Shown here piece after piece: positions 1-64,000 of a DNA stretch of 64,000 bases. Numbering within the stretch: position 1 is the first letter of the stretch; each line of letters begins with the position of its first letter. A program made the position numbers and the translations under genes. The notes under the pieces were generated by a model that was not told the origin of the DNA, made no database searches, and worked only from the letters and a program-made list of their open reading frames with translations. This DNA comes from Paracoccus lutimaris. Lineage in GTDB: Bacteria; Pseudomonadota; Alphaproteobacteria; Rhodobacterales; Rhodobacteraceae. Location of the stretch: positions 372,001-436,000 of the forward strand of contig NZ_QPJL01000001.1 of the NCBI RefSeq assembly GCF_003337565.1, written 5' to 3'.

Positions 1-1
1 C

Positions 2-292
2 AACTTCCTGTCGGTGCTGCTGAGCTGCGCCTCGGCCGAGCCGGGCGGTGCCAACCGCGCCTTCTGGTGCAACAAGGAGTTTTCGGATATCATCGCCAAG
101 GCCAAGGCGACCTCGAACCATGACGAGCGCGTCAAGCTTTACGAAGAGGCACAGGTCATCTTCAAGAAAGAGGCACCCTGGGCCACGCTTGCGCATTCGA
201 CCCAATACGTGCCGATGGCCAAGAACGTGACCGGCTTCGTGCAGTCGCCGCTGGGTGATTATACCTTCGATACCGTCGACCTGACCGAATAA
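2..292 (+). CDS. dppA: Dipeptide ABC transporter substrate-binding protein, C-terminal part
   Basis: Only the last 96 codons are inside the window; the gene begins upstream. The visible tail (FWCNKEFSDIIAKAK, then YEEAQVIFKKEAPW and LAHSTQYVP) is the C-terminal lobe of the SBP family 5 (DppA/OppA) periplasmic peptide-binding proteins. The protein would capture di- or oligopeptides in the periplasm and deliver them to the DppBC permease. It is followed after 70 bp, with a strong hairpin in the gap, by dppB, so it is the first known gene of a dppABCDF operon. The substrate cannot be told from this fragment. Confidence 0.85.
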   Translation, partial: NFLSVLLSCASAEPGGANRAFWCNKEFSDIIAKAKATSNHDERVKLYEEAQVIFKKEAPWATLAHSTQYVPMAKNVTGFVQSPLGDYTFDTVDLTE

Positions 293-316
293 GGCCAAAG
301 CGACATCAACTCTTGC

Positions 317-346
317 GGCCGTGCGGGGCACTTCCCCCGCACGGCC
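317..346 (+). terminator. Intercistronic hairpin between dppA and dppB
   Basis: Perfect 12-bp stem GGCCGTGCGGGG / CCCCGCACGGCC with a 6-nt loop, 25 bp after the dppA stop. It is followed by CTTAGG rather than a U-tract, so it is more likely a 3'-end-stabilising or partial terminator element. Such hairpins commonly allow the binding protein to be made in excess over the permease; that role is inferred here. Confidence 0.6.
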
Positions 347-362
347 CTTAGGTTAGGGCTCG

Positions 363-1370
363 ATGCTAAAATTCATCCTCTCGAAACTTCTCTATCTGAT
401 CCCGACCGTCTTCGGGATCACGCTGGTGGCCTTTGGCTTCATCCGCCTGCTGCCGGGCGATCCCGTGCTGCTGATGGCCGGCGAACGCGGCGTCTCGCCC
501 GAGCGTTACGCCGAGATCACCGCCCAGCTTGGCTATGACAAGCCGATCTGGCAGCAATATCTGCAATATCTGAACCAGCTCGCGCATGGCGATCTGGGCA
601 ATTCGCTGGTCACCAAGAAGCCCGTTCTGGCCGAGTTCCTGACGCTGTTTCCGGCGACGGTCGAGCTGGGGCTGGTCGCCATCCTGATCGCCACGCTGAT
701 CGGCGTGCCGGTGGGCGTGCTGGCCGCGATCAAGCGCGGCTCGTGGTTCGACCAGATCTCGATGACCGGGGCGCTGGTCGGGTTTTCCATGCCGATCTTC
801 TGGTGGGGACTGCTGCTGATCATCCTGTTTTCCGGCATCCTTGGCTGGACGCCGGTCTCGGGGCGCATCTCGCTGATGTATTTCTTTCCGCCCGTCACCG
901 GCTTCATGCTGATCGACAGCCTGTTGTCGGGGCAGGACGGCGCGTTCATGTCGGCGCTCAGCCATCTGATCCTGCCCTCGATCGTGCTGGCGACGATCCC
1001 GCTGGCGGTCATCGCCCGCCAGACCCGCTCCGCCATGCTTGAGGTCATGGGCGAGGATTACGTCCGCACCGCCCGCGCCAAGGGTCTGTCGCCCTCGCGC
1101 GTCATTGGCGTCCATGCGCTGCGCAATGCCATGATCCCGGTCATCACCACCATCGGCCTGCAGGTCGGCGTGCTGCTGGCCGGCGCCATCCTGACCGAGA
1201 CGATCTTCTCATGGCCGGGCATCGGCAAATGGATGATCGATTCGATCTCGCGCCGCGACTATCCGGTGGTGCAAAGCGGGCTGCTGTTGATCGCCGGCAT
1301 CGTGATGATCGTGAACCTGCTTGTGGACCTGACCTATGGTCTCATCAACCCGAGGATCCGCCACAAATGA
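363..1370 (+). CDS. dppB: Dipeptide ABC transporter permease DppB
   Basis: 335-residue inner-membrane permease of the peptide/nickel (OppB/DppB) class. It begins with the typical amphipathic start and first helix (FILSKLLYLIPTVFGITLVAF), has about six hydrophobic segments, and carries the EAA-type cytoplasmic loop (GEDYVRTARAKGLSPSRVI) around residues 230-250 that docks on the ATPases. The C-terminus LTYGLINPRIR is characteristic of the family. With DppC it forms the channel. Its stop overlaps the dppC start (ATGA), indicating translational coupling. Confidence 0.93.
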   Translation: MLKFILSKLLYLIPTVFGITLVAFGFIRLLPGDPVLLMAGERGVSPERYAEITAQLGYDKPIWQQYLQYLNQLAHGDLGNSLVTKKPVLAEFLTLFPATVELGLVAILIATLIGVPVGVLAAIKRGSWFDQISMTGALVGFSMPIFWWGLLLIILFSGILGWTPVSGRISLMYFFPPVTGFMLIDSLLSGQDGAFMSALSHLILPSIVLATIPLAVIARQTRSAMLEVMGEDYVRTARAKGLSPSRVIGVHALRNAMIPVITTIGLQVGVLLAGAILTETIFSWPGIGKWMIDSISRRDYPVVQSGLLLIAGIVMIVNLLVDLTYGLINPRIRHK

Positions 1371-2269
1371 CCGATACAACCGTCAAAATCTCGGACGCGG
1401 CCATTCGCCGGCAGATGCTCAAGGACTTCTGGTTCTATTTCAGCCAGAACCGGGGCGCCGTCATCGGCCTTGCCGTCTTTGTGCTGCTGGTGCTGACCGC
1501 CATTTTCGCGCCGCTGATCGCGCCGCATGACCCGAACCAGCAGTATCGCGACGCCCTGCTGGTCCCGCCGGTCTGGCAAGAGGGAGGCCGCGCCGGCTTT
1601 CTGCTGGGCACCGACGCGGTCGGCCGGGACATGCTGTCGCGGCTGATCTATGGCGCGCAATATTCGCTGTTCATCGGCATCGTCGTCGTCGCCATCGCCC
1701 TGATCGGCGGCGTCATCATCGGGCTGGTCGCCGGTTTCTATGGCGGCTGGGTGGACAGCGTCATCATGCGCGTCATGGATGTGGTGCTGGCATTCCCATC
1801 CCTGCTGCTGGCGCTGGTGCTGGTGGCCATTCTGGGGCCGGGCCTGACCAATGCGATGATCGCCATCGCCATCGTCTATCAGCCGCATTTCGCCCGCCTG
1901 ACCCGCGCCGCGGTGATGGGCGAAAAGGCCCGCGAATATGTGACCGCCGCCCGTGTTGCGGGCGCAAGCAACCTGCGCCTGATGTTCAAAACCATCCTGC
2001 CGAACTGCCTTGCGCCGCTGATCGTTCAGGCGACGCTGAGCTTTTCCAGCGCCGTTCTGGACAGCGCCGCGCTGGGTTTTCTGGGCATGGGCGCACAGCC
2101 CCCGGCCTCGGAATGGGGCACGATGCTGGCCGAAGCGCGCGAATTCATCCTGCGCGCATGGTGGGTCGTGACCTTCCCGGGCCTCGCCATCCTGATCTCG
2201 GTGCTGGCAATCAACCTGATGGGCGACGGTCTGCGCGACGCGCTTGACCCGAAACTGAAGCGGAGCTGA
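1367..2269 (+). CDS. dppC: Dipeptide ABC transporter permease DppC
   Basis: 300-residue second permease subunit. The ATG at 1367 overlaps the dppB stop by 4 bp and gives the usual family length; an in-frame start further upstream would read through dppB and is not credible. There is a soluble N-terminus, a first helix (VIGLAVFVLLVLTAIFAPLI), the family motif GTDAVGRDMLSRLIYG near residue 80, and the EAA loop (GEKAREYVTAARVAGAS). The C-terminus NLMGDGLRDALDPKLKRS is typical of OppC/DppC. It pairs with DppB in the peptide importer. Confidence 0.93.
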   Translation: MTDTTVKISDAAIRRQMLKDFWFYFSQNRGAVIGLAVFVLLVLTAIFAPLIAPHDPNQQYRDALLVPPVWQEGGRAGFLLGTDAVGRDMLSRLIYGAQYSLFIGIVVVAIALIGGVIIGLVAGFYGGWVDSVIMRVMDVVLAFPSLLLALVLVAILGPGLTNAMIAIAIVYQPHFARLTRAAVMGEKAREYVTAARVAGASNLRLMFKTILPNCLAPLIVQATLSFSSAVLDSAALGFLGMGAQPPASEWGTMLAEAREFILRAWWVVTFPGLAILISVLAINLMGDGLRDALDPKLKRS

Positions 2270-2272
2270 GCC

Positions 2273-3112
2273 ATGTCGATTCTGACCATCCGCAATCTGA
2301 CCGTGCGCTTTGCCACCTCGACCGGCAGCTTTACCGCCGTGGACGGCATCGACGTCCGCGTCGACAAGGGCGAGGTTCTGGCCATCGTGGGCGAATCCGG
2401 CTCGGGCAAGTCGGTCTCGATGCTGGCGGCGATGGGGCTTTTGCCCGACACCGCCATCGTCACCGCCGATGAGATGACCTTTGACGGCCAGAACCTGCTG
2501 GCCATGACCCCGCGAGAACGCCGCCGGATCATCGGGCGCGAGATCACGATGATCTTTCAGGAACCCATCGCCTCGCTGAACCCGTCTTTCACGGCCGGCT
2601 ACCAGATCGAGGAGGTCCTGCGCTTCAACGCCGGGCTTTCGCGCAAAGCGGCCCGCGCCCGCGCCATCGAGCTGTTCAATCAGGTCGGCCTGCCCGACCC
2701 CGAGGGCAAGCTGAAATCCTATCCGCACCAGATGTCGGGCGGGCAGTCGCAGCGGGTGATGATCGCCATGGCGATTGCCACCAATCCGCGCCTGCTGATC
2801 GCCGATGAGCCGACAACGGCGTTGGACGTGACCATCCAGAAGCAGATCCTCGACCTGCTGATACGGTTGCAAGAGGAAACTGGCATGGCGCTGATCCTGA
2901 TCACCCATGACATGGGCGTGGTGGCCGAAACCGCCGACCGCGTGCAGGTCCAGTACAAGGGCAAGAAGATGGAAGAGGCCGACGTGCTGAGCCTGTTCGA
3001 GAACCCGAAGAACCCCTATACCCGCGCGCTGCTTTCGGCCCTGCCCGAAAACGCCACCGGCGACCGGCTGCCCACCGTGGCCAGCTTTCTGGACAGCGAG
3101 GTATCGGCATGA
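2273..3112 (+). CDS. dppD: Dipeptide ABC transporter ATP-binding protein DppD
   Basis: 279-residue ATPase with Walker A (GESGSGKS), Q-loop FQEP, signature MSGGQSQR, Walker B LLIADEP and the H-loop ITHD. It powers the DppBC permease. It is shorter than the usual 320-330 residues: the oligopeptide-transporter C-terminal extension stops soon after [12 protein letters not shown], so the Cys-rich tail seen in many relatives is missing. It follows dppC after 3 bp and overlaps dppF by 4 bp (ATGA). Confidence 0.92.
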
Positions 3113-3954
3113 GCGTGGTCGTCGAAGGCCGGAACATCCTGCGCGATTACCATATCGCGGGTTCGCTGACGCGGCCGGCAAAGACCGTTCATGCGGTCAA
3201 GGGCATCAGCTTTACGGTGGAACGCGGCAAGACGCTGGCCATCGTGGGCGAAAGCGGCTCGGGCAAGTCGACGCTGGCGCGGATCGTGGCACTGATCGAT
3301 CAGGCCAGCGGCGGTGAATTGCTGATCGAAGGCAAGCCCATCGATATCGGCAAGGAAAAGCTGACCCGCGAGATGCGCTCCAAGGTGCAGATGGTGTTCC
3401 AGAACCCTTACGGTTCGCTGAACCCGCGCCAGAAGATCGGCGACGTGCTGATGGAGCCATTGCTTCTGAACACCGACACGCCCGCCAGCGAACGCCGCGA
3501 CCGGGCGCGCGAGATGCTGGTCAAGGTCGGGTTGCCGGCCGAGCATTTCAACCGCTATCCGCATATGTTCTCGGGCGGGCAGCGCCAGCGCATCGCCATC
3601 GCCCGCGCCCTGATGCTGAACCCGACGCTGCTGGTTCTGGACGAGCCGGTCTCGGCGCTGGATCTGTCGGTGCAGGCACAGGTGCTGAACCTGCTGGCGG
3701 ATCTGCAGGAAGAGTTCAATCTGGCCTATGTCTTCATCAGCCATGACCTGTCGGTGGTGCGCTATATCGCCGATGACGTGTTGGTGATGAACCGGGGCGA
3801 GGCAGTCGAACAGGGCACGCGCGAGGCGGTCTTTGCCGACCCCAAGCACCCCTATACGCGCGAACTTTTCGCCGCGACCCCGATCACCGATGTCGAGGCG
3901 ATCCGCGCGCGCGTTGCCCGCCGCGCGGCGATGCGCGCCGCCGCCCGCGCCTGA
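3109..3954 (+). CDS. dppF: Dipeptide ABC transporter ATP-binding protein DppF
   Basis: 281-residue second ATPase of the importer: Walker [11 protein letters not shown]-loop FQNPYGSLNPRQ, signature FSGGQRQR, Walker B LLVLDEP, then SALDLSVQAQVLNLL and the ISHD switch. The C-terminus is cut short after HPYTRELFAATP, as in its partner, ending in an Arg/Ala-rich tail. The start overlaps the dppD stop by 4 bp. It is the last gene of the operon, with a strong terminator 10 bp downstream. Confidence 0.92.
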   Translation: MSVVVEGRNILRDYHIAGSLTRPAKTVHAVKGISFTVERGKTLAIVGESGSGKSTLARIVALIDQASGGELLIEGKPIDIGKEKLTREMRSKVQMVFQNPYGSLNPRQKIGDVLMEPLLLNTDTPASERRDRAREMLVKVGLPAEHFNRYPHMFSGGQRQRIAIARALMLNPTLLVLDEPVSALDLSVQAQVLNLLADLQEEFNLAYVFISHDLSVVRYIADDVLVMNRGEAVEQGTREAVFADPKHPYTRELFAATPITDVEAIRARVARRAAMRAAARA

Positions 3955-3964
3955 GAAAACTTGC

Positions 3965-3999
3965 AAGGGCGGGCCGTCTTGCGTTAGACGCCCGCCTTT
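3965..3999 (+). terminator. Rho-independent terminator of the dpp operon
   Basis: The arms AAGGGCGGGCCGTCT and AGACGCCCGCCTTT pair along about 14 bp with one bulged C and a 6-nt loop (TGCGTT), ending in TTT. It lies 10 bp past the dppF stop and 20 bp before the next gene, separating the two transcription units. Confidence 0.75.
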
Positions 4000-4018
4000 G
4001 CACCCCAACGAGGCCGCC

Positions 4019-5077
4019 GTGCCCCAGCGTCCCCCAATGCGTCCCCTGACCAGTGTTTCCGCCATGATCGAGGCGGGCCTTGCCCCCGGCGATGACTCCG
4101 CAGTGCTGGAAGAGGTCGCCTCGGAATTCCGCATCCGCATGACGCCGGCGATGCAGGCCGCCGCCCGGCCCGGCACCGCCGCTGATCCCATCGCCGCGCA
4201 ATTCGTCCCCGATGCGCGCGAGCTGGACACCCGCCCCGAGGAACTGCTGGACCCGATCGGCGACGACATCCACAGCCCCGTCCCCGGCCTGACGCATCGC
4301 TATCCCGACCGGGTGATCCTGCACATCACCAAGACCTGCGAGGTCTATTGCCGCTTCTGCTTCCGCCGCGAGGTGGTGGGCGAGGACGGCACCCTGCCCG
4401 AAGACGACCTGACCGCGGCGCTGGACTATATCGCCCGCACCCCCGCCATCCATGAAGTGATCCTGACCGGCGGCGACCCCTTGGTGCTGTCGCCCCGCCG
4501 CATCGCCGCCGTGATGGCCCGGCTGACAAAAATCCCGCATCTGGATGTGGTGCGCATCCATACCCGCATTCCGGTGGTCGCCCCCGACCGCATCGACGCG
4601 GCCATGGTCGCGGCACTGCGCACTGAAAGGCTGGCGGTCTGGCTGGTCCTGCACACGAACCACGCCAATGAACTGACGCCCGATGCCTGCGCCGCCTTGG
4701 CGCGGTTGGCCGATGCGGGCATTCCCCTGCTGTCCCAAAGCGTGCTGTTGCGCGGCGTCAATGCCGATGCCGACACATTGGCCGACCTGTTCCGCGCGCT
4801 GATCCGCAACCGCGTCAAACCCTATTACCTGCATCATTGCGATCTGGCGCGCGGCACCAGCCATTTCCGCACCTCGATCGCCGAGGGGCAGGCGATCATG
4901 GCCGCCCTGCGCGGGCGCATTTCGGGCACCTGCCTGCCGCAATATGTCCTTGATCTGCCGGGCGGCCATGGCAAGGTGCCCTTGGGGCCGGGTTATCTGG
5001 ATGAAACCGCGCCGGGGCGCTGGCTGATCCGCGACTGGCAGGGCACTCCCCACGAATACCGCGATCCCGGGGCCTGA
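4019..5077 (+). CDS. Lysine 2,3-aminomutase-family radical SAM protein (EpmB/KamA-like)
   Basis: 352-residue radical SAM/PLP enzyme if the GTG at 4019 is used; it has GAGG about 5 bp upstream, whereas the ATG at 4037 has no ribosome binding site. The 4Fe-4S cluster motif CX3CX2C is at C107, C111 and C114 (KTCEVYCRFCF). It is followed by HEVILTGGDPL and, near the end, the PLP-lysine region LPGGHGKVPLGPGY. The length fits EpmB, which isomerises lysine to beta-lysine for modification of elongation factor P, better than the longer catabolic KamA. No EF-P or EpmA gene is nearby, so the substrate is unproven. It is preceded by a terminator and is probably monocistronic. Confidence 0.8.
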   Translation: MPQRPPMRPLTSVSAMIEAGLAPGDDSAVLEEVASEFRIRMTPAMQAAARPGTAADPIAAQFVPDARELDTRPEELLDPIGDDIHSPVPGLTHRYPDRVILHITKTCEVYCRFCFRREVVGEDGTLPEDDLTAALDYIARTPAIHEVILTGGDPLVLSPRRIAAVMARLTKIPHLDVVRIHTRIPVVAPDRIDAAMVAALRTERLAVWLVLHTNHANELTPDACAALARLADAGIPLLSQSVLLRGVNADADTLADLFRALIRNRVKPYYLHHCDLARGTSHFRTSIAEGQAIMAALRGRISGTCLPQYVLDLPGGHGKVPLGPGYLDETAPGRWLIRDWQGTPHEYRDPGA

Positions 5078-5101
5078 GCAGGCCGCCCCTTCCCTGCGGG
5101 A

Positions 5102-8100
5102 ATGCCTGCCGATGCGGGTGATCGCGGCTTGCACGGCGGGAACAGAGAGATTAGCACTCTCCCGTCCCGAGCAGCGAGAAATACATTGGCCACAAAACGT
5201 TCCAGAGCCCCGAAAAAGGTGAAAACCACCCGTCAGTGCCTGCTGGTTCTGGGGATGCATCGTTCAGGAACCAGTGTGGTGACACAGCTTCTCAGCATTG
5301 CCGGCGCCAAGCTTCCGAGCGAGCTGCTGGGTGCGAATCCGGGCAATGAATTCGGCCATTTCGAATCGACATGGATGATTGATCGCGACGACAGGCTGCT
5401 GCGCGATCTGGGCAAGGCCTGGGACGAATGGTCGCGGATCGACCTTGAGGCCGCGCCGGGCGATGTGATCGCCACCTATGTCTCGGATCTGCGGCGCTTC
5501 GTGCAGAAGGAACTGGGCGACGAGGCGCTGCTGGTCCTGAAAGAACCGCGCACCTGCCGCCTGCTGCCGCCGATCCTGCGCGCGCTGCGCGCCGATGATA
5601 TCGAGCCGCTGATCGTCGTTCCCTATCGCAACCCGCTTGAGGTCGCCGGCTCGCTTCTGGCCCGCGACGGCATCAGCCTGCGCGAGGGGGTGCTGCTGTG
5701 GTTGCGCCACAGCATCGATGCCGAACGCGACAGCCGCGGCTGCAAGCGCAGCTTCATCGCCTATGAGGCGCTGTTTGACGACTGGCGCGGGAACTTCCAG
5801 CGCATGTCCAAGGATCTGGGCATCGACTGGCCGCGCAATCTGGACCGGATCGCCCCCGAGGCGGACAAGGCCATCGTCCGCGGCGCGCGCCACAACAAAT
5901 GGACCTCCGAGGACCTTGAGAAGACCGCATATGCGCGCGGTCTGGCGCTGCGCGTGCTGGAGGCCTGCGAGAGCTTCGCCATAGATCCCGCCGATGCCGG
6001 GGCCATGGCCACGATGGATGCCGTCTCGGCGCAGTTCGAGGAGCTGGTCGAACTGACCCAGCCCGCGATCCGCGACACCCGCGCCGCGCTCGCCGCCGCC
6101 AGCACCGAGGCCGAGACGCAAAAGCAGGAAAATGCCCGCCTGATCGACCGCAACACCGATCTGCAGCACAACCTTCAGGGCATCTGGGAGCTGCATAACA
6201 TCGTTTCTGAGCTAAACCAGAAGAACGATCTGTTCATCAGCGATCTCAGATCGCAGGTCGCCGAGCGCCAGAACATGCTTGTCGCCGCGAATGAGGCGCG
6301 CAGCGGGCTTGAGCTTCGCGTGGCAAGCAGCGAAACCGCCCGCAGCGCGGCCGAGGCCGAGGCCACGCGGCTTGGCGAGACGCTCACCGAACTGGGCCGC
6401 GATTTCGAGGCGGCCACGGCAAAGCTGACCCGGACCGAGCAGGACCTGCTGGAGCTTCGCACCGACGCCGCCGATCTTGCCACGGTCGCGGCGGATCGCC
6501 AGGCCGAGGCCGAGCGACTGCGCGAAGCCCTGCGCGCCAAGCAGATCGAGTCGGGCCATTACGCCCAGGGCGTCAAGGACCGTCTGGCCGAAATCGACAA
6601 TCTGACCAACATGCTGCGCGAGGTCTATGGCAGCAGTTCGTGGCGGATCACCCGGCCGCTGCGCTTCTTCGGGCGCGCGGTCCGCAAGGTGCTGCGCCTG
6701 CTTCGCGGCATCGCCCGCGGCATCGCGCTGGCCATCTGGCGCCTGCTGCCGATCTCGACCAGCAAACGCGTCCAGTGGAAGAACCGGCTCTTTTCCTCGT
6801 CGCTGGGGCGCCGGATGTTCGGCTCGACCGCGCTTTACCAGCAATGGCAGGCCGTTCAGGTCGTGCGCTTCGAAATGCCCGCGCCGGCGCAGGCCAAGAG
6901 CGCCAGGCCCGCGCAATCAGCCGACCGTTTCCGCTCGGCCACGCAATCCGCGACCGAAAGCCGCGCCTCGGCGGCCGGCAACCGGGTCGAGGTGGACACG
7001 GCCAATCATTTCGTGCCCCGCCGGATCCAGACCGATCTGACCGATCCGATGGCGCGGCTGATCGCCTTTTACCTGCCGCAGTTCCACGCCATTCCCGAAA
7101 ACGACGCATGGTGGGGCAAGGGCTTTACCGAATGGACCAATGTGCGGCCCGCCAAGCCGATGTTTCCCGGGCATTACCAGCCGCATGAACCGCTGGACCT
7201 GGGCTATTACGACCTGACCGACATCGAGGCGCAAAAGCGCCAGATCGAGCTGGCCAAGCTTTATGGCCTCGGCGGCTTCTGTTTTTACTGGTACTGGTTC
7301 GGCGGCAAGCGGCTGCTGGAAAAGCCGGTCGAGAACTGGCTGAACAACCCGGAACTGGATTTCCCCTTCTGTGTCTGCTGGGCCAATGAGAACTGGACCC
7401 GGCGCTGGGACGGCAAGGATTCCGAAATCATCATGGGCCAGAAACATTCGCCCGCGGATGATCTGGCCTTCATCGCCGAGCTGGGCCCCTATCTGCGCGA
7501 CCCGCGCTATATCCGCATCAATGGCAAGCCCCTGGTGCTGGTCTATCGCCCGAGCGCCCTGCCCGATGCGGCCGCGACCGCCGGGCGCTGGCGCAACTGG
7601 TGCCGGCAGAACGGCATCGGCGAGATCTATCTGGCCTATACCCAGTCCTTCGAACTGGCCGATCCCAGGGTCTATGGTTTCGACGCCGCGATCGAGTTTC
7701 CGCCGAACAACGCCTCGCCCACGGTGCTGACCGACCGGATCGAGGGGCTGGACCCGGAATTCAACGGCATCGTCTATGACTGGAATTTCTATGTCGATCG
7801 CAGCCGCGACTATCCGCAGCCAGATTACCGGCTGATCCGCTCGGTCTGCCCGGCCTGGGACAATACCGCGCGGCGCAAGAAGGGCGGCGCGATCTTTCTC
7901 AACAACACGCCCGGCGAATATGCGACCTGGCTTGGCAATGCGATCACCCGGACGCTGGCCGACGCGCCGACCCCGGATGAGCGCATCATCTTCTGCAACG
8001 CCTGGAACGAATGGGCCGAGGGCGCGCATCTCGAGCCCGACACCCGTTTTGGCTATGCGTGGCTCGAAACCACCCGCGATGCGCTGGACCCGCATGCCAC

Positions 8101-11100
8101 GCCCAGGCATGTCACGCTGATCGGCCATGACGCGCATCCGCATGGCGCGCAGCTTTTGCTGCTGAATCTGGCGCGCAGCTACCGGCAGGCCGGGCTGACG
8201 GTCAAGATCGTGCTGCTGGATGGCGGCTCGCTGGTCAAGGACTATGCCGAAGTGGCGCAGGTCGCGCAGCTGCCCGATCTGGCCAGCAAGCGCGACGAGG
8301 CGCTGCGGCTGCTGCGCGGACTACGCTCGGAACATGGCGAGGTCGCGGTGGTCAACACCACCGTTTCGGGCAGCGTCGCGCCCTTGCTGCAAGAAGCCGG
8401 CTACAGCCCGGTGGCGCTGATCCACGAGATGCGCTCGGTCTATGCGCAGATGGACCTCAAGCGGCAGATGCAGGCCCTGGCGGTGGCTGACGCGCCGCTG
8501 GTCTTTCCGGCCCGCATCGTGCAGGCGCAGTTTGAAGAGGCGCTGGGACAGGCCGTGACCCGTCCCGCGCTGCGCCCGCAGGGTCTTTATCTGCGCCCGG
8601 CGCCCCGCGACCCGGTCGCCCGCGACGCGCTACGCGCCGAATATGCGATCCCGGCCGGCGCGCCGCTGGTTCTGGGCGTGGGCTATATCGATCACCGCAA
8701 GGGCGCCGATCTGTTCGTGCAGGCCCTGGCCGAAATGCGCAAGGCCGGCATCCCCGCCGAGGCGATCTGGATCGGCCATGCCGACCGTGACGAGCTGCCG
8801 CGTGTCGCGGCGCTGGCGAAACAGCTGGGCGTCGCGGATCACGTCCGCTTCCCCGGCCGCCAGCCCGATCCGGCGCGCTTCTATGCGGCCGCCGATCTCT
8901 TCCTGCTGACCTCGCGCGAGGACCCCTATCCTTCGGTCGTGCTGGAGGCGATGGCGGCAGAGCTGCCAGTGGTCATGTTCGCGGGCGTCACCGGCTCCGA
9001 GGATCTGGCCGCGCGCGGTCTGGCGGTGGCCGTCACCGCCGAAAATCCGCAGGCCATGGCCGAGGCCGCCGCAAATCTGCTTGTCGATGCCCCCGCGCGC
9101 GAGGCGATGGTAGCTGCCGCCGCCCGCCATATCGCCGACGAGACCAGCTTTACCGAATATGCCTTTGACCTTCTGAAGCTGGGCGGCAAGCCGGTGCCGC
9201 GGATCTCGGTCATCGTTCCCAGCTACAACTATCAGGACTATATCCGCGACCGCATCGAAAGCGTCGCGGCACAGGACATGCCGATCCTGGAGATCATCGT
9301 TCTGGACGATTGCTCGACCGACCGCAGCCCCGAGATCATCGCCGAGATCGCCGCATCCAGCCCGGCACCGATCCGCTTCGTGCCGGGACGGGCCAATTCC
9401 GGCAATGTCTTCAAGCAATGGCAAAAGGGGCTGGAGCTGGCGCGCGGCGATTACATCTGGATCGCCGAGGCCGACGATCTGGCCGCGCCGGACTTCCTGT
9501 CCACGGTCATGCGCGGCTTCGAGGCGCCGGGCGTGGTGCTGTCCTATTGTGAATCGGCGCAGATCGACGGCAAGGGCAACCCGCTGGCCGCCGATTACCG
9601 CTATTACACCAATGGCGTCGCACCCGGAAAATGGGATCGCAATTACCTCGCCTCGGGCCAGGCCGAGATCGAACAGGCGCTGTTCCTGAAAAACACCATC
9701 CTGAACGCTTCGGCGGTGGTGATGCGGACGGACGCGCTGCGCGCGGTCTTTGCCGCGCATCGCGAGGAAATCGAGGGGCTGCGCTTTGCCGGCGACTGGG
9801 CGGTTTATCTGAACCTTCTGGCCAAGGGCGACATCGCCTATTCGGCGCTGTCGAAGAACTATCACCGCCGCCATCAGTCCAGCGTCACCATCTCGAATTT
9901 CAATGCCCTCCAACTGGACGAGATCATCGCCATGCAGCGCAAGGCGCGCGCGCTGATCGGGGCGGACCCGCAGCGCGACCACCGCAGCGCCGCCTATATC
10001 GCCGAGCTCGAGCAGCAATTCGGCGTACAGCGCGAAACCGCGCCCGAAACCGAGAGCCGGAAAGGAAAGGCGACCCCCATGACGGAAACCACGCCCGTGA
10101 ACCGGCCCGATATCTTCATCGTCGGCACGATGAAGGGCGGGACCACGGTCCTGCATGAATTCATGGCCTTGCACCCGGAAATTCATGCCGGGACCAAGAA
10201 GGAAATCCATTACTTCACATTGTTCGAGACCAAGGGGCTTGACTGGTATCACGACCATTTCAAGGACCTGCCCGCCGGCCAGCATTATCTTGATGCCAGC
10301 CCCACCTATTTCGACATGGCCACCAGCATGGGCCTGCCGGCCCGGATCGAGAGCTACAACCCCGACGCGCGGGTCATCATGCTGGCCCGCGATCCGGTCG
10401 AGCGCGCGGTCTCGCATTTCAACCATTTCCGCAAGGTCAACAAAATCCCGGCGCTGCAGGAAATGTCCGCCGACGAATTCTTCTCGCGGGATCTGGAACT
10501 GGCGCTTGGCCAGATCAACCCCATCGATTTCTATCTGATGCAATGCATCGATTTCAGCCTCTATTTCCGCAAGGCCCACAACTACAGGAAGGTTTTCGGC
10601 GACCGCTTCATGGTCGTGGACAATGACGACCTGTCGCAGCAGCCGCAGGAAACCATGGAGCGGGTCTTCCGGCATGTCGGCGTCGATCCGATCCGCAGCG
10701 AAGGGTTCAACCAGCGCAAATACAGCCATCAGGGCGACAAGAGCGGCCTGCCGCTTGAGCCGGCAACGATCGCCAGGCTGAACAAGATCTTCGGCGCCAA
10801 TTACAATTCCTTCTGCAACCTGACCGGGCTGCGGAACCGCAATGCCGATCTGGTCAAGGCGGCTGCGGCAGCCAAACCCGCCCCGGTCGCCATGCCCACC
10901 GGCAGCTCCGACCATGGCGGCGGCGCAAGGATGCAAGAGCTCGCCGCCAAAAGCGCCCCGGACACCAGCGTCCGGACCGAGAATGGCGTGCTGGTCGGCA
11001 AGGATGACTGGCTGTTTCTCTGGGACGGCTCGAACGAGGTACATCGCTATTACACCGAGCCGGATTACTTCACCGACAAGGACGTGCAGGACTGGGTCGA

Positions 11101-11857
11101 TCTGCTGACCGCGCGCCGGGACCGGATCGAGGCGCTTGGCGCGACCTACCGGCATATGACGGTGCCCGACAAGCTGTCGCTGCTGCCCGACATGGCGGGC
11201 GTGCCGCTGCCGAATTTCGACCGCCATCCGGCAAGCCTCATCGCCGCGCGCCTGCCGGGCGACGGGCTGAATATCGACATCCTTTCTGATCTGCGCGAGG
11301 CCGGGAAAGAGGCGCCGGTCTTCTACCGGACCGACAGCCACTGGAATTCGTTTGGCTGCCAGGTGGCCTATCGCCGGCTCTGCGCCATCCTGGGGGCCAC
11401 GCCCCGCGACTTCTCGGACCGCAAGAGCGGCGGCAAGCTGATGTCCATGGATCTGGGCCAGAAGCTTGCGCCGCCGCTTCAGGAAGAGGCGCGCTTCACC
11501 ATCGTCAAGCGCGATGCCCAACGCGTCTCCGAAAACGAGCCGGTGCGCTATAACGAGCAGACCGGCTTTCGCGAGGGCAAGCCGCGTTTCGTCGGCTGCC
11601 ATGTCCATCTGCGCAATGACAGCCCCGACGCGCGCCCCGAGACCCTGCTGCTCTTTGGCGATTCCTACAGCGAGTTCCGTCCGCATCTGCTGACGGCCAT
11701 GCTGGCCGAAACCTATCGCGATGTGCATTTCGTCTGGTCCGCCAATCTGGATTTCGACCTGATCGAGCGGCTCCGTCCGCAGATCGTCATCTCACAGATC
11801 GCCGAGCGCTTCATGCGCACCCTGCCCACGGACGAGTTCCAGGTCTCGCTCGACTGA
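5102..11857 (+). CDS. Giant multidomain glycan protein: sulfotransferase / coiled coil / GH99-like / GT4 / GT2 / sulfotransferase / SGNH
   Basis: One open frame of 2251 codons. Domains in order: sulfotransferase (about 45-310; PAPS-loop GMHRSGT at 51-57); coiled coil (about 310-505) ending in SSSWRITRPLRFFGR; WbsX/GH99-like domain (about 650-995; FYLPQFH, CNAWNEWAEG); GT4 glycosyltransferase (about 1000-1360; EDPYPSVVLEA from 1273); GT2 glycosyltransferase (about 1367-1640; LDDCSTD, EADD at 1456-1459); second sulfotransferase (from M1660; GTMKGGTT at 1675-1682); AlgX/AlgJ-like SGNH domain (about 1950-2251; D2078-S-H2080, GDSYS with S2188). It likely builds, sulfates and acetylates a surface glycan. 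No signal peptide is visible. The first about 30 codons use AGA/ACA/CGA unlike the rest, so TTG 5186 or GTG 5219 are alternative starts. An internal ATG at 10079 (M1660) has a strong ribosome binding site, so the frame may be a fusion of two genes. Confidence 0.75.
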   Translation: MPADAGDRGLHGGNREISTLPSRAARNTLATKRSRAPKKVKTTRQCLLVLGMHRSGTSVVTQLLSIAGAKLPSELLGANPGNEFGHFESTWMIDRDDRLLRDLGKAWDEWSRIDLEAAPGDVIATYVSDLRRFVQKELGDEALLVLKEPRTCRLLPPILRALRADDIEPLIVVPYRNPLEVAGSLLARDGISLREGVLLWLRHSIDAERDSRGCKRSFIAYEALFDDWRGNFQRMSKDLGIDWPRNLDRIAPEADKAIVRGARHNKWTSEDLEKTAYARGLALRVLEACESFAIDPADAGAMATMDAVSAQFEELVELTQPAIRDTRAALAAASTEAETQKQENARLIDRNTDLQHNLQGIWELHNIVSELNQKNDLFISDLRSQVAERQNMLVAANEARSGLELRVASSETARSAAEAEATRLGETLTELGRDFEAATAKLTRTEQDLLELRTDAADLATVAADRQAEAERLREALRAKQIESGHYAQGVKDRLAEIDNLTNMLREVYGSSSWRITRPLRFFGRAVRKVLRLLRGIARGIALAIWRLLPISTSKRVQWKNRLFSSSLGRRMFGSTALYQQWQAVQVVRFEMPAPAQAKSARPAQSADRFRSATQSATESRASAAGNRVEVDTANHFVPRRIQTDLTDPMARLIAFYLPQFHAIPENDAWWGKGFTEWTNVRPAKPMFPGHYQPHEPLDLGYYDLTDIEAQKRQIELAKLYGLGGFCFYWYWFGGKRLLEKPVENWLNNPELDFPFCVCWANENWTRRWDGKDSEIIMGQKHSPADDLAFIAELGPYLRDPRYIRINGKPLVLVYRPSALPDAAATAGRWRNWCRQNGIGEIYLAYTQSFELADPRVYGFDAAIEFPPNNASPTVLTDRIEGLDPEFNGIVYDWNFYVDRSRDYPQPDYRLIRSVCPAWDNTARRKKGGAIFLNNTPGEYATWLGNAITRTLADAPTPDERIIFCNAWNEWAEGAHLEPDTRFGYAWLETTRDALDPHATPRHVTLIGHDAHPHGAQLLLLNLARSYRQAGLTVKIVLLDGGSLVKDYAEVAQVAQLPDLASKRDEALRLLRGLRSEHGEVAVVNTTVSGSVAPLLQEAGYSPVALIHEMRSVYAQMDLKRQMQALAVADAPLVFPARIVQAQFEEALGQAVTRPALRPQGLYLRPAPRDPVARDALRAEYAIPAGAPLVLGVGYIDHRKGADLFVQALAEMRKAGIPAEAIWIGHADRDELPRVAALAKQLGVADHVRFPGRQPDPARFYAAADLFLLTSREDPYPSVVLEAMAAELPVVMFAGVTGSEDLAARGLAVAVTAENPQAMAEAAANLLVDAPAREAMVAAAARHIADETSFTEYAFDLLKLGGKPVPRISVIVPSYNYQDYIRDRIESVAAQDMPILEIIVLDDCSTDRSPEIIAEIAASSPAPIRFVPGRANSGNVFKQWQKGLELARGDYIWIAEADDLAAPDFLSTVMRGFEAPGVVLSYCESAQIDGKGNPLAADYRYYTNGVAPGKWDRNYLASGQAEIEQALFLKNTILNASAVVMRTDALRAVFAAHREEIEGLRFAGDWAVYLNLLAKGDIAYSALSKNYHRRHQSSVTISNFNALQLDEIIAMQRKARALIGADPQRDHRSAAYIAELEQQFGVQRETAPETESRKGKATPMTETTPVNRPDIFIVGTMKGGTTVLHEFMALHPEIHAGTKKEIHYFTLFETKGLDWYHDHFKDLPAGQHYLDASPTYFDMATSMGLPARIESYNPDARVIMLARDPVERAVSHFNHFRKVNKIPALQEMSADEFFSRDLELALGQINPIDFYLMQCIDFSLYFRKAHNYRKVFGDRFMVVDNDDLSQQPQETMERVFRHVGVDPIRSEGFNQRKYSHQGDKSGLPLEPATIARLNKIFGANYNSFCNLTGLRNRNADLVKAAAAAKPAPVAMPTGSSDHGGGARMQELAAKSAPDTSVRTENGVLVGKDDWLFLWDGSNEVHRYYTEPDYFTDKDVQDWVDLLTARRDRIEALGATYRHMTVPDKLSLLPDMAGVPLPNFDRHPASLIAARLPGDGLNIDILSDLREAGKEAPVFYRTDSHWNSFGCQVAYRRLCAILGATPRDFSDRKSGGKLMSMDLGQKLAPPLQEEARFTIVKRDAQRVSENEPVRYNEQTGFREGKPRFVGCHVHLRNDSPDARPETLLLFGDSYSEFRPHLLTAMLAETYRDVHFVWSANLDFDLIERLRPQIVISQIAERFMRTLPTDEFQVSLD

Positions 11858-11884
11858 GCGGGCCGGCATGATCGGTATGAATTG

Positions 11885-11914
11885 CGGGATGCGCGGCTGA
11901 GGCTGCGCATCCCG
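11885..11914 (+). terminator. Hairpin downstream of the giant glycan gene
   Basis: Perfect 10-bp stem CGGGATGCGC / GCGCATCCCG with a 10-nt loop, 28 bp after the stop. There is no U-tract (CACATTTCGG follows), so termination efficiency is uncertain. The next gene has its own SOS promoter. Confidence 0.5.
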
Positions 11915-12013
11915 TCACATTTCGGAAGTGCCGCCGCTGCCGGCCGGTCCTTCGCGGGCCATCATCCTTTCGTAAGATCGCGGCCGTCCCGCAAATCGGA
12001 CATATGGCTCTGA

Positions 12014-12054
12014 TTGACAATCTGCGCCGCCGAGAATAAGAACAAATAAAGAAC
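12014..12054 (+). promoter_or_regulatory. SOS promoter with LexA box for imuA-imuB-dnaE2
   Basis: A perfect alphaproteobacterial LexA site is seen as GAACAAATAAAGAAC at 12040-12054, that is GTTC-N7-GTTC on the other strand. A consensus -35 TTGACA lies at 12014-12019; the -10 position (about 12036-12042, AT-rich) abuts or overlaps the LexA box, so LexA would block RNA polymerase. The box ends 14 bp before the imuA ATG. This directly predicts DNA-damage induction of the cassette. Confidence 0.88.
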
Positions 12055-12068
12055 ATTCAGGCTGATCC

Positions 12069-12734
12069 ATGTCCGCTCGCCCTTTCCTGTCGGGGGTGGC
12101 GCCTTTCGGACGGGCGCCGGTCCCTGCCGCGCCGCAACTGGCGGCACCGATCCTGTCCGAAGCCTTTGGCACCCGGCCTCTGGACGGGGCGGCGCCCGGA
12201 TTCGTGCGTGCCGCCCTGCCGCCGGGGCGCATCCTCTGGGCGCAGGACCGGCTGAGCCGGATCGAGACCGGCGCCCCCTTCCTGCCCGGCATGGGCCGCG
12301 AGATGCTGCGGCTGGACCTTGTGCGCGCGGCGGACGTGCTGAGCGCGCTCGAGGACGGGCTGGCCAGTCCTGCCCTGGCCGCCGTGGTCGGCGAGATCCA
12401 TGGCAGCCCCCGCGCGCTGGATTTCACCGCCAGCCGCCGCCTTGCCCTGCGCGCCGAGACGGCGGGCATTCCCTGCTGGCTGATCCGCCATGCTGCCCGC
12501 CCGGATGCCAGCGCGGCGCGGATGCGCTGGCGGCTGACCGCCCTGTCCTCGGCCCCCGATCCGGACGATCCGCAGGCGCCGGGGGATCCGCGCTGGCGAG
12601 CCGAGCTGTTCCGGGCCCGCGACGTGCGCCCCGCCATCTGGGAGGCACGCCATGACCGGGCGGCGGATCGTCTCGATCTGGTTGCCGCATCTGGCGATCG
12701 AGAGCTGGCAGCGCCGCGCCGCCGCGCGGGGTGA
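12069..12734 (+). CDS. imuA: ImuA, RecA-like translesion mutagenesis protein
   Basis: 221-residue protein of the ImuA (SulA/RecA-like) family, recognised from GRILWAQDRLSRIETG, LPGMGREMLRLDLVRAAD and the surrounding gene order. Family knowledge: ImuA supports ImuB and DnaE2 in error-prone lesion bypass and lacks clear nucleotide-binding motifs. It starts 14 bp after an SOS box. It overlaps imuB by 83 bp in a different frame, so its last about 27 residues (Arg/Ala-rich) are encoded inside imuB. This is a longer overlap than the 1-4 bp seen elsewhere in the window. Confidence 0.85.
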   Translation: MSARPFLSGVAPFGRAPVPAAPQLAAPILSEAFGTRPLDGAAPGFVRAALPPGRILWAQDRLSRIETGAPFLPGMGREMLRLDLVRAADVLSALEDGLASPALAAVVGEIHGSPRALDFTASRRLALRAETAGIPCWLIRHAARPDASAARMRWRLTALSSAPDPDDPQAPGDPRWRAELFRARDVRPAIWEARHDRAADRLDLVAASGDRELAAPRRRAG

Positions 12735-14175
12735 TCCCTGGCCCGAAGAGGCACCGCTGGCCCTGGCCACGCCCGGCCCGCATGGCCCGGTGATCCATGC
12801 CGCGAACCGCGCCGCCCTTGCAGCCGGGGCGCGGCTTCGGGCACGCGTCACCGATATCCGCGCCATCTGCCCCGATCTGCGAGTCACGGATGCCGAGCCG
12901 GCGGGCGATGCGGCATTGCTGTCGCGGCTGGCCTTCTGGGCGCGGCGCTGGGGGCCTTACAGCGCGCCGGATGGCGATGACGGCATCGTGCTGGACACGA
13001 CCGGGGCCGCGCATCTTTTCGGCGGCGAAGCCGGGATGCTTGCCGATATCCAGACCCGCCTGGCGCTTGCCGGCCATGCCGCGCGGCTGGCGCTGGCGCC
13101 GACGCGTGGCGCGGCATGGGCCATGGCGCGGCTGGGGCCGGAACGCGCGATCTGCTCCGGCGCGCCCTTGCCCGCGCTGGCGCCCCTGCCGGTCGCGGGG
13201 CTGCGGCTTTCGGACGAGACCCTGCTGCTGCTGCGCCGGCTGGGGCTGAAGACCATCGGCGATCTGGCGGCGATCCCGCGCCTGTCGCTGATGCGCCGCT
13301 TTGCCCGCATGATCCCGGCCGACAACCCGCTTCTGCGGCTGGATCAGGCGCTGGGGCATCTGGCCGAACCGCTGGACGCACCCGAACCCGAACCCGAATT
13401 TCTGGCCGAGGCGCGGCTGGCCGAGCCGGTGATGGACCCGACGGACTGGCTGCCCGGGCTGATCGGCGATCTTTGCGCCCGGATGGCGGCGGCAGATCGC
13501 GGCTGCCGGCGGCTTTGTCTTTCGGTCTTCCGCGTCGATGGCGAGCGGCGCGACATCCGCGCCGCCATGGCCGCCCCCTCGCGCGAGGCCGGGCATCTTC
13601 TGCGGCTTTTCGACGGCAAGCTCGAGCGGCTGGACCCCGGCTATGGCTTTGACCTGATCCGGCTGAGCGCCGAGGCGGTCGAGCCGCTGGCACAGGCCCA
13701 GCCCGGTCTTGACGGCAGCCGCGCCGAGGCACTGGAGCTGGCGCGGCTGGTAGACCGGCTGACGGCGCGGTTCGGCGCCCATGCCCTCAGCCGTCCCGAG
13801 CCGCAGGAAAGCCATGTCCCCGAACGCGCCGAGACCCCCGCCCCGCCGCTGGCCACCCGGCCCGCGCCGCCGCCACGCCCCGACCGCCCCCTGCGCCTGC
13901 TGACCCCACCCGAGGAAATCCGTGTCCTTTACGCCATCCCCGAGGGGCCGCCGGCGCAGTTCATCTGGCGCCGCCAGACCCTGCGCGTCGCCCGCCATGC
14001 CGGGCCGGAACGCATCGCGCCCGAATGGTGGCGCGACCGGCCCGGCACCCGGCTGCGCGATTATTTCCGCGTCGAGGACCCCAGCGGGCTGCGGCTCTGG
14101 ATCTATCGCGAGGGGCTGGTCCATGACGGCCGCGGCGGCGCCCCGCGCTGGTTCCTGCACGGGATCTTTGCCTGA
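12652..14175 (+). CDS. imuB: ImuB, inactive Y-family DNA polymerase homologue
   Basis: 507-residue Y-family polymerase paralogue. The N-terminus RIVSIWLPHLAIE replaces the catalytic DxD strand of DinB, and the second acidic motif reads VLDTTGAAHLFGG, so it is expected to be non-catalytic, as known for ImuB. A thumb-like helix-hairpin-helix region (LGLKTIGDLAAIPR) and a long C-terminal extension follow. Known role: a hub that binds the beta clamp, ImuA and DnaE2. The stop and the dnaE2 start share an A (TGATG), so translation is coupled. Confidence 0.9.
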   Translation: MTGRRIVSIWLPHLAIESWQRRAAARGDPWPEEAPLALATPGPHGPVIHAANRAALAAGARLRARVTDIRAICPDLRVTDAEPAGDAALLSRLAFWARRWGPYSAPDGDDGIVLDTTGAAHLFGGEAGMLADIQTRLALAGHAARLALAPTRGAAWAMARLGPERAICSGAPLPALAPLPVAGLRLSDETLLLLRRLGLKTIGDLAAIPRLSLMRRFARMIPADNPLLRLDQALGHLAEPLDAPEPEPEFLAEARLAEPVMDPTDWLPGLIGDLCARMAAADRGCRRLCLSVFRVDGERRDIRAAMAAPSREAGHLLRLFDGKLERLDPGYGFDLIRLSAEAVEPLAQAQPGLDGSRAEALELARLVDRLTARFGAHALSRPEPQESHVPERAETPAPPLATRPAPPPRPDRPLRLLTPPEEIRVLYAIPEGPPAQFIWRRQTLRVARHAGPERIAPEWWRDRPGTRLRDYFRVEDPSGLRLWIYREGLVHDGRGGAPRWFLHGIFA

Positions 14176-17100
14176 TGCCCGACCATCATCCCCGCACCCC
14201 CCTGACCCTGCCCGAGCATCCGGCGCCAAACCCGCGCGCGGAATATGTCGAACTGGCGGTGACCAGCGCCTTCAGCTTTCTGCATGGTGCCTCGCATCCG
14301 CATGAGCTGGCGCTGGCGGCGCAGGCGCTTGGCTATGACGCGCTGGGAATTGCCGACCTGAACAGCCTGGCCGGGGTGGTGCGGCTGCATGCGGCGGCCA
14401 GAAAGCTGGGCCTGCGCCCGCTGATCGGGGCGCGGATCGTGCTCAAGGATGGCACGGCATTTCTGGCCTATCCAACCGATCGCGCGGCTTACGGACGGCT
14501 TACGGCGCTGATCTCAAAAGGGCGACGGCAGGATCTGGATGGCGGTTGGCAGAAAAAGGGCATCTGCGACCTTGGGCTTGATGACCTTGCTGCCCATGCA
14601 GAAGGCTTGCGGCTGATCTGGCTGCCGGGCGAAAATCTGGCGCCCCTGCCCGAGCTTGCCGCCCGCCTGCCCCAGTTGAGCCATGTCGCGGCAAGCTGGC
14701 TTTACCGAGGTGACGACCGGGCACGGATCAACCGTCTGGACCGGGCGGCACGGGCCGCGGGCCTGTCGATTATCGCCATCAATGACGTGCATTACCACAC
14801 CCCCGAACGCCGCCCGCTGCAGGACGTGATGACCTGCATTCGCGAAGGCACGACCATCGCGCGGGCCGGCCTGCGCCTGGCCGCCAATGCCGAGCGGCAC
14901 CTGAAGCCGCCCGCCGAAATGCTGCGCCTCTTTGCCGACTGGCCCCATGCCATCCGCGCCACGCGCCAGATCGCCGATGACTGCCGCTTTTCGCTGGACG
15001 AACTCAGCTATGAATATCCCCGCGAAAGCGTGCCCAGGGGCAGCACGCCCCAGCGCCATCTGACCAGGCTCAGCTGGGAAGGGGCGGCATGGCGCTATCC
15101 GCAAGGCGTGCCCGACAAGGTTGCGGCCACGATCCGGCGAGAGCTCGCGCTGATCCGCCGCAAGAAGATCGCGCAATATTTCCTGACCATCCACCAGATC
15201 GTGCGCTTTGCCGAGGCTCAGGGCATCCTGTATCAGGGGCGCGGCTCGGCGGCGAATTCGGCGGTCTGCTATGTGCTGGGCATCACCCCGGTCGATCCCA
15301 ACACCCATGAGCTGCTGTTCGAGCGCTTCATCAGCGAGGACCGCGACGAGCCCCCCGATATCGATGTCGATTTCGAGCATGAGCGCCGCGAGGAGGTCAT
15401 CCAGCACATCTATGACCGCTATGGCCGCCACCGCGCCGGGCTTTGCGCGACGGTGATCCATTACCGTCCCCGCAGCGCCATCCGCGAGGTGGGCAAGGTC
15501 ATGGGCCTGTCCGAGGATGTCACCTCGGCGCTGGCCGATACCGTCTGGGGCAGCTGGGGCGACAGCATGAAGGCCGCCGATACCGGACAGGCGGGGCTGG
15601 ACATGAGCGATCCGCATCTGGCGCGCACGATCCGGCTGGCGCAGGAAATGATCGGCATGCCGCGGCACCTGTCGCAGCATGTCGGCGGCTTCATCCTGAC
15701 CGAGGGGGCGCTGACCCGGACCGTGCCCATCGGCAATGGCGCCATGGCCGATCGCAGCTTCATCGAATGGGACAAGGACGATATCGACGAGCTGAAGATC
15801 CTCAAGGTCGATGTGCTGGCGCTGGGGATGCTGACCTGCATCCGCAAATGCTTTGAGCTGATCCGCAGCCATTACGGTCCGGCCCTGACGTTGGCCGATA
15901 TCCCGGCCGATTGCCCGGCGACCTATGCCATGCTGCAAAAGGGCGACAGCATCGGCACGTTTCAGGTCGAAAGCCGGGCGCAGATGAACATGCTGCCACG
16001 GCTGCGGCCCAAGGTGTTTTACGATCTGGTCATTCAGGTCGCCATCGTCCGCCCCGGCCCGATCCAGGGCGACATGGTCCATCCCTATCTGCGCCGCCGC
16101 GCGGGCATCGAGACGGTCGATTACCCCTCGCCCCGCGACGGCGATCCCGATGAGCTGAAAAACATCCTGAACCGCACCCTGGGCGTGCCGATCTTTCAGG
16201 AACAGGCGATGAAGATCGCCATGGTCGCCGCGCGCTTTTCCTCGGCCGAGGCGAACATGCTGCGCAAGGCCATGGCCACCTTCCGGTCGCGCGGAACCAT
16301 CGGCCAGCTGGAAAGCCTGATGGTCGGACGCATGGTCGAGCGCGGCTACGAGCCGGAATTCGCGCAGCGCTGCTTTGACCAGATCAAGGGCTTTGGCGAA
16401 TACGGCTTTCCCGAAAGCCATGCGGCGGCATTCGCGCATCTGGCCTATGTCTCGGCCTGGCTGAAATGCCATTATCCGGCCGCCTTCGCAGCGGCGCTGC
16501 TGAACAGCCAGCCGATGGGCTTTTACGCTCCGGCCCAGATCGTGCGGGACGCGCGCGAACATGGCGTGACCGTGCTGCCGGTCGATGTCGGCATCAGCCA
16601 GCGCGACAATACGCTTGAGCCCTGCGACGGCACCTTTGCCCTGCGGCTGGGCCTGCGCCAGATCGAGGGCCTGTCCGGCGCCGCGTCAGCGCGGCTGACG
16701 GATGCGCGCGATGCGCCCTTTGCCGATCTGGCCGATCTGAAATCCCGCGCGCGGCTGGATGCGCGAAGCATCCGGCTGATCGCGGCGGCGGATGCGCTGC
16801 GCTCGCTGGGGCTGGACCGGCGGGCGGGGCTGTGGCAGGCGCGCGCATTGCGCGATGCCCCCGACCTGCCGCTCTTTGGTGCCCGCGACGAAGGCGGCGA
16901 GCCGGCCGTCCCCCTGCCCGCCATGCCGCTTTGCGAACATGTCGCCGCCGATTACCAGACCCTGCGCCTGTCCCTGAAAGCCCATCCCATGCGCTTTCTT
17001 CGCGCCAGCATGAGCGCACAGGGCTATGTCGCGGCGACGGACCTGGCCCGCCTGCCCCAGGCTGCGGCCCTGCGCATGGCCGGGATCGTCCTGATCCGCC

Positions 17101-17435
17101 AACGCCCCGGCAGCGCCAAGGGCGTCTGCTTCGTCACGCTGGAGGATGAGACCGGCGTCGCCAATCTGGTGATCTGGGAAAAGACCTTCCGCGCCTTCCG
17201 CAAGGAGGTCATGTCGGCCCGCCTGCTTGAGGTCAGGGGCCATCTGCAGCGCGCCGAGGGCGTGACCCATATCGTCGCGACCTGGCTTGGCGACCGTTCG
17301 GAGGCGCTGCTGCGCCTTTCGGGCGAGGTGCCCGCGACGCTGCCCGAAGGGAACCGCGCCGCCGGCCTGCCCGCGCCCCGGCGCACGCATCCGCGCCAGG
17401 TCCGCATCCTGCCAAAATCGCGCGACTTCCACTGA
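14175..17435 (+). CDS. dnaE2: Error-prone DNA polymerase DnaE2
   Basis: 1086-residue C-family polymerase. It has an N-terminal PHP domain ([32 protein letters not shown]), the palm with the catalytic acidic motif PPDIDVDF near residues 393-400, the fingers ([13 protein letters not shown] region, [15 protein letters not shown]) and a C-terminal OB fold ([25 protein letters not shown]). The length matches DnaE2 rather than replicative DnaE1 (about 1160-1180). It performs SOS-induced translesion synthesis with ImuA and ImuB. No terminator with a U-tract is evident; a weak hairpin (CAAGCC / GGCTTG) lies at 17480-17498. Confidence 0.93.
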   Translation: [1086 protein letters not shown]

Positions 17436-17548
17436 TACCGGGGGCGGCTCGCCAGGCGCGGCCCGATGCCCGATCAGCCCAAGCCTTTGTACGGCTTGCG
17501 AAAGGCCCGCCAAGGGTGCAAGCTTTCCCAAGGGCAGGAGGGGAGCCG

Positions 17549-18223
17549 ATGGACAGGCCGGCGACAGAGCGCAAGCAGCTCGATTCAGCCGAGTTGGGCG
17601 TGATGGCGCATCTTTACCGGGGCGAGGTCTATCGCTCGACCATCTGGCGCACGCGGCTCGACACCACCACCAACTGGTCGGTGGTGACGCTGGGCGTGGC
17701 GCTGTCGATCACCTATTCCTCGCCGCAGGCCTCGCCTCTGCCGCTGGTGCTGGTCGGCATCCTGATCATCTTCTTCCTGATGCTCGAGGCGCGCCGCTAT
17801 CGTTACTTCAACGTCTGGCGTGCCCGCTGCCGCTGGATCGAGCTGCATTTCGTGGCGCCCCTGCTGCGCGACGGCGACCTGCATCTGGACCAGCACTGGC
17901 AGGATCGGCTGGCCGACGACTATCTGCATCCGCGTTATCACGTCAGCATGTGGACGGCGGTCGGGCGCCGGATCCGGCGCAACTATTTCTGGATCCTGCT
18001 GATCCAGACCGCCGCCTATATGGGCAAGCTGATGGTGCATCCGACCTCGGTCTCCTCGGTCGGCGAGCTGCTCGAGCGCGCGGCCATCGGGCCGATTCCG
18101 GGCTGGTTCGTGCTGCTGGCCGGCGGCAGCTATTGCCTGAGCTGGGGACTGATCGCCATCGCCAGCGCGCGCATCGACGCCAATCGCGCCCGAAAGCGGC
18201 AGGACCCGCTGGGCATGGGCTGA
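17549..18223 (+). CDS. DUF2270 family membrane protein
   Basis: 224 residues from the ATG at 17549, which has a strong AGGAGGGG ribosome binding site at 17536-17543. Start region LDSAELGVMAHLYRGEVYRSTIWRTRLDTTTNW is the DUF2270 signature, followed by two hydrophobic segments (VVTLGVALSITY, LVLVGILIIFFLMLEA) and a third near the C-terminus (WFVLLAGGSYCLSWGLIAI). Function is unknown. It stands alone between dnaE2 and the convergent fucose operon. A weak hairpin at 18258-18275 lies in the gap after it. Confidence 0.8.
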   Translation: MDRPATERKQLDSAELGVMAHLYRGEVYRSTIWRTRLDTTTNWSVVTLGVALSITYSSPQASPLPLVLVGILIIFFLMLEARRYRYFNVWRARCRWIELHFVAPLLRDGDLHLDQHWQDRLADDYLHPRYHVSMWTAVGRRIRRNYFWILLIQTAAYMGKLMVHPTSVSSVGELLERAAIGPIPGWFVLLAGGSYCLSWGLIAIASARIDANRARKRQDPLGMG

Positions 18224-18317
18224 GACCGCCCCCGAAACGGGGCCAGGAGCCGGGAACCGCAAGGGCCATCTTGCGCGGCCCCTCGCCTCGCCCGCCGCTG
18301 ATGCCGTGTTCCGGCAG

Positions 18318-18758
18318 TCAGCCGGAAAGCTCGACCACGCCCTTGCGGATGATGAAATTGCCGTAAAGCCGGGTTTCGGTCGTGTGCAGGATCACGAAGG
18401 CGGCGCCGGCCAGACGATAGAATTCGAACCGCTCGACGCCGGTGGTGCCGTGACCTTCGGCGGCGAAAAGCGGGCGGGCCTCGGCCACGACCTCGGGGAT
18501 GGCCTCGGCATCGCCCACCACCTGCATGCTCACGACCGAATCCGGCTCAAACCCGTCGATGGGCATCAGGGACAGCACCGCCTGCACGGCGCGCGGCACG
18601 CTGCAATCGATGCGCAGCGGCTGGCCATGGACCGTGCGGCTGCCGACCGAGGCCGCAGGAAAGTTCGCATCGACAATGGCGATCGTGTCGCCATGCCCCA
18701 TGCGCGCCAGAACCTGCAGCAGGTCCGGGCTGATCAGCGGGTCGATTCCCTTCAGCAT
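18318..18758 (-). CDS. fucU: RbsD/FucU family sugar mutarotase
   Basis: 146 residues of the RbsD/FucU fold: MLKGIDPLISPDLLQVLARMGHGDTI at the start, with the conserved His near residue 22, and TRLYGNFIIRKGVVEL at the end. FucU interconverts alpha and beta anomers of L-fucose, giving the form used by the dehydrogenase. It is the last gene of the operon, 3 bp after the fucose dehydrogenase. The context favours fucose over ribose. Confidence 0.88.
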   Translation of the reverse strand: MLKGIDPLISPDLLQVLARMGHGDTIAIVDANFPAASVGSRTVHGQPLRIDCSVPRAVQAVLSLMPIDGFEPDSVVSMQVVGDAEAIPEVVAEARPLFAAEGHGTTGVERFEFYRLAGAAFVILHTTETRLYGNFIIRKGVVELSG

Positions 18759-18761
18759 GTT

Positions 18762-20833
<2,072 letters not shown>

Positions 20834-20913
20834 GCGCGCCCCTTTTCTGCTTTCTGCTTGATCGGCGGTCAGGTCCGGGGGCCACAGGACGCGGCCCCCG
20901 GCAGTGATATCGG

Positions 20914-21861
20914 TCACTCGTAGAGGACGGCGGCGATTTCCGGCGCGTCGATATTCGACTTGTCATACCAGTAGAAACCGGTGTCGATATTGGCGCTGAC
21001 GGCTTCGCCCTTGGCGGCGGCGACAGCGGCCTTGACGGTCTCATAGCCGATGCCGACCGGGTTCTGGGTGATCGCGCCAGCCATCAGCCCTTCGCGGATC
21101 GCGTCGGTCTGGGCCTTGCCGGAATCATAGCCGACGATGGTGATGCCCTTGCTGCCCAGCTCGCGCACCCCGTTCACCACGCCGATGGCCGAGCCCTCAT
21201 TGGTGCCGAAGATGCCCTTCAGATCGGGATGGGCGGCCAGCAGCGCCTTGGTGATCTCGGTCGATTTCAGGTGGTCGCCGCCGCCATATTCGATGGCCAC
21301 GACCTCGATGCCGGAATGGGCCTCTTTCATGCGGTTGACGAAGCCGTCGCGGCGGTCGACCCCGGTGCGCGAGGTCTGGTCGTGGGCCACGACCGCGACC
21401 TTGCCCGCATCGCCGATCAGTTCCGCCATCTTGTCGGCGGCAAGGGCGGCTGCGGCGACGTTGTCGGTCGAGGCCAGCGCCACCGGAATGTCGCTGTCCA
21501 CGCCCGAGTCAAAGGCGATGACCGGGATCTTGGCCTCTTGCGCCTGACGCAGCAGCGGGATCGCCGCCTGGCTGTCCAGCGCGGCAAAGCCGATGGCGAC
21601 GGGCTTGTTGGCCAGAGCCGCCGCCAGCATGTCCATCTGCTTGTCGACCTGGGTTTCGTTATCCGGCCCCTCGAAGGTGACGGTGACGCCCAGTTCCGCG
21701 CCGGCCTTGTCGGCCCCGGCCTTCACCGCCTGCCAGAACTGGTGCTGGAAGCCCTTGGAGATCAGCGGCACAAGCATCTTGTCCTGCGCAAACGCCCCCG
21801 AACCGGGACCGATCAGCGCCAGCGCGGCAACCGCGCCAAACAGGGTTCTTCTGGTGAACAT
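20914..21861 (-). CDS. Sugar ABC transporter substrate-binding protein (RbsB family)
   Basis: 315-residue periplasmic sugar-binding protein with a cleavable signal peptide (MFTRRTLFGAVAALALIGPG ... AFA/Q). The body (KGFQHQFWQAVKAGADKAGAELGV; IPVIAFDSGVDSDIP; GIFGTNEGSAIGVVNG; ITIVGYDSG) is the ribose/galactose-binding family (SBP type 1-like, Peripla_BP_4). It has a strong ribosome binding site (GGGAGGAAAATC-ATG). The operon context indicates L-fucose as ligand. About 80 bp separate it from the dehydratase and about 56 bp from the permease. Confidence 0.88.
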   Translation of the reverse strand: MFTRRTLFGAVAALALIGPGSGAFAQDKMLVPLISKGFQHQFWQAVKAGADKAGAELGVTVTFEGPDNETQVDKQMDMLAAALANKPVAIGFAALDSQAAIPLLRQAQEAKIPVIAFDSGVDSDIPVALASTDNVAAAALAADKMAELIGDAGKVAVVAHDQTSRTGVDRRDGFVNRMKEAHSGIEVVAIEYGGGDHLKSTEITKALLAAHPDLKGIFGTNEGSAIGVVNGVRELGSKGITIVGYDSGKAQTDAIREGLMAGAITQNPVGIGYETVKAAVAAAKGEAVSANIDTGFYWYDKSNIDAPEIAAVLYE

Positions 21862-21917
21862 GATTTTCCTCCCTTTATGTTCACGTCTTTTCAGTCTGTC
21901 GTCCCGTCGTCCCCCGC

Positions 21918-22895
21918 TCAGCCCGCCCTTCCCCGGCGCAGCTGGTCGGCATAGACGGCGGCCACGATGATGGCGCCGGTCACCACGGTCTGCCATTCCG
22001 GCGCGACCGACATGACCCGCAGCCCGTTGGTCAGCACCGACATGATCAGTGCCCCGATCAGCGTGCCCAGAATGGTGCCGCGCCCGCCGGCAAGGCTGGT
22101 GCCGCCGATCACCACCGCGGCGATCGCCTCAAGCTCATAGCCAAGGCCAAGCGCCGGCTGGGCCGAGTTCAGGCGGCTGGCGATCAGCAGGCCGGCGATG
22201 CCGCAGATCCCGCCCGCCAGCGCATAGATCGCCATTTTCCAGGCGTCGGTATTGACGCCCGACAGCCGCACGGCCTCTTCGTTCGAGCCAAGGGCAAAGG
22301 TATAGCGCCCCAGCACCGTGCGCCCCAGGATCCACGCCACCGCAGCCGAGACGATGAACAGGATCAGCACCCCGTTCGGGACCGGGAATGCCGGCACGAT
22401 CCGGCCGATCAGCGAGCCTTGGGCGATTTCCGAAAACCCGGGCGTGTCGTTGAAATAGATCGGCTTGGTGCCGGTCACGATCAGCGACAGGCCCTTCAGC
22501 ATCAGCATCATGCCCAGCGTGGCGATAAAGGGCGGGATCTTCATCTTGGCAACGAAGGTCCCCGAGATCAGCCCGCAAAGCGCCCCGGTCGCGATCGAGG
22601 TCAGGACCCCCAGCAACAGCGGCATCCCGGCCCAGGTCAGCACCACCCCGGTCATCACCGCGCAGAATGTCATCAGCGTGCCGATGGACAGGTCGATCCC
22701 CCCGGTGATGATGATCAGCGTCACTCCCACCGCCAGCACGCCGTTGACCGAGGTGGCCTGCAGGATCGCCATGATATTCGAGACCTGAAAGAAATTCGGG
22801 CTGGCCAGCGAGAACCCCGCGACCAGCACGATCAGGCTGGCGAATGCCCAGAGCTTTTGCTGCGCCCCGCCGCGACGGGTTTCCTTGATGCTCAT
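21918..22895 (-). CDS. Sugar ABC transporter permease (RbsC family)
   Basis: 325 residues from the ATG at 22895 (GGGGA upstream); an alternative ATG at 22914-22916, overlapping the ATPase stop, would add 7 residues. Multiple hydrophobic helices and the RbsC signature GVTLIIITGGIDLSIGTLM near residues 60-80 mark it as the channel subunit; the C-terminal region carries GLGYELEAIAAVVIGGTSLAGGRGT. It lies in the operon between ATPase and binding protein and likely imports L-fucose. Confidence 0.9.
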   Translation of the reverse strand: MSIKETRRGGAQQKLWAFASLIVLVAGFSLASPNFFQVSNIMAILQATSVNGVLAVGVTLIIITGGIDLSIGTLMTFCAVMTGVVLTWAGMPLLLGVLTSIATGALCGLISGTFVAKMKIPPFIATLGMMLMLKGLSLIVTGTKPIYFNDTPGFSEIAQGSLIGRIVPAFPVPNGVLILFIVSAAVAWILGRTVLGRYTFALGSNEEAVRLSGVNTDAWKMAIYALAGGICGIAGLLIASRLNSAQPALGLGYELEAIAAVVIGGTSLAGGRGTILGTLIGALIMSVLTNGLRVMSVAPEWQTVVTGAIIVAAVYADQLRRGRAG

Positions 22896-22912
22896 CACTT
22901 TTCCCCGCTCGC

Positions 22913-24418
22913 TCATTCGACGGTCATGCCCTCGCGTGCCGTGGCCAAGGCCATGATCTGTTCCTGACTGGCGCCGCCCGGCAGGATGCCGGTCAGTCGC
23001 CCCTCGCACATGACCGCGATGCGATGCGACAGGCGCACCACCTCGGGCAACTCGCTGGAGATCACGATGATCGCCTTGCCCGCGGCGGCCAGATCGTTCA
23101 GCAGCCGATAGATTTCCGCCTTGGCGCCCACGTCGATGCCGCGCGTCGGCTCGTCAAAGATCAGGATGTCGCAATCGCGCAAAAGCCATTTCGCGATCAC
23201 CACCTTTTGCTGGTTGCCGCCCGACAGCAGCCGCACCTCTTGCCGGTCGTCGGGGGTGCGGATGCTGAGCCTGGCGATATAGTCGCGGGCGATCCCGGCC
23301 AGTTGCGGCTCGTCGATGCGGCCCAGCCGGTCGGCATATCGCGGCAGGCTGGCCAGCGCGATATTGGCGCGCACATCCATCCCCAGCGCCAGCCCGTAAT
23401 GCTTGCGATCCTCGGACAGATAGCCGATCCCCGCGCGCACCGCGTCCGAGGGCGTGCGGATCGTGACCGGCTTGCCATGGACGCGGATCTCGCCCCGCTC
23501 GGGCGGCTCGGCGCCAAAGATCGCCCGCGCCAGTTCCGTCCGCCCTGCCCCCATCAGCCCGGCAAAGCCCAGGATCTCGCCTTTTTTCAGGCTGAAGCTG
23601 ATCTCCTTCAATTCGCGGCCCCGGCTGAGGGCGCGCACCTCAAGCGCGGTTTCGGCTCCGGACAGGTCGGGGATGCGCACGGCCTCGTCGCTCAGTTCGC
23701 GCCCGACCATCATCGAGATGATCGCGGAAATCGGCGTATCCGCCGCCTCGACGGTGCCGACATAGGCGCCGTCGCGCATCACCGTCACCCGGTCCGAGAT
23801 CTGGCGGATCTCGTCCATCTTGTGGCTGATATAGATGATGCCGACGCCCTCGGCACGCAGCTTGCGGATGATGGTGAACAGCTCGGCGATCTCGCTGTCG
23901 TTCAGCGCGGCGGTGGGCTCGTCCATGATCAGCACGCGCGAGCGATAGGACAGCGCCTTGGCGATCTCGACCATCTGCTGGCGGGCGATGGTCAGGCCCG
24001 AGACCGGCGCGCGCGGGTCCATCGCCACGTTCATCGCCTGAAAGATCGCGGCCGCATCGGCATTCTGGCGCGCCTCGTCGATGCGGCCAAAGGACAGGCG
24101 CGGCTCGCGCCCGATCCAGATGTTCTGCGCCACGGTCAGGTCGCGCATCAGGGCCAGTTCCTGATGGATGATGCCGATGCCCAGATCCTTCGCAGCCTTG
24201 GGCGTGGGCAGGGCCACCTCGGCCCCGTCGATCAGGATACGGCCGCCATCGGGCTGATAGACGCCCGAAAGGCATTTCATCAGCGTCGATTTCCCGGCGC
24301 CGTTTTCGCCCATCAACGCGTGAACCTCGCCGGGGCGCAGATCGAAATCCACCGCCTTCAGCGCGTGAACGCCGGGGAAGCGCTTGTCGACAGACTGCAT
24401 CCGGACCAGTTCGCTCAT
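22913..24418 (-). CDS. Sugar ABC transporter ATP-binding protein (RbsA/MglA type)
   Basis: 501-residue tandem ATPase. The first domain has Walker [10 protein letters not shown], signature [12 protein letters not shown] and Walker [12 protein letters not shown]. The second is degenerate at Walker A ([10 protein letters not shown]), as usual for CUT2 transporters, with LSGGNQQKV and [12 protein letters not shown]. Two fused domains and the neighbouring RbsC-type permease fit a carbohydrate uptake (CUT2) importer. The start overlaps the lactonase stop by 4 bp. Confidence 0.92.
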
Positions 24419-25242
24419 GCCGCAACCCCGTAAAAGCGCGCGGCATTCCCGTGCAGGATCGCCGCGCGTTCGCCCGCGCCAAGATATTCCAGCAGCGATT
24501 CGCTCAGCTCAAGCCAGTCCTCATACGAGGCGGCCAGCGTCAGTACCGGCCAGTCGCTGCCCCAGATCAGCCTCTCCGCCCCGAACCAGTCCAGAAGCTG
24601 GCCCATGATGTCCTGCAGGACCGGCAAGGGATCGCGCAGATCCTCAACGGCAAGCTCGGTCATCAGCCCCGACAGCTTGCAATGGACATGCGGGATCGCG
24701 GCCAGCGCCCGCATCCCTGCCGCCCATTCCGCCTGCGCCCCCGGCTGGGGCTTCGCCGCGTGATCGATCACCAGCGGCAGATCGGGATGGGCCGCCGCAA
24801 AGCCCGCCAGCATCGGCAGGTGGCGCGCCGTCACCAGCGCATCCAGCCGCAGCCCCAGATCCTGCAAGGCCGCCAGCGCGTCGGGCCGGGCCTCACGCGC
24901 CAGCCAGTCGGTGTCGGCCATGTCCTGCAGCATCGGGCGGACGCCCTTGAAATGCGGATTGGCGGCGCGCTGGCACAGCTGCGCGACCGCATCCGGCGCC
25001 GCCAGATCAACCCAGCCCACCACGCCCGCGATACGCGGCTGGCGGCTGGCCAAAGCCAGCAGGAAATCGGTCTCGGCCAAGGTCGGGGCGGCCTGCACGA
25101 CGATCAGCCGCGCATCGCCGGGATAGTCCGCCGGCAGGAAATCGCGCCGGATCGGGGCCAGCGATGCGCCATCGCCCGTCAGCCAGCCATAATCCCCCCG
25201 CGACAGCCGCCAGAAATGGCAATGCGCATCGATCAGCCGCAT
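24415..25242 (-). CDS. L-fuconolactonase (amidohydrolase_2 family)
   Basis: 275-residue TIM-barrel amidohydrolase. The metal-binding N-terminus [18 protein letters not shown], the central VIDHAAKP and the final IWGSDWPV are hallmarks of the fuconolactonase / rhamnono-lactonase group. It would open L-fucono-lactone to L-fuconate, the step between the dehydrogenase and dehydratase encoded in the same operon. It is the promoter-proximal gene, with GGGAGGG upstream of the ATG, and is divergent from the IclR regulator. Confidence 0.86.
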
Positions 25243-25274
25243 CGGAACCCTCCCCCGGTTCGTTGCGTCAGTCC

Positions 25275-25327
25275 TTATATGAATATACTATCCATATATG
25301 AACTCTTGACGCAAGAAATTTCTTGCG
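25275..25327. promoter_or_regulatory. Divergent promoter/operator between the fucose operon and iclR gene
   Basis: A perfect 18-bp palindrome, CGCAAGAAATTTCTTGCG, sits at 25310-25327. On the minus strand a promoter TTGCGT (25309-25314) with 18-bp spacing to TAGTAT (25285-25290) would drive the fucose operon. On the plus strand TTGACG (25306-25311) is a -35 candidate for the regulator gene. The palindrome therefore overlaps the leftward -35 and the rightward spacer. Two TATATGAA direct repeats (25276-25283 and 25295-25302) lie alongside. It is most simply the IclR operator. Confidence 0.7.
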
Positions 25328-25373
25328 CTGCATTTGCAGGCAGGACGCCCAGCCAACGGACGGAGGCAAGGAG

Positions 25374-26207
25374 ATGGCGCGCAAGCCGACCGAGACAGCC
25401 GAGGATATCCCCGAGGATCCTCCAAGCGCCGCCGACCGCTATCGCGCCCCGGCGCTGGACAAGGGGCTGGACATCCTTGAGGTGCTGGCGTCGCAGGCGC
25501 GCGGCCTGACCCGGGCCGAGATCGTCAAGGAAATGGGCCTTGGCCCCTCGCAGATCTATCGCATGCTGGAACGGCTGGTGGCGCGCGGCTATGTCACCCG
25601 GCTTGAAGGCGGCGACCGCTATGCGCTGACGATGAAACTGTTCCTGCTTGGCACGGGCCACCCGCCCCTGCGCCGGCTGATCGCGCAGGCCCAGCCGATG
25701 ATGGACGACTTTTCGCGCGAACTGCGCCAATCCTGCCATCTGGTCGTTCCCGAACATGGCTGCGGCATCATCATCGCGCAAGCCAGCCCGCCGGCACATT
25801 GGGAATTCCGTGCCCGTGTCGGGGCACAGCTGGACCTGTTCACAACCGGCTCGGGCATGACGCTTCTGGCCTTTCAGCACCCCCGTCAGCTGGCCGAGAC
25901 CCTGGGGCGCTGGGGGATCGCCGACGCCGCCAGCCGCCTGCGGCACGCCGAACCCGAGCTGACCGAGATCCGCAGGCAGGGTTTCCGGCTTGCGCCCTCG
26001 GCTCAGGCCGTCGGCGTCACCGACCTGAGCGTTCCGGTCCGCGGTCCCGCGGGCGATGCAATGGCCGTCATCACCTGCGCCTATATCGAGCATCCCGACG
26101 ATCCGCGCGCCGACATGCGCAGCGCAACGCTGACCAGCCTGATCGCGCTGGCGCAAAGCCTGTCGCTGGATCACGACCGACCGGGCACCGACCTCCACCC
26201 CGGCTGA
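25374..26207 (+). CDS. IclR family transcriptional regulator of the fucose operon
   Basis: 277 residues from the ATG at 25374 with GGAGG 7 bp upstream. N-terminal winged helix-turn-helix (about 25-90: LDKGLDILEVLASQARGLTRAEIVKEMGLGPSQIYRML is the IclR HTH), then the IclR effector-binding domain (about 100-270; FTTGSGMTLLAF, LSVPVRGPAGDAMAVI). Divergent orientation from the fucose operon and the palindrome between them make it the likely fucose-responsive regulator. The effector is not known. Confidence 0.88.
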   Translation: MARKPTETAEDIPEDPPSAADRYRAPALDKGLDILEVLASQARGLTRAEIVKEMGLGPSQIYRMLERLVARGYVTRLEGGDRYALTMKLFLLGTGHPPLRRLIAQAQPMMDDFSRELRQSCHLVVPEHGCGIIIAQASPPAHWEFRARVGAQLDLFTTGSGMTLLAFQHPRQLAETLGRWGIADAASRLRHAEPELTEIRRQGFRLAPSAQAVGVTDLSVPVRGPAGDAMAVITCAYIEHPDDPRADMRSATLTSLIALAQSLSLDHDRPGTDLHPG

Positions 26208-26382
26208 GCCCGGGCTGAAAACCGGGCACCGTCGCCCAAACGGAAAAGGGCGCTGCATTCCTGCAACACCCTGCCCTTGCGGCGACGGCTTGCGCAGCCA
26301 TCCGCATCATTTTACCGCCCGGTCCCGCCGCCTCCCGACTGGATGCAGTCAGAGAGGTTACCGGCCCAAGGCTGCTAGATCC

Positions 26383-26550
26383 TTACTTGATCTTGCCTTC
26401 CTTGTACTCGACATGCTTGCGCACAACCGGGTCATACTTGTTGACCGTCATCTTTTCGGTCATCGTGCGGGCATTCTTCTTGGTGACATAGAAATGCCCG
26501 GTCCCGGCCGTCGAGTTCAGACGGATCTTGATCGTCGTCGGCTTCGCCAT
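26383..26550 (-). CDS. rpmG: 50S ribosomal protein L33
   Basis: A 55-codon gene: [20 protein letters not shown], continuing [20 protein letters not shown] to KEGKIK. This is bacterial L33, a small basic protein of the large ribosomal subunit. It has no cysteine, so it is the zinc-independent (C-minus) type. AGGAG precedes the ATG by 9 bp. It lies alone between the IclR and ArsR-type regulator genes; no clear terminator is visible. Confidence 0.95.
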
Positions 26551-26634
26551 CTTGCTTGCTCCTGCTGCGGCGGCACCGGACGGTCCACCGTGGAAACTCT
26601 TGAAGCCCGCCTTTTAGCGACCCGGCGCCGGGTG

Positions 26635-27312
26635 TCAACCGGAAAACATGGCATGAAACTGCCTTTCCCCTTCGGGCGAAAAGCGAATGACGCGGCTGTC
26701 GGACTGGCGGCGCGCCCAGCCCAGATCGGTCATCCGCCCCAGCATCGCCCGCCCCATCTGCCCGGCCAGATGCGAGCGCCGCTCGCTCCAATCCAGGCAT
26801 TCGCGGCACAGCGGCGCGCGCGACTTGCCCCCCGGTTCGGCCTGCAGAAAGGCGCGGGCGAAGTCCCGACCGGCATCGGTCAGCACGATCGTCTCATCCG
26901 CGCGGACGAGATGCCCCCGCGCCAGCATGGATTCAAACATGATCGTCCCCATCTCGCCGGCCAGATGGTCGTAGCAGACCCGCGCGCGCCGCATCGCCGG
27001 GTCGCGCGGGCCGGGGCGGCGGCGCAGATGCCCGGCCCCGGCCGCAAAGCCCATCAGCGCCTCAAGCAGCGCCGCGACCTCGGCCGAGGCCAGCTGATGA
27101 TAGCGGTGGCGGCCCTGCCGGCGCTGTCCGATCAGCCCGCCCTCGGCCAGCCGCGCCAGATGCGAGCTGGCGGTCTGCGCGGTGATTCCCGCCTCTTGCG
27201 CCAGTTCGGATGCGGTCAGCGCACGGCCGCCCATCAGCGCCGTCAGCATATTGGCGCGGGCGGGATCGCCGATCAGCGCAGCGATGCGGGCAATGTCAGG
27301 GCCGTCTTTCAT
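26635..27312 (-). CDS. ArsR family helix-turn-helix regulator
   Basis: 225 residues. The N-terminal winged HTH (IAALIGDPARANMLTALMGG, LTASELAQEAGITAQTASSHLARL, GRHRYHQLAS) is the ArsR/SmtB fold at residues 10-85. A longer C-terminal part contains CYDHLAGEMG and CRECLDWSERRSHLAG, typical of the larger ArsR-type regulators with an extra C-terminal domain. It has three cysteines but no canonical metal site I can assign. It is divergent from two small proteins and an inverted repeat overlaps its own start codon, suggesting autoregulation. Confidence 0.82.
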   Translation of the reverse strand: MKDGPDIARIAALIGDPARANMLTALMGGRALTASELAQEAGITAQTASSHLARLAEGGLIGQRRQGRHRYHQLASAEVAALLEALMGFAAGAGHLRRRPGPRDPAMRRARVCYDHLAGEMGTIMFESMLARGHLVRADETIVLTDAGRDFARAFLQAEPGGKSRAPLCRECLDWSERRSHLAGQMGRAMLGRMTDLGWARRQSDSRVIRFSPEGERQFHAMFSG

Positions 27313-27334
27313 GCTTCGATCATAACCGAAGCAT
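27311..27334. promoter_or_regulatory. Inverted repeat, probable ArsR-type operator
   Basis: ATGCTTCG-N8-CGAAGCAT, 8-bp perfect arms, overlapping the regulator's start codon and lying 50 bp before the divergent gene at 27385. Position and symmetry fit a dimeric HTH repressor site controlling both directions. Confidence 0.6.
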
Positions 27335-27384
27335 CCATGGCACTCAACGATCTATGATGGCCGGGGACAAGAAAGGAAATCACC

Positions 27385-27708
27385 ATGCTGACCTGCATCA
27401 TCCGCTATCAGATCGACCCCACGAAAAAGGCCCAGTTCCAGCAATATGCCCGCAATTGGGGGCAGGCCATCCCGCGTTGCGGGGCCGATCTGGTCGGGTA
27501 TTTCGCCCCGCATGAAGGGTCCTCCACGCTGGCCTATGGCATCTATCATATCCCCAGCCTTGCCGCATATGAGGCTTACCGCGCGCGCCTGGCTGCCGAT
27601 CCGCTGGGCCGCGAGAATTATGAGTTCGCGCAGCGCGAGAAATTCCTGCTCCGCGAGGACCGGACCTTTCTGAAACTGGTCTCGCTGCCGCATGGGGAAC
27701 CGGCGTGA
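27385..27708 (+). CDS. NIPSNAP family protein
   Basis: 107 residues of the NIPSNAP / dimeric alpha-beta barrel fold: MLTCIIRYQIDPTKKAQFQQ, RCGADLVGYFAPHEGSSTLAYGIY, and AAYEAYRARLAADPLGRENYEF. Biochemical role is unknown for bacterial members. It has GAAAGGA upstream. It is divergent from the ArsR-type gene and overlaps the next gene by 4 bp (GTGA), forming a two-gene operon under that regulator. Confidence 0.8.
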   Translation: MLTCIIRYQIDPTKKAQFQQYARNWGQAIPRCGADLVGYFAPHEGSSTLAYGIYHIPSLAAYEAYRARLAADPLGRENYEFAQREKFLLREDRTFLKLVSLPHGEPA

Positions 27709-28034
27709 TCGCCGTCATCTTCGAGTTTCAGCACGATCATGCTGAGCGGCATCCCGATCCGATCGGGTCGCTGGCGGCAGAACTGGCGCGCATTCCCGGC
27801 CATCTGTCGCTTGAACGCTTCGAAAGCGCCTCGACGCCGGGAAAGCAACTGTCACTGGCCTTTTTCACCGATGAGGATGCCGTGGCGCAATGGCGCAATC
27901 TGTGGGGGCATCGCGCCGCCGAGACCGAGGCCCGCGCCGGTCATTTGGGCCCCTACCGGCTGCGCATGGCCTGGGTCAGCCATGATTACGGGCCGCCTGC
28001 GGACATCCTCGCGGGCGGAAAGGATCCTGAATGA
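27705..28034 (+). CDS. Small antibiotic-biosynthesis-monooxygenase-like protein
   Basis: 109 residues with a GTG start overlapping the preceding stop. The pattern IAVIFEFQHD ... IPGHLSLERFESASTPGKQLSLAFFTDEDAVAQWRN ... YRLRMAWV fits the ABM ferredoxin-like fold of heme-degrading or quinone-type monooxygenases, but no catalytic residues can be named. With its NIPSNAP neighbour it could form a pair of related barrels. It ends 6 bp before the 3' end of rnpB on the other strand. Confidence 0.7.
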   Translation: MIAVIFEFQHDHAERHPDPIGSLAAELARIPGHLSLERFESASTPGKQLSLAFFTDEDAVAQWRNLWGHRAAETEARAGHLGPYRLRMAWVSHDYGPPADILAGGKDPE

Positions 28035-28039
28035 GAAAA

Positions 28040-28411
28040 CGCGCGGATGGCCTGTAAGCCGGATTTTGTTCCGGGGTCGCCCCCTTCGATGACCATTCCT
28101 CTGGCCCCGCCATTGCTGACGGGATCTAGCTGCCAACCCGGACCTTCTGGGGCGAAAGCAGCCCTGCCTTGCGGCGCGAGGTCCCTATTCGGCATTGCTC
28201 CCGGTGGGGCTTGCCTTGCCGGGCCTGTTACCAGCCCCGCGGTGGGCTCTTACCCCACCGTTTCACCCTTACCCATGCACGCATGGGCGGTCTCTTCTCT
28301 GTGGCGCTTTCCCTGGGGTTGCCCCCGCCGGGCGTTACCCGGCACCGTGCCTTCATGGAGTCCGGACTTTCCTCGACGATTGCTCGCCGCGGTCATCCGG
28401 CCATCCGCGCG
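28040..28411 (-). ncRNA. rnpB: RNase P RNA
   Basis: Minus-strand RNA of about 372 nt. The P4 5' strand GAGGAAAGTCCGGACTCC and its partner ACAAAATCCGGCTTACAG are both present, with the P1 helix formed by GCGCGGATGGCC at the 5' end and GGCCATCCGCGC at the 3' end. This is the catalytic RNA that matures tRNA 5' ends. The 5' end agrees with a promoter whose -10 is at 28418-28423. The 3' boundary is set by P1 and may be a few bases off. Confidence 0.95.
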
Positions 28412-28417
28412 AGGGCG

Positions 28418-28446
28418 CTGATACGCCGCCGTCCGGGGCCGGTCAA
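28418..28446 (-). promoter_or_regulatory. Promoter of rnpB
   Basis: On the minus strand, -35 TTGACC (28441-28446), 17-bp spacer, -10 TATCAG (28418-28423). Transcription would begin about 7 bases later, at the base of P1 of the RNase P RNA. Confidence 0.7.
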
Positions 28447-28455
28447 GCACCCAGT

Positions 28456-28827
28456 CTAACCCGCCTGTGCCCAGCCGCGCGCGATCTGCGGCAGCGCGGC
28501 CTCGATCCAGTCCAGCAGCGCATCGACGCGGCGCGCGGCCTCATGGCCCATCGGGGTCAGCTCATATTCGACATGCGGCGGCACGGTCTGGAAATCGCGG
28601 CGCAGCAGCAGCCCGTCCGATTCCAGCCCCTGCAGGGTCTGCGCCAGCATCCGCTCGCTGACCCCGCCGATCTGGCGGCGCAGCCCGCTGAATCGCTGCG
28701 GCCCGCCGGACAGCACCCGCAGCACCAGCATGCCCCAGCGCCCGGTCAGCCGCCGCAGCACATCGCGCGAGGGGCAGGCCGCCGCCATCAGATCGCCGCG
28801 CTCGGGGTCATCAGAAACTTTTTCCAT
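28456..28827 (-). CDS. HxlR family transcriptional regulator
   Basis: 123 residues from the ATG at 28827. The winged HTH of the HxlR/MarR-like type is clear: CPSRDVLRRLTGRWGMLVLRVL, RFSGLRRQIGGVSERMLAQTL, and PPHVEYELTPMGHEAA. The N-terminal Cys (C20) is in the position used by redox-sensing HxlR proteins, so thiol or quinone sensing is possible but unproven. It is divergent from an NmrA-like reductase with a palindrome between. Confidence 0.87.
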   Translation of the reverse strand: MEKVSDDPERGDLMAAACPSRDVLRRLTGRWGMLVLRVLSGGPQRFSGLRRQIGGVSERMLAQTLQGLESDGLLLRRDFQTVPPHVEYELTPMGHEAARRVDALLDWIEAALPQIARGWAQAG

Positions 28828-28862
28828 ACTTACATTTCCGTCAGTACTTACGATTCGTAAGT
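28827..28862. promoter_or_regulatory. Operator region between HxlR regulator and NmrA-like gene
   Basis: A 17-bp palindrome, ACTTACGATTCGTAAGT (28846-28862), with 8-bp arms. A further TACTTAC half site at 28827-28833 is 18 bp from the same heptamer at 28845-28851, so two regulator dimers or tetramer binding is plausible. It lies just upstream of both divergent start codons. Confidence 0.62.
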
Positions 28863-28910
28863 TAATCGCGTATCTGCCCTGACACAAGGTTCTTGAACGA
28901 GGAAATGACC

Positions 28911-29753
28911 ATGACCATCGCCATTACCGGCGCCACCGGCGCTTTGGGCCGCCTGACCATCGCCGCGCTGAAATCGCGCCTGTCCGCCGATCAGATCGTC
29001 GCGCTGGCCCGCAGCCCGGAGAAGGCCGCCGATCTGGGCGTGACCGCACGCGCCTTTGACTATGACCGCCCGGAAACGCTGGAACCGGCACTGGCCGGCG
29101 TCGACAAGCTCTTGCTGATTTCCGGCAATGAGGTCGGAAGCCGCGCCGCCCAGCATCGTGCGGTCATCGCCGCCGCCAAAGCCGCCGGCGTCAAGGAGAT
29201 CGTCTATACGAGCCTGCTTCATGCCGACAAAACCCCGCTGTCGCTGGCCGGCGAACATGTCGAGACCGAGGCGATGCTGGCCGCATCCGGCATCCCGCAC
29301 ACGATCCTGCGCAATGGCTGGTATGCCGAGAACTATGCCGGCGCCATCCCCTCGGCGCTGGAGCATGGCGCGCTGATCGGCGCGGCGGGCGAAGGCCGCA
29401 TCTCGGGCGCGGCGCGGGCAGATTACGCCGAGGCGGCGGCGGTGGTGCTGGCTGGCACGGGCCATACGGGCAAGACCTATGAGCTGGCGGCGGACGACGC
29501 CTGGACGCTGGCTGATCTGGCGGCAGAACTCTCGGCCCAGACCGGCCGCGACATCCCATATCGCAACCTGCCGGTGGCCGATTATGCCGCGATCCTTGCC
29601 GGCGCCGGCCTGCCGCAGGCGCTGTCCGAGGCGATTGCCGGCTGGGATGCCGACGCCGCGCAAGGCGCGCTGTTTGACGACGGGCGCGTGTTGTCGCGGC
29701 TGATCGGGCGCCCGACCACGCCGCTGGCCGAGGTCGTCAAGGCCGCGCTGTAA
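28911..29753 (+). CDS. NmrA-like NAD(P)H-binding reductase (QorB-like)
   Basis: 280 residues from the ATG at 28911 (GAGGA 8 bp before; an ATG at 28905 is the alternative). Rossmann motif TIAITGATGALG at the N-terminus, then LLISGNEVGSRAAQHRAVIAAAKAAGV, VYTSLLHAD, and LRNGWYAENY are typical of the NmrA / SDR_a5 group that includes quinone reductase 2 (QorB). It probably reduces quinones or similar electrophiles with NAD(P)H. HxlR-type regulators commonly control such genes. Confidence 0.83.
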   Translation: MTIAITGATGALGRLTIAALKSRLSADQIVALARSPEKAADLGVTARAFDYDRPETLEPALAGVDKLLLISGNEVGSRAAQHRAVIAAAKAAGVKEIVYTSLLHADKTPLSLAGEHVETEAMLAASGIPHTILRNGWYAENYAGAIPSALEHGALIGAAGEGRISGAARADYAEAAAVVLAGTGHTGKTYELAADDAWTLADLAAELSAQTGRDIPYRNLPVADYAAILAGAGLPQALSEAIAGWDADAAQGALFDDGRVLSRLIGRPTTPLAEVVKAAL

Positions 29754-29774
29754 GTCAAATCAGAAGGGCCGAAC

Positions 29775-32180
29775 TCAGAAAGGCACGTCGTCCAGACTGC
29801 CCCCGGCCTCCGAGGCGGGCTGCACATAGCCCGCCTTGATCGTCTTGAAGCCGGTGGTGAATTCGACGGTCAGCGTGTCCTCGGCAATGCCCATGATCGT
29901 GCCATTGCCGAATTTCTGGTGGAACACCCGATCCCCGACCGAGAAGCTTGCCGCAGGCTCGGCGTCGATGGTCACCGGCACCCGGCGCACGGGCTGCGGC
30001 CGCTGGCTGCTGCGTTCCTGCATCCGCTTCCAGCCGGGCGAGTTATAGACATCGGCCTTGGCGGCGCGGTCATGCATCCCCGATTGTGCGAAAGACGGGG
30101 CAAAGGACTGCGCCGCCGCGCCATAGCCGCCGCCGTAAAGCCCGGGCGGGGTCAGCACGTCGACATGGCCCTCGGGCAGCTCGTCGATAAAGCGCGAGGG
30201 CAAGGACGACTGCCACTGCCTATACATGCGGCGGTTGCCGGCAAAGCTGATGGTAACCAGCTCCTCGCCCCGGGTGATGCCGACATAGGCCAGCCGGCGT
30301 TCCTCCTCGAGGCCCTTCATGCCCGACTCGTCCATGCTGCGCTGGCTGGGGAACAGCCCGTCCTCCCAACCCGGCAGGAAGACGATGGGATATTCCAGCC
30401 CCTTGGCCGCATGCAGGGTCATGATGCTGACCTGATCAGTCTGCTCGGCCGAATCCCGGTCCATGACCAGCGCCACATGCTCCAGAAAACCCTGAAGGTT
30501 TTCAAATTCTTCCAGCGCCTTTATCAATTCTTTCAAGTTGTCCAGCCGCCCCGGCGCATCGGGCGACTTGTCGTTCTGCCACATGGCGGTATAGCCGGAT
30601 TCGTCCAGGATCCGCTCGGCCAGTTCGACATGGTTGATGCGCGTATCGATGGCATCGGCATGCCAGCGGCCCATGCTTTCGGTAAATTGCCGCAGCGCCC
30701 CGGCAGCCTTGCCGCCAAGCCCGCCCGTCGCCACGACGGAAGCCGCGCCCTCCAGCAGCGACAGGCCGCGGCCCCGCGCCTCGTGCTGGATGGTCTGGAT
30801 GGCCTTGTCGCCCAAGCCACGCTTGGGGGTATTCACGATCCGCTCAAAGGCCAGATCGTCCACGGGGCTGACCGCCAGCCGGAAATAGGCCATGGCGTCG
30901 CGGATTTCCTGCCGCTCGTAAAAGCGCGGGCCGCCGATGACGCGGTAAGGCAGGCCGATGGTCAGGAACCGGTCCTCAAAGGCGCGCATCTGGTGGCTGG
31001 CCCGCACGAGGATGGCAATGTCGTTCAGGTTGCGGCGGCCGATCGAATGACGGTGGCCACCCTGAAACGCCTCGATTTCCTCGCCGATCCAGCGCGCTTC
31101 GGCCTCGCTGTCCCAATGACCGATCAGACGGACCGCCTCGCCCTCCTCGGTCTCGGTCCACAGCGTCTTGCCCAGCCGCCCGGCATTCGCGGCGATCAGC
31201 CCCGAGGCAGCGGCCAGGATATGCGGGGTCGAGCGGTAGTTCTGTTCCAGCCGGATCACCTTCGCGCCGGGGAAATCGCTTTCAAACCGCAGGATGTTGC
31301 CAACCTCGGCCCCGCGCCAGCCATAGATCGACTGGTCGTCATCGCCCACGCAGCAGATGTTGCGATGCGCCTGCGCCAGCAGCCGCAGCCACATATACTG
31401 CGCGGTATTGGTGTCCTGATATTCGTCGACAAGGATATAGCGAAAGCGGTCCTGCCACTGCCGCAGCACATCGGGATGGGCCTGAAAGATGCTGACGCAA
31501 TGCATCAGAAGATCGCCGAAATCGACGGCGTTCAGTTCCAGCAGGCGGCGCTGATAGGCCGCGTAAAGCCGCCCGCCCCAGCCATCAAAGGCGCGATCAT
31601 CGCCCTTGGGCAGGCGCGCGGGCGTCAGGCAGCGGTTCTTCCAGCCGTCGATCAGATGCGCAAGCTGGCGCGCAGGCCAGCGCTTTTCGTCCAGATTTTC
31701 AGCCAGAATCAATTGCTTCATCAGCCGGATCTGGTCGTCCGTGTCCAGAATGGTAAAGCTGGGTTTCAGATGCAGATCCCCGTCGCCCACCAGTTCGGCA
31801 TGGCGGCGCAGGATCTTGACGCTGATCGAATGGAAGGTGCCAAGCCATGGCATCCCCTCGACCGCCTCGCCCATCAGGCGGCCGATACGCTCTTTCATCT
31901 CGCGCGCGGCCTTGTTGGTAAAGGTCACCGCCAGAATCTGCCCCGGCCACGCGCGACCAAGCGAGATCAGATGCGCGATCCGCGTTGTCAGCGCCCGGGT
32001 CTTGCCGGTGCCCGCCCCCGCCAGCAGCAGGACAGGACCGTCCAGCACCTCGACCGCCTCGCGCTGCGCGGCGTTCAGCCCGTCCAGATAGGGCGTGGCC
32101 CGCGCCCCCATGGCGCGCTGCGACAGGGGCACGGGGGCGGCTGCGGCCTGAAAGGCGTCGGAATCGTCGAAATCGCTCAT
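29775..32180 (-). CDS. uvrD: UvrD/PcrA-type DNA helicase
   Basis: 801-residue superfamily 1A helicase. Motifs in order: Q motif LNAAQREAVE, Walker A AGAGTGKT (about 57-64), motif Ia VTFTNKAAREM, motif II VDEYQDTN, motif III GDDDQSIYGWRGA, motif IV LEQNYRST, motif V MTLHAAKGLEYPIV and motif VI YVGITRG. The C-terminus has a Tudor-like fold (FSVGDRVFHQKFGNGTIMGI) as in PcrA/UvrD. It acts in nucleotide excision and mismatch repair. It has an SOS box 42 bp upstream and no obvious ribosome binding site. Confidence 0.93.
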   Translation of the reverse strand: MSDFDDSDAFQAAAAPVPLSQRAMGARATPYLDGLNAAQREAVEVLDGPVLLLAGAGTGKTRALTTRIAHLISLGRAWPGQILAVTFTNKAAREMKERIGRLMGEAVEGMPWLGTFHSISVKILRRHAELVGDGDLHLKPSFTILDTDDQIRLMKQLILAENLDEKRWPARQLAHLIDGWKNRCLTPARLPKGDDRAFDGWGGRLYAAYQRRLLELNAVDFGDLLMHCVSIFQAHPDVLRQWQDRFRYILVDEYQDTNTAQYMWLRLLAQAHRNICCVGDDDQSIYGWRGAEVGNILRFESDFPGAKVIRLEQNYRSTPHILAAASGLIAANAGRLGKTLWTETEEGEAVRLIGHWDSEAEARWIGEEIEAFQGGHRHSIGRRNLNDIAILVRASHQMRAFEDRFLTIGLPYRVIGGPRFYERQEIRDAMAYFRLAVSPVDDLAFERIVNTPKRGLGDKAIQTIQHEARGRGLSLLEGAASVVATGGLGGKAAGALRQFTESMGRWHADAIDTRINHVELAERILDESGYTAMWQNDKSPDAPGRLDNLKELIKALEEFENLQGFLEHVALVMDRDSAEQTDQVSIMTLHAAKGLEYPIVFLPGWEDGLFPSQRSMDESGMKGLEEERRLAYVGITRGEELVTISFAGNRRMYRQWQSSLPSRFIDELPEGHVDVLTPPGLYGGGYGAAAQSFAPSFAQSGMHDRAAKADVYNSPGWKRMQERSSQRPQPVRRVPVTIDAEPAASFSVGDRVFHQKFGNGTIMGIAEDTLTVEFTTGFKTIKAGYVQPASEAGGSLDDVPF

Positions 32181-32221
32181 GGCAGGACCATAGCCGCAGA
32201 CGGCGCGTCGGAAAAGCCCAT

Positions 32222-32236
32222 GTTCACGCCTTGTTC
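32222..32236 (-). promoter_or_regulatory. LexA (SOS) box upstream of uvrD
   Basis: GTTCACGCCTTGTTC, a perfect GTTC-N7-GTTC site, in the 59-bp gap between folE2 and the helicase gene, 41 bp before the helicase ATG. It matches the motif in front of imuA at 12040-12054, supporting an SOS-controlled promoter for the helicase separate from folE2. Confidence 0.75.
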
Positions 32237-32239
32237 GCC

Positions 32240-33205
32240 CTAGGCCCGCAGCCCGGCGAAAATCGCGGGGTCCAGACTGGCCTGCGCGAAGGTCGGGCCA
32301 TCGGTCAGCACGCTGACGGCATCATGCGAATGCAGCGATTCCTGATGGCTGGCGATGACGCGGAAATCACCGATGCGCGGCTCGGCCATCAGTTCGGCGG
32401 CGAATGCGCGCACGGCGTCCTCGACAAAGATCGGGTTCGCGGCGTTCAGTTCGGCAAAGGCCTGTTCGTCCTCGCGCTTGACCATGACCTGGGTTTCGGT
32501 GGGCACGGCGCGGCGGCACAGCGCGATCACCTCCTCGAACCACAGCGTATCGCCCTGGGTCACCATGGAGATCCGCGCGATCGAGCGCTGCGAATGCGGC
32601 GTCGCCAATTGCCCGCGCATCTGGCGGGCATGTTCAGAGAGTTCCAGCGAACAGGGGCAGGTCGAGCTGTAGACATAGTCCACATGCATGATCCGCAGCC
32701 GCTGTCCGGCCTGTTCGACCAGTTCCAGCGCGATGTCGTAATATTGCCAGCCGCTCAGCCCCGAGCGCAGCGAGTCCACCCGCATCGGATAGGACAGCCG
32801 CATCTGGATGCGCGCATCCAGACTGTCGAGGTCGGATTTATAGTCGTCCAGCGCCGCCTCAAGCACGCCCATGGAAAAGCGCTTTTCGGCATGGGCGTAA
32901 AAGCTGCGCATGATGCGGCTCATGTTGATGCCCTTGCGGTCAGCCTCAAGGCTGACGGTGCCGGTGACGCCGGTTTCCAGCGTCATCTCGCCGCCTTCGC
33001 GGGTCTGATAGCGGATCGGCAGCCGGAAATTCGAGATACCGACATGCTGGATCGGGGCGCGGGCGCCGACGATCAGGCTGGCCGGGCCGTTCTGCAGATC
33101 GGGCAGACCGGCCTTGTAGGCGTCATCGACCCGGAAATCACTGGGATATTCGCGCGACAGCGCCGGATAGGCGCGCTGGGTGGCGATGGGACGGGACTCG
33201 GTCAT
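32240..33205 (-). CDS. folE2: GTP cyclohydrolase I, FolE2 type
   Basis: 321-residue COG1469-type GTP cyclohydrolase IB. Recognised by IQHVGISNFRLPIRY, the long SFYAHAEKRFSMGVLE, and YSSTCPCSLELSEHARQM with the conserved Cys. It converts GTP to dihydroneopterin triphosphate, the first step of folate synthesis, and unlike FolE does not strictly need zinc. No Zur-like operator is visible upstream. It lies 97 bp downstream of metZ and 59 bp upstream of uvrD. Confidence 0.92.
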   Translation of the reverse strand: MTESRPIATQRAYPALSREYPSDFRVDDAYKAGLPDLQNGPASLIVGARAPIQHVGISNFRLPIRYQTREGGEMTLETGVTGTVSLEADRKGINMSRIMRSFYAHAEKRFSMGVLEAALDDYKSDLDSLDARIQMRLSYPMRVDSLRSGLSGWQYYDIALELVEQAGQRLRIMHVDYVYSSTCPCSLELSEHARQMRGQLATPHSQRSIARISMVTQGDTLWFEEVIALCRRAVPTETQVMVKREDEQAFAELNAANPIFVEDAVRAFAAELMAEPRIGDFRVIASHQESLHSHDAVSVLTDGPTFAQASLDPAIFAGLRA

Positions 33206-33302
33206 GGGCGTCCTCCTTGGCGGGTCGGACCTTTTATCTGGGGACCGGCACGCGGAAAGGAAAGGGGCGCCCGCCGGATTGCGGACCTGCCCCTAGACTG
33301 GG

Positions 33303-34478
33303 TCAGGCCATCGCCTGACGGAAATCGGCGATCAGGTCATCGGCATGTTCGATGCCGATCGACAGCCGCAACAGGCCCGGCGTGATGCCCAGCCCGGCGC
33401 GCACCTCATCGGACAGGCGCTGATGGGTGGTCGTCGCGGGATGGGTGACGATGGATTTCGCATCGCCCAGATTGTTCGAGATCTGGAAGATCTCCATCCG
33501 GTTCATCGCCCGGAAAGCCGCATCCTTGCTGCCCAGATCGACCGCGACCATGGTGCCGCCGGCGCCGTCCATCTGGCGCATGGCCAGATCATATTGCGGA
33601 TGGCTGGCAAGGCCCGGATAGATGACGCGGCTGAGCCGGTTATCGCCTTCCAGCGCCGTCGCCAGCGCCAGCGCGCCTTCGGTCTGGGCGCGCACGCGCA
33701 GGTCCAGCGTATTCAGCCCGCCCAGCATCAGCCAGGCGTTGAAAGGGCTGATCGCGCCGCCGGTATGTTTCAGATAGGGTTCGGCCACCTCGCGCACGAA
33801 CTGGCGGGTGCCGCAGATCACGCCCCCCAGACAACGCCCCGAGCCGTCGATATGCTTGGTCGCGGAATAGACCACGACATCGGCGCCCTGTTCGATGGCG
33901 CGGGAATAGACCGGGGTGGTAAAGACATTGTCCACCACGACCAGCGCGCCGACGGCATGGGCCAGCTTCGCCACGGCCTCGATATCGACGATTTCCAGCG
34001 TCGGGTTCGACATGGTTTCAAAGAACACGGCCTTGGTGTCAGGGCGGATCGCCGCCTGCCACTGGGCCAGATCGGTGCCGTCGACATAGCTGACCTCGAC
34101 GCCGAAGCGCGCCAGCACCTCAAGGACATAAAGGCAGGACCCGAAAAGTGCCTTGGCCGAGACGATATGATCGCCCGGCTTCAGAAAGCACATCAGCGCG
34201 CCATTCACCGCCGCCATACCGCTGGCGGTGGCAAAGGCGTCCTCGGCCCCCTCCAGACTGGCAATGCGATCCTCGAACATGCGACTGGTCGGGTTGCCAT
34301 AGCGCGCATAGATGAATTCATCGGGGCCGGACTTGATGAAGCGGGCCTCGGCCTGTTCGGCGCTGTCATAGGAAAAGCCCTGCGTCATGAACAGCGCCTC
34401 GGCCATCTCGCCATACTGGCTGCGGCGGATGCCGTGATGGACGGCGCGGGTGCGCGGATGCAGGTTTTTTTCGGACAT
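33303..34478 (-). CDS. metZ: O-succinylhomoserine sulfhydrylase MetZ
   Basis: 391-residue gamma-family PLP enzyme (Cys/Met metabolism). PLP lysine in YSATKHIDGSGR, phosphate-binding ARYGNPT, and FETMSNPTLEIVDI. The pattern best fits MetZ, which makes homocysteine directly from O-succinylhomoserine and sulfide in methionine biosynthesis; O-acetylhomoserine use cannot be excluded. The ATG has AGGAGG 7 bp upstream (34486-34491), and the base of a 40-nt hairpin lies next to it, suggesting translational control. Confidence 0.9.
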   Translation of the reverse strand: MSEKNLHPRTRAVHHGIRRSQYGEMAEALFMTQGFSYDSAEQAEARFIKSGPDEFIYARYGNPTSRMFEDRIASLEGAEDAFATASGMAAVNGALMCFLKPGDHIVSAKALFGSCLYVLEVLARFGVEVSYVDGTDLAQWQAAIRPDTKAVFFETMSNPTLEIVDIEAVAKLAHAVGALVVVDNVFTTPVYSRAIEQGADVVVYSATKHIDGSGRCLGGVICGTRQFVREVAEPYLKHTGGAISPFNAWLMLGGLNTLDLRVRAQTEGALALATALEGDNRLSRVIYPGLASHPQYDLAMRQMDGAGGTMVAVDLGSKDAAFRAMNRMEIFQISNNLGDAKSIVTHPATTTHQRLSDEVRAGLGITPGLLRLSIGIEHADDLIADFRQAMA

Positions 34479-34492
34479 GGGCGGGCCTCCTA

Positions 34493-34532
34493 GCGTCAGA
34501 AGGTCCGGTTACTCTGGCCCGGACCGTGACGC
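34493..34532 (-). promoter_or_regulatory. Two-tier hairpin in the metZ leader
   Basis: Outer stem GCGTCA / TGACGC (6 bp) and inner stem GGTCCGG / CCGGACC (7 bp), separated by a 1x3 internal loop and closed by a 10-nt loop (GCCAGAGTAA on the transcript). It ends one base before the metZ AGGAGG and begins 13 bp after the ispZ stop. No U-tract follows, so it is more like a leader regulatory fold than a terminator. It does not match the SAM-II or SAM/SAH consensus as I know them. Confidence 0.6.
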
Positions 34533-34545
34533 AAGCTTTACGCCC

Positions 34546-35151
34546 CTATTCGCCGTCGCGCGGCTGGGCGTAGCGTTCGAAAAGCTTCGAGTTGGCGATG
34601 AAGAATGCCACCATGATCGCCGGCAGGCCAAAGGTCTTGAAATTGACCCAGGCGGTTTCGGACATGCTGCGCCAGACGATTTCATTGGCGATGGCAAGGC
34701 CAAGGAACAGCAGGACCATGCGGATGGTCAGGATGCGCCAGCCCTCGGCCCGCATGGGCAGGGCCTCGGACATGACCAGTTCCAGCCAGTTGCGGCGGCG
34801 GATCAGGCTGAAACCCAGAAGTGCGGCGAAGATCAGATAGATGATCGTCGGCTTCATCTTGAAGAATTTCGGGTCATTGAGCCAGACCGACAGCCCGCCA
34901 AAGACCACGACCAGAACCAGCGTGGCGATCTGCATGGGGGCCAGCTTGCCCGTCAGCCGCCACAAGGCCAGCGTGCTTGCGACCAGCACCGGGATGAAAA
35001 CCAGCGTGGCGACGATAAAGCCGGAATATTCGGTGCCGGCGATGGTCAGGGTCTTGTCGCGCAGCCGCATGAACACGACGAAGAACAGGATCAGCGGCCC
35101 GAATTCCAGCCCGGCCTTGAGCCAGGGATTGATCTTGCGGGTCTCGGTCAT
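34546..35151 (-). CDS. IspZ/YciB family inner-membrane septation protein
   Basis: 201-residue membrane protein with five or six hydrophobic segments, starting INPWLKAGLEFGPLILFFVV and containing MKPTIIYLIFAALLGFSLIRRRNWLELV, the IspZ/YciB signature, and WVNFKTFGLP. Members help envelope integrity and cell division. It is usually found near ftsY in relatives but not here. The gene is followed by the metZ leader. A 159-bp gap before it (35152-35310) shows no strong signals. Confidence 0.88.
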   Translation of the reverse strand: MTETRKINPWLKAGLEFGPLILFFVVFMRLRDKTLTIAGTEYSGFIVATLVFIPVLVASTLALWRLTGKLAPMQIATLVLVVVFGGLSVWLNDPKFFKMKPTIIYLIFAALLGFSLIRRRNWLELVMSEALPMRAEGWRILTIRMVLLFLGLAIANEIVWRSMSETAWVNFKTFGLPAIMVAFFIANSKLFERYAQPRDGE

Positions 35152-35310
35152 GGAGCCTCCGGCAGGTCACGGGCTTGAGGCGCGCGGGCAAGGTCTTGCG
35201 CGGCTGCCGCCTTTTCGCGCAAGCGGGTGGGCACGGCAAGGGCAAGGGCGCCCTGTCATCGGTGAAAATTCTGTGTGAAGGACACGCCCTGCCCGTCCCA
35301 ATCCGCCCCC

Positions 35311-36558
35311 CTAGTCCAGACGGATCGCGGCCAGGATCGGGCCGCTGGCGCGCTTGCCGCGGCTGTCCATTTCCTGCGCCAGAATGGCGTGGCGCGTGTC
35401 CGAGGGAAAGCTGCTAGCCCCCTTTTCGACCGTAGCGCCGGGCCGGATGGTCATGCGCAGCGGCACCCGCCCGTCCCATTCGGCGATGCGTTCGACCGCC
35501 AGCACGACATTGCGGTATTCGACCGATGTGCCGCGATTCTCGCCTGCCAGGATCTCGACCTTGCGGCTGGGTACATAGCGCACAAGGATGATCGCCACCC
35601 GCGACGGGATCGCCGCGCGCGGCGTCAGCTCGACGCGGTAGCTGTCATCCTGCCGGCTTGAGGTGACCATGACCTCGGTCGGGCGGGCGATCTGGGCCTG
35701 CAACAGCGCCATCAGCTCGGCCGGGCGCAGCGCAATCAGCGTGTCGGTGCCGCCGACGATGATCTGCGGCGTATAGATCGCGCGCTCGCCCGAGGCATGG
35801 GCATAGGCCTGTTGGCGTCGGGTGAATTCGGGCCGGGCGAACTCATCGGCCCAGCCCAGATAATCCCAGTAATCGACGTGCCAGGACAGGGCCAGGACGT
35901 CCTCGCGCGCCGCAAGATCGCCCAGCATGTCGTCAGCGGGCGGACAGGACGAACAGCCCTGCGAGGTGAACAGCTCGACCACCACCGGCGGATGGCCGAC
36001 CGGGCCGGGCATCATCTGGCGGCCCTGCGGCTGCGCCTCGGCAAAGGCTGCGACGCCGGCGCCAGCCGGATCCTCGGGCGGATAGGTTTCCGCCGCGACC
36101 GCGTCGCCGGCAACGCCCGGTGCGCCCTCGGGGGCCTCGATCAGGCCGACCGTGCCGTCATCCTCGACGCTCACGGCGGCTTCGGCGATCGAGGGGCTGG
36201 GCGCGACGCCGGGCAGGACGCCGGAAAGCGCGCCCGCACCTTTTTGCGAGCGCAGCAGGAACTCGGACAGGATGTCATCGACCGTCTCGACGACGGGTCC
36301 GGGGCGCCCGGCTTGCGGAGGGGCACGCCCGTCGACGACCGCGCCGCCGCCGCCGACCGTCGTGCCGAAGTTGCCTTCAGGCGCACCCGGACCACCCGGT
36401 CCGTCCGGACCACCCGGCCCGCCCCCCGGCGCTTCCTGCGCGACCGCGGCACCGCCGGCGGCCAGCGCAGCCACCCAGACGGCCAGCACGACACGTCGCA
36501 AGACAGACGCCAGGGGAATCCGACTCGCCTCGTTCATCGTGATCTGCATTGCCGTCAT
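35311..36558 (-). CDS. Secreted DUF1223 protein with long Gly/Pro-rich insert
   Basis: About 415 residues from the ATG at 36558; ATGs at 36549 and 36537 are alternatives and none has a convincing ribosome binding site. Signal sequence VVLAVWVAALAAGGAAVAQEA, then about 160 residues rich in Gly, Pro, Ala and Glu, then the DUF1223 thioredoxin-like domain with VVELFTSQGCSSCPPAD (CxxC) and LSWHVDYWDYLGW. Typical members are about 230-270 residues, so the insert is unusual. A redox or copper-related role is possible but unproven. It is divergent from acnA. Confidence 0.8.
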   Translation of the reverse strand: MTAMQITMNEASRIPLASVLRRVVLAVWVAALAAGGAAVAQEAPGGGPGGPDGPGGPGAPEGNFGTTVGGGGAVVDGRAPPQAGRPGPVVETVDDILSEFLLRSQKGAGALSGVLPGVAPSPSIAEAAVSVEDDGTVGLIEAPEGAPGVAGDAVAAETYPPEDPAGAGVAAFAEAQPQGRQMMPGPVGHPPVVVELFTSQGCSSCPPADDMLGDLAAREDVLALSWHVDYWDYLGWADEFARPEFTRRQQAYAHASGERAIYTPQIIVGGTDTLIALRPAELMALLQAQIARPTEVMVTSSRQDDSYRVELTPRAAIPSRVAIILVRYVPSRKVEILAGENRGTSVEYRNVVLAVERIAEWDGRVPLRMTIRPGATVEKGASSFPSDTRHAILAQEMDSRGKRASGPILAAIRLD

Positions 36559-36700
36559 GTCGTCCCGGGTCCCCGCGCCTTTCGATGCCCCCCAGCTAAA
36601 CCGTCGGCAGGGGGCACGACAAATCAATGCTTTGTTAGCAGCTATGCCCTATAAGGCGACCGTGACGGAAAACCCACATCTTGCACCTGCAGAAAAATTT

Positions 36701-36720
36701 TTGCATACCATTGCATACAA
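36701..36720. repeat. Tandem 10-bp direct repeat upstream of acnA
   Basis: TTGCATACCATTGCATACAA: two copies of TTGCATAC(C/A)A in direct tandem, one helical turn apart, 95-114 bp before the acnA ATG. Such spacing fits binding of a regulator on one face of the helix; TTGCAT may also serve as a -35. Confidence 0.5.
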
Positions 36721-36722
36721 CC

Positions 36723-36769
36723 CCTGCCAGACCCCTTGATCCAATGTCGGAAAAGGGGCACATGGCAGG
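36723..36769 (+). promoter_or_regulatory. Stem-loop in the acnA upstream leader
   Basis: Outer stem CCTGCCA / TGGCAGG (7 bp), inner stem CCCCTT / AAGGGG (6 bp), 2x4 internal loop and 15-nt apical loop. It lies 45 bp upstream of the ATG. No U-tract follows. It could be a leader regulatory structure if transcription starts upstream, for example near the TTGCATAC repeats. Confidence 0.45.
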
Positions 36770-36814
36770 CGACATCTCCATTCAGCCACCTTAGTCAAGG
36801 ATAGGGAGCCGAGC

Positions 36815-39586
36815 ATGCCCATCGAAACAGGAACCGATACCGCCAAGACGCGCCGCGAGCTGAAGGTCGGGGGACAATCCTACGCCTATTATTCGATCGA
36901 CGCCGCCACTCAGGCCGGCCTGGGCGATTTCTCGAAGCTGCCCGCCTCGCTCAAGGTCGTGCTGGAAAACCTGCTGCGCTTTGAGGATGGCGGCCGCACG
37001 GTCAGCGTGGACGACATCAAGGCCTTTGCCGAATGGGCGGAAAAAGGCGGTCAGAACCCGCGCGAGATCGCCTATCGCCCGGCCCGCGTGCTGATGCAGG
37101 ACTTTACCGGCGTTCCCGCCGTGGTGGACCTTGCCGCGATGCGCGACGGCATCAAGGCGCTTGGCGGCAACGCCCAGAAAATCAACCCGCTGAACCCGGT
37201 CGATCTGGTCATCGACCATTCGGTCATGATCGACGAATTCGGCACCCCCCGCGCCTTCCAGAAGAACGTCGAGCTGGAATATGAACGCAACATGGAGCGT
37301 TACACCTTCCTGAAATGGGGTCAGAACGCCTTCAACAACTTCCGCGTGGTGCCGCCCGGCACCGGCATCTGCCATCAGGTGAACCTGGAATATCTGGCGC
37401 AGACCGTCTGGACCGACAAGGACCAGAACGGCACCGAGGTCGCCTATCCCGACACGCTGGTCGGCACCGACAGCCACACCACCATGGTCAACGGCCTTGC
37501 CGTTCTGGGCTGGGGTGTCGGCGGCATCGAGGCCGAGGCCGCGATGCTGGGCCAGCCGATTTCCATGCTGATCCCCGAGGTCGTCGGCTTCAAGATCACC
37601 GGCGCGCTGCGCGAGGGCGTCACCGCCACCGACCTGGTGCTGAAGGTCGTGCAGATGCTGCGCAAGCACGGCGTCGTCGGCAAGTTCGTCGAGTTCTACG
37701 GCGAGGGCCTAGACCACATGCCGCTGGCCGACCGCGCCACCATCGCCAACATGGCCCCCGAATACGGCGCCACCTGCGGCTTCTTCCCGGTGGACGGCGA
37801 AACCCTGCGCTATCTGCGCCAGACCGGCCGCGAGGAATCGCGCATCGCCCTGGTCGAATCCTATGCCAAAGAGAACGGCTTCTGGCGCGGCGCCGATTAC
37901 GCGCCGGTCTATTCCTCGACGCTGGAACTGGATCAGGGTGATGTCGTCCCGGCGATCTCGGGTCCGAAACGCCCGCAGGACCATGTTGCGCTGACCGACT
38001 CGGCCTATGAGTTCCGCAAGTATATCTGCGACACCCGCAAGCTGCCCACGCCCGAGCGCAATGACACCCGCGCCTGGAACACCGATGGCGGCGCCCCTGC
38101 CCCCACCGACCTGCCCGGCCATCACGAAGGCTACAAATCCGGCGCCGTCGCGGGCGAGGATTACCAGCTGCATGACGGCTCGGTGGTGATCGCCTCGATC
38201 ACCTCGTGCACCAACACCTCGAACCCCTATGTGCTGATGGCGGCGGGCCTTGTTGCCCGCAAGGCGCGCGCGCTTGGCCTGACCCGCAAGCCCTGGGTCA
38301 AGACCTCGCTGGCCCCCGGCTCGCAGGTGGTCGAGGAATATCTGAAGGCCGCGAACCTTCAGGAGGATCTGGACGCGCTCGGCTTCAACCTCGTCGGTTT
38401 CGGCTGCACCACCTGCATCGGGAACTCCGGTCCCCTGCAGCCGGAAATCTCGAAATCGATCAACGAGAACGATCTGGTCGCGGTCTCGGTCCTGTCGGGC
38501 AACCGCAACTTCGAGGGCCGGATCTCGCCCGATGTGCGCGCCAACTATCTGGCTTCGCCGCCGCTGGTCGTGGCCTATGCCATCGCCGGCGACATGAATA
38601 TCGACCTGACCAGCGAACCCATTGGCACCGACAAGGACGGCAAGCCGGTCTTCCTGAAAGACATCTGGCCGACCTCTAAGGAAGTCGCCGATCTCGTGGA
38701 CACCATCGTCACGCGGGAAATGTTCCAGGCCAAATATGCCGACGTGTTCAAGGGCGACGAGCGCTGGCAGGCCGTCGAGGTCACCGACAGCGAAACCTAT
38801 GACTGGCCGGCCAGCTCGACCTATATCCAGAACCCGCCCTATTTCCGGGGCATGGGCAAGGACAAGGGCGCGATCCACAACATCCACGGCGCCCGCGTGC
38901 TGGCGCTTCTGGGTGACATGATCACCACCGACCACATCTCGCCGGCCGGCTCGTTCAAACCGACCACCCCCGCCGGCGTCTACCTGACCGAACGTCAGGT
39001 CGCGCCCAAGGACTTCAACAGCTACGGCTCGCGCCGCGGCAACCACGAAGTGATGATGCGCGGCACCTTCGCCAATATCCGCATCAAGAACGAGATGCTG
39101 GACGGCGTCGAGGGCGGCTATACCACCGGCCCGGACGGCAAGCAGACCTCGATCTACGACGCGGCCATGGCCTATCAGGAGGCGGGCGTGCCGCTGATCG
39201 TGGTGGGCGGCATCGAATACGGCGCCGGCTCCTCGCGCGACTGGGCGGCCAAGGGCACCAACCTTCTGGGCGTCAAGGCGGTGATCGCCGAGTCCTTCGA
39301 GCGTATCCACCGCTCGAACCTCGTCGGCATGGGCGTGATCCCGTTCGAGTTCACCGGCGGCGACAACCGCAAGACGCTGGGCCTGAAAGGCACCGAGGTG
39401 ATCTCGATCGACGGGCTCGAAGGCGACTTCAAGCCGCTGTCGCTGGTTCCGGCAACGATCAAATATGCCGATGGCTCGGAAAAGACGATCCAGCTCAAGG
39501 CCCGCGTCGATACCGAGGTCGAGATCGAATATCTCGAAAACGGCGGCGTGCTGCATTACGTGCTGCGCAATCTGGCAAAAGCCTGA
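36815..39586 (+). CDS. acnA: Aconitate hydratase A
   Basis: 923-residue monofunctional aconitase of the AcnA/IRP type. The 4Fe-4S ligands are C465 ([10 protein letters not shown]), C531 and C534 ([11 protein letters not shown]). Other signatures are [30 protein letters not shown] and the swivel domain [17 protein letters not shown]. It interconverts citrate and isocitrate in the TCA cycle. AGGGAG precedes the ATG. The long divergent gap (256 bp) from the DUF1223 gene holds a direct repeat and leader stem-loop; a strong terminator follows. Confidence 0.96.
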
Positions 39587-39606
39587 TCCGCAGCAGCGAA
39601 ACGACC

Positions 39607-39635
39607 AAGGCCCCGGAGCGATCCGGGGCCTTTTT
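39607..39635 (+). terminator. Rho-independent terminator of acnA
   Basis: Stem GGCCCCGGA / TCCGGGGCC with a GCGA tetraloop, followed by TTTTT, 22 bp after the acnA stop. It sits between convergent genes. Confidence 0.92.
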
Positions 39636-39655
39636 CATGACCGCACCTGCAAGCG

Positions 39656-40270
39656 TTATTCCTCGGCGCAATACCACATGGTCCCGCCCGCCGCCGCGGT
39701 GCCGATGACCAGCGCCCCCACGGCCACGGGCGAGGCCGCAACCCCCGCCGCAGCCGTGCCCGCCACCTCCAGCGTGCCGACCATCTGCCCCGAGGTCGCC
39801 GCCAGAATCGCCGCCCCCGGCCGCTGCGTCACCGCGTCATAGCCGGCAATCGCCAGCGAATTGGCGCTGCGGAAGGTGGCAGCGCGGGCACCGTTCACCC
39901 GCTCGCAAAAGGTCTTGCGGCACAGCGCATTGCCTTTGCGCGCCCCGATCCGGGCACCGATATAGGTGTCATTGGCCTTGTCCCAGAGCAGACAATAGCT
40001 GCCGTCATCCGTCATCTCGTTGCGGCGCAGGATCTCGCGCAAGGTGACATAACCCGGGCAGCTGATCCGCCCCCAGCCCGAAAAATTCTTCTCAAGCCGC
40101 CCGACATTCTCGCGAAATTCGGCATCGCGGACATAGTTGATCTCGGTCGGCTCACCGGCAATCGAGGTGCCGCAGGTCCAGAGCCGCTCGTCCTTCGCGG
40201 GCGCCGCCTCATCGGCCAGCACCGCGCCAGACGCCAACATCATCACCATCACCGCCAGACCAATCCGCAT
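39656..40270 (-). CDS. Secreted protein of unknown function
   Basis: 204 residues from the ATG at 40270 with GAGGA 6 bp upstream. N-terminal signal peptide (MRIGLAVMVMMLASGAVLA/D), then a soluble Cys-containing domain (LWTCGTSIAGEP, RISCPGYVTL, SYCLLWDKANDTYIGARIG, ALCRKTFCERVN) and a Gly/Ala-rich hydrophobic stretch near the C-terminus, ending MWYCAEE. The six or seven cysteines suggest disulfides in the periplasm. Related proteins with a YCLLWD-type motif occur in Rhodobacterales as uncharacterised families; I cannot name a function. Confidence 0.65.
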   Translation of the reverse strand: MRIGLAVMVMMLASGAVLADEAAPAKDERLWTCGTSIAGEPTEINYVRDAEFRENVGRLEKNFSGWGRISCPGYVTLREILRRNEMTDDGSYCLLWDKANDTYIGARIGARKGNALCRKTFCERVNGARAATFRSANSLAIAGYDAVTQRPGAAILAATSGQMVGTLEVAGTAAAGVAASPVAVGALVIGTAAAGGTMWYCAEE

Positions 40271-40382
40271 GCCATTCCTCGCAAGTCCAGAATCGCCGCC
40301 ATGAATCCGCGAAGGCCGCCGCGCTTGCAACCTGGCCGCGCGCAAGCTCCGCCCATTGTGACCGGCGGGGCACGGCCCGGCC

Positions 40383-40406
40383 CTTCTTCTTCATCCAAAT
40401 ATCCAT
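40383..40406. repeat. Dispersed intergenic repeat, copy 1
   Basis: CTTCTTCTTCA followed by two bases and CAAATATCCAT. The same 24-bp unit recurs at 45163-45186 with only a TC/CT swap in the middle. It lies between the rpsD terminator and the start of the secreted unknown. Confidence 0.55.
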
Positions 40407-40426
40407 AAAGACCGCGCCAGAACGAC

Positions 40427-40451
40427 AAAGGCCGCCCCCGAAGGAGCGGCC
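40427..40451 (-). terminator. Terminator of rpsD
   Basis: On the minus strand GGCCGC / GCGGCC arms with additional inner CC/GG pairs and TTTGT following, 26 bp after the rpsD stop. Confidence 0.8.
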
Positions 40452-40476
40452 CCGCAATCCGTACGATCCGAAAGGA

Positions 40477-41097
40477 TCAGTTCTTGGCGTAGAATTCGAC
40501 GACCAGGTTCGGCTCCATCTGCACGGCATAGGGAACATCGCCCAGGGCCGGGGTGCGCACGAAGGTCGCGGTCATCTTGTTGTGGTCGACTTCCAGGTAG
40601 TCCGGGACGTCACGCTCGGCCAGGCCCACCGATTCCAGCACGATGGCCAGCTGGCGCGAACGCTCGCGGATCGAGATGACGTCGCCTTCCTTGACGCGAT
40701 ACGAGGCGATGTTCACGCGCTTGCCGTTCACTTCGACATGGCCGTGGTTCACGAACTGGCGCGCGGCAAAAATGGTCGGAACGAACTTGGCGCGATAGAT
40801 AACGGCGTCCAGGCGGCGCTCAAGCAGACCAACCAGGTTCTCACCGGTATCGCCCTTGACGCGCTCGGCCTCGGCATAGATGCGGCGGAACTGTTTTTCG
40901 GTCAGGTCGCCATAATAGCCCTTGAGCTTCTGCTTGGCGCGCAGCTGGGTGCCGAAATCCGACAGCTTGTTCTTGCGGCGCTGGCCGTGCTGGCCGGGGC
41001 CGTATTCGCGGCGGTTCACCGGGGATTTGGCGCGGCCCCAGATGTTCTCGCCCATGCGGCGGTCGATTTTGTACTTGGCAGCGGTGCGTTTGGTCAT
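40477..41097 (-). CDS. rpsD: 30S ribosomal protein S4
   Basis: 206 residues, the standard S4 length, from the ATG at 41097 with AAGGAG upstream. S4 signatures: [40 protein letters not shown], and the S4 RNA-binding domain [32 protein letters not shown]. It binds 16S rRNA early in assembly of the small subunit. It is transcribed alone, with its own sigma-70 promoter and terminator. Confidence 0.97.
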
Positions 41098-41199
41098 CGC
41101 TGATCTCCTTCTTGTGTTATCGTCTCGAAGGGCGTTGTCCTTTGGCAAAAGCCCGACAGGATTCCCCTTGCGGGGTCCACCAACACCAATGAAGCGGCG

Positions 41200-41227
41200 C
41201 TTATAGCCGCGATCGGGGCAGAGTCAA
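41200..41227 (-). promoter_or_regulatory. Promoter of rpsD
   Basis: Minus-strand -35 TTGACT (41222-41227), 16-bp spacer and -10 TATAAG (41200-41205), about 100 bp upstream of the ATG. This leaves a leader of about 95 nt. A CCCC/GGGG hairpin within it may matter for S4 feedback control, which is inference. Confidence 0.65.
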
Positions 41228-41295
41228 GCACCCGCAGGGCTTGAGCATGACCCGGCATCTTCCTATGTGAAGGACAGCGAACAGGAAAGACCCCG

Positions 41296-41670
41296 ATGTT
41301 TTCGATCCCCGGCAAATCCCCCGTGACCATCACCCCCTCGGCCGAGCGCCAGATCGCCCGGCTGATGGCGGCGAAATCCGCGCAAGGGCTGCGCATCGGC
41401 CTGAAAAAGGGCGGCTGTGCGGGCATGGAATACACGATGGAACTGGCGGACAGCGCCCAGCCCGGCGACGAGGTCGTCGAACAGGGCGAGGCGCGGGTGC
41501 TGATCGCCCCCACCGCGCAGATGTTCATCTTTGGGACCGAGATCGACTATGAAACCGGCGTTCTGGAATCCGGCTTCAAGTTCCGCAATCCGAATGTGAC
41601 CGACAGCTGCGGCTGCGGCGAATCCGTCAGCTTCGCCCCCCTTGAGGGCGCGCGCACCGCGCAAAGCTAA
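41296..41670 (+). CDS. A-type iron-sulfur cluster carrier (IscA/SufA/ErpA-like)
   Basis: 124 residues. HesB/IscA fold with the three conserved cysteines in LKKGGCAGMEYTM and TDSCGCGESVSF. VTITPSAERQIARLM is the typical start of the domain. It transfers Fe-S clusters to apoproteins. It is not in a suf or isc operon here; it stands upstream of tpiA and is preceded by rpsD on the other strand, so which A-type carrier it is remains open. Confidence 0.9.
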   Translation: MFSIPGKSPVTITPSAERQIARLMAAKSAQGLRIGLKKGGCAGMEYTMELADSAQPGDEVVEQGEARVLIAPTAQMFIFGTEIDYETGVLESGFKFRNPNVTDSCGCGESVSFAPLEGARTAQS

Positions 41671-41759
41671 AGGCTTTTTCGCGCGGGCCGCCACAGCGGC
41701 CTTGATCGCCCCCGCCCCACGTCCTAAGCCATCCCCGACCAAACCAATGGGAGGGACAG

Positions 41760-42503
41760 ATGGCCCCGCGCAAGCTTGCCGCCGGCAATTGGAAGATGAA
41801 CGGAACCCAGGCCGCGCTGGCGGAAATCGACCAGCTTCTGGCCGCGCTGCCCGCGCCGGGCTGCGACGTGCTGATCTGCCCGCCCGCGACGCTGATCCAT
41901 AGCATGGCCGCGCGCGCAAAAACCGCCATCGCGGTCGGCGGCCAGGACTGCCATGCCAAACCCTCGGGCGCGCATACCGGCGACATCGCCGCCGCACAGC
42001 TTAAAGATGCGGGCGCCAGCCACGTCATCCTCGGCCATTCCGAACGCCGCACCGACCACCATGAGACCGACGCCCAGGTTCAAGCGAAGGCGCAGGCCGC
42101 GCATGCGGCCGGCCTGATCGCCGTCATCTGCATCGGCGAGACCGAGGCGCAGCGCGATGCCGGCCAGACGCTGGACCTGATCGCCAGCCAGCTTGCCGGT
42201 TCGGTCCCCGAGGGCGCGACGGCCCAGAACACCGTCATCGCCTATGAGCCGGTCTGGGCCATCGGCACCGGCCGCACCCCCACCAATGACCAGATCGCCG
42301 AGGTCCACGCCCTAATGCGCGACCGCCTCGCCGCCCGCTTTGGCGACGGCGCAGATATGGCACTGCTGTATGGCGGCTCGGTCAAGCCGGGCAATGCGGC
42401 GGAAATCTTTGCCATCCCGCATGTGAACGGCGCGCTGGTCGGCGGCGCCAGCCTCAAGGCCGCCGATTTCGGCCCCATCGTCGCGGCGCTTTCCGCCGCC
42501 TGA
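41760..42503 (+). CDS. tpiA: Triosephosphate isomerase
   Basis: 247 residues. Active-site Lys in AAGNWKMNG (K12), His in ILGHSERR, Glu in [14 protein letters not shown] and the phosphate-gripping LYGGSVKP ... GALVGGASL. It interconverts dihydroxyacetone phosphate and glyceraldehyde 3-phosphate. GGGAGG precedes the ATG. A perfect inverted repeat follows 26 bp downstream. Confidence 0.97.
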
Positions 42504-42528
42504 GGCAAAAATCGCGATCAAAAAGAAC

Positions 42529-42562
42529 GTCATTCCATCCGGCGCCCGCAGGATGGAATGAC
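42529..42562. repeat. Perfect 12-bp inverted repeat between tpiA and metN
   Basis: GTCATTCCATCC / GGATGGAATGAC with a 10-nt spacer. There is no U-tract. It lies 26 bp after the tpiA stop and 81 bp before the metN ATG, so it may end the tpiA transcript, act as a leader structure for metNIQ or bind a protein. Confidence 0.6.
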
Positions 42563-42643
42563 ATCGTGGATCTGCGTCCTTCGCGCCCCTTGCAAAGCCC
42601 GGGGCAGCCGCGCATAGCTCGCGCGAAATTTCAGGACGGGACC

Positions 42644-43693
42644 ATGGCAGAGCCGGCAATCTCATTTCAGGACGTGACACGCCGCTATCCGCAAAAGGCG
42701 GCGGCAGGCGATGTGGTCGCGTTGCAGGACATCTGGCTGGACGTGCCGCAAGGCGCGGTGACCGGCATCATCGGCCGTTCCGGCGCTGGCAAATCGACGC
42801 TTCTGCGCATGGTGAACGGGCTTGAGCGCCCCTCCTCGGGCAAGGTCATCGTGAACGGCCATGACGTCGGCGCGGCATCGGATGCGAGCCTGCGCGCCAT
42901 CCGGCGCGAGGTCGGGATGATTTTCCAGCATTTCAACCTGCTCGCCTCGCGCACCGTGGCCGAAAACATCGCCCTGCCGCTGGAAATCGCCAGCGAGGAC
43001 CCTGCCCGCATCCCCGCCCGCGTGGGCGAATTGATCGAGCGGGTCGGCCTGACCGCGCAGGCAAGCCGCTATCCGGCGGAACTCTCGGGCGGGCAGAAAC
43101 AGCGCGTGGGCATCGCTCGGGCCCTGGCGACCGCACCGCGCGTCCTCTTGTCGGACGAGGCCACCTCGGCCCTTGACCCCGACACCACCCGGCAGGTCCT
43201 TGAGCTATTGCAAAGCATCAACCGCGAACTTGGCCTGACCATCCTGCTGATCACCCATGAAATGGGCGTGGTGCGCGACATCTGCAGCCATGTCGCGGTG
43301 ATCGAGGCCGGCCGCATCGTCGAGGCGGGCGAAACCTATTCGGTCTTTTCCCGCCCCGGCCACGCCACCACCCGCTCGTTCCTGCAAGGCGTCACCGGCG
43401 TCGCGGTGCCGCATTTCGTCGCAGGCCAGCTGCGCGACACCCCGCAGGACGCATCGGCCGAGGCGGTCGTGCAGGTCACCTTCACCGGCCGTCACGCCAC
43501 CGACCCGATGCTGGCGCGCCTGACCGCCGAACGCGGCGTCAGCGTCAACATCCTTGCCGGCGCCATCGAGGAAATCGGTGACAAACCCTTTGGCAGCCTG
43601 ATCGTCGGCCTGCCCTCGGGCCGGCTGGACGAGTCGCGCCGTTTCCTTGAAGAACACGGGCTTATGACCGAGGTGCTTGGCTATGTCGGCTAA
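42644..43693 (+). CDS. metN: Methionine ABC transporter ATP-binding protein
   Basis: 349 residues from the ATG at 42644 (AGGACGGG upstream). ATPase domain: Walker A GRSGAGKST, Q-loop FQHFNLL, signature LSGGQKQR, Walker B VLLSDEATSALDP, and ITHEMGVV. The C-terminal NIL domain (about 265-345; VQVTFTGRHATDPMLARLTAERGVSVNILAG) senses methionine and inhibits transport allosterically in known MetN proteins. It overlaps metI by 11 bp. Confidence 0.93.
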   Translation: MAEPAISFQDVTRRYPQKAAAGDVVALQDIWLDVPQGAVTGIIGRSGAGKSTLLRMVNGLERPSSGKVIVNGHDVGAASDASLRAIRREVGMIFQHFNLLASRTVAENIALPLEIASEDPARIPARVGELIERVGLTAQASRYPAELSGGQKQRVGIARALATAPRVLLSDEATSALDPDTTRQVLELLQSINRELGLTILLITHEMGVVRDICSHVAVIEAGRIVEAGETYSVFSRPGHATTRSFLQGVTGVAVPHFVAGQLRDTPQDASAEAVVQVTFTGRHATDPMLARLTAERGVSVNILAGAIEEIGDKPFGSLIVGLPSGRLDESRRFLEEHGLMTEVLGYVG

Positions 43694-44357
43694 CCTGATC
43701 CCGATCCTGTGGGAATCGACCCTGCAGACGCTTTACATGGTGGCGCTCTCGACGCTTCTGGGCACGCTGATCGGCGCGCCGCTGGGCATCTTTCTGGCCA
43801 CCTCGCGCCGGGGTGAATTGCTCTCCTCCCCGGTCCTGAACACCGTGCTGGGCCTTGCGGTCAATGCCGCGCGCTCGACCCCCTTCATCATTCTCGTGGT
43901 GGCGATCATTCCGCTGACGCGGCTGATCGCCGGCACCTCGATCGGCACCACCGCCGCCATCGTGCCCCTGACCATCGCCTCGGCCCCCTTCATCGCCCGC
44001 CTGATCGAAACCGCCATCCGCGAGGTCGATGCCGGCCTGATCGAGGCCGCCCGCGCCATGGGTGCCGCCCCGTTCCAGATCGTGCGCAAGGTCCTGATCC
44101 CCGAGGCCATGCCCGGCATCATCCTTGGCCTGACGCTCGCCGTGGTCAGCCTGATCGGCTATTCGGCCATGGTCGGTGCGGTCGGCGGCGGCGGCCTGGG
44201 CGATCTTGGCATCCGCTACGGCTATCAGCGCTTCATGCCCGAGGTGATGCTGGCCGTGGTCGTCATCCTGATCCTGCTGGTGCAGGCGGTCCAAAGCTGC
44301 GGCGAATGGATTGCCTCCCGCTTTGACAAACGCGCGCCCCGCAACCGGGGCCGGTAA
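43683..44357 (+). CDS. metI: Methionine ABC transporter permease
   Basis: 224 residues from the ATG at 43683, inside the end of metN, with GAGG upstream. Five hydrophobic helices and the start LIPILWESTLQTLYMVALSTLLGTLIGAPLG; EAA loop region LIEAARAMGAAPFQIVRKVLIPEAMPGI. It forms a homodimeric channel with MetN and MetQ and imports D- and L-methionine. Confidence 0.93.
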   Translation: MSANLIPILWESTLQTLYMVALSTLLGTLIGAPLGIFLATSRRGELLSSPVLNTVLGLAVNAARSTPFIILVVAIIPLTRLIAGTSIGTTAAIVPLTIASAPFIARLIETAIREVDAGLIEAARAMGAAPFQIVRKVLIPEAMPGIILGLTLAVVSLIGYSAMVGAVGGGGLGDLGIRYGYQRFMPEVMLAVVVILILLVQAVQSCGEWIASRFDKRAPRNRGR

Positions 44358-44378
44358 GTAAGCATGAAAGGACAAAAC

Positions 44379-45161
44379 ATGCGCAAACTCCGTATCACCG
44401 CACTGGCCTCGACGCTGGCGCTGATCGCCGGCATGGCCTCGGCCGAGGACATCAAGGTCGGCGTCTCGGTCGGCGAACATGCAGAGATCATGGAACAGGT
44501 CGCCGAGGTCGCAAAGACCAAGGGCCTGAACATCGACATCATCGAATTCACCGATTACGTCGTGCCCAATCAGGCGCTGAACGATGGCGACCTGAACGCG
44601 AACAGCTTCCAGCACCAGCCCTATCTGGACAACCAGATCAAGGATCGCGGCTTTGAGCTGGTCTCGATCGCCAAGACCATCACCACCCCGATGGGCGTTT
44701 ATTCCGAAAAGCTGAAATCGCTGGACGAACTGCCCGAAGGCGCCAAGGTCGCGATCCCGAACGACCCGACCAATGGTGGCCGCGCGCTTCTGCTGCTCGC
44801 CGACAAGGGCGTGATCACGCTGGCCGATGGCGTCGGCCTTTCGCCCACGCCGCTCGACGTGACCGCGAACGCCAGGAATGTCGAATTCCTCGAACTCGAC
44901 GCGGCCCAACTGCCCCGCGCGCTGGCCGATGCCGACATCGCGATCATCAACACCAATTACGCGCTGGAAGCCGGCCTGAACCCGGAAAAGGACGCCATCG
45001 CCATCGAGAATGCCGACAGCCCCTATGCCAATATCATCGTCGTGCGCAAAGGCGACGAGGGTGCAGGCTGGGCCAAGACGCTGGTCGAATCCTACAACTC
45101 GCCCGAGGTCAAGAAATACATCGAGGACAAATACACCGGCGCTGTCATCCCCGCCTGGTGA
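44379..45161 (+). CDS. metQ: Methionine-binding protein MetQ
   Basis: 260 residues from the ATG at 44379, which has AAAGGA 6 bp upstream; an ATG at 44364 is less likely. The signal peptide (MRKLRITALASTLALIAGMASA/E) ends in AxA and contains no lipobox cysteine, so the protein is a soluble periplasmic protein and not a lipoprotein as in E. coli. NlpA/MetQ family motifs: FTDYVVPNQALNDGDLNANSFQHQPYLD and AIPNDPTNGGRALLLL. It completes metNIQ. Confidence 0.93.
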   Translation: MRKLRITALASTLALIAGMASAEDIKVGVSVGEHAEIMEQVAEVAKTKGLNIDIIEFTDYVVPNQALNDGDLNANSFQHQPYLDNQIKDRGFELVSIAKTITTPMGVYSEKLKSLDELPEGAKVAIPNDPTNGGRALLLLADKGVITLADGVGLSPTPLDVTANARNVEFLELDAAQLPRALADADIAIINTNYALEAGLNPEKDAIAIENADSPYANIIVVRKGDEGAGWAKTLVESYNSPEVKKYIEDKYTGAVIPAW

Positions 45162-45162
45162 T

Positions 45163-45186
45163 CTTCTTCTTCACTCAAATATCCAT
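45163..45186. repeat. Dispersed intergenic repeat, copy 2
   Basis: CTTCTTCTTCA, two bases, then CAAATATCCAT: the same unit as at 40383-40406. Here it starts two bases after the metQ stop and just before the terminator hairpin. Confidence 0.55.
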
Positions 45187-45204
45187 GCGGCCCTGCCGCA
45201 AGCG

Positions 45205-45231
45205 AACGCCCCGCAAATCCTGCGGGGCGTT
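45205..45231. terminator. Bidirectional terminator between metQ and doxX-like gene
   Basis: Stem AACGCCCCGCA / TGCGGGGCGTT (11 bp), 5-nt loop, T-rich on the plus side (TTTCC). It serves the convergent metNIQ and DoxX genes. Confidence 0.8.
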
Positions 45232-45252
45232 TCCACATCCGGTCAGGCAGCT

Positions 45253-45663
45253 CTAGCGCCGACGCCCCAGCGAATAGGCCCCGTCCCCCAGCAGGGCCAG
45301 CGCCAGCATGGTGATCGCCCAAAGCACCGGATATTCCCAGCCGCCGCCCGGATTGCTGAAGGTAAAGCCGTTGCCGCCATGGCCAAAGACCGCCGCGCCC
45401 AACAAGACGCCAATCATCGCCAGCGAAACATAGCGCGTGGCAATCCCCAGGATCAGCGCCAGACCGCCACCGATTTCCAGCGCGATGGTCAGGTAACCCA
45501 GCGCGCCCGGCAGGCCGATCGACTGGAAATAGCCCGCCGTCCCCGCCGGGGTGAAAACGAACAGCTTGATCAGGCCGTGGACAAGGAAAAACGCCCCGGT
45601 CGCAAGGCGCAGGATGAAGGCGGCAATATCGGCGTTACGCTCGGCATCGGTCAGGAAGGTCAT
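45253..45663 (-). CDS. DoxX family membrane protein
   Basis: 136 residues with four hydrophobic helices: FILRLATGAFFLVHGLIKLF, LGYLTIALEIGGGLALILG, LAMIGVLLGAAVFGHGG and VLWAITMLALALLGDGAYSLG. This is the DoxX/YphA fold; members are linked to redox or membrane stress responses, but function here is unknown. It is divergent from a LysR regulator with an inverted repeat between them. Confidence 0.83.
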   Translation of the reverse strand: MTFLTDAERNADIAAFILRLATGAFFLVHGLIKLFVFTPAGTAGYFQSIGLPGALGYLTIALEIGGGLALILGIATRYVSLAMIGVLLGAAVFGHGGNGFTFSNPGGGWEYPVLWAITMLALALLGDGAYSLGRRR

Positions 45664-45684
45664 CTCGGGTCATCCCCATTGGTT

Positions 45685-45705
45685 TATCTTGATAGAACCA
45701 AGATA
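45685..45705. promoter_or_regulatory. LysR-type operator candidate
   Basis: TATCTTG-N7-CAAGATA, 7-bp perfect arms, containing the T-N11-A core of LysR-type sites. It lies 21 bp before the DoxX start and 66 bp before the lysR start. Confidence 0.65.
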
Positions 45706-45771
45706 GGGCTTTGCCATTGACGCCGGTATGGTGATATTTTTGGAAACATTGTCGCCTATGCGGGGAATATC

Positions 45772-46704
45772 ATGGACAGGATCGACGGACTTCGCGCCTT
45801 TGTGGCGGTGGTGGATGCGGGGTCCTTCACGCGGGCGGGCGAAAGGCTGGGCATCTCGAACAAGCTGGTCAGCAAATATGTCGCGGCGCTTGAGGGCCAG
45901 CAGGGCATCACCCTGTTGAACCGCACCACCCGCGCCCTGTCACTGACACTTGCGGGCGAGCGCTATCTTGCCGCGGCGCGCCGGGTGCTCTCCAGCATCG
46001 AGGAACTGGACGCGCAGGCCCGCGCCGATGAGGGCGCGCTAAGCGGACGCCTGCGCGTCACCGCCCCGGTTTCCTTTGGCGAGATCTTCGTCGCGCCTCT
46101 GACCGTCGATTTTCTGGCCGCCAATCCGGGGATCGAGATCGACCTCAACCTCAGCGACCGCTATGTCGATCTGGCCGGCGAAGGCTTCGACCTTGCGTTG
46201 CGCATCGGCATTCTGGCCGATTCCAGCCTGATCGCCCGCCGCATCGGCCGGACCGAGACCTGGGCGGTCGCCAGCCCCGATTATCTGGCCCGGCGCGGGC
46301 AGCCGCTGCATCCCGACGATCTGCGCGCGCATGACAATATTCGCGACAGCAATGCATCAGCCCCGCATCGCGCCACCTTCGTGATCGAGGGCAAACCCAT
46401 CGGCGTCCCCCTGCCCGGCCGCATCACCGTGAACAATGCGCAGGCCGTGCGGCGGCTGGCCCTGGCGGGCGAAGGCATCGGGTTGATCCCGCGCTTTACC
46501 ATCGCCGAGGATGTCGCCCAAGGCCGGCTCACGCGGCTGCTGACCGGCTTTCCCGGCCCGCAACTGGACATTCAGGCGCTTTACCTGCCGCAGCCCTTTG
46601 TCGCCCCGCGCATCACCGCCTATCTGGATCATCTGCGCCGCAATCTTGGCCCGCGGCTGGAAACTAGCCCCGCGCCGGCGCCAGAACCGCCCCCGGATTC
46701 ATGA
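45772..46704 (+). CDS. LysR family transcriptional regulator
   Basis: 310 residues. N-terminal winged HTH (MDRIDGLRAFVAVVDAGSF, GISNKLVSKYVAALEG, LLNRTTRALSLT) and a periplasmic-binding-like effector domain (GRLRVTAPVSFGEIFVAPLTVDFL, DLALRIGIL, ARRIGRTETWAVASPDYLA). It belongs to the CrgA/AaeR-like subgroup. It probably controls the divergent DoxX gene. The 3' end overlaps the convergent FAD oxidase gene by 41 bp. Confidence 0.88.
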   Translation: MDRIDGLRAFVAVVDAGSFTRAGERLGISNKLVSKYVAALEGQQGITLLNRTTRALSLTLAGERYLAAARRVLSSIEELDAQARADEGALSGRLRVTAPVSFGEIFVAPLTVDFLAANPGIEIDLNLSDRYVDLAGEGFDLALRIGILADSSLIARRIGRTETWAVASPDYLARRGQPLHPDDLRAHDNIRDSNASAPHRATFVIEGKPIGVPLPGRITVNNAQAVRRLALAGEGIGLIPRFTIAEDVAQGRLTRLLTGFPGPQLDIQALYLPQPFVAPRITAYLDHLRRNLGPRLETSPAPAPEPPPDS

Positions 46705-48082
46705 TCCCCAAGGGGTCCAGCGTGGCCTTGATCGCGCGCATGGCCGCCAGCCGCGCGGGATCGGCCCAGCGTTCCAGATCGCCCAGCTTCAACCGGCCGA
46801 CGCCATGCTCGGCCGAGAACGAACCGCCTCGCGCCATCACCATCTCATGGATCATCTCCGACAGCGCCTTGCGCTCGGCGTCGTAATCCGCGCGGTTGCG
46901 GCCCGGCGCCGGGAACAGGTTGTAATGCAGATTGCCGTCGCCCAGATGGCCAAAGCAGTTGAGCCGCGCATCCGTCCGCGCCGTGATCGCCGCCCCCGCC
47001 GCCTGAATGAAGCCCGGAATTTCCGACAGGGGCAGGCTGATATCATGGCTGGCAATGGCGCCGATGCGGCGGTTGGCCTCGGGGATATGTTCGCGCAGAT
47101 GCCAGAAATCGGCGGCCTGCTGGCCGGACTGGGCGATGACGCCGTCAAGGACAAGGCCGCGTGCCATCGCCTCGGTCAAAAACCCCTCAAGCGCCTGATC
47201 GGCGGGCAGGCCCTCGGGCAGGCCGACCTCGATCAGCACCGACCACGGCACGCCCGGCAAGGGCTGGCGGATCTCGGGCAGGGTCTCGGTCAGAAAGGCC
47301 AGCCCCTGCCCGCTGATCAGCTCGAATGCGGTGACGCCGCCGGCCATGTGCCGCTCGGCCAGAGCAAGCAGGGTCAGCGCGGCAGCGGGATCGGGCACCT
47401 GCAGCATGGCGACGCCGGTCTGGGGCGGCGGCACCACAAGGCGCAGGCTGGCGGCGGTGACGATCCCCAGCGAGCCCTCGGCCCCGATCAGAAGATCGCG
47501 GATGTCATAGCCCGTATTGTCCTTGCGCAGCCGTTTCAGGTCATGGACCACGCGCCCGTCAGGCAGCACCGCCTCGATCCCCAGACAAAGCGCGCGGGCG
47601 GTGCCATAGCGCAGCGCGGTGACGCCGCCCGCATTGGTCGAAAGACAGCCCCCGATCATCGCCGTGCCCTGACTGGCCAGAGACAGCGGGAACAGCCGCC
47701 CCCGCGCCTCGGCCGCGTCGCGCACGGCCTGCAGGGTCATCCCCGCCTCGGCGATCAGGACGTTTTCCTCGGGCCAGATGCCGCGCAGGGCGGTCATCCG
47801 TTCCATGGACAGGATCAGCGGCGCCGGGCCGCCGGGTGGGATATCGGGCAGAACCTGCCCCAGCACCAGCCCGGTGCCGCCGCCGCGCGGCACGATACCG
47901 ACGCGGGCCTCGGCGCAGGCGCGGACGACGGCCGCGACCTCATCGACATTGCGGGGCGCGGCGACCAGCCCGGCGCGGCCCTGAACGCGGCGGCGGGGTT
48001 CCTCCAGATAGGCGGGGGTCAGCGGGCGCAACACGCCCTCGGGCAAGCGCGCGACCAGTGTCTCATCTGCGGGGTTCAGCAT
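46664..48082 (-). CDS. FAD-binding oxidase/dehydrogenase, GlcD / D-lactate dehydrogenase type
   Basis: 472 residues from the ATG at 48082 (AAAGGG 8 bp upstream). FAD-binding PCMH domain (about 35-215; GIVPRGGGTGLVLGQ, SLASQGTAMIGGCLSTNAGG, LLIGAEGSLGIVTAA) and FAD-oxidase C-terminal domain with NCFGHLGDGNLHYN and AEHGVGRLK. It oxidises a 2-hydroxy acid (glycolate, D-lactate or D-2-hydroxyglutarate); which one is not determinable here. It follows the GNAT gene after 13 bp. Confidence 0.87.
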   Translation of the reverse strand: MLNPADETLVARLPEGVLRPLTPAYLEEPRRRVQGRAGLVAAPRNVDEVAAVVRACAEARVGIVPRGGGTGLVLGQVLPDIPPGGPAPLILSMERMTALRGIWPEENVLIAEAGMTLQAVRDAAEARGRLFPLSLASQGTAMIGGCLSTNAGGVTALRYGTARALCLGIEAVLPDGRVVHDLKRLRKDNTGYDIRDLLIGAEGSLGIVTAASLRLVVPPPQTGVAMLQVPDPAAALTLLALAERHMAGGVTAFELISGQGLAFLTETLPEIRQPLPGVPWSVLIEVGLPEGLPADQALEGFLTEAMARGLVLDGVIAQSGQQAADFWHLREHIPEANRRIGAIASHDISLPLSEIPGFIQAAGAAITARTDARLNCFGHLGDGNLHYNLFPAPGRNRADYDAERKALSEMIHEMVMARGGSFSAEHGVGRLKLGDLERWADPARLAAMRAIKATLDPLGIMNPGAVLAPARG

Positions 48083-48095
48083 CAGACAGGCCCTT

Positions 48096-48677
48096 TCAAC
48101 GCACCTCGGTCTTGCCGCGCCGGTCATGGCGCAGGTTCGAATAAAGCACATGGTTGCGCCAGCGGCCATTGATCTGAAGATAGCTTTGCGCCACGCCCTC
48201 GTATTTGAAACCCGAGCGTTCCAGAACCCCGCGCGAGGCGGTGTTTTCGGGCAGGCAGGCGGCCTCGATCCGGCTCAGGTCCAGCTGGGTGAAGGCGTGA
48301 TGGGTCAGCGCGCCGATGGCCTCGCGCATATAGCCCTGCCGGGCAAAGCGCTGGCCGATCCAATAGCCGATGGTCGCCGATTGCGCCGGGCCACGGCGGA
48401 TATTGTCCAGCGTGATCGCCCCCAGAAGCTCGCCATCGCGGCGGATCAGGAACAAAGGCAGCGCGGTGCCGTTGCGGCTGGCGCGCTGCGCCCAATAGAC
48501 GCGGTTGGTAAAGCTTTTGCGCGACAGATGGTCGGCGGCCCAGACCGGTTCCCACGGGGTCAGAAAGGCGCGGCTGTCGACGCGCAATTCAACCCATGGG
48601 GCGAAATCGGTATGGATCGGCAGGCGCAGGACCATCCGCTCGGTATCGAGTCGCAGCGGACGGCGGCGGCCGAACAT
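48096..48677 (-). CDS. GNAT family N-acetyltransferase (RimJ-like)
   Basis: 193 residues with a GNAT domain of the RimJ/RimL group: LRLPIHTDFAPWVELR, LGAITLDNIRRGPAQSATIGYWIG, the acetyl-CoA loop ARQGYMREAIGAL and RIEAACLPENTASRGVLERSGF. Likely acetylates a protein N-terminus or a small metabolite. The start overlaps the stop of the M16 peptidase gene (TGATG). Confidence 0.87.
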   Translation of the reverse strand: MFGRRRPLRLDTERMVLRLPIHTDFAPWVELRVDSRAFLTPWEPVWAADHLSRKSFTNRVYWAQRASRNGTALPLFLIRRDGELLGAITLDNIRRGPAQSATIGYWIGQRFARQGYMREAIGALTHHAFTQLDLSRIEAACLPENTASRGVLERSGFKYEGVAQSYLQINGRWRNHVLYSNLRHDRRGKTEVR

Positions 48678-49942
48678 CAGGCGGCAAGCCTTTCTGCCAG
48701 CCGCGCCCGCGACGGCGCGGACTTGACTGGCCCATAAAGCGCCAGCGCCGGACGGGCGTTCCGGATCAGCGCCTCGGCATGGGCACGCACATCGGCGACG
48801 GTCACGGCGTCGATACGCTCGGCCACCTCGGCGGGATCGGCGACGCGGCCCCAGATCGCCAGCGAGCGTGCCATGCGCTCGGCCTGCCCGGTCGGGCTTT
48901 CCAGCCCCATCAGCAGCCCGGCTTTCAACTGGGCGCGGGCGCGGGCGATCTCGGTCTCGGTCATGTCCTCAGCGGCGCGCTTCAGCTCGTCCACGGTCAG
49001 ATTGGCCAGATCGGCGATCTGGTCGCCCGAGGTGCCGGCATAGATCGTCACCATGCCGGTATCGTCATGAAAGCCCGATTGCGCAAAGATCGAATAGCAC
49101 AGGCCCCGTTCCTCGCGGATTTTCTGAAACAGGCGCGAGGACATGCCGCCCCCCAGGGCCGAGGTCCAGATCTGCGCGGCATAGAAATCCGGCGCCATGT
49201 AGCCCGGCCCCTCGAAGGCCAGCGCGAAATGCGCCTGTTCCAGCTTCTTGACGCGGCGGGTTTCGGCGCCCTGCCAGCGGGCCGGCTCGCGCGCGGTAAG
49301 GGCGCGCGGGGCGAGATGGGAAAAGATCGCCTCGACCTGACGCAGGATGCTGTCATGATCGACCGCGCCCGAGGCGGCGACGATCATCCGCTCGGGGCCG
49401 TAATGTTCGGCGGTGAAACCCGACAGATCCTCGCGGGTGAAATGGCTCACGCGCTCGGCCGGGCCAAGGATGGTGCGGCCGATGGGCTGGTCGGGATAGG
49501 CGGCCTCTTGCAGCCAGTCGAAGATCACGTCGTCGGGCGTATCCAGCGACTGCCCGATTTCCTGCAGGATCACGCCGCGCTCGACCTCGATCTCGCGCTC
49601 GTCAAAGATCGGGTTCAGCACGATGTCCGAGATCACGTCCAGCGCCATCGAGACATCGCCCGCCAGCACCCGGACGTAATAGCTGGTCACGTCGCGCGAG
49701 GTATAGGCGTTGATATAGCCGCCGACATTCTCGATCGCCTCGGCGATCTGCAAGGCGCTGCGCGTGGGCGTGCCCTTGAAGGCCATATGCTCAAGGAAAT
49801 GGGCGATGCCGTTCTGGTCGGCGCGCTCATCGCGGCCGCCGGCGCTGACCCAGATGCCGATGGCGGCGGAATGCAGGCCGGGCATGTCGCGGGTGACGAC
49901 GCGCAGGCCATTGGGCAGGGTGCTGATGCGGATCTGGTTCAA
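48677..49942 (-). CDS. M16 family zinc peptidase
   Basis: 421-residue pitrilysin-family peptidase like mitochondrial processing peptidase beta. The inverted zinc motif HFLEH is at residues 48-52, with a downstream Glu region (EIEVERGVILQEI). Start ISTLPNGLRVVTRDMPG is typical. Substrate is unknown. It overlaps thrC by 4 bp; the thrC-M16-GNAT order is widespread in Rhodobacterales to my knowledge. Confidence 0.9.
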   Translation of the reverse strand: MNQIRISTLPNGLRVVTRDMPGLHSAAIGIWVSAGGRDERADQNGIAHFLEHMAFKGTPTRSALQIAEAIENVGGYINAYTSRDVTSYYVRVLAGDVSMALDVISDIVLNPIFDEREIEVERGVILQEIGQSLDTPDDVIFDWLQEAAYPDQPIGRTILGPAERVSHFTREDLSGFTAEHYGPERMIVAASGAVDHDSILRQVEAIFSHLAPRALTAREPARWQGAETRRVKKLEQAHFALAFEGPGYMAPDFYAAQIWTSALGGGMSSRLFQKIREERGLCYSIFAQSGFHDDTGMVTIYAGTSGDQIADLANLTVDELKRAAEDMTETEIARARAQLKAGLLMGLESPTGQAERMARSLAIWGRVADPAEVAERIDAVTVADVRAHAEALIRNARPALALYGPVKSAPSRARLAERLAA

Positions 49943-51327
49943 GCTGTTCTCCGTGCAAGAATCAGCGATTTAATGCTCTCTGCATCGTTTGCAACCCGGG
50001 TGATGCGCTCGTCGCGCTCAAACAGATCGGCCATATGCGGCGGCAACGGCGGGCGGATGCCGACAGCGCCCTCAACCGCATCGGGAAACTTGGCCGGATG
50101 CGCGGTCGAAAGCGAGATCATCGGCACGCCCGGACGAAGATGTTCGCGCGCGACCTTTACCGCGACGGCGGTATGGGGGCAGATCACCTGCCCGGTTTCC
50201 GCGCGGATGGTGGCGATCATGGCCGTGGTTTCCTCCTCAGAAGCGCGGCCCGAGACATAGATCTCGCGCAGCTGTTCCAGCGCGCCCTGGCTGATCGGGA
50301 AGCCGCCGGATTTCAGCTCGTCCATCAGCGCAGAGATGGCGGCGCCGTCGCGCCCGTAGGCCAGCCACAAGGCGCGCTCGAAATTCGAACTGACCTGAAT
50401 GTCCATCGACGGGCTGATCGAGGGGCGCGCCGTGCCGGTGCGGTATTCGCCGGTCGTCAGCGCGCGGTGCAGGATGTCGTTCTGGTTGGTGGCGATGACC
50501 AGCTGGCCGATGGGCAGGCCCATCGCCTTGGCGAAATACCCGGCAAGGATGTCGCCGAAATTGCCGGTGGGGACGGTGAAGTCGATCACACGCCCCGGCG
50601 CGCCAAGGCTGACGGCGGCGGTGAAGTAATAGACGATCTGCGCCATCACCCGCGCCCAGTTGATCGAATTGACGCCCGCAAGCCCCACCCCGTCGCGGAA
50701 ATCATGGTCGTTGAACAGATCCTTGAGCCGCGCCTGACAGTCGTCAAAGGTGCCGTCGACGGCCAGCGCGTGGACATTGGCATCAGCCGGCGTCGACATC
50801 TGCCGGCGCTGGACATCGCTGACCCGGCCATGCGGATACATGATGAAGACATCCACATTCGTCAGGCCCCGGAACGCCTCGATCGCGGCCGAGCCGGTAT
50901 CGCCCGAGGTTGCGCCCAGAATCGTCACCCGGTCGCCCGAGCGCGCCAGCGCAAGCTGGAACAGCTGGCCGATCAACTGCATGGCAAAATCCTTGAAGGC
51001 CAGCGTCGGCCCGTGGAACAGCTCAAGCAGGTGATGGCCGGGGGCAAGCTCGATCAGCGGGGCGCGCGACACATGGTCAAAGCCCGCATAGGCGCGAGCG
51101 ATGGCGCCTTTCAGTTCATCCTGCGTGAAGCTGTCGCCGACAAAGGGCGTCAGCACGCGCAGTGCAACCTCTTCATAGGGCAGTCCGGCCAATGCGGCGA
51201 TCTGATCCGGGGTCAGGGTCGGAATGGTCTCGGGCAGGTACAACCCGCCATCGCGCGCCAGTCCCGTCATCATGGCCTGTTCGAAGTTCAGGACCGGAGC
51301 CCGCCCCCGGGTCGAAACGTAACGCAT
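49939..51327 (-). CDS. thrC: Threonine synthase
   Basis: 462-residue fold-type II PLP enzyme. The start MRYVSTRGRAPVLNFEQAMMTGLARDGGLYLP and the PLP lysine in HGPTLAFKDFAMQ define the ThrC class; ILGATSGDTGSAAIEAF binds the cofactor phosphate. It converts phosphohomoserine to threonine. It starts 10 bp after surf1, so respiratory assembly and amino acid genes share a transcript. Confidence 0.95.
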   Translation of the reverse strand: MRYVSTRGRAPVLNFEQAMMTGLARDGGLYLPETIPTLTPDQIAALAGLPYEEVALRVLTPFVGDSFTQDELKGAIARAYAGFDHVSRAPLIELAPGHHLLELFHGPTLAFKDFAMQLIGQLFQLALARSGDRVTILGATSGDTGSAAIEAFRGLTNVDVFIMYPHGRVSDVQRRQMSTPADANVHALAVDGTFDDCQARLKDLFNDHDFRDGVGLAGVNSINWARVMAQIVYYFTAAVSLGAPGRVIDFTVPTGNFGDILAGYFAKAMGLPIGQLVIATNQNDILHRALTTGEYRTGTARPSISPSMDIQVSSNFERALWLAYGRDGAAISALMDELKSGGFPISQGALEQLREIYVSGRASEEETTAMIATIRAETGQVICPHTAVAVKVAREHLRPGVPMISLSTAHPAKFPDAVEGAVGIRPPLPPHMADLFERDERITRVANDAESIKSLILARRTA

Positions 51328-51337
51328 CGCGTCCCCC

Positions 51338-52009
51338 TTAGAATTGACGTTGCCTGATACGCCAGATCAGCGCCACTGTCATCCCTGCCCAGGCAACTGC
51401 GATCATGAACCATTGCGCCGCATAGCTGAGGTGATTGTTCGGAATGCCTTCGACCGCGACCGGCATGGGCGCAACCCCTTGCAGATCGCCCCGCGCCTCG
51501 GCGACGACGACCAGAACCGGCTCGGTTCCCAGCGCCTTGGCCATGGCGGGAACGTCGCGGGCGAACCAGATGTTCTCGGTCAGGTTCGGCTCGGGCGTGG
51601 CGCTGCCTTTTTCATTTGGCCAGTGCAGGTTGCCTGCGACCTCAAGCCGGGTTGCGGGGCGCGGATCGCGCTTGTGGTCCTGATCGACGAAACCGCGGTC
51701 CAGCAGGATGCGCCGCCCGTCATCGGTGACAAAGCCCGAGACGACCTGATAGCCGCCGCCCTGCTCGCGGGTGCCCGACAGAACGTCGATCTCCTGCCCC
51801 GTGGTCTGGCCGCTGACCAGAACCGGCAGGTATTTCATCGACGGGTCAAGGTTTGCGGGCAGGGCCACCGGCGCGCCGCCGATCCGGCTCTGGATCTGGG
51901 CGATCATGTCCTCTTTCCAGTCCATGCGGCGCAATTGCCACAAGCCCAGCGACACAAGGATGGCGCAGCCAAGGATGCCGATGATCAGCGGAAAGAGATA
52001 GCGGCGCAT
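51338..52009 (-). CDS. SURF1 family cytochrome oxidase assembly protein
   Basis: 223 residues from the ATG at 52009. SURF1/Shy1 topology: one N-terminal helix (YLFPLIIGILGCAILVSLGLWQL), a periplasmic domain with LPVLVSGQT, GFVTDDGRRILLDRGFVD, and a C-terminal helix (YAAQWFMIAVAWAGMTVALIW). It assists heme a insertion into subunit I. GGAGG precedes the start. A terminator hairpin separates it from ctaE. Confidence 0.9.
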   Translation of the reverse strand: MRRYLFPLIIGILGCAILVSLGLWQLRRMDWKEDMIAQIQSRIGGAPVALPANLDPSMKYLPVLVSGQTTGQEIDVLSGTREQGGGYQVVSGFVTDDGRRILLDRGFVDQDHKRDPRPATRLEVAGNLHWPNEKGSATPEPNLTENIWFARDVPAMAKALGTEPVLVVVAEARGDLQGVAPMPVAVEGIPNNHLSYAAQWFMIAVAWAGMTVALIWRIRQRQF

Positions 52010-52024
52010 GGCCTGCCTCCATAG

Positions 52025-52055
52025 AAAACGGCGCGGGAGCCCTGCCCCCGCGCCG
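52025..52055 (-). terminator. Terminator between ctaE and surf1
   Basis: On the minus strand CGGCGCGGG / CCCGCGCCG (9 bp, 9-nt loop) followed by TTTTC, 20 bp after the ctaE stop. It probably reduces read-through from the abundant oxidase transcript into surf1-thrC. Confidence 0.75.
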
Positions 52056-52074
52056 GTCGGAATGTCGGTGGGGA

Positions 52075-53520
<1,446 letters not shown>

Positions 53521-53524
<4 letters not shown>

Positions 53525-53826
53525 TGCCCGCCCTCCACCGCCGCGCCCTCTGCGGTCGCGGCGGCGGGGGCCGTCACCGTGCCATCGACCAGCGCGCCGG
53601 GCGTGCCGGGGGCCGCCACGGGCGCGGCGTCGCGCGCGGGCGCATTCGGGTCCTGCGGCAGGACCGAGGCGCGGGGCCGGTGGTCATAGCCCTCCATCAT
53701 GTCGCCCTGGGTGATCTTGACCACGGAAAGGCCAAAGACCAGCGCGACAAAGGCCAAGAGCACCGCCAGAAGCCCAAGATTGCGGCTGCGGCGGCGCTGA
53801 TGCAGTTCATGCTCGACCTGCTGCAT
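53521..53826 (-). CDS. Small single-pass membrane protein of the cta operon (CoxF-like)
   Basis: 101 residues from the ATG at 53826, which has GGGAGG 7 bp upstream; the ATG at 53832 would touch that site. A basic N-terminus (HQRRRSRN) precedes one helix ([20 protein letters not shown]), then [15 protein letters not shown] and a Pro/Ala-rich periplasmic tail. The position between ctaB and ctaG is the same as for the small CoxF-type gene of other Rhodobacterales. Probably an assembly factor; function not established. Confidence 0.75.
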
Positions 53827-54758
53827 CACCATCCTCCCATCCAGTGCTGCACCAGCAGCGCCAGGAAATGCAGGAAAGTGTAATAGAGCGACAGGCGGAA
53901 ATAACGTTTCTCGACCTTGTAGCCATCGGCCTGCGCCGCGTCTTCCGAGCGGTTCAGGATGCGCCAGCCGCCGGCGATGAACAGCGCGTTCAGCACCACC
54001 GAGACGGCCAGATACAGCGGCCCGCCGACCGAGGTGAAGCCCAGCCAGATCGCGAAGGGCGCCAGCACCAGCGTATAGGCAAAGATGTGGCGGCGCGCGA
54101 CCTTGCGGCCATGGGTCACCGTCAGCATCGGCACGCCGGCCTTGGAGTAGTCATCCTTCATGAACAGCGCCAGCGCCCAGAAATGCGGCGGCGTCCAGAA
54201 GAAGATCAGCGCGAACATCAACAGCGATTCAAGGCTGATGCCGCCAGTGGCGCAGGCCCAGCCGATCATGGGCGGGAAGGCCCCCGCCGCGCCGCCGATG
54301 ACGATGTTCTGCGGGGTCGAGCGTTTCAGCCAGACCGTATAGACCACGGCATAAAAGAAGATGGTAAAGGCCAGAAAGCCTGCCGCGAACCAGTTCGCCG
54401 CCAGCCCCAGCATCATCACCGACAGGCCCGACAGCGCCAGCCCCACCCCCAGCGCCTCGGTAGCCGGGACGCGGCCTGCGGGCACGGGACGGTTGGCGGT
54501 GCGCTTCATCACCGCGTCGATATCGGCGTCATACCACATGTTCAGCGCGCCCGAGGCACCGCCGCCAAGGGCGATGAACAGCACGCAGCAGAACGCGACA
54601 AAGGGATTCATCGCCACGGGCGCGATCCACAGCCCGACAAAGGCCGTGAACACCACCAGCGACATGACGCGCGGTTTCAGCAGTGCGACATAATCGCCAA
54701 AGCCCGCCTCGAACCCGTGGTCCGGGGCGGTGCTTTCATATGCATTGGTATCGGCCAC
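53826..54758 (-). CDS. ctaB: Heme O synthase (protoheme IX farnesyltransferase)
   Basis: 310-residue UbiA-family prenyltransferase with about nine helices. The Asp-rich active site [19 protein letters not shown] is at about residues 72-90; the second conserved region [11 protein letters not shown] is present. It adds a farnesyl group to heme b to give heme O, the precursor of heme A. It lies between ctaC (10 bp) and the CoxF-like gene (1-bp overlap). Confidence 0.95.
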
Positions 54759-54767
54759 GGTCAGCCC

Positions 54768-55682
<915 letters not shown>

Positions 55683-55820
55683 TTACACCGGCGGGTTGTG
55701 GTTCCCGTGCGGTATCGGTCCTGCACCAGAACCATATCTTGTTCGTCCGGGCAAGCCTATAGCTATCGACTTTCGAGCAAAAAAGCCCTAGGCGGGCCTC
55801 TCACGCAAGGACAGGTCCGC

Positions 55821-57245
55821 ATGACTGACGCTTCGTTTTCCCCGTTCCAGACCCATCTTGATCAAGGCAACGCGCTGAAAATCCTGCGCGCCGCGCTGGA
55901 TGGGGCCGAGGATGGCGAGCTGTTTCTGGAACGCTCGCGCGGCGAGGCGCTGGTCTTTGACGATGGCCGGCTGCGCAACGCAAGCTATGACGCCGAGCAG
56001 GGCTTCGGCCTGCGCGCCGTGCGGGGCGAGGTCACCGGCTATGCCCATTCGACCGAAATCAACGAGGCGGCGCTGAAAAAGGCCGCCGAGACCGTGCGTC
56101 TGGCCGTGGGCGATGGCGGCGGCACGCTGGCCCTGCCCCCGGCAAGCGGCCCCTTCACGCCGCTTTACGCCGCCATCGACCCGGCCGAGCATGTCAGCTT
56201 TGCCACCCGCGTGGCGCTGCTTCGCGAAATCGACGCCTTTGCCCGCGATCTGGACCCGCGCGTGGTGCAGGTTTCGGCCAGCATTTCCACCTCGGTGCAG
56301 GAAATCGCCATCCTGCGCCCCGAGGGCGGTCTGGCCACCGATATCCGGCCGATGGCGCGCATCAATGTCTCGGTCATCGTGGAATCGAACAGCCGCCGGG
56401 AATCGGGCAATGCCGGCGGCGGCGGCCGCATCGCGCTGGACGGGCTGATCGCGCCCGAACACTGGCAGGGGCTGGTGCGCGAGGCGTTGCGCATCGCGCT
56501 GGTCAACCTGCGCTCGGTCCCCGCGCCCGCGGGCGTCATGGATGTGGTGCTTGGCCCCGGCTGGCCCGGCATCCTGCTGCATGAGGCCGTGGGCCACGGC
56601 CTTGAGGGCGATTTCAACCGCAAGGGGCATTCGGCCTTTGCCGGCTTGCTGGGCCAGCAGGTCGCGGCGCGCGGCGTCACCGTCATCGATGACGGCACCA
56701 TCCCCGACCGTCGCGGCTCGATCACCGTCGATGACGAGGGCACCGCCCCCGGTCGCAACGTGCTGATCGAGGACGGCGTGCTGGTCGGCTATATGCAGGA
56801 CCGCCAGAACGCCCGCCTGATGGGCGTCGAGCCGACCGGCAACGGCCGCCGGCAAAGCTATGCCCATGCGCCGATGCCGCGCATGACCAATACCTTCATG
56901 CTGGCGGGAAGCGAGGATCCGGCCTCGATCCTTTCGGGGCTCGAGGATGGCATCTACGCGGTCGGCTTCGGCGGCGGTCAGGTCGACATCACCAATGGCA
57001 AGTTCGTCTTTTCCTGCACCGAGGCTTACCGGGTGAAGAATGGTCAGGTCGGCGATCCCATTCAGGGCGCGACGCTGATCGGCGACGGCGCCACCGCGCT
57101 GCGCGAGATCCGCGCCATCGGCAATGACCTGTCGCTGGACCCCGGCATCGGCAATTGCGGCAAGCAGGGACAATGGGTGCCGGTGGGCGTCGGCCTGCCC
57201 AGCCTGCGAATCGGCGGGCTGACCATTGGCGGCTCGGCCTCGTGA
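55821..57245 (+). CDS. tldD: TldD family metalloprotease
   Basis: 474 residues from the ATG at 55821. The zinc motif HExxxH is at residues 254-259 (LHEAVGHGLEGD), with the third ligand region GNCGKQGQWVPVG near the end. Start region LKILRAALDGAEDGELFLERSRGEALVFDDGRLRNASYD is typical of TldD. TldD and TldE together process small peptides in the cytoplasm; no tldE is in the window. It is divergent from ctaC. Confidence 0.94.
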   Translation: MTDASFSPFQTHLDQGNALKILRAALDGAEDGELFLERSRGEALVFDDGRLRNASYDAEQGFGLRAVRGEVTGYAHSTEINEAALKKAAETVRLAVGDGGGTLALPPASGPFTPLYAAIDPAEHVSFATRVALLREIDAFARDLDPRVVQVSASISTSVQEIAILRPEGGLATDIRPMARINVSVIVESNSRRESGNAGGGGRIALDGLIAPEHWQGLVREALRIALVNLRSVPAPAGVMDVVLGPGWPGILLHEAVGHGLEGDFNRKGHSAFAGLLGQQVAARGVTVIDDGTIPDRRGSITVDDEGTAPGRNVLIEDGVLVGYMQDRQNARLMGVEPTGNGRRQSYAHAPMPRMTNTFMLAGSEDPASILSGLEDGIYAVGFGGGQVDITNGKFVFSCTEAYRVKNGQVGDPIQGATLIGDGATALREIRAIGNDLSLDPGIGNCGKQGQWVPVGVGLPSLRIGGLTIGGSAS

Positions 57246-57357
57246 TTCCGCGCCGTTTTGGGCGGCGGCCTCATATTTTCAACCGATTGCCTGAATAACG
57301 CATTCTTAACCATTGCTGTGCGATGACTCTGTTGCGGATGAGGCAGAGGCACCGGAC

Positions 57358-58623
57358 ATGATGGCAGGACCGCTTTCTTTCGACCCCCACCACAGCCAAC
57401 GCATCCTTACCGAGGATGCGCTTGCCACGCTTCGCCTCATCCGTTCGCGCAAGGTGGGGCCGGCGACCTTTCACCGCCTTTTGGCCGAACATGGCAGCGC
57501 GCAGGCTGCGCTGGCCGCCCTGCCCGAAATGGCCCGCGCCGCCGGGATTGCCGATTACGCCCCCTGCCCCATATCCGTGGCTGAGGCCGAGATGGCGGCT
57601 GGCCAGCGCGCTGGCGCCAGGCTGCTGACCTGGGACGACCCCGCCTATCCCGCCCGCCTGCGCGAGATCGCCGAGGCACCCCCGGTCCTGTGGGTGCGCG
57701 GCGATATCTCGGTGCTGGAACGCCTGCCGGTGGCGGTGATCGGGGCGCGCAATGCCTCGTCGCTGGGGCTGCGCATGGCGCGGGGCATGGCCTCGGGCCT
57801 GTCGCAAACCGGTGCCGTGGTGATTGCGGGACTGGCGCGCGGCATCGACACCATCGCGCATGAGGCCGCCCTGGCCAATGGCACCATCGCTGTCATGGCC
57901 GGCGGCATCGACATGATCTATCCCAGCGAGAATGCGGCGCTGGCCGAATCCATCTGCGAGACCGGCCTGCTGATCACCGAACAGCCGCCGGGGACCGAAC
58001 CCGTGGCCCGGCATTTCCCGGCCCGCAACCGCATCATCTCGGGCCTGTCGCGGGCGGTGGTGGTGATCGAGGCGGCAATGCGTTCGGGCAGCCTGATCAC
58101 CGCACGCTGCGCTCTGGATCAGGGGCGCGAGGTCATGGCCGTACCCGGCCATCCCATGGATGCCCGCGCAAGCGGCTGCAACGCGCTGATCCGCGATGGC
58201 GCGATTCTGGTCAGGAACTCGGCCGATGTCCTCAACGCGCTGCAATCGAACGGGGCGCCCGAGGGAATTCAGGCGGAACTGGCCCTGCCGCCGCCAGCGC
58301 GCCCCGCCCCGTCGCCCCGGGCGGGTTCCGGTCTGGCTCGGGCGCTGCAACCCGCCGCTGTCGCCCGCCGCCTGGCCGAGCTGGGCCATGCCGCCGTTCA
58401 TGGCATGCCGACACCCCAGCAGCGCCAACCCTGTCAGGGCGGCCCGGCCAATCTTGAGGGGCGGATCCTGTCGCGTCTTGGCCCCAGCCCGACCGAGGAA
58501 AACATCCTGATCCGCGACCTTGGTGTTCCCGCCGCCGTGCTGGCGCCAGCCATTCTGGCGCTGGAACTTTCGGGCCGGGTGCAGCGCCTGTCCGGCGGGC
58601 GGCTGGCGCTGATTTCGGACTGA
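57358..58623 (+). CDS. dprA: DNA processing protein DprA
   Basis: 421 residues from the ATG at 57358 (AGAGG 8 bp upstream). Central Rossmann-like DprA domain: AVIGARNASSLGLRMARGMASGL, IAGLARGIDTIAHEAAL, GGIDMIYPSENAALAE, HFPARNRIISGLS, and RSGSLITARCALDQGREVMAVPGHPMD. C-terminal winged-helix (SPTEENILIRDLGVPAAVLAPAILALEL). It loads RecA on incoming single-stranded DNA; DprA is widespread even in non-competent bacteria. Confidence 0.95.
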   Translation: MMAGPLSFDPHHSQRILTEDALATLRLIRSRKVGPATFHRLLAEHGSAQAALAALPEMARAAGIADYAPCPISVAEAEMAAGQRAGARLLTWDDPAYPARLREIAEAPPVLWVRGDISVLERLPVAVIGARNASSLGLRMARGMASGLSQTGAVVIAGLARGIDTIAHEAALANGTIAVMAGGIDMIYPSENAALAESICETGLLITEQPPGTEPVARHFPARNRIISGLSRAVVVIEAAMRSGSLITARCALDQGREVMAVPGHPMDARASGCNALIRDGAILVRNSADVLNALQSNGAPEGIQAELALPPPARPAPSPRAGSGLARALQPAAVARRLAELGHAAVHGMPTPQQRQPCQGGPANLEGRILSRLGPSPTEENILIRDLGVPAAVLAPAILALELSGRVQRLSGGRLALISD

Positions 58624-58725
58624 ACCGGCAGCTCGATCACGCGCCGGTCACGGGGACGTGCCGGAACCCTCAGCCCGGCCGCTGGTTCTTTCTGCAATCC
58701 AGCGACCATCGGAAAGAGGACCGAC

Positions 58726-60681
58726 ATGCGCCGCATCTACAAGACAACCACCGCCATCGTGGCCTGCATGGCCCTTGTCACCCCGCAATTCGCGGTGGCG
58801 CAGGAACAGACTGCGCCCGAAAAACTGATCCTGCCCCAGGGCCAACCGGAACAGCCGGCGGCCGAGCAGCCGACATCGATTGAGCCAGAGGTCGCAGCAG
58901 AGCCTGAGGCGCCCGCCGCCGCGCAGGACCCCGCCTCGGAAGAACCCACGGCAGAAGCCCAAGTCGAGCAGCAGGAACAGACCCCGCCCGAGATGCAGCA
59001 GCCTGCCGCAGAACCGGCCGAGCCGCAGCCCGAGGCCGCAGCCAAAGCAGCACCCGAAACAGCCGCCGAGACCGCCCCCCAGCCTCAGGCCGAGGCGCAG
59101 CCGAAAGAACAGCCCGCCCCCGTGGCCGAAGCCCCGGTTGAACCCGCTCCGGAACAAAAGCCGGCGGTGACGCAGGCCGATGAGCCCAAGGAAAAGCCCG
59201 CCATCGTGCAGGCCGACACCCCTGCCGCGAAACCCGAAAACGCCGCAGAGGCGGCCGGGCGGGTCGAGACGCTGGAAACCGGGGCGCAAAAGACCCCACA
59301 ACCGAAACCCGATTCCGCCAAGGCCGTGACCCAGACCGATCCGGCCCCCTCGGCCAAGCCCAAGACACCTAGGGGTGAACCGGCCCAGCCCGGCGCCGCG
59401 ACCGCGGAGCCGATCGGCGCGGACGCCCTGCGCAAGAAACTTGAGGCCGAGACAGGCCAAGGCAGCACTGAGACAGCAAAACCCACCGAGCCGGCCCTGA
59501 AGCCGGCAGCGAAGCCCGCGCCGCAGGCCGATGCCGGCCAGCCCACAGAACTGCCCGCCGAACTGCCCGCCCCCGAGGTGCAGGCCGAACCGAACGCCGT
59601 CGCGCAGCGTGCCGCCGAGCAGGTCGCGCCCCCCACGGCGGCCGCGCTGGCAGCCACCAGCGGCGAGGCGCAGGGCCAGCTGAATGAAATCGCCATCACG
59701 CAGGAAAACGCCCGCAGTTCGGCCGAGGACTTCGCCACGACCGTCGCGCAGGGCCTGCAGCCGGGCGCGACCGCACAAGCCCGCGACAAGGACGACGATG
59801 ACGACAACAAGCGCGACATCGCCAAGCTGTTGCTGGCCGGTGCTGCGGGCTTTGCGGTCGGCAAGATGCTGTCCAATGACCGCGAGGTGGCGCTGAACAC
59901 CGGCGACCGCGTGGTGGTCACCCTGCCCGATGGCAGCCAGCAGGTGATCAAGGATGACAACGCCCTGCTTTACCGCCCCGGCTCGAACGTGCAGACCGAG
60001 ACCTTTCAGGACGGCTCGACCCGCACCACCGTTTTGCGCGAGGATGGCAGCCGCGTCGTCACCATCCGCGACGCCAATATGAACACGCTGCGCCGCACGC
60101 TGATCCGCGCCGATGGCAGCGAGACGCAGCTGATCGACGATACCACCGCCGAGCCGGTACGCATCTCGACTCTGCCCGCGCCGCCGCCGGTCAAGGTCAT
60201 CAGCCGCCCGCTGGACGAGGATGCGCTGCGCGAGGCGCTGCGCCGCGAAACGGCGGTGGATCGCCGCTTCAGCCTGGGTCAGGTGCGCGACATCCCCGAG
60301 GTGCGCGCGCTGGTCGCCCCCGTCAATGTCCCCGAGGTCACCTTTGACACCGGATCGTCCGCGATCACGCCCGATCAGGCACAGCAACTGGCAACACTGG
60401 GCAAGGTCATCCGCGACAGCATCGACCAGAACCCGCGCGAGATCTACATGATCGAGGGCTATACCGACGCCGTCGGCTCGAACGCCGCCAACCTTGCCCT
60501 GTCGGACCGGCGCGCGGAATCGATCGCGCTGGCGCTGACCGAATATTTCCAGGTGCCACCGGAAAACATGGTGGTCCAGGGCTATGGCGAACAATTCCTG
60601 CTGATCCCGACCGACGGGCCCGAGCGCCAGAACCGCCGCGTGGCCGTGCGCCGGATCACCCAGCTGCTGGCCGCGAACTAG
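58726..60681 (+). CDS. OmpA-family protein with long Pro/Ala/Glu-rich spacer
   Basis: 651 residues. Signal peptide (MRRIYKTTTAIVACMALVTP ... AVA/Q), about 300 residues dominated by Pro, Ala, Glu and Gln, an acidic patch KDDDDDNKRD, then a hydrophobic segment IAKLLLAGAAGFAVGKML (about 365-382), a repeat-like Asp/Gly-rich region and a C-terminal OmpA peptidoglycan-binding domain (about 535-648; VTFDTGSSAITP, IEGYTDAVGSNAANLALSDRRAESIALALTEYF). It probably spans from the envelope to peptidoglycan. A terminator follows. Confidence 0.88.
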   Translation: MRRIYKTTTAIVACMALVTPQFAVAQEQTAPEKLILPQGQPEQPAAEQPTSIEPEVAAEPEAPAAAQDPASEEPTAEAQVEQQEQTPPEMQQPAAEPAEPQPEAAAKAAPETAAETAPQPQAEAQPKEQPAPVAEAPVEPAPEQKPAVTQADEPKEKPAIVQADTPAAKPENAAEAAGRVETLETGAQKTPQPKPDSAKAVTQTDPAPSAKPKTPRGEPAQPGAATAEPIGADALRKKLEAETGQGSTETAKPTEPALKPAAKPAPQADAGQPTELPAELPAPEVQAEPNAVAQRAAEQVAPPTAAALAATSGEAQGQLNEIAITQENARSSAEDFATTVAQGLQPGATAQARDKDDDDDNKRDIAKLLLAGAAGFAVGKMLSNDREVALNTGDRVVVTLPDGSQQVIKDDNALLYRPGSNVQTETFQDGSTRTTVLREDGSRVVTIRDANMNTLRRTLIRADGSETQLIDDTTAEPVRISTLPAPPPVKVISRPLDEDALREALRRETAVDRRFSLGQVRDIPEVRALVAPVNVPEVTFDTGSSAITPDQAQQLATLGKVIRDSIDQNPREIYMIEGYTDAVGSNAANLALSDRRAESIALALTEYFQVPPENMVVQGYGEQFLLIPTDGPERQNRRVAVRRITQLLAAN

Positions 60682-60699
60682 GCCAGCCCGAAATGCAGG

Positions 60700-60729
60700 A
60701 AAGCCGCGGGTCTCCCCGCGGCTTTTTTT
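60700..60729. terminator. Bidirectional terminator between the OmpA-family gene and phoB
   Basis: GCCGCGGG / CCCGCGGC with a TCTC loop, flanked by AAA and TTTTTTT, 22 bp after the OmpA-family stop. It also closes the convergent pst-pho operon. Confidence 0.92.
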
Positions 60730-60751
60730 CATTCCCCGCAAGCGCAGGGTT

Positions 60752-61441
60752 TCAGCCCAGCGAATAGCCGGTGCCGCGCACGGTGCGCACGGGATTGTCG
60801 CCGCCATGGGCCATCAGCGCCTTGCGCAGCCGCCCGACATGGACGTCGATGGTGCGGCTGTCGACATAGATGTCGCGCCCCCAGACGCGGTCCAGCAACT
60901 GCTCGCGCGTCCAGACCCGGCCCGGCTTTTCCATCAGCGTGGACAGCAGCCGGAACTCGGTCGGACCCAGATGCAGGGACTGACCGGCGCGAAAGACCCG
61001 GTGTTCGGCCGCATCCAGAATGATGTCGCCAAAGCTGAGCCTTTCACCCATGGTCGCGGGCCGGGTGCGGCGCAATTGCGTGCGCAGACGCGCCATCAAC
61101 TCGACCACCGAATAGGGTTTGACCACATAATCGTCGGCGCCGGTTTCCAGCCCGCGCACGCGGTCGACCTCTTCGGAGCGCGCGGACAGCATGACGATGG
61201 GGATCTGGCGGGTCTGCGGATCTGCCTTGACGCGGCGGCAGATCTCGATGCCGCTGACATTCGGCAGCATCCAGTCCAGCACGATCAGATCGGGCTGTTC
61301 CTCGGCCACGAGCAGCATCGCCTCGTCGCCATTCTCGGCCATGACAACCTCGAAGCCCTCGGCCTCGAGGTTGTATTTCAGCACCTCGCGCTGCGCGCCC
61401 TCATCTTCAACCACCAGCACACAGGGTTGCGATTGCGCCAT
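60752..61441 (-). CDS. phoB: Phosphate regulon response regulator PhoB
   Basis: 229 residues. Receiver domain with phosphoacceptor D56 (VLDWMLPNVSG), acidic pair VEDE and K in the KPYSVVEL loop; OmpR-type winged helix at about 130-228 (GPTEFRLLSTLMEKPGRVWTREQLLDRVWG). Activated by PhoR under phosphate limitation. The phoR gene is not in the window. Located at the end of the pst operon, 3 bp after phoU. Confidence 0.95.
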   Translation of the reverse strand: MAQSQPCVLVVEDEGAQREVLKYNLEAEGFEVVMAENGDEAMLLVAEEQPDLIVLDWMLPNVSGIEICRRVKADPQTRQIPIVMLSARSEEVDRVRGLETGADDYVVKPYSVVELMARLRTQLRRTRPATMGERLSFGDIILDAAEHRVFRAGQSLHLGPTEFRLLSTLMEKPGRVWTREQLLDRVWGRDIYVDSRTIDVHVGRLRKALMAHGGDNPVRTVRGTGYSLG

Positions 61442-61444
61442 GGG

Positions 61445-62161
61445 TCAGGCCCCTTCCGTGGTCATGCGCGGGACGCTTTCGCCCTTGGGGCGGGTGTCCT
61501 CGGGCAGGCCGCCCGTGGCCAGATAGATCACCTGCTCGGCAATGCCGGTGGCATGATCGCCCATGCGCTCGATGTTCTTGGCGATGAAATGCAGATGCAT
61601 GCAGGCGGTGATATTGCGCGCATCCTCCATCATATGGGTCAGGAACTCGCGAAACAGCGCGTTATACATCTGGTCCACCTCAAGGTCGCGCTGGCGCACG
61701 TCCTCGGCCAGGGCCACGTCGCGCTGGATATAGCTGTCCAGCGCGTCCTTCATCATCGTCTCGACCGCCGCCGACATGCGCCGCAGCGCCATGCCCGAAC
61801 CGGGAATGGCCGGCAGGTCGCCCAGAACATGGCTGCGCTTGGCGATGTTCTTGGCGTAATCCCCCACCCGCTCCAGGCTGGCCGAGATCTTGATGATCGA
61901 GAGCACCATCCGCAGATCGGTGGCACGCGGCGCGCGCAGCGCGATCAGCCGCGCGGCCTCATCATTTATCTGATGCTCCAGCGCGTCGATGGCCTTGTCG
62001 CGGCGGCGCACCGCCTCGGCCAGTTCGTCGTCGCGGGCGTCAAGGGCGCTGGCGGCATCATGGATCGCGCTTTCGACCATGCCGCCCATCTTGACGACCA
62101 TGGCCTGAACCGCCTCAAGATCGCGGTCAAAGGCCGAAAGGATATGGCGTTCATTGTTCAT
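61445..62161 (-). CDS. phoU: Phosphate uptake regulator PhoU
   Basis: 238 residues, two PhoU helical-bundle repeats. HILSAFDRDLEAVQAMVVKMGGMVE starts the first; metal-binding RVGDYAKNIAKR and RMGDHATGIAEQVIYL mark the two repeats. It couples the Pst transporter to PhoR/PhoB signalling. GGAAAGGGA precedes the start; 18 bp after pstB. Confidence 0.95.
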   Translation of the reverse strand: MNNERHILSAFDRDLEAVQAMVVKMGGMVESAIHDAASALDARDDELAEAVRRRDKAIDALEHQINDEAARLIALRAPRATDLRMVLSIIKISASLERVGDYAKNIAKRSHVLGDLPAIPGSGMALRRMSAAVETMMKDALDSYIQRDVALAEDVRQRDLEVDQMYNALFREFLTHMMEDARNITACMHLHFIAKNIERMGDHATGIAEQVIYLATGGLPEDTRPKGESVPRMTTEGA

Positions 62162-62179
62162 GTCGTTCCCTTTCCAGCC

Positions 62180-62980
62180 TCAGCCGATCCGGCCGCTGAT
62201 ATAGCTTTCCGTGCGCGGATCGCGCGGATTGGTAAAGATATCCTCGGTCGAGCCATATTCCACCAGATTGCCCAGATGGAAAAAGGCCGTCTTCTGGCTG
62301 ACCCGCGCCGCCTGCTGCATCGAATGGGTCACGATCACCAGCGAAAATTCGGTGCGAAGCTGGTCGATCAGCTCCTCGATCTGGCCGGTGGCGATGGGGT
62401 CCAGCGCGCTGCAGGGCTCGTCCATCAGCAGGACTTCGGGCTGGGTCGCCACCGCGCGGGCGATGCAAAGCCGCTGCTGCTGGCCGCCCGAAAGCCCGGT
62501 GCCGGGATCGTTCAGCCGGTCCTTGACCTCGTTCCACAGCGCCGCGCCGCGCAGGCTTTTCTCGACGATTTCGTCCAGCTCGGCGCGGTTGCGGGCCAGC
62601 CCGTGGATGCGGGGGCCATAAGCCACGTTGTCATAGATCGATTTCGGAAAGGGGTTCGGCTTCTGGAACACCATGCCGACGCGGGCGCGCAGCTGCACGG
62701 GATCGACGCGGCGGTCATAGATATCCTCGCCGTCCAGCGCGATGCGCCCCGCGACGCGGCAGATGTCGATGGTGTCGTTCATGCGGTTGATGCAGCGCAG
62801 AAAGGTCGATTTCCCGCAGCCCGACGGCCCGATAAAGGCGGTCACGGTCTTGTCGAGGATATCGACATTGACGTCCTTTAGCGCGTGCTTGTCGCCATAA
62901 TGGACCTGCACACCCCTGGCCGAGATCTTGGTGTCGGTTTGCTGCTGCATGCGCGCCTCGGCAACTCTCATGTCGTTCAT
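62180..62980 (-). CDS. pstB: Phosphate ABC transporter ATP-binding protein PstB
   Basis: 266 residues. Walker [21 protein letters not shown]-loop [14 protein letters not shown], signature [14 protein letters not shown], Walker [14 protein letters not shown] and VTHSMQQA are all PstB diagnostic. It energises high-affinity phosphate uptake. The ATG at 62980 has AGGAG 7 bp upstream. It follows pstA after 19 bp. Confidence 0.96.
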
Positions 62981-62999
62981 ATCGGATCTCCTAGCCAGA

Positions 63000-64000
63000 T
63001 TACCACCGGCGCTCGAATTTGCGGCGCAGGAAGATGGCGAAAAGGTTCATGCAAAGCAGGAAGGCCAAAAGGACGATGATCGCCCCCGAGGCCCGCTCGA
63101 CAAAGGCCGGGTCGGCACGCTGGGTCCAGTTATAGACCTGAACCGGCAGCGCCGAGGCCGGATCGAAAAGCCCCTCGGGCGGAGCGGCCGGGAAGTTCTT
63201 CACGAATGCCACCATGCCGATCAGCAACAGCGGCGCGGTTTCGCCCAGAGCCTGCGCCATCCCCAGGATCACCCCGGTCAGGATGCCGGGCGTGGCCAGC
63301 GGCAGGACATGATGGAACACCGACTGCATGCGCGAAGCCCCCACCCCCAGCGCCGCATCGCGGATCGAGGGCGGCACCGCCTTCAGCGCCGCGCGCGCCG
63401 GGATGATGATGCGCGGCAGCGTCATCAGGACCAGCACGAGGCCGCCGACGATGGGCGCCGATTGCGGCAGGCCGGCAAAGTTGATGAAGGCCGCAAGCCC
63501 GAGGATGCCGAAGACGATCGAGGGCACCGCCGCAAGATTCGAGATGTTCACCTCGATAATGTCGGTCCAGCGGTTCCTGGGGGCGAATTCCTCAAGATAG
63601 ATGGCGGCGGCGACGCCGATCGGCACCGCCAGCGCCAGCACCACCAGCATCATGTAAAGCGAGCCAAGGATGGCCACGCCCACGCCCGCCGCCTCGGGGC
63701 GCTGGTCCGAGGCATCGGGGCTGGTCAGAAACGACCAGTTCCATGCCGTGGCCAGCATCCCCTGCGCTTTCAGCGCATCGGCCAGTTCAAGCTGCGCGGG
63801 CGAGGTATTGGCGTCGCGCGCCGCGCTTTCCATGCTGACACGGCCCTTGTAATAGCCGTCCACGCGCCCGTTCACCAACACGCGGGCCTCGATGGTCTGG
63901 CCGATCAGGCCGGGATCGGCCAGCACGCGGTCGCGCAGATCGGCCGAGGCCTCTTTCGAGATCAGGCCCGACAGATCCTTGTCTGAAAGACCGGCGACCT
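63000..64000 (-). CDS. pstA: Phosphate ABC transporter permease PstA (5' end outside window)
   Basis: 333 codons are visible and the frame continues beyond the window. The PstA core has hydrophobic helices ([38 protein letters not shown]-like) and [46 protein letters not shown]-terminal material such as [24 protein letters not shown] is soluble and typical of the extended alphaproteobacterial form of PstA with an N-terminal extra domain. It forms the channel with PstC. Confidence 0.92.

Follow-up and report, generated by a model that had tools for sequence, protein, structure and literature searches.

A cassette-derived fused gene of Paracoccus lutimaris that may encode a capsule-type polysaccharide synthase with attached modifying enzymes

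An ABC exporter with a Wzt C-terminal domain is a feature of the polysaccharide systems of the WbbB/WbdD type. The gene analysed here lies in a window, i.e. the whole stretch of 64,000 nucleotides of P. lutimaris DNA under study, and its product recalls proteins of these systems. According to the accessible part of one source, the O12 (WbbB) and O7 (ORF6) proteins of Klebsiella pneumoniae combine a head, a coil and a polymerase on one chain, the polymerase of the WbdD system (Escherichia coli O9a) is a separate protein with an amphipathic helix following the coil of WbdD, and an ABC-exported capsule is described as devoid of a chain-terminating residue (PMC11231755). In the accessible part of a second source, an O-antigen cluster of the ABC type contains a WbbB and, next to it, a sulfotransferase-domain gene of its own (PMC4483657). 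The P. lutimaris protein has the module order ST1–coiled coil–basic helix–WbsX (GH99-like)–GT4–GT2–ST2–SGNH, where ST1 and ST2 are sulfotransferases, and the characteristic motifs are retained (Table 1). The gene is real and encodes an apparently intact multienzyme, whose origin lies in a gene cassette that recurs elsewhere.

The frame 5102-11857 on the forward strand runs over 2251 codons without a stop, and the codon signal marks these 6.7 kb as a single coding frame, as the initial annotation had claimed. The length of 2251 residues given there probably has to be shortened. A TTG at 5186 stands at the equal place in the window, in P. halophilus (G082), in P. shanxieyensis (G032) and in P. 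laeviglucosivorans (G088), and identity drops off upstream of it; translation therefore probably starts at this TTG, giving a protein of 2223 residues. Over 45 blocks of 150 bases, G+C is highest at codon position 3 in 41, tied with position 1 in two and below position 1 in two, with position-3 values of 0.74-0.92 in 44 blocks and of 0.64 in the first. A chance open reading frame in GC-rich DNA is ruled out by the homology and by this codon signal. An origin from a phage or a plasmid was also rejected: no record in the collections used, which may omit records near the window's genome, has one place covering 80% of the fused protein. The gene is flanked upstream by oligopeptide-ABC-transporter-like genes and a lysine-2,3-aminomutase-like gene and downstream by imuB-like and dnaE2-like genes, for which we presume the imu names to be appropriate. 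The earlier remark that no other export or glycan genes lie nearby agrees with the Pfam scan, which gave no polysaccharide-export or glycan-synthesis match in any other of the 31 window frames scanned, these being a part of the window's genes and including a few that are probably not genes.

Table 1. Features of the fused gene in window coordinates; residue numbers count from the ATG at 5102 (2251-aa frame)
Feature	Residues	Coordinates	Strand	Remarks
Probable whole coding sequence, from the conserved TTG		5186..11857	+	2223 aa; initially annotated ATG at 5102, 28 codons upstream
ST1, N-terminal PAPS-type sulfotransferase	43-270	5228..5911	+	P-loop GMHRSGTS 51-58
Long coiled-coil-like helices	299-510	5996..6631	+	AF2 helices; composition metric 135 aa
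Basic/amphipathic helix starting SSSWRITRPLR	511-575	6632..6826	+	Candidate membrane contact
WbsX/GH99-like domain	653-990	7058..8071	+	N-E-W-A-E 969-973; PF14307, 444 bits (cut-off 25.1)
GT4 glycosyltransferase	1001-1354	8102..9163	+	PF00534, 93 bits at 1174-1341; limits from alignment
GT2 glycosyltransferase	1366-1643	9197..10030	+	PF00535, 96.5 bits; D1402/D1403, E-A-D-D 1456-1459
Junction 1		10059..10082	+	Purine-rich stretch, C5 run 10074-10078, ATGA (M1660)
ST2, heparan-type PAPS sulfotransferase	1668-1910	10103..10831	+	PF00685, 73.7 bits (cut-off 22)
Junction 2, linker		10903..10941	+	May contain a relic of ST', a sulfotransferase-like domain no longer present
SGNH/AlgX-AlgJ-PatB-like acyltransferase	1963-2251	10988..11854	+	PF16822, 60 bits (cut-off 26.5)

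The initial annotation had recognised two sulfotransferases, two glycosyltransferases, a GH99-like domain and an SGNH domain in this order. The assignment is borne out by Pfam matches above cut-off for WbsX (653-990, 444 bits), GT4 (1174-1341, 93), GT2 (1369-1548, 97), Sulfotransfer_1 (1669-1862, 74) and ALGX (1963-2102, 60), and in the case of ST1 by its P-loop and its fold. ST1 itself reaches 21.3 bits against Sulfotransfer_3 (PF13469), below the cut-off of 27; the homologous head of locus L074 scores 31.2 bits against this family, and the closest PDB matches of the ST1 model are the tyrosylprotein sulfotransferases TPST1/2 (Foldseek E 5e-6). The motifs that had been placed at 51-57, 1675-1682, 2078-2080 and 2186-2190 overlap conserved columns. 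In ST1, the P-loop, R176 and S184 are conserved in 7 rows (the P-loop in at least 95% of them), in WbsX the same holds for E970 and E973 in at least 95% of 21 rows, and in SGNH for K2024, T2077, D2078, H2080, G2186, D2187 and S2188 in at least 95% of 32 rows. The catalytic roles that we attach to such residues are, those of AlgJ excepted, our assumption. The GH99-like label of WbsX is taken from record annotations, and a phmmer search of this domain against PDB sequences gave no match at E 0.1; GT2 matches chondroitin synthase (E 4e-13).

The model of the ST2-SGNH part has a mean pLDDT of 78.9 and a poorly predicted linker. Its ST2 module resembles NDST1 8ccy (VIA Z 23.9, rmsd 2.5, 244 aligned) and 3-OST (Z ~22-23), and its SGNH module a DHHW protein (VIA Z 21.1), PatB1 (20.2), AlgJ (19.4) and AlgX (15.8), absences from the Foldseek or VIA lists being given no weight. 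Behind ST1, the AF2 model has helices at 271-380 and 395-482, i.e. residues 299-408 and 423-510 of the frame, predicted with moderate confidence. A motif of the SSSWRITRPLR type occurs in the five sulfotransferase-headed WbsX-GT4-GT2 cores of Rhodobacterales, with similar ones in L074 and L057, and the basic helix that it opens may contact the membrane.

The origin of the gene can be followed among its relatives. In a search of 125 Paracoccus genomes with the C-terminal part of the protein, 12 matched at E ≤1e-20, the window's genome included, and four others contain ST2 and SGNH. P. shanxieyensis and P. laeviglucosivorans have the modules as three genes, core / ST2 / ST'-SGNH, where ST' is an additional sulfotransferase-like domain that is absent from the window protein, and they have in common with the window the three downstream genes (imuB-dnaE2, 71-79% identity). 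P. halophilus has two genes, the core and then a fused ST2-ST'-SGNH, and two upstream genes in common with the window (79% and 93% identity); imuB-dnaE2 genes were not found in the 180 kb inspected near its locus. The metagenome-assembled genome G124 has an ST2-ST'-SGNH gene as in P. halophilus on a contig that reaches only the end of the core, and the SGNH tree groups the window with G124 and P. halophilus (support 99/98). The other Paracoccus WbsX proteins (G018, G022, G025, G028; frames of 596-764 aa) are differently built. The flanks of the fused gene form a mosaic, the upstream part (3109-5077) being common to P. halophilus and the downstream imuB-dnaE2 part (12069-17435) to P. shanxieyensis and P. 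laeviglucosivorans.

A 39-bp stretch of the linker in the window gene matches the ST' start of G124, and none of 2000 codon shuffles equals this match. The P. halophilus match falls at the same place with p 0.25, those of P. shanxieyensis and P. laeviglucosivorans are no better than shuffles, and the test for an ST' remnant is thus positive for one of the four relatives only. From the recurrent cassette and the split states of the relatives, it would follow that one gene arose by loss of ST' and of a stop codon: starting from core / ST2 / ST'-SGNH, ST2 would have fused with ST'-SGNH, followed by the in-frame loss of ST' and the disappearance of the stop codon that separated the core from ST2. 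The loss of ST', together with an exporter that is unlinked to the gene, could also be read as the sign of a decaying remnant, left by a cluster whose partners are lost and joined by neutral deletions. This is very improbable for a protein whose motif residues are retained, whose frame is open over 6.7 kb and which has, in every module and against each relative, its highest difference rate at codon position 3. Expressed as the mean of positions 1 and 2 divided by position 3, the contrast between codon positions is weak in the coil and the basic helix (0.54-0.82) and clear in both WbsX and GT2 (0.27-0.40).

The join between core and ST2 in this cassette-derived fusion depends on a single base. 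With one C fewer in the C5 run, the core frame would stop in ATGA, which is the type of overlap found between the orthologous genes of P. laeviglucosivorans; neither the purine-rich stretch nor the second gene's ATG has been lost, and the complete fusion is found at none of the other loci surveyed. One C could be a sequencing error or a polymorphism, in which case the cell would contain two proteins, a core of 1631 aa and an ST2-SGNH chain of 592 aa, encoded by genes overlapping at ATGA, and only ST2 and SGNH would be fused, as in the close relatives. We consider such an absence of the join somewhat unlikely: in G124, the core and ST2 genes are already in frame with each other and separated by a lone TAA, which makes the loss of the stop easy, and a frame audit against two relatives, comprising 85 genes, 85.8 kb and 139 C or G runs of at least 5 after a filter for coding-like ORFs, led to no accepted frame error. 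Seven frame changes were flagged before the filter and two after it, one of which is an upstream antisense artefact, as computed, and the other was judged to be a gene overlap without computation. The audit of 139 runs therefore makes a general homopolymer problem unlikely, and it does not prove the C5 run itself. As for the frameshift or assembly error envisaged in the initial annotation, none was accepted in the 85 genes, and the reading across the C5 run continues to depend on one base.

A wider survey based on the SGNH alignment found 33 loci in genome contigs, or 31 besides the window with each genome counted once (L075 and L076 were left out for weak SGNH scores, and L041, L040, L042 and L022 stand for their genomes in place of L044, L045, L046 and L050). 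Genes on the same strand within 2 kb are called adjacent here, and a core is a WbsX match above 200 or a GT2 match above 150 bits. ST2 is adjacent to SGNH in 13 of the 31 loci, fused to it in 8 and not adjacent in 10; a core is present in 24 loci, 19 of which have it in the same orientation and at most 4 kb away, some of the rest being near contig ends; each of the 21 surveyed ORFs that match WbsX strongly also contains GT4 and GT2. The complete fusion is encountered in none of the 31, is unique among the loci searched and depends on one base. The earlier statement that such activities are usually on separate proteins agrees with this count, and the idea, raised together with it, that relatives might always keep all domains in separate genes proves half right: GT4 and GT2 are joined to WbsX (21/21), ST2 is fused with SGNH in part of the loci (8/31), and the complete chain occurs in none.

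On the SGNH tree, the label 'fused' needs four changes, two of which are forced by well supported branches. The loci are mostly proteobacterial, with single loci of metagenome-assembled genomes assigned to Verrucomicrobiota, Thermodesulfobacteriota and Minisyncoccota. R. viridis (L049) has core, ST' and ST2 in a row, with SGNH on the opposite strand; the laboratory species Rhodobacter capsulatus has an SGNH relative in a locus without core. In two scanned Granulosicoccaceae ORFs (L053:666-2849 and L058:7442-9712), Pfam places a GT61 domain after SGNH on the same chain, and ORFs of comparable size occur in L059, L061, L063 and L064. Repeats of the form FYL..YPDV..AG.DPL.HF...G..EGR.P lie ahead of WbsX in the core ORFs of L056, L062, L070, L072 and L073, without Pfam match in the case of L070. 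Judging by titles and the starts of abstracts, we found no paper describing the domain order of the fused protein, which is weak evidence of absence.

The N-termini of the cores vary and are, where scanned, a sulfotransferase, a methyltransferase (Caulobacter, Aminobacter), TPR or a stretch without Pfam match; on the homologous cores of Aminobacter and Caulobacter, the methyltransferase stands in for the sulfotransferase head. Coil-like stretches of at least 90 aa occur in 8/8 headed and 0/13 other cores of a first set and in four of six further headed proteins (the exceptions are Aminobacter, with 0, and G008, with 73), i.e. in 12 of 14 sulfotransferase- or methyltransferase-headed proteins overall, counts that come from a home-made, composition-based metric chosen with its cut-offs after the sequences had been viewed, from headed proteins that are not phylogenetically independent, from a manual classification of L057, whose record starts within the head, as sulfotransferase-headed and from several 'headless' N-termini, unscanned or without Pfam match, that could be unrecognised heads. 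Among 147 coding-like ORFs of two relatives, four reach 90 on this metric and two of these are this core. In Phaeobacter sp. G2 and P. yeei, a stand-alone ST1-coil gene ends 18 and 21 residues after the start of the SxSW motif and adjoins a glycosyltransferase gene; in Phaeobacter sp. G2 the surrounding stretch also includes genes annotated as ABC transporters, and for P. yeei the annotation lists no polysaccharide exporter. An Aminobacter plasmid carries a core (L108:10744-15189) that is 52% identical over 1048 columns to WbsX-GT4-GT2; its head is a methyltransferase, its coil is short, and the genes behind it are annotated as a methyltransferase, a polysaccharide pyruvyl transferase and a GSCFA-domain protein.

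These heads can be understood in two ways. The arrangement head-coil-polymerase is that of the O12/O7 proteins, and sulfo- and methyltransferase heads are exchanged on homologous cores, both of which argue for ST1 as a chain terminator. There is nevertheless a real chance, short of an even one, that ST1 terminates nothing and sulfates internal residues or another acceptor, the coil merely keeping the enzymes together at the membrane; two headed proteins are indeed without a long coil, the top structural matches of ST1 are tyrosylprotein sulfotransferases, and the known ABC-exported capsule mentioned above has no terminator in the accessible part of its description (PMC11231755).

Export genes accompany ST1 in some relatives. 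In four of 17 Paracoccus genomes (G008, G015, G030, G034), the distance between an ST1 homologue and an ABC2 permease gene is 0.6-1.3 kb, and such close linkage is not seen in the other 13; in the first three of the four, the permease, a KpsE-like protein and the ATPase are homologous to the Kps-like set of P. lutimaris, and the ST1 homologue of G015 is without the canonical P-loop pattern. The P. lutimaris set consists of KpsM/KpsE/ATPase-like genes at C6, below NCBIfam cut-offs, with two Capsule_synth genes (presumably KpsC/S) at a distance of about 70 kb on that contig, and it is unlinked to the fused gene. The Wzt_C domain (PF14524) is absent from this genome and from 10 of 11 others, the unrelated genome G049 being one of the 11. 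An APS kinase is present in the P. lutimaris genome. ABC2-permease genes at G000:C13 were rejected as capsule exporter, their neighbours being aminotransferase, ornithine carbamoyltransferase, MlaC, DUF4175, radical SAM and ABC-transporter genes, with nothing capsule-like.

The SGNH module raises the question of its acyl donor. WcbI is said to be a CoA-binding capsule enzyme. In the accessible parts of two sources, AlgJ has a set of K-T-D-H plus serine, resembling the SGNH residues of the fused protein (PMC4148444), and WssI, an AlgJ homologue, uses acetyl-CoA in vitro (PMC10302187). By hydropathy only, no signal peptide or membrane segment (>1.6) precedes SGNH in 31 close relatives, and the window protein has its maximum, 1.72, within GT4. 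MBOAT (PF03062) is found in none of four Paracoccus genomes, that of P. lutimaris included, and in one of seven genomes overall. AT3 acyltransferase proteins are present in 6/6 genomes, with six in P. lutimaris; the acyl donor of SGNH may therefore be membrane-borne. An acyltransferase-3 gene lies outside the window at G000:C1:368756-369736, 7-8 kb upstream of the fused gene.

The model we propose is that of a cytosolic, probably membrane-associated, capsule-type polysaccharide synthase with attached modifying enzymes, making a sulfated chain and derived by fusion from a gene cassette; its probability is roughly 0.4 in our estimation. GT4 and GT2, together with the GH99-like WbsX, would extend the polymer. 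ST1, held off by the coil of ~200 residues and the basic helix, would sulfate the growing chain, most likely at the distal end when the polymer has become long enough to span the coil, in the way the WbdD/WbbB heads cap O-antigens. ST2 would sulfate the backbone and SGNH would acylate it, perhaps from acetyl-CoA, and the product would leave the cell by the Kps-type ABC exporter of the genome. We infer this mechanism from the module order, the neighbours and precedent, which also lead us to the putative sulfate cap, ruler function and cytosolic acylation and to the proposed polymer identity, acyl donor, exporter, order of fusion events and one chain rather than two. The sulfated, O-acetylated surface glycan first suggested as product would be consistent with the heparan-sulfotransferase-like ST2, the ST1 homologues beside exporter genes in some relatives and the Kps-like genes of P. 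lutimaris, and the 'assembly line' on one chain suggested with it becomes a lineage-specific fusion of a recurrent cassette, with a last join resting on one base of the C5 run. In its most specific form, a sulfotransferase-capped, coil-measured capsule synthase with Kps-type export, backbone sulfation and MBOAT-independent cytosolic acylation by the AlgJ-like domain, all on one polypeptide, the proposal is unlikely as a whole; to our knowledge, no terminator is used by the Kps-type export pathway.

If true, a sulfated bacterial polysaccharide would be polymerised, sulfated, acylated and limited in length by one polypeptide, and the terminator–ruler logic would extend from O-antigens to sulfated capsules. 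The recurrent cassette of core, ST2 and SGNH offers testable genes for heparan-like sulfation in bacteria, and the apparently cytosolic AlgJ-like clade makes the acyl-donor question concrete.

Compared with the known systems, the fused protein shares with WbbB and ORF6 an N-terminal modifying enzyme distal to an extended coil (by AF2 helices and the metric) that is followed by glycosyltransferase modules, with putative capping, ruler and polymerase roles, and there are methyltransferase-headed cores homologous to its own. Unlike WbbB and WbdD, its head is a sulfotransferase and it possesses the additional WbsX, ST2 and SGNH modules; unlike the systems of that type, its genome has Kps-like genes and no Wzt_C exporter. 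It resembles over the whole length of the WbsX-GT4-GT2 core the multi-glycosyltransferase proteins recorded as 'glycoside hydrolase family 99-like domain-containing', such as that of the Aminobacter plasmid, which has a methyltransferase head instead of ST1 and whose chain is without the ST2 and SGNH of the window protein. With AlgJ, AlgX and PatB, it has in common the SGNH fold (VIA Z 15.8-20.2) and a D-x-H before GDS, with the K-T-D-H set as in AlgJ; in contrast to them, its SGNH module has no preceding signal peptide or membrane segment by hydropathy, is fused to PAPS enzymes and belongs to a genome in which no MBOAT gene was found. Finally, ST2 is like the heparan sulfate N- and 3-O-sulfotransferases in its fold (Z ~22-24) and PAPS loop, and unlike them it is bacterial and stands within a glycan-synthesis multienzyme.
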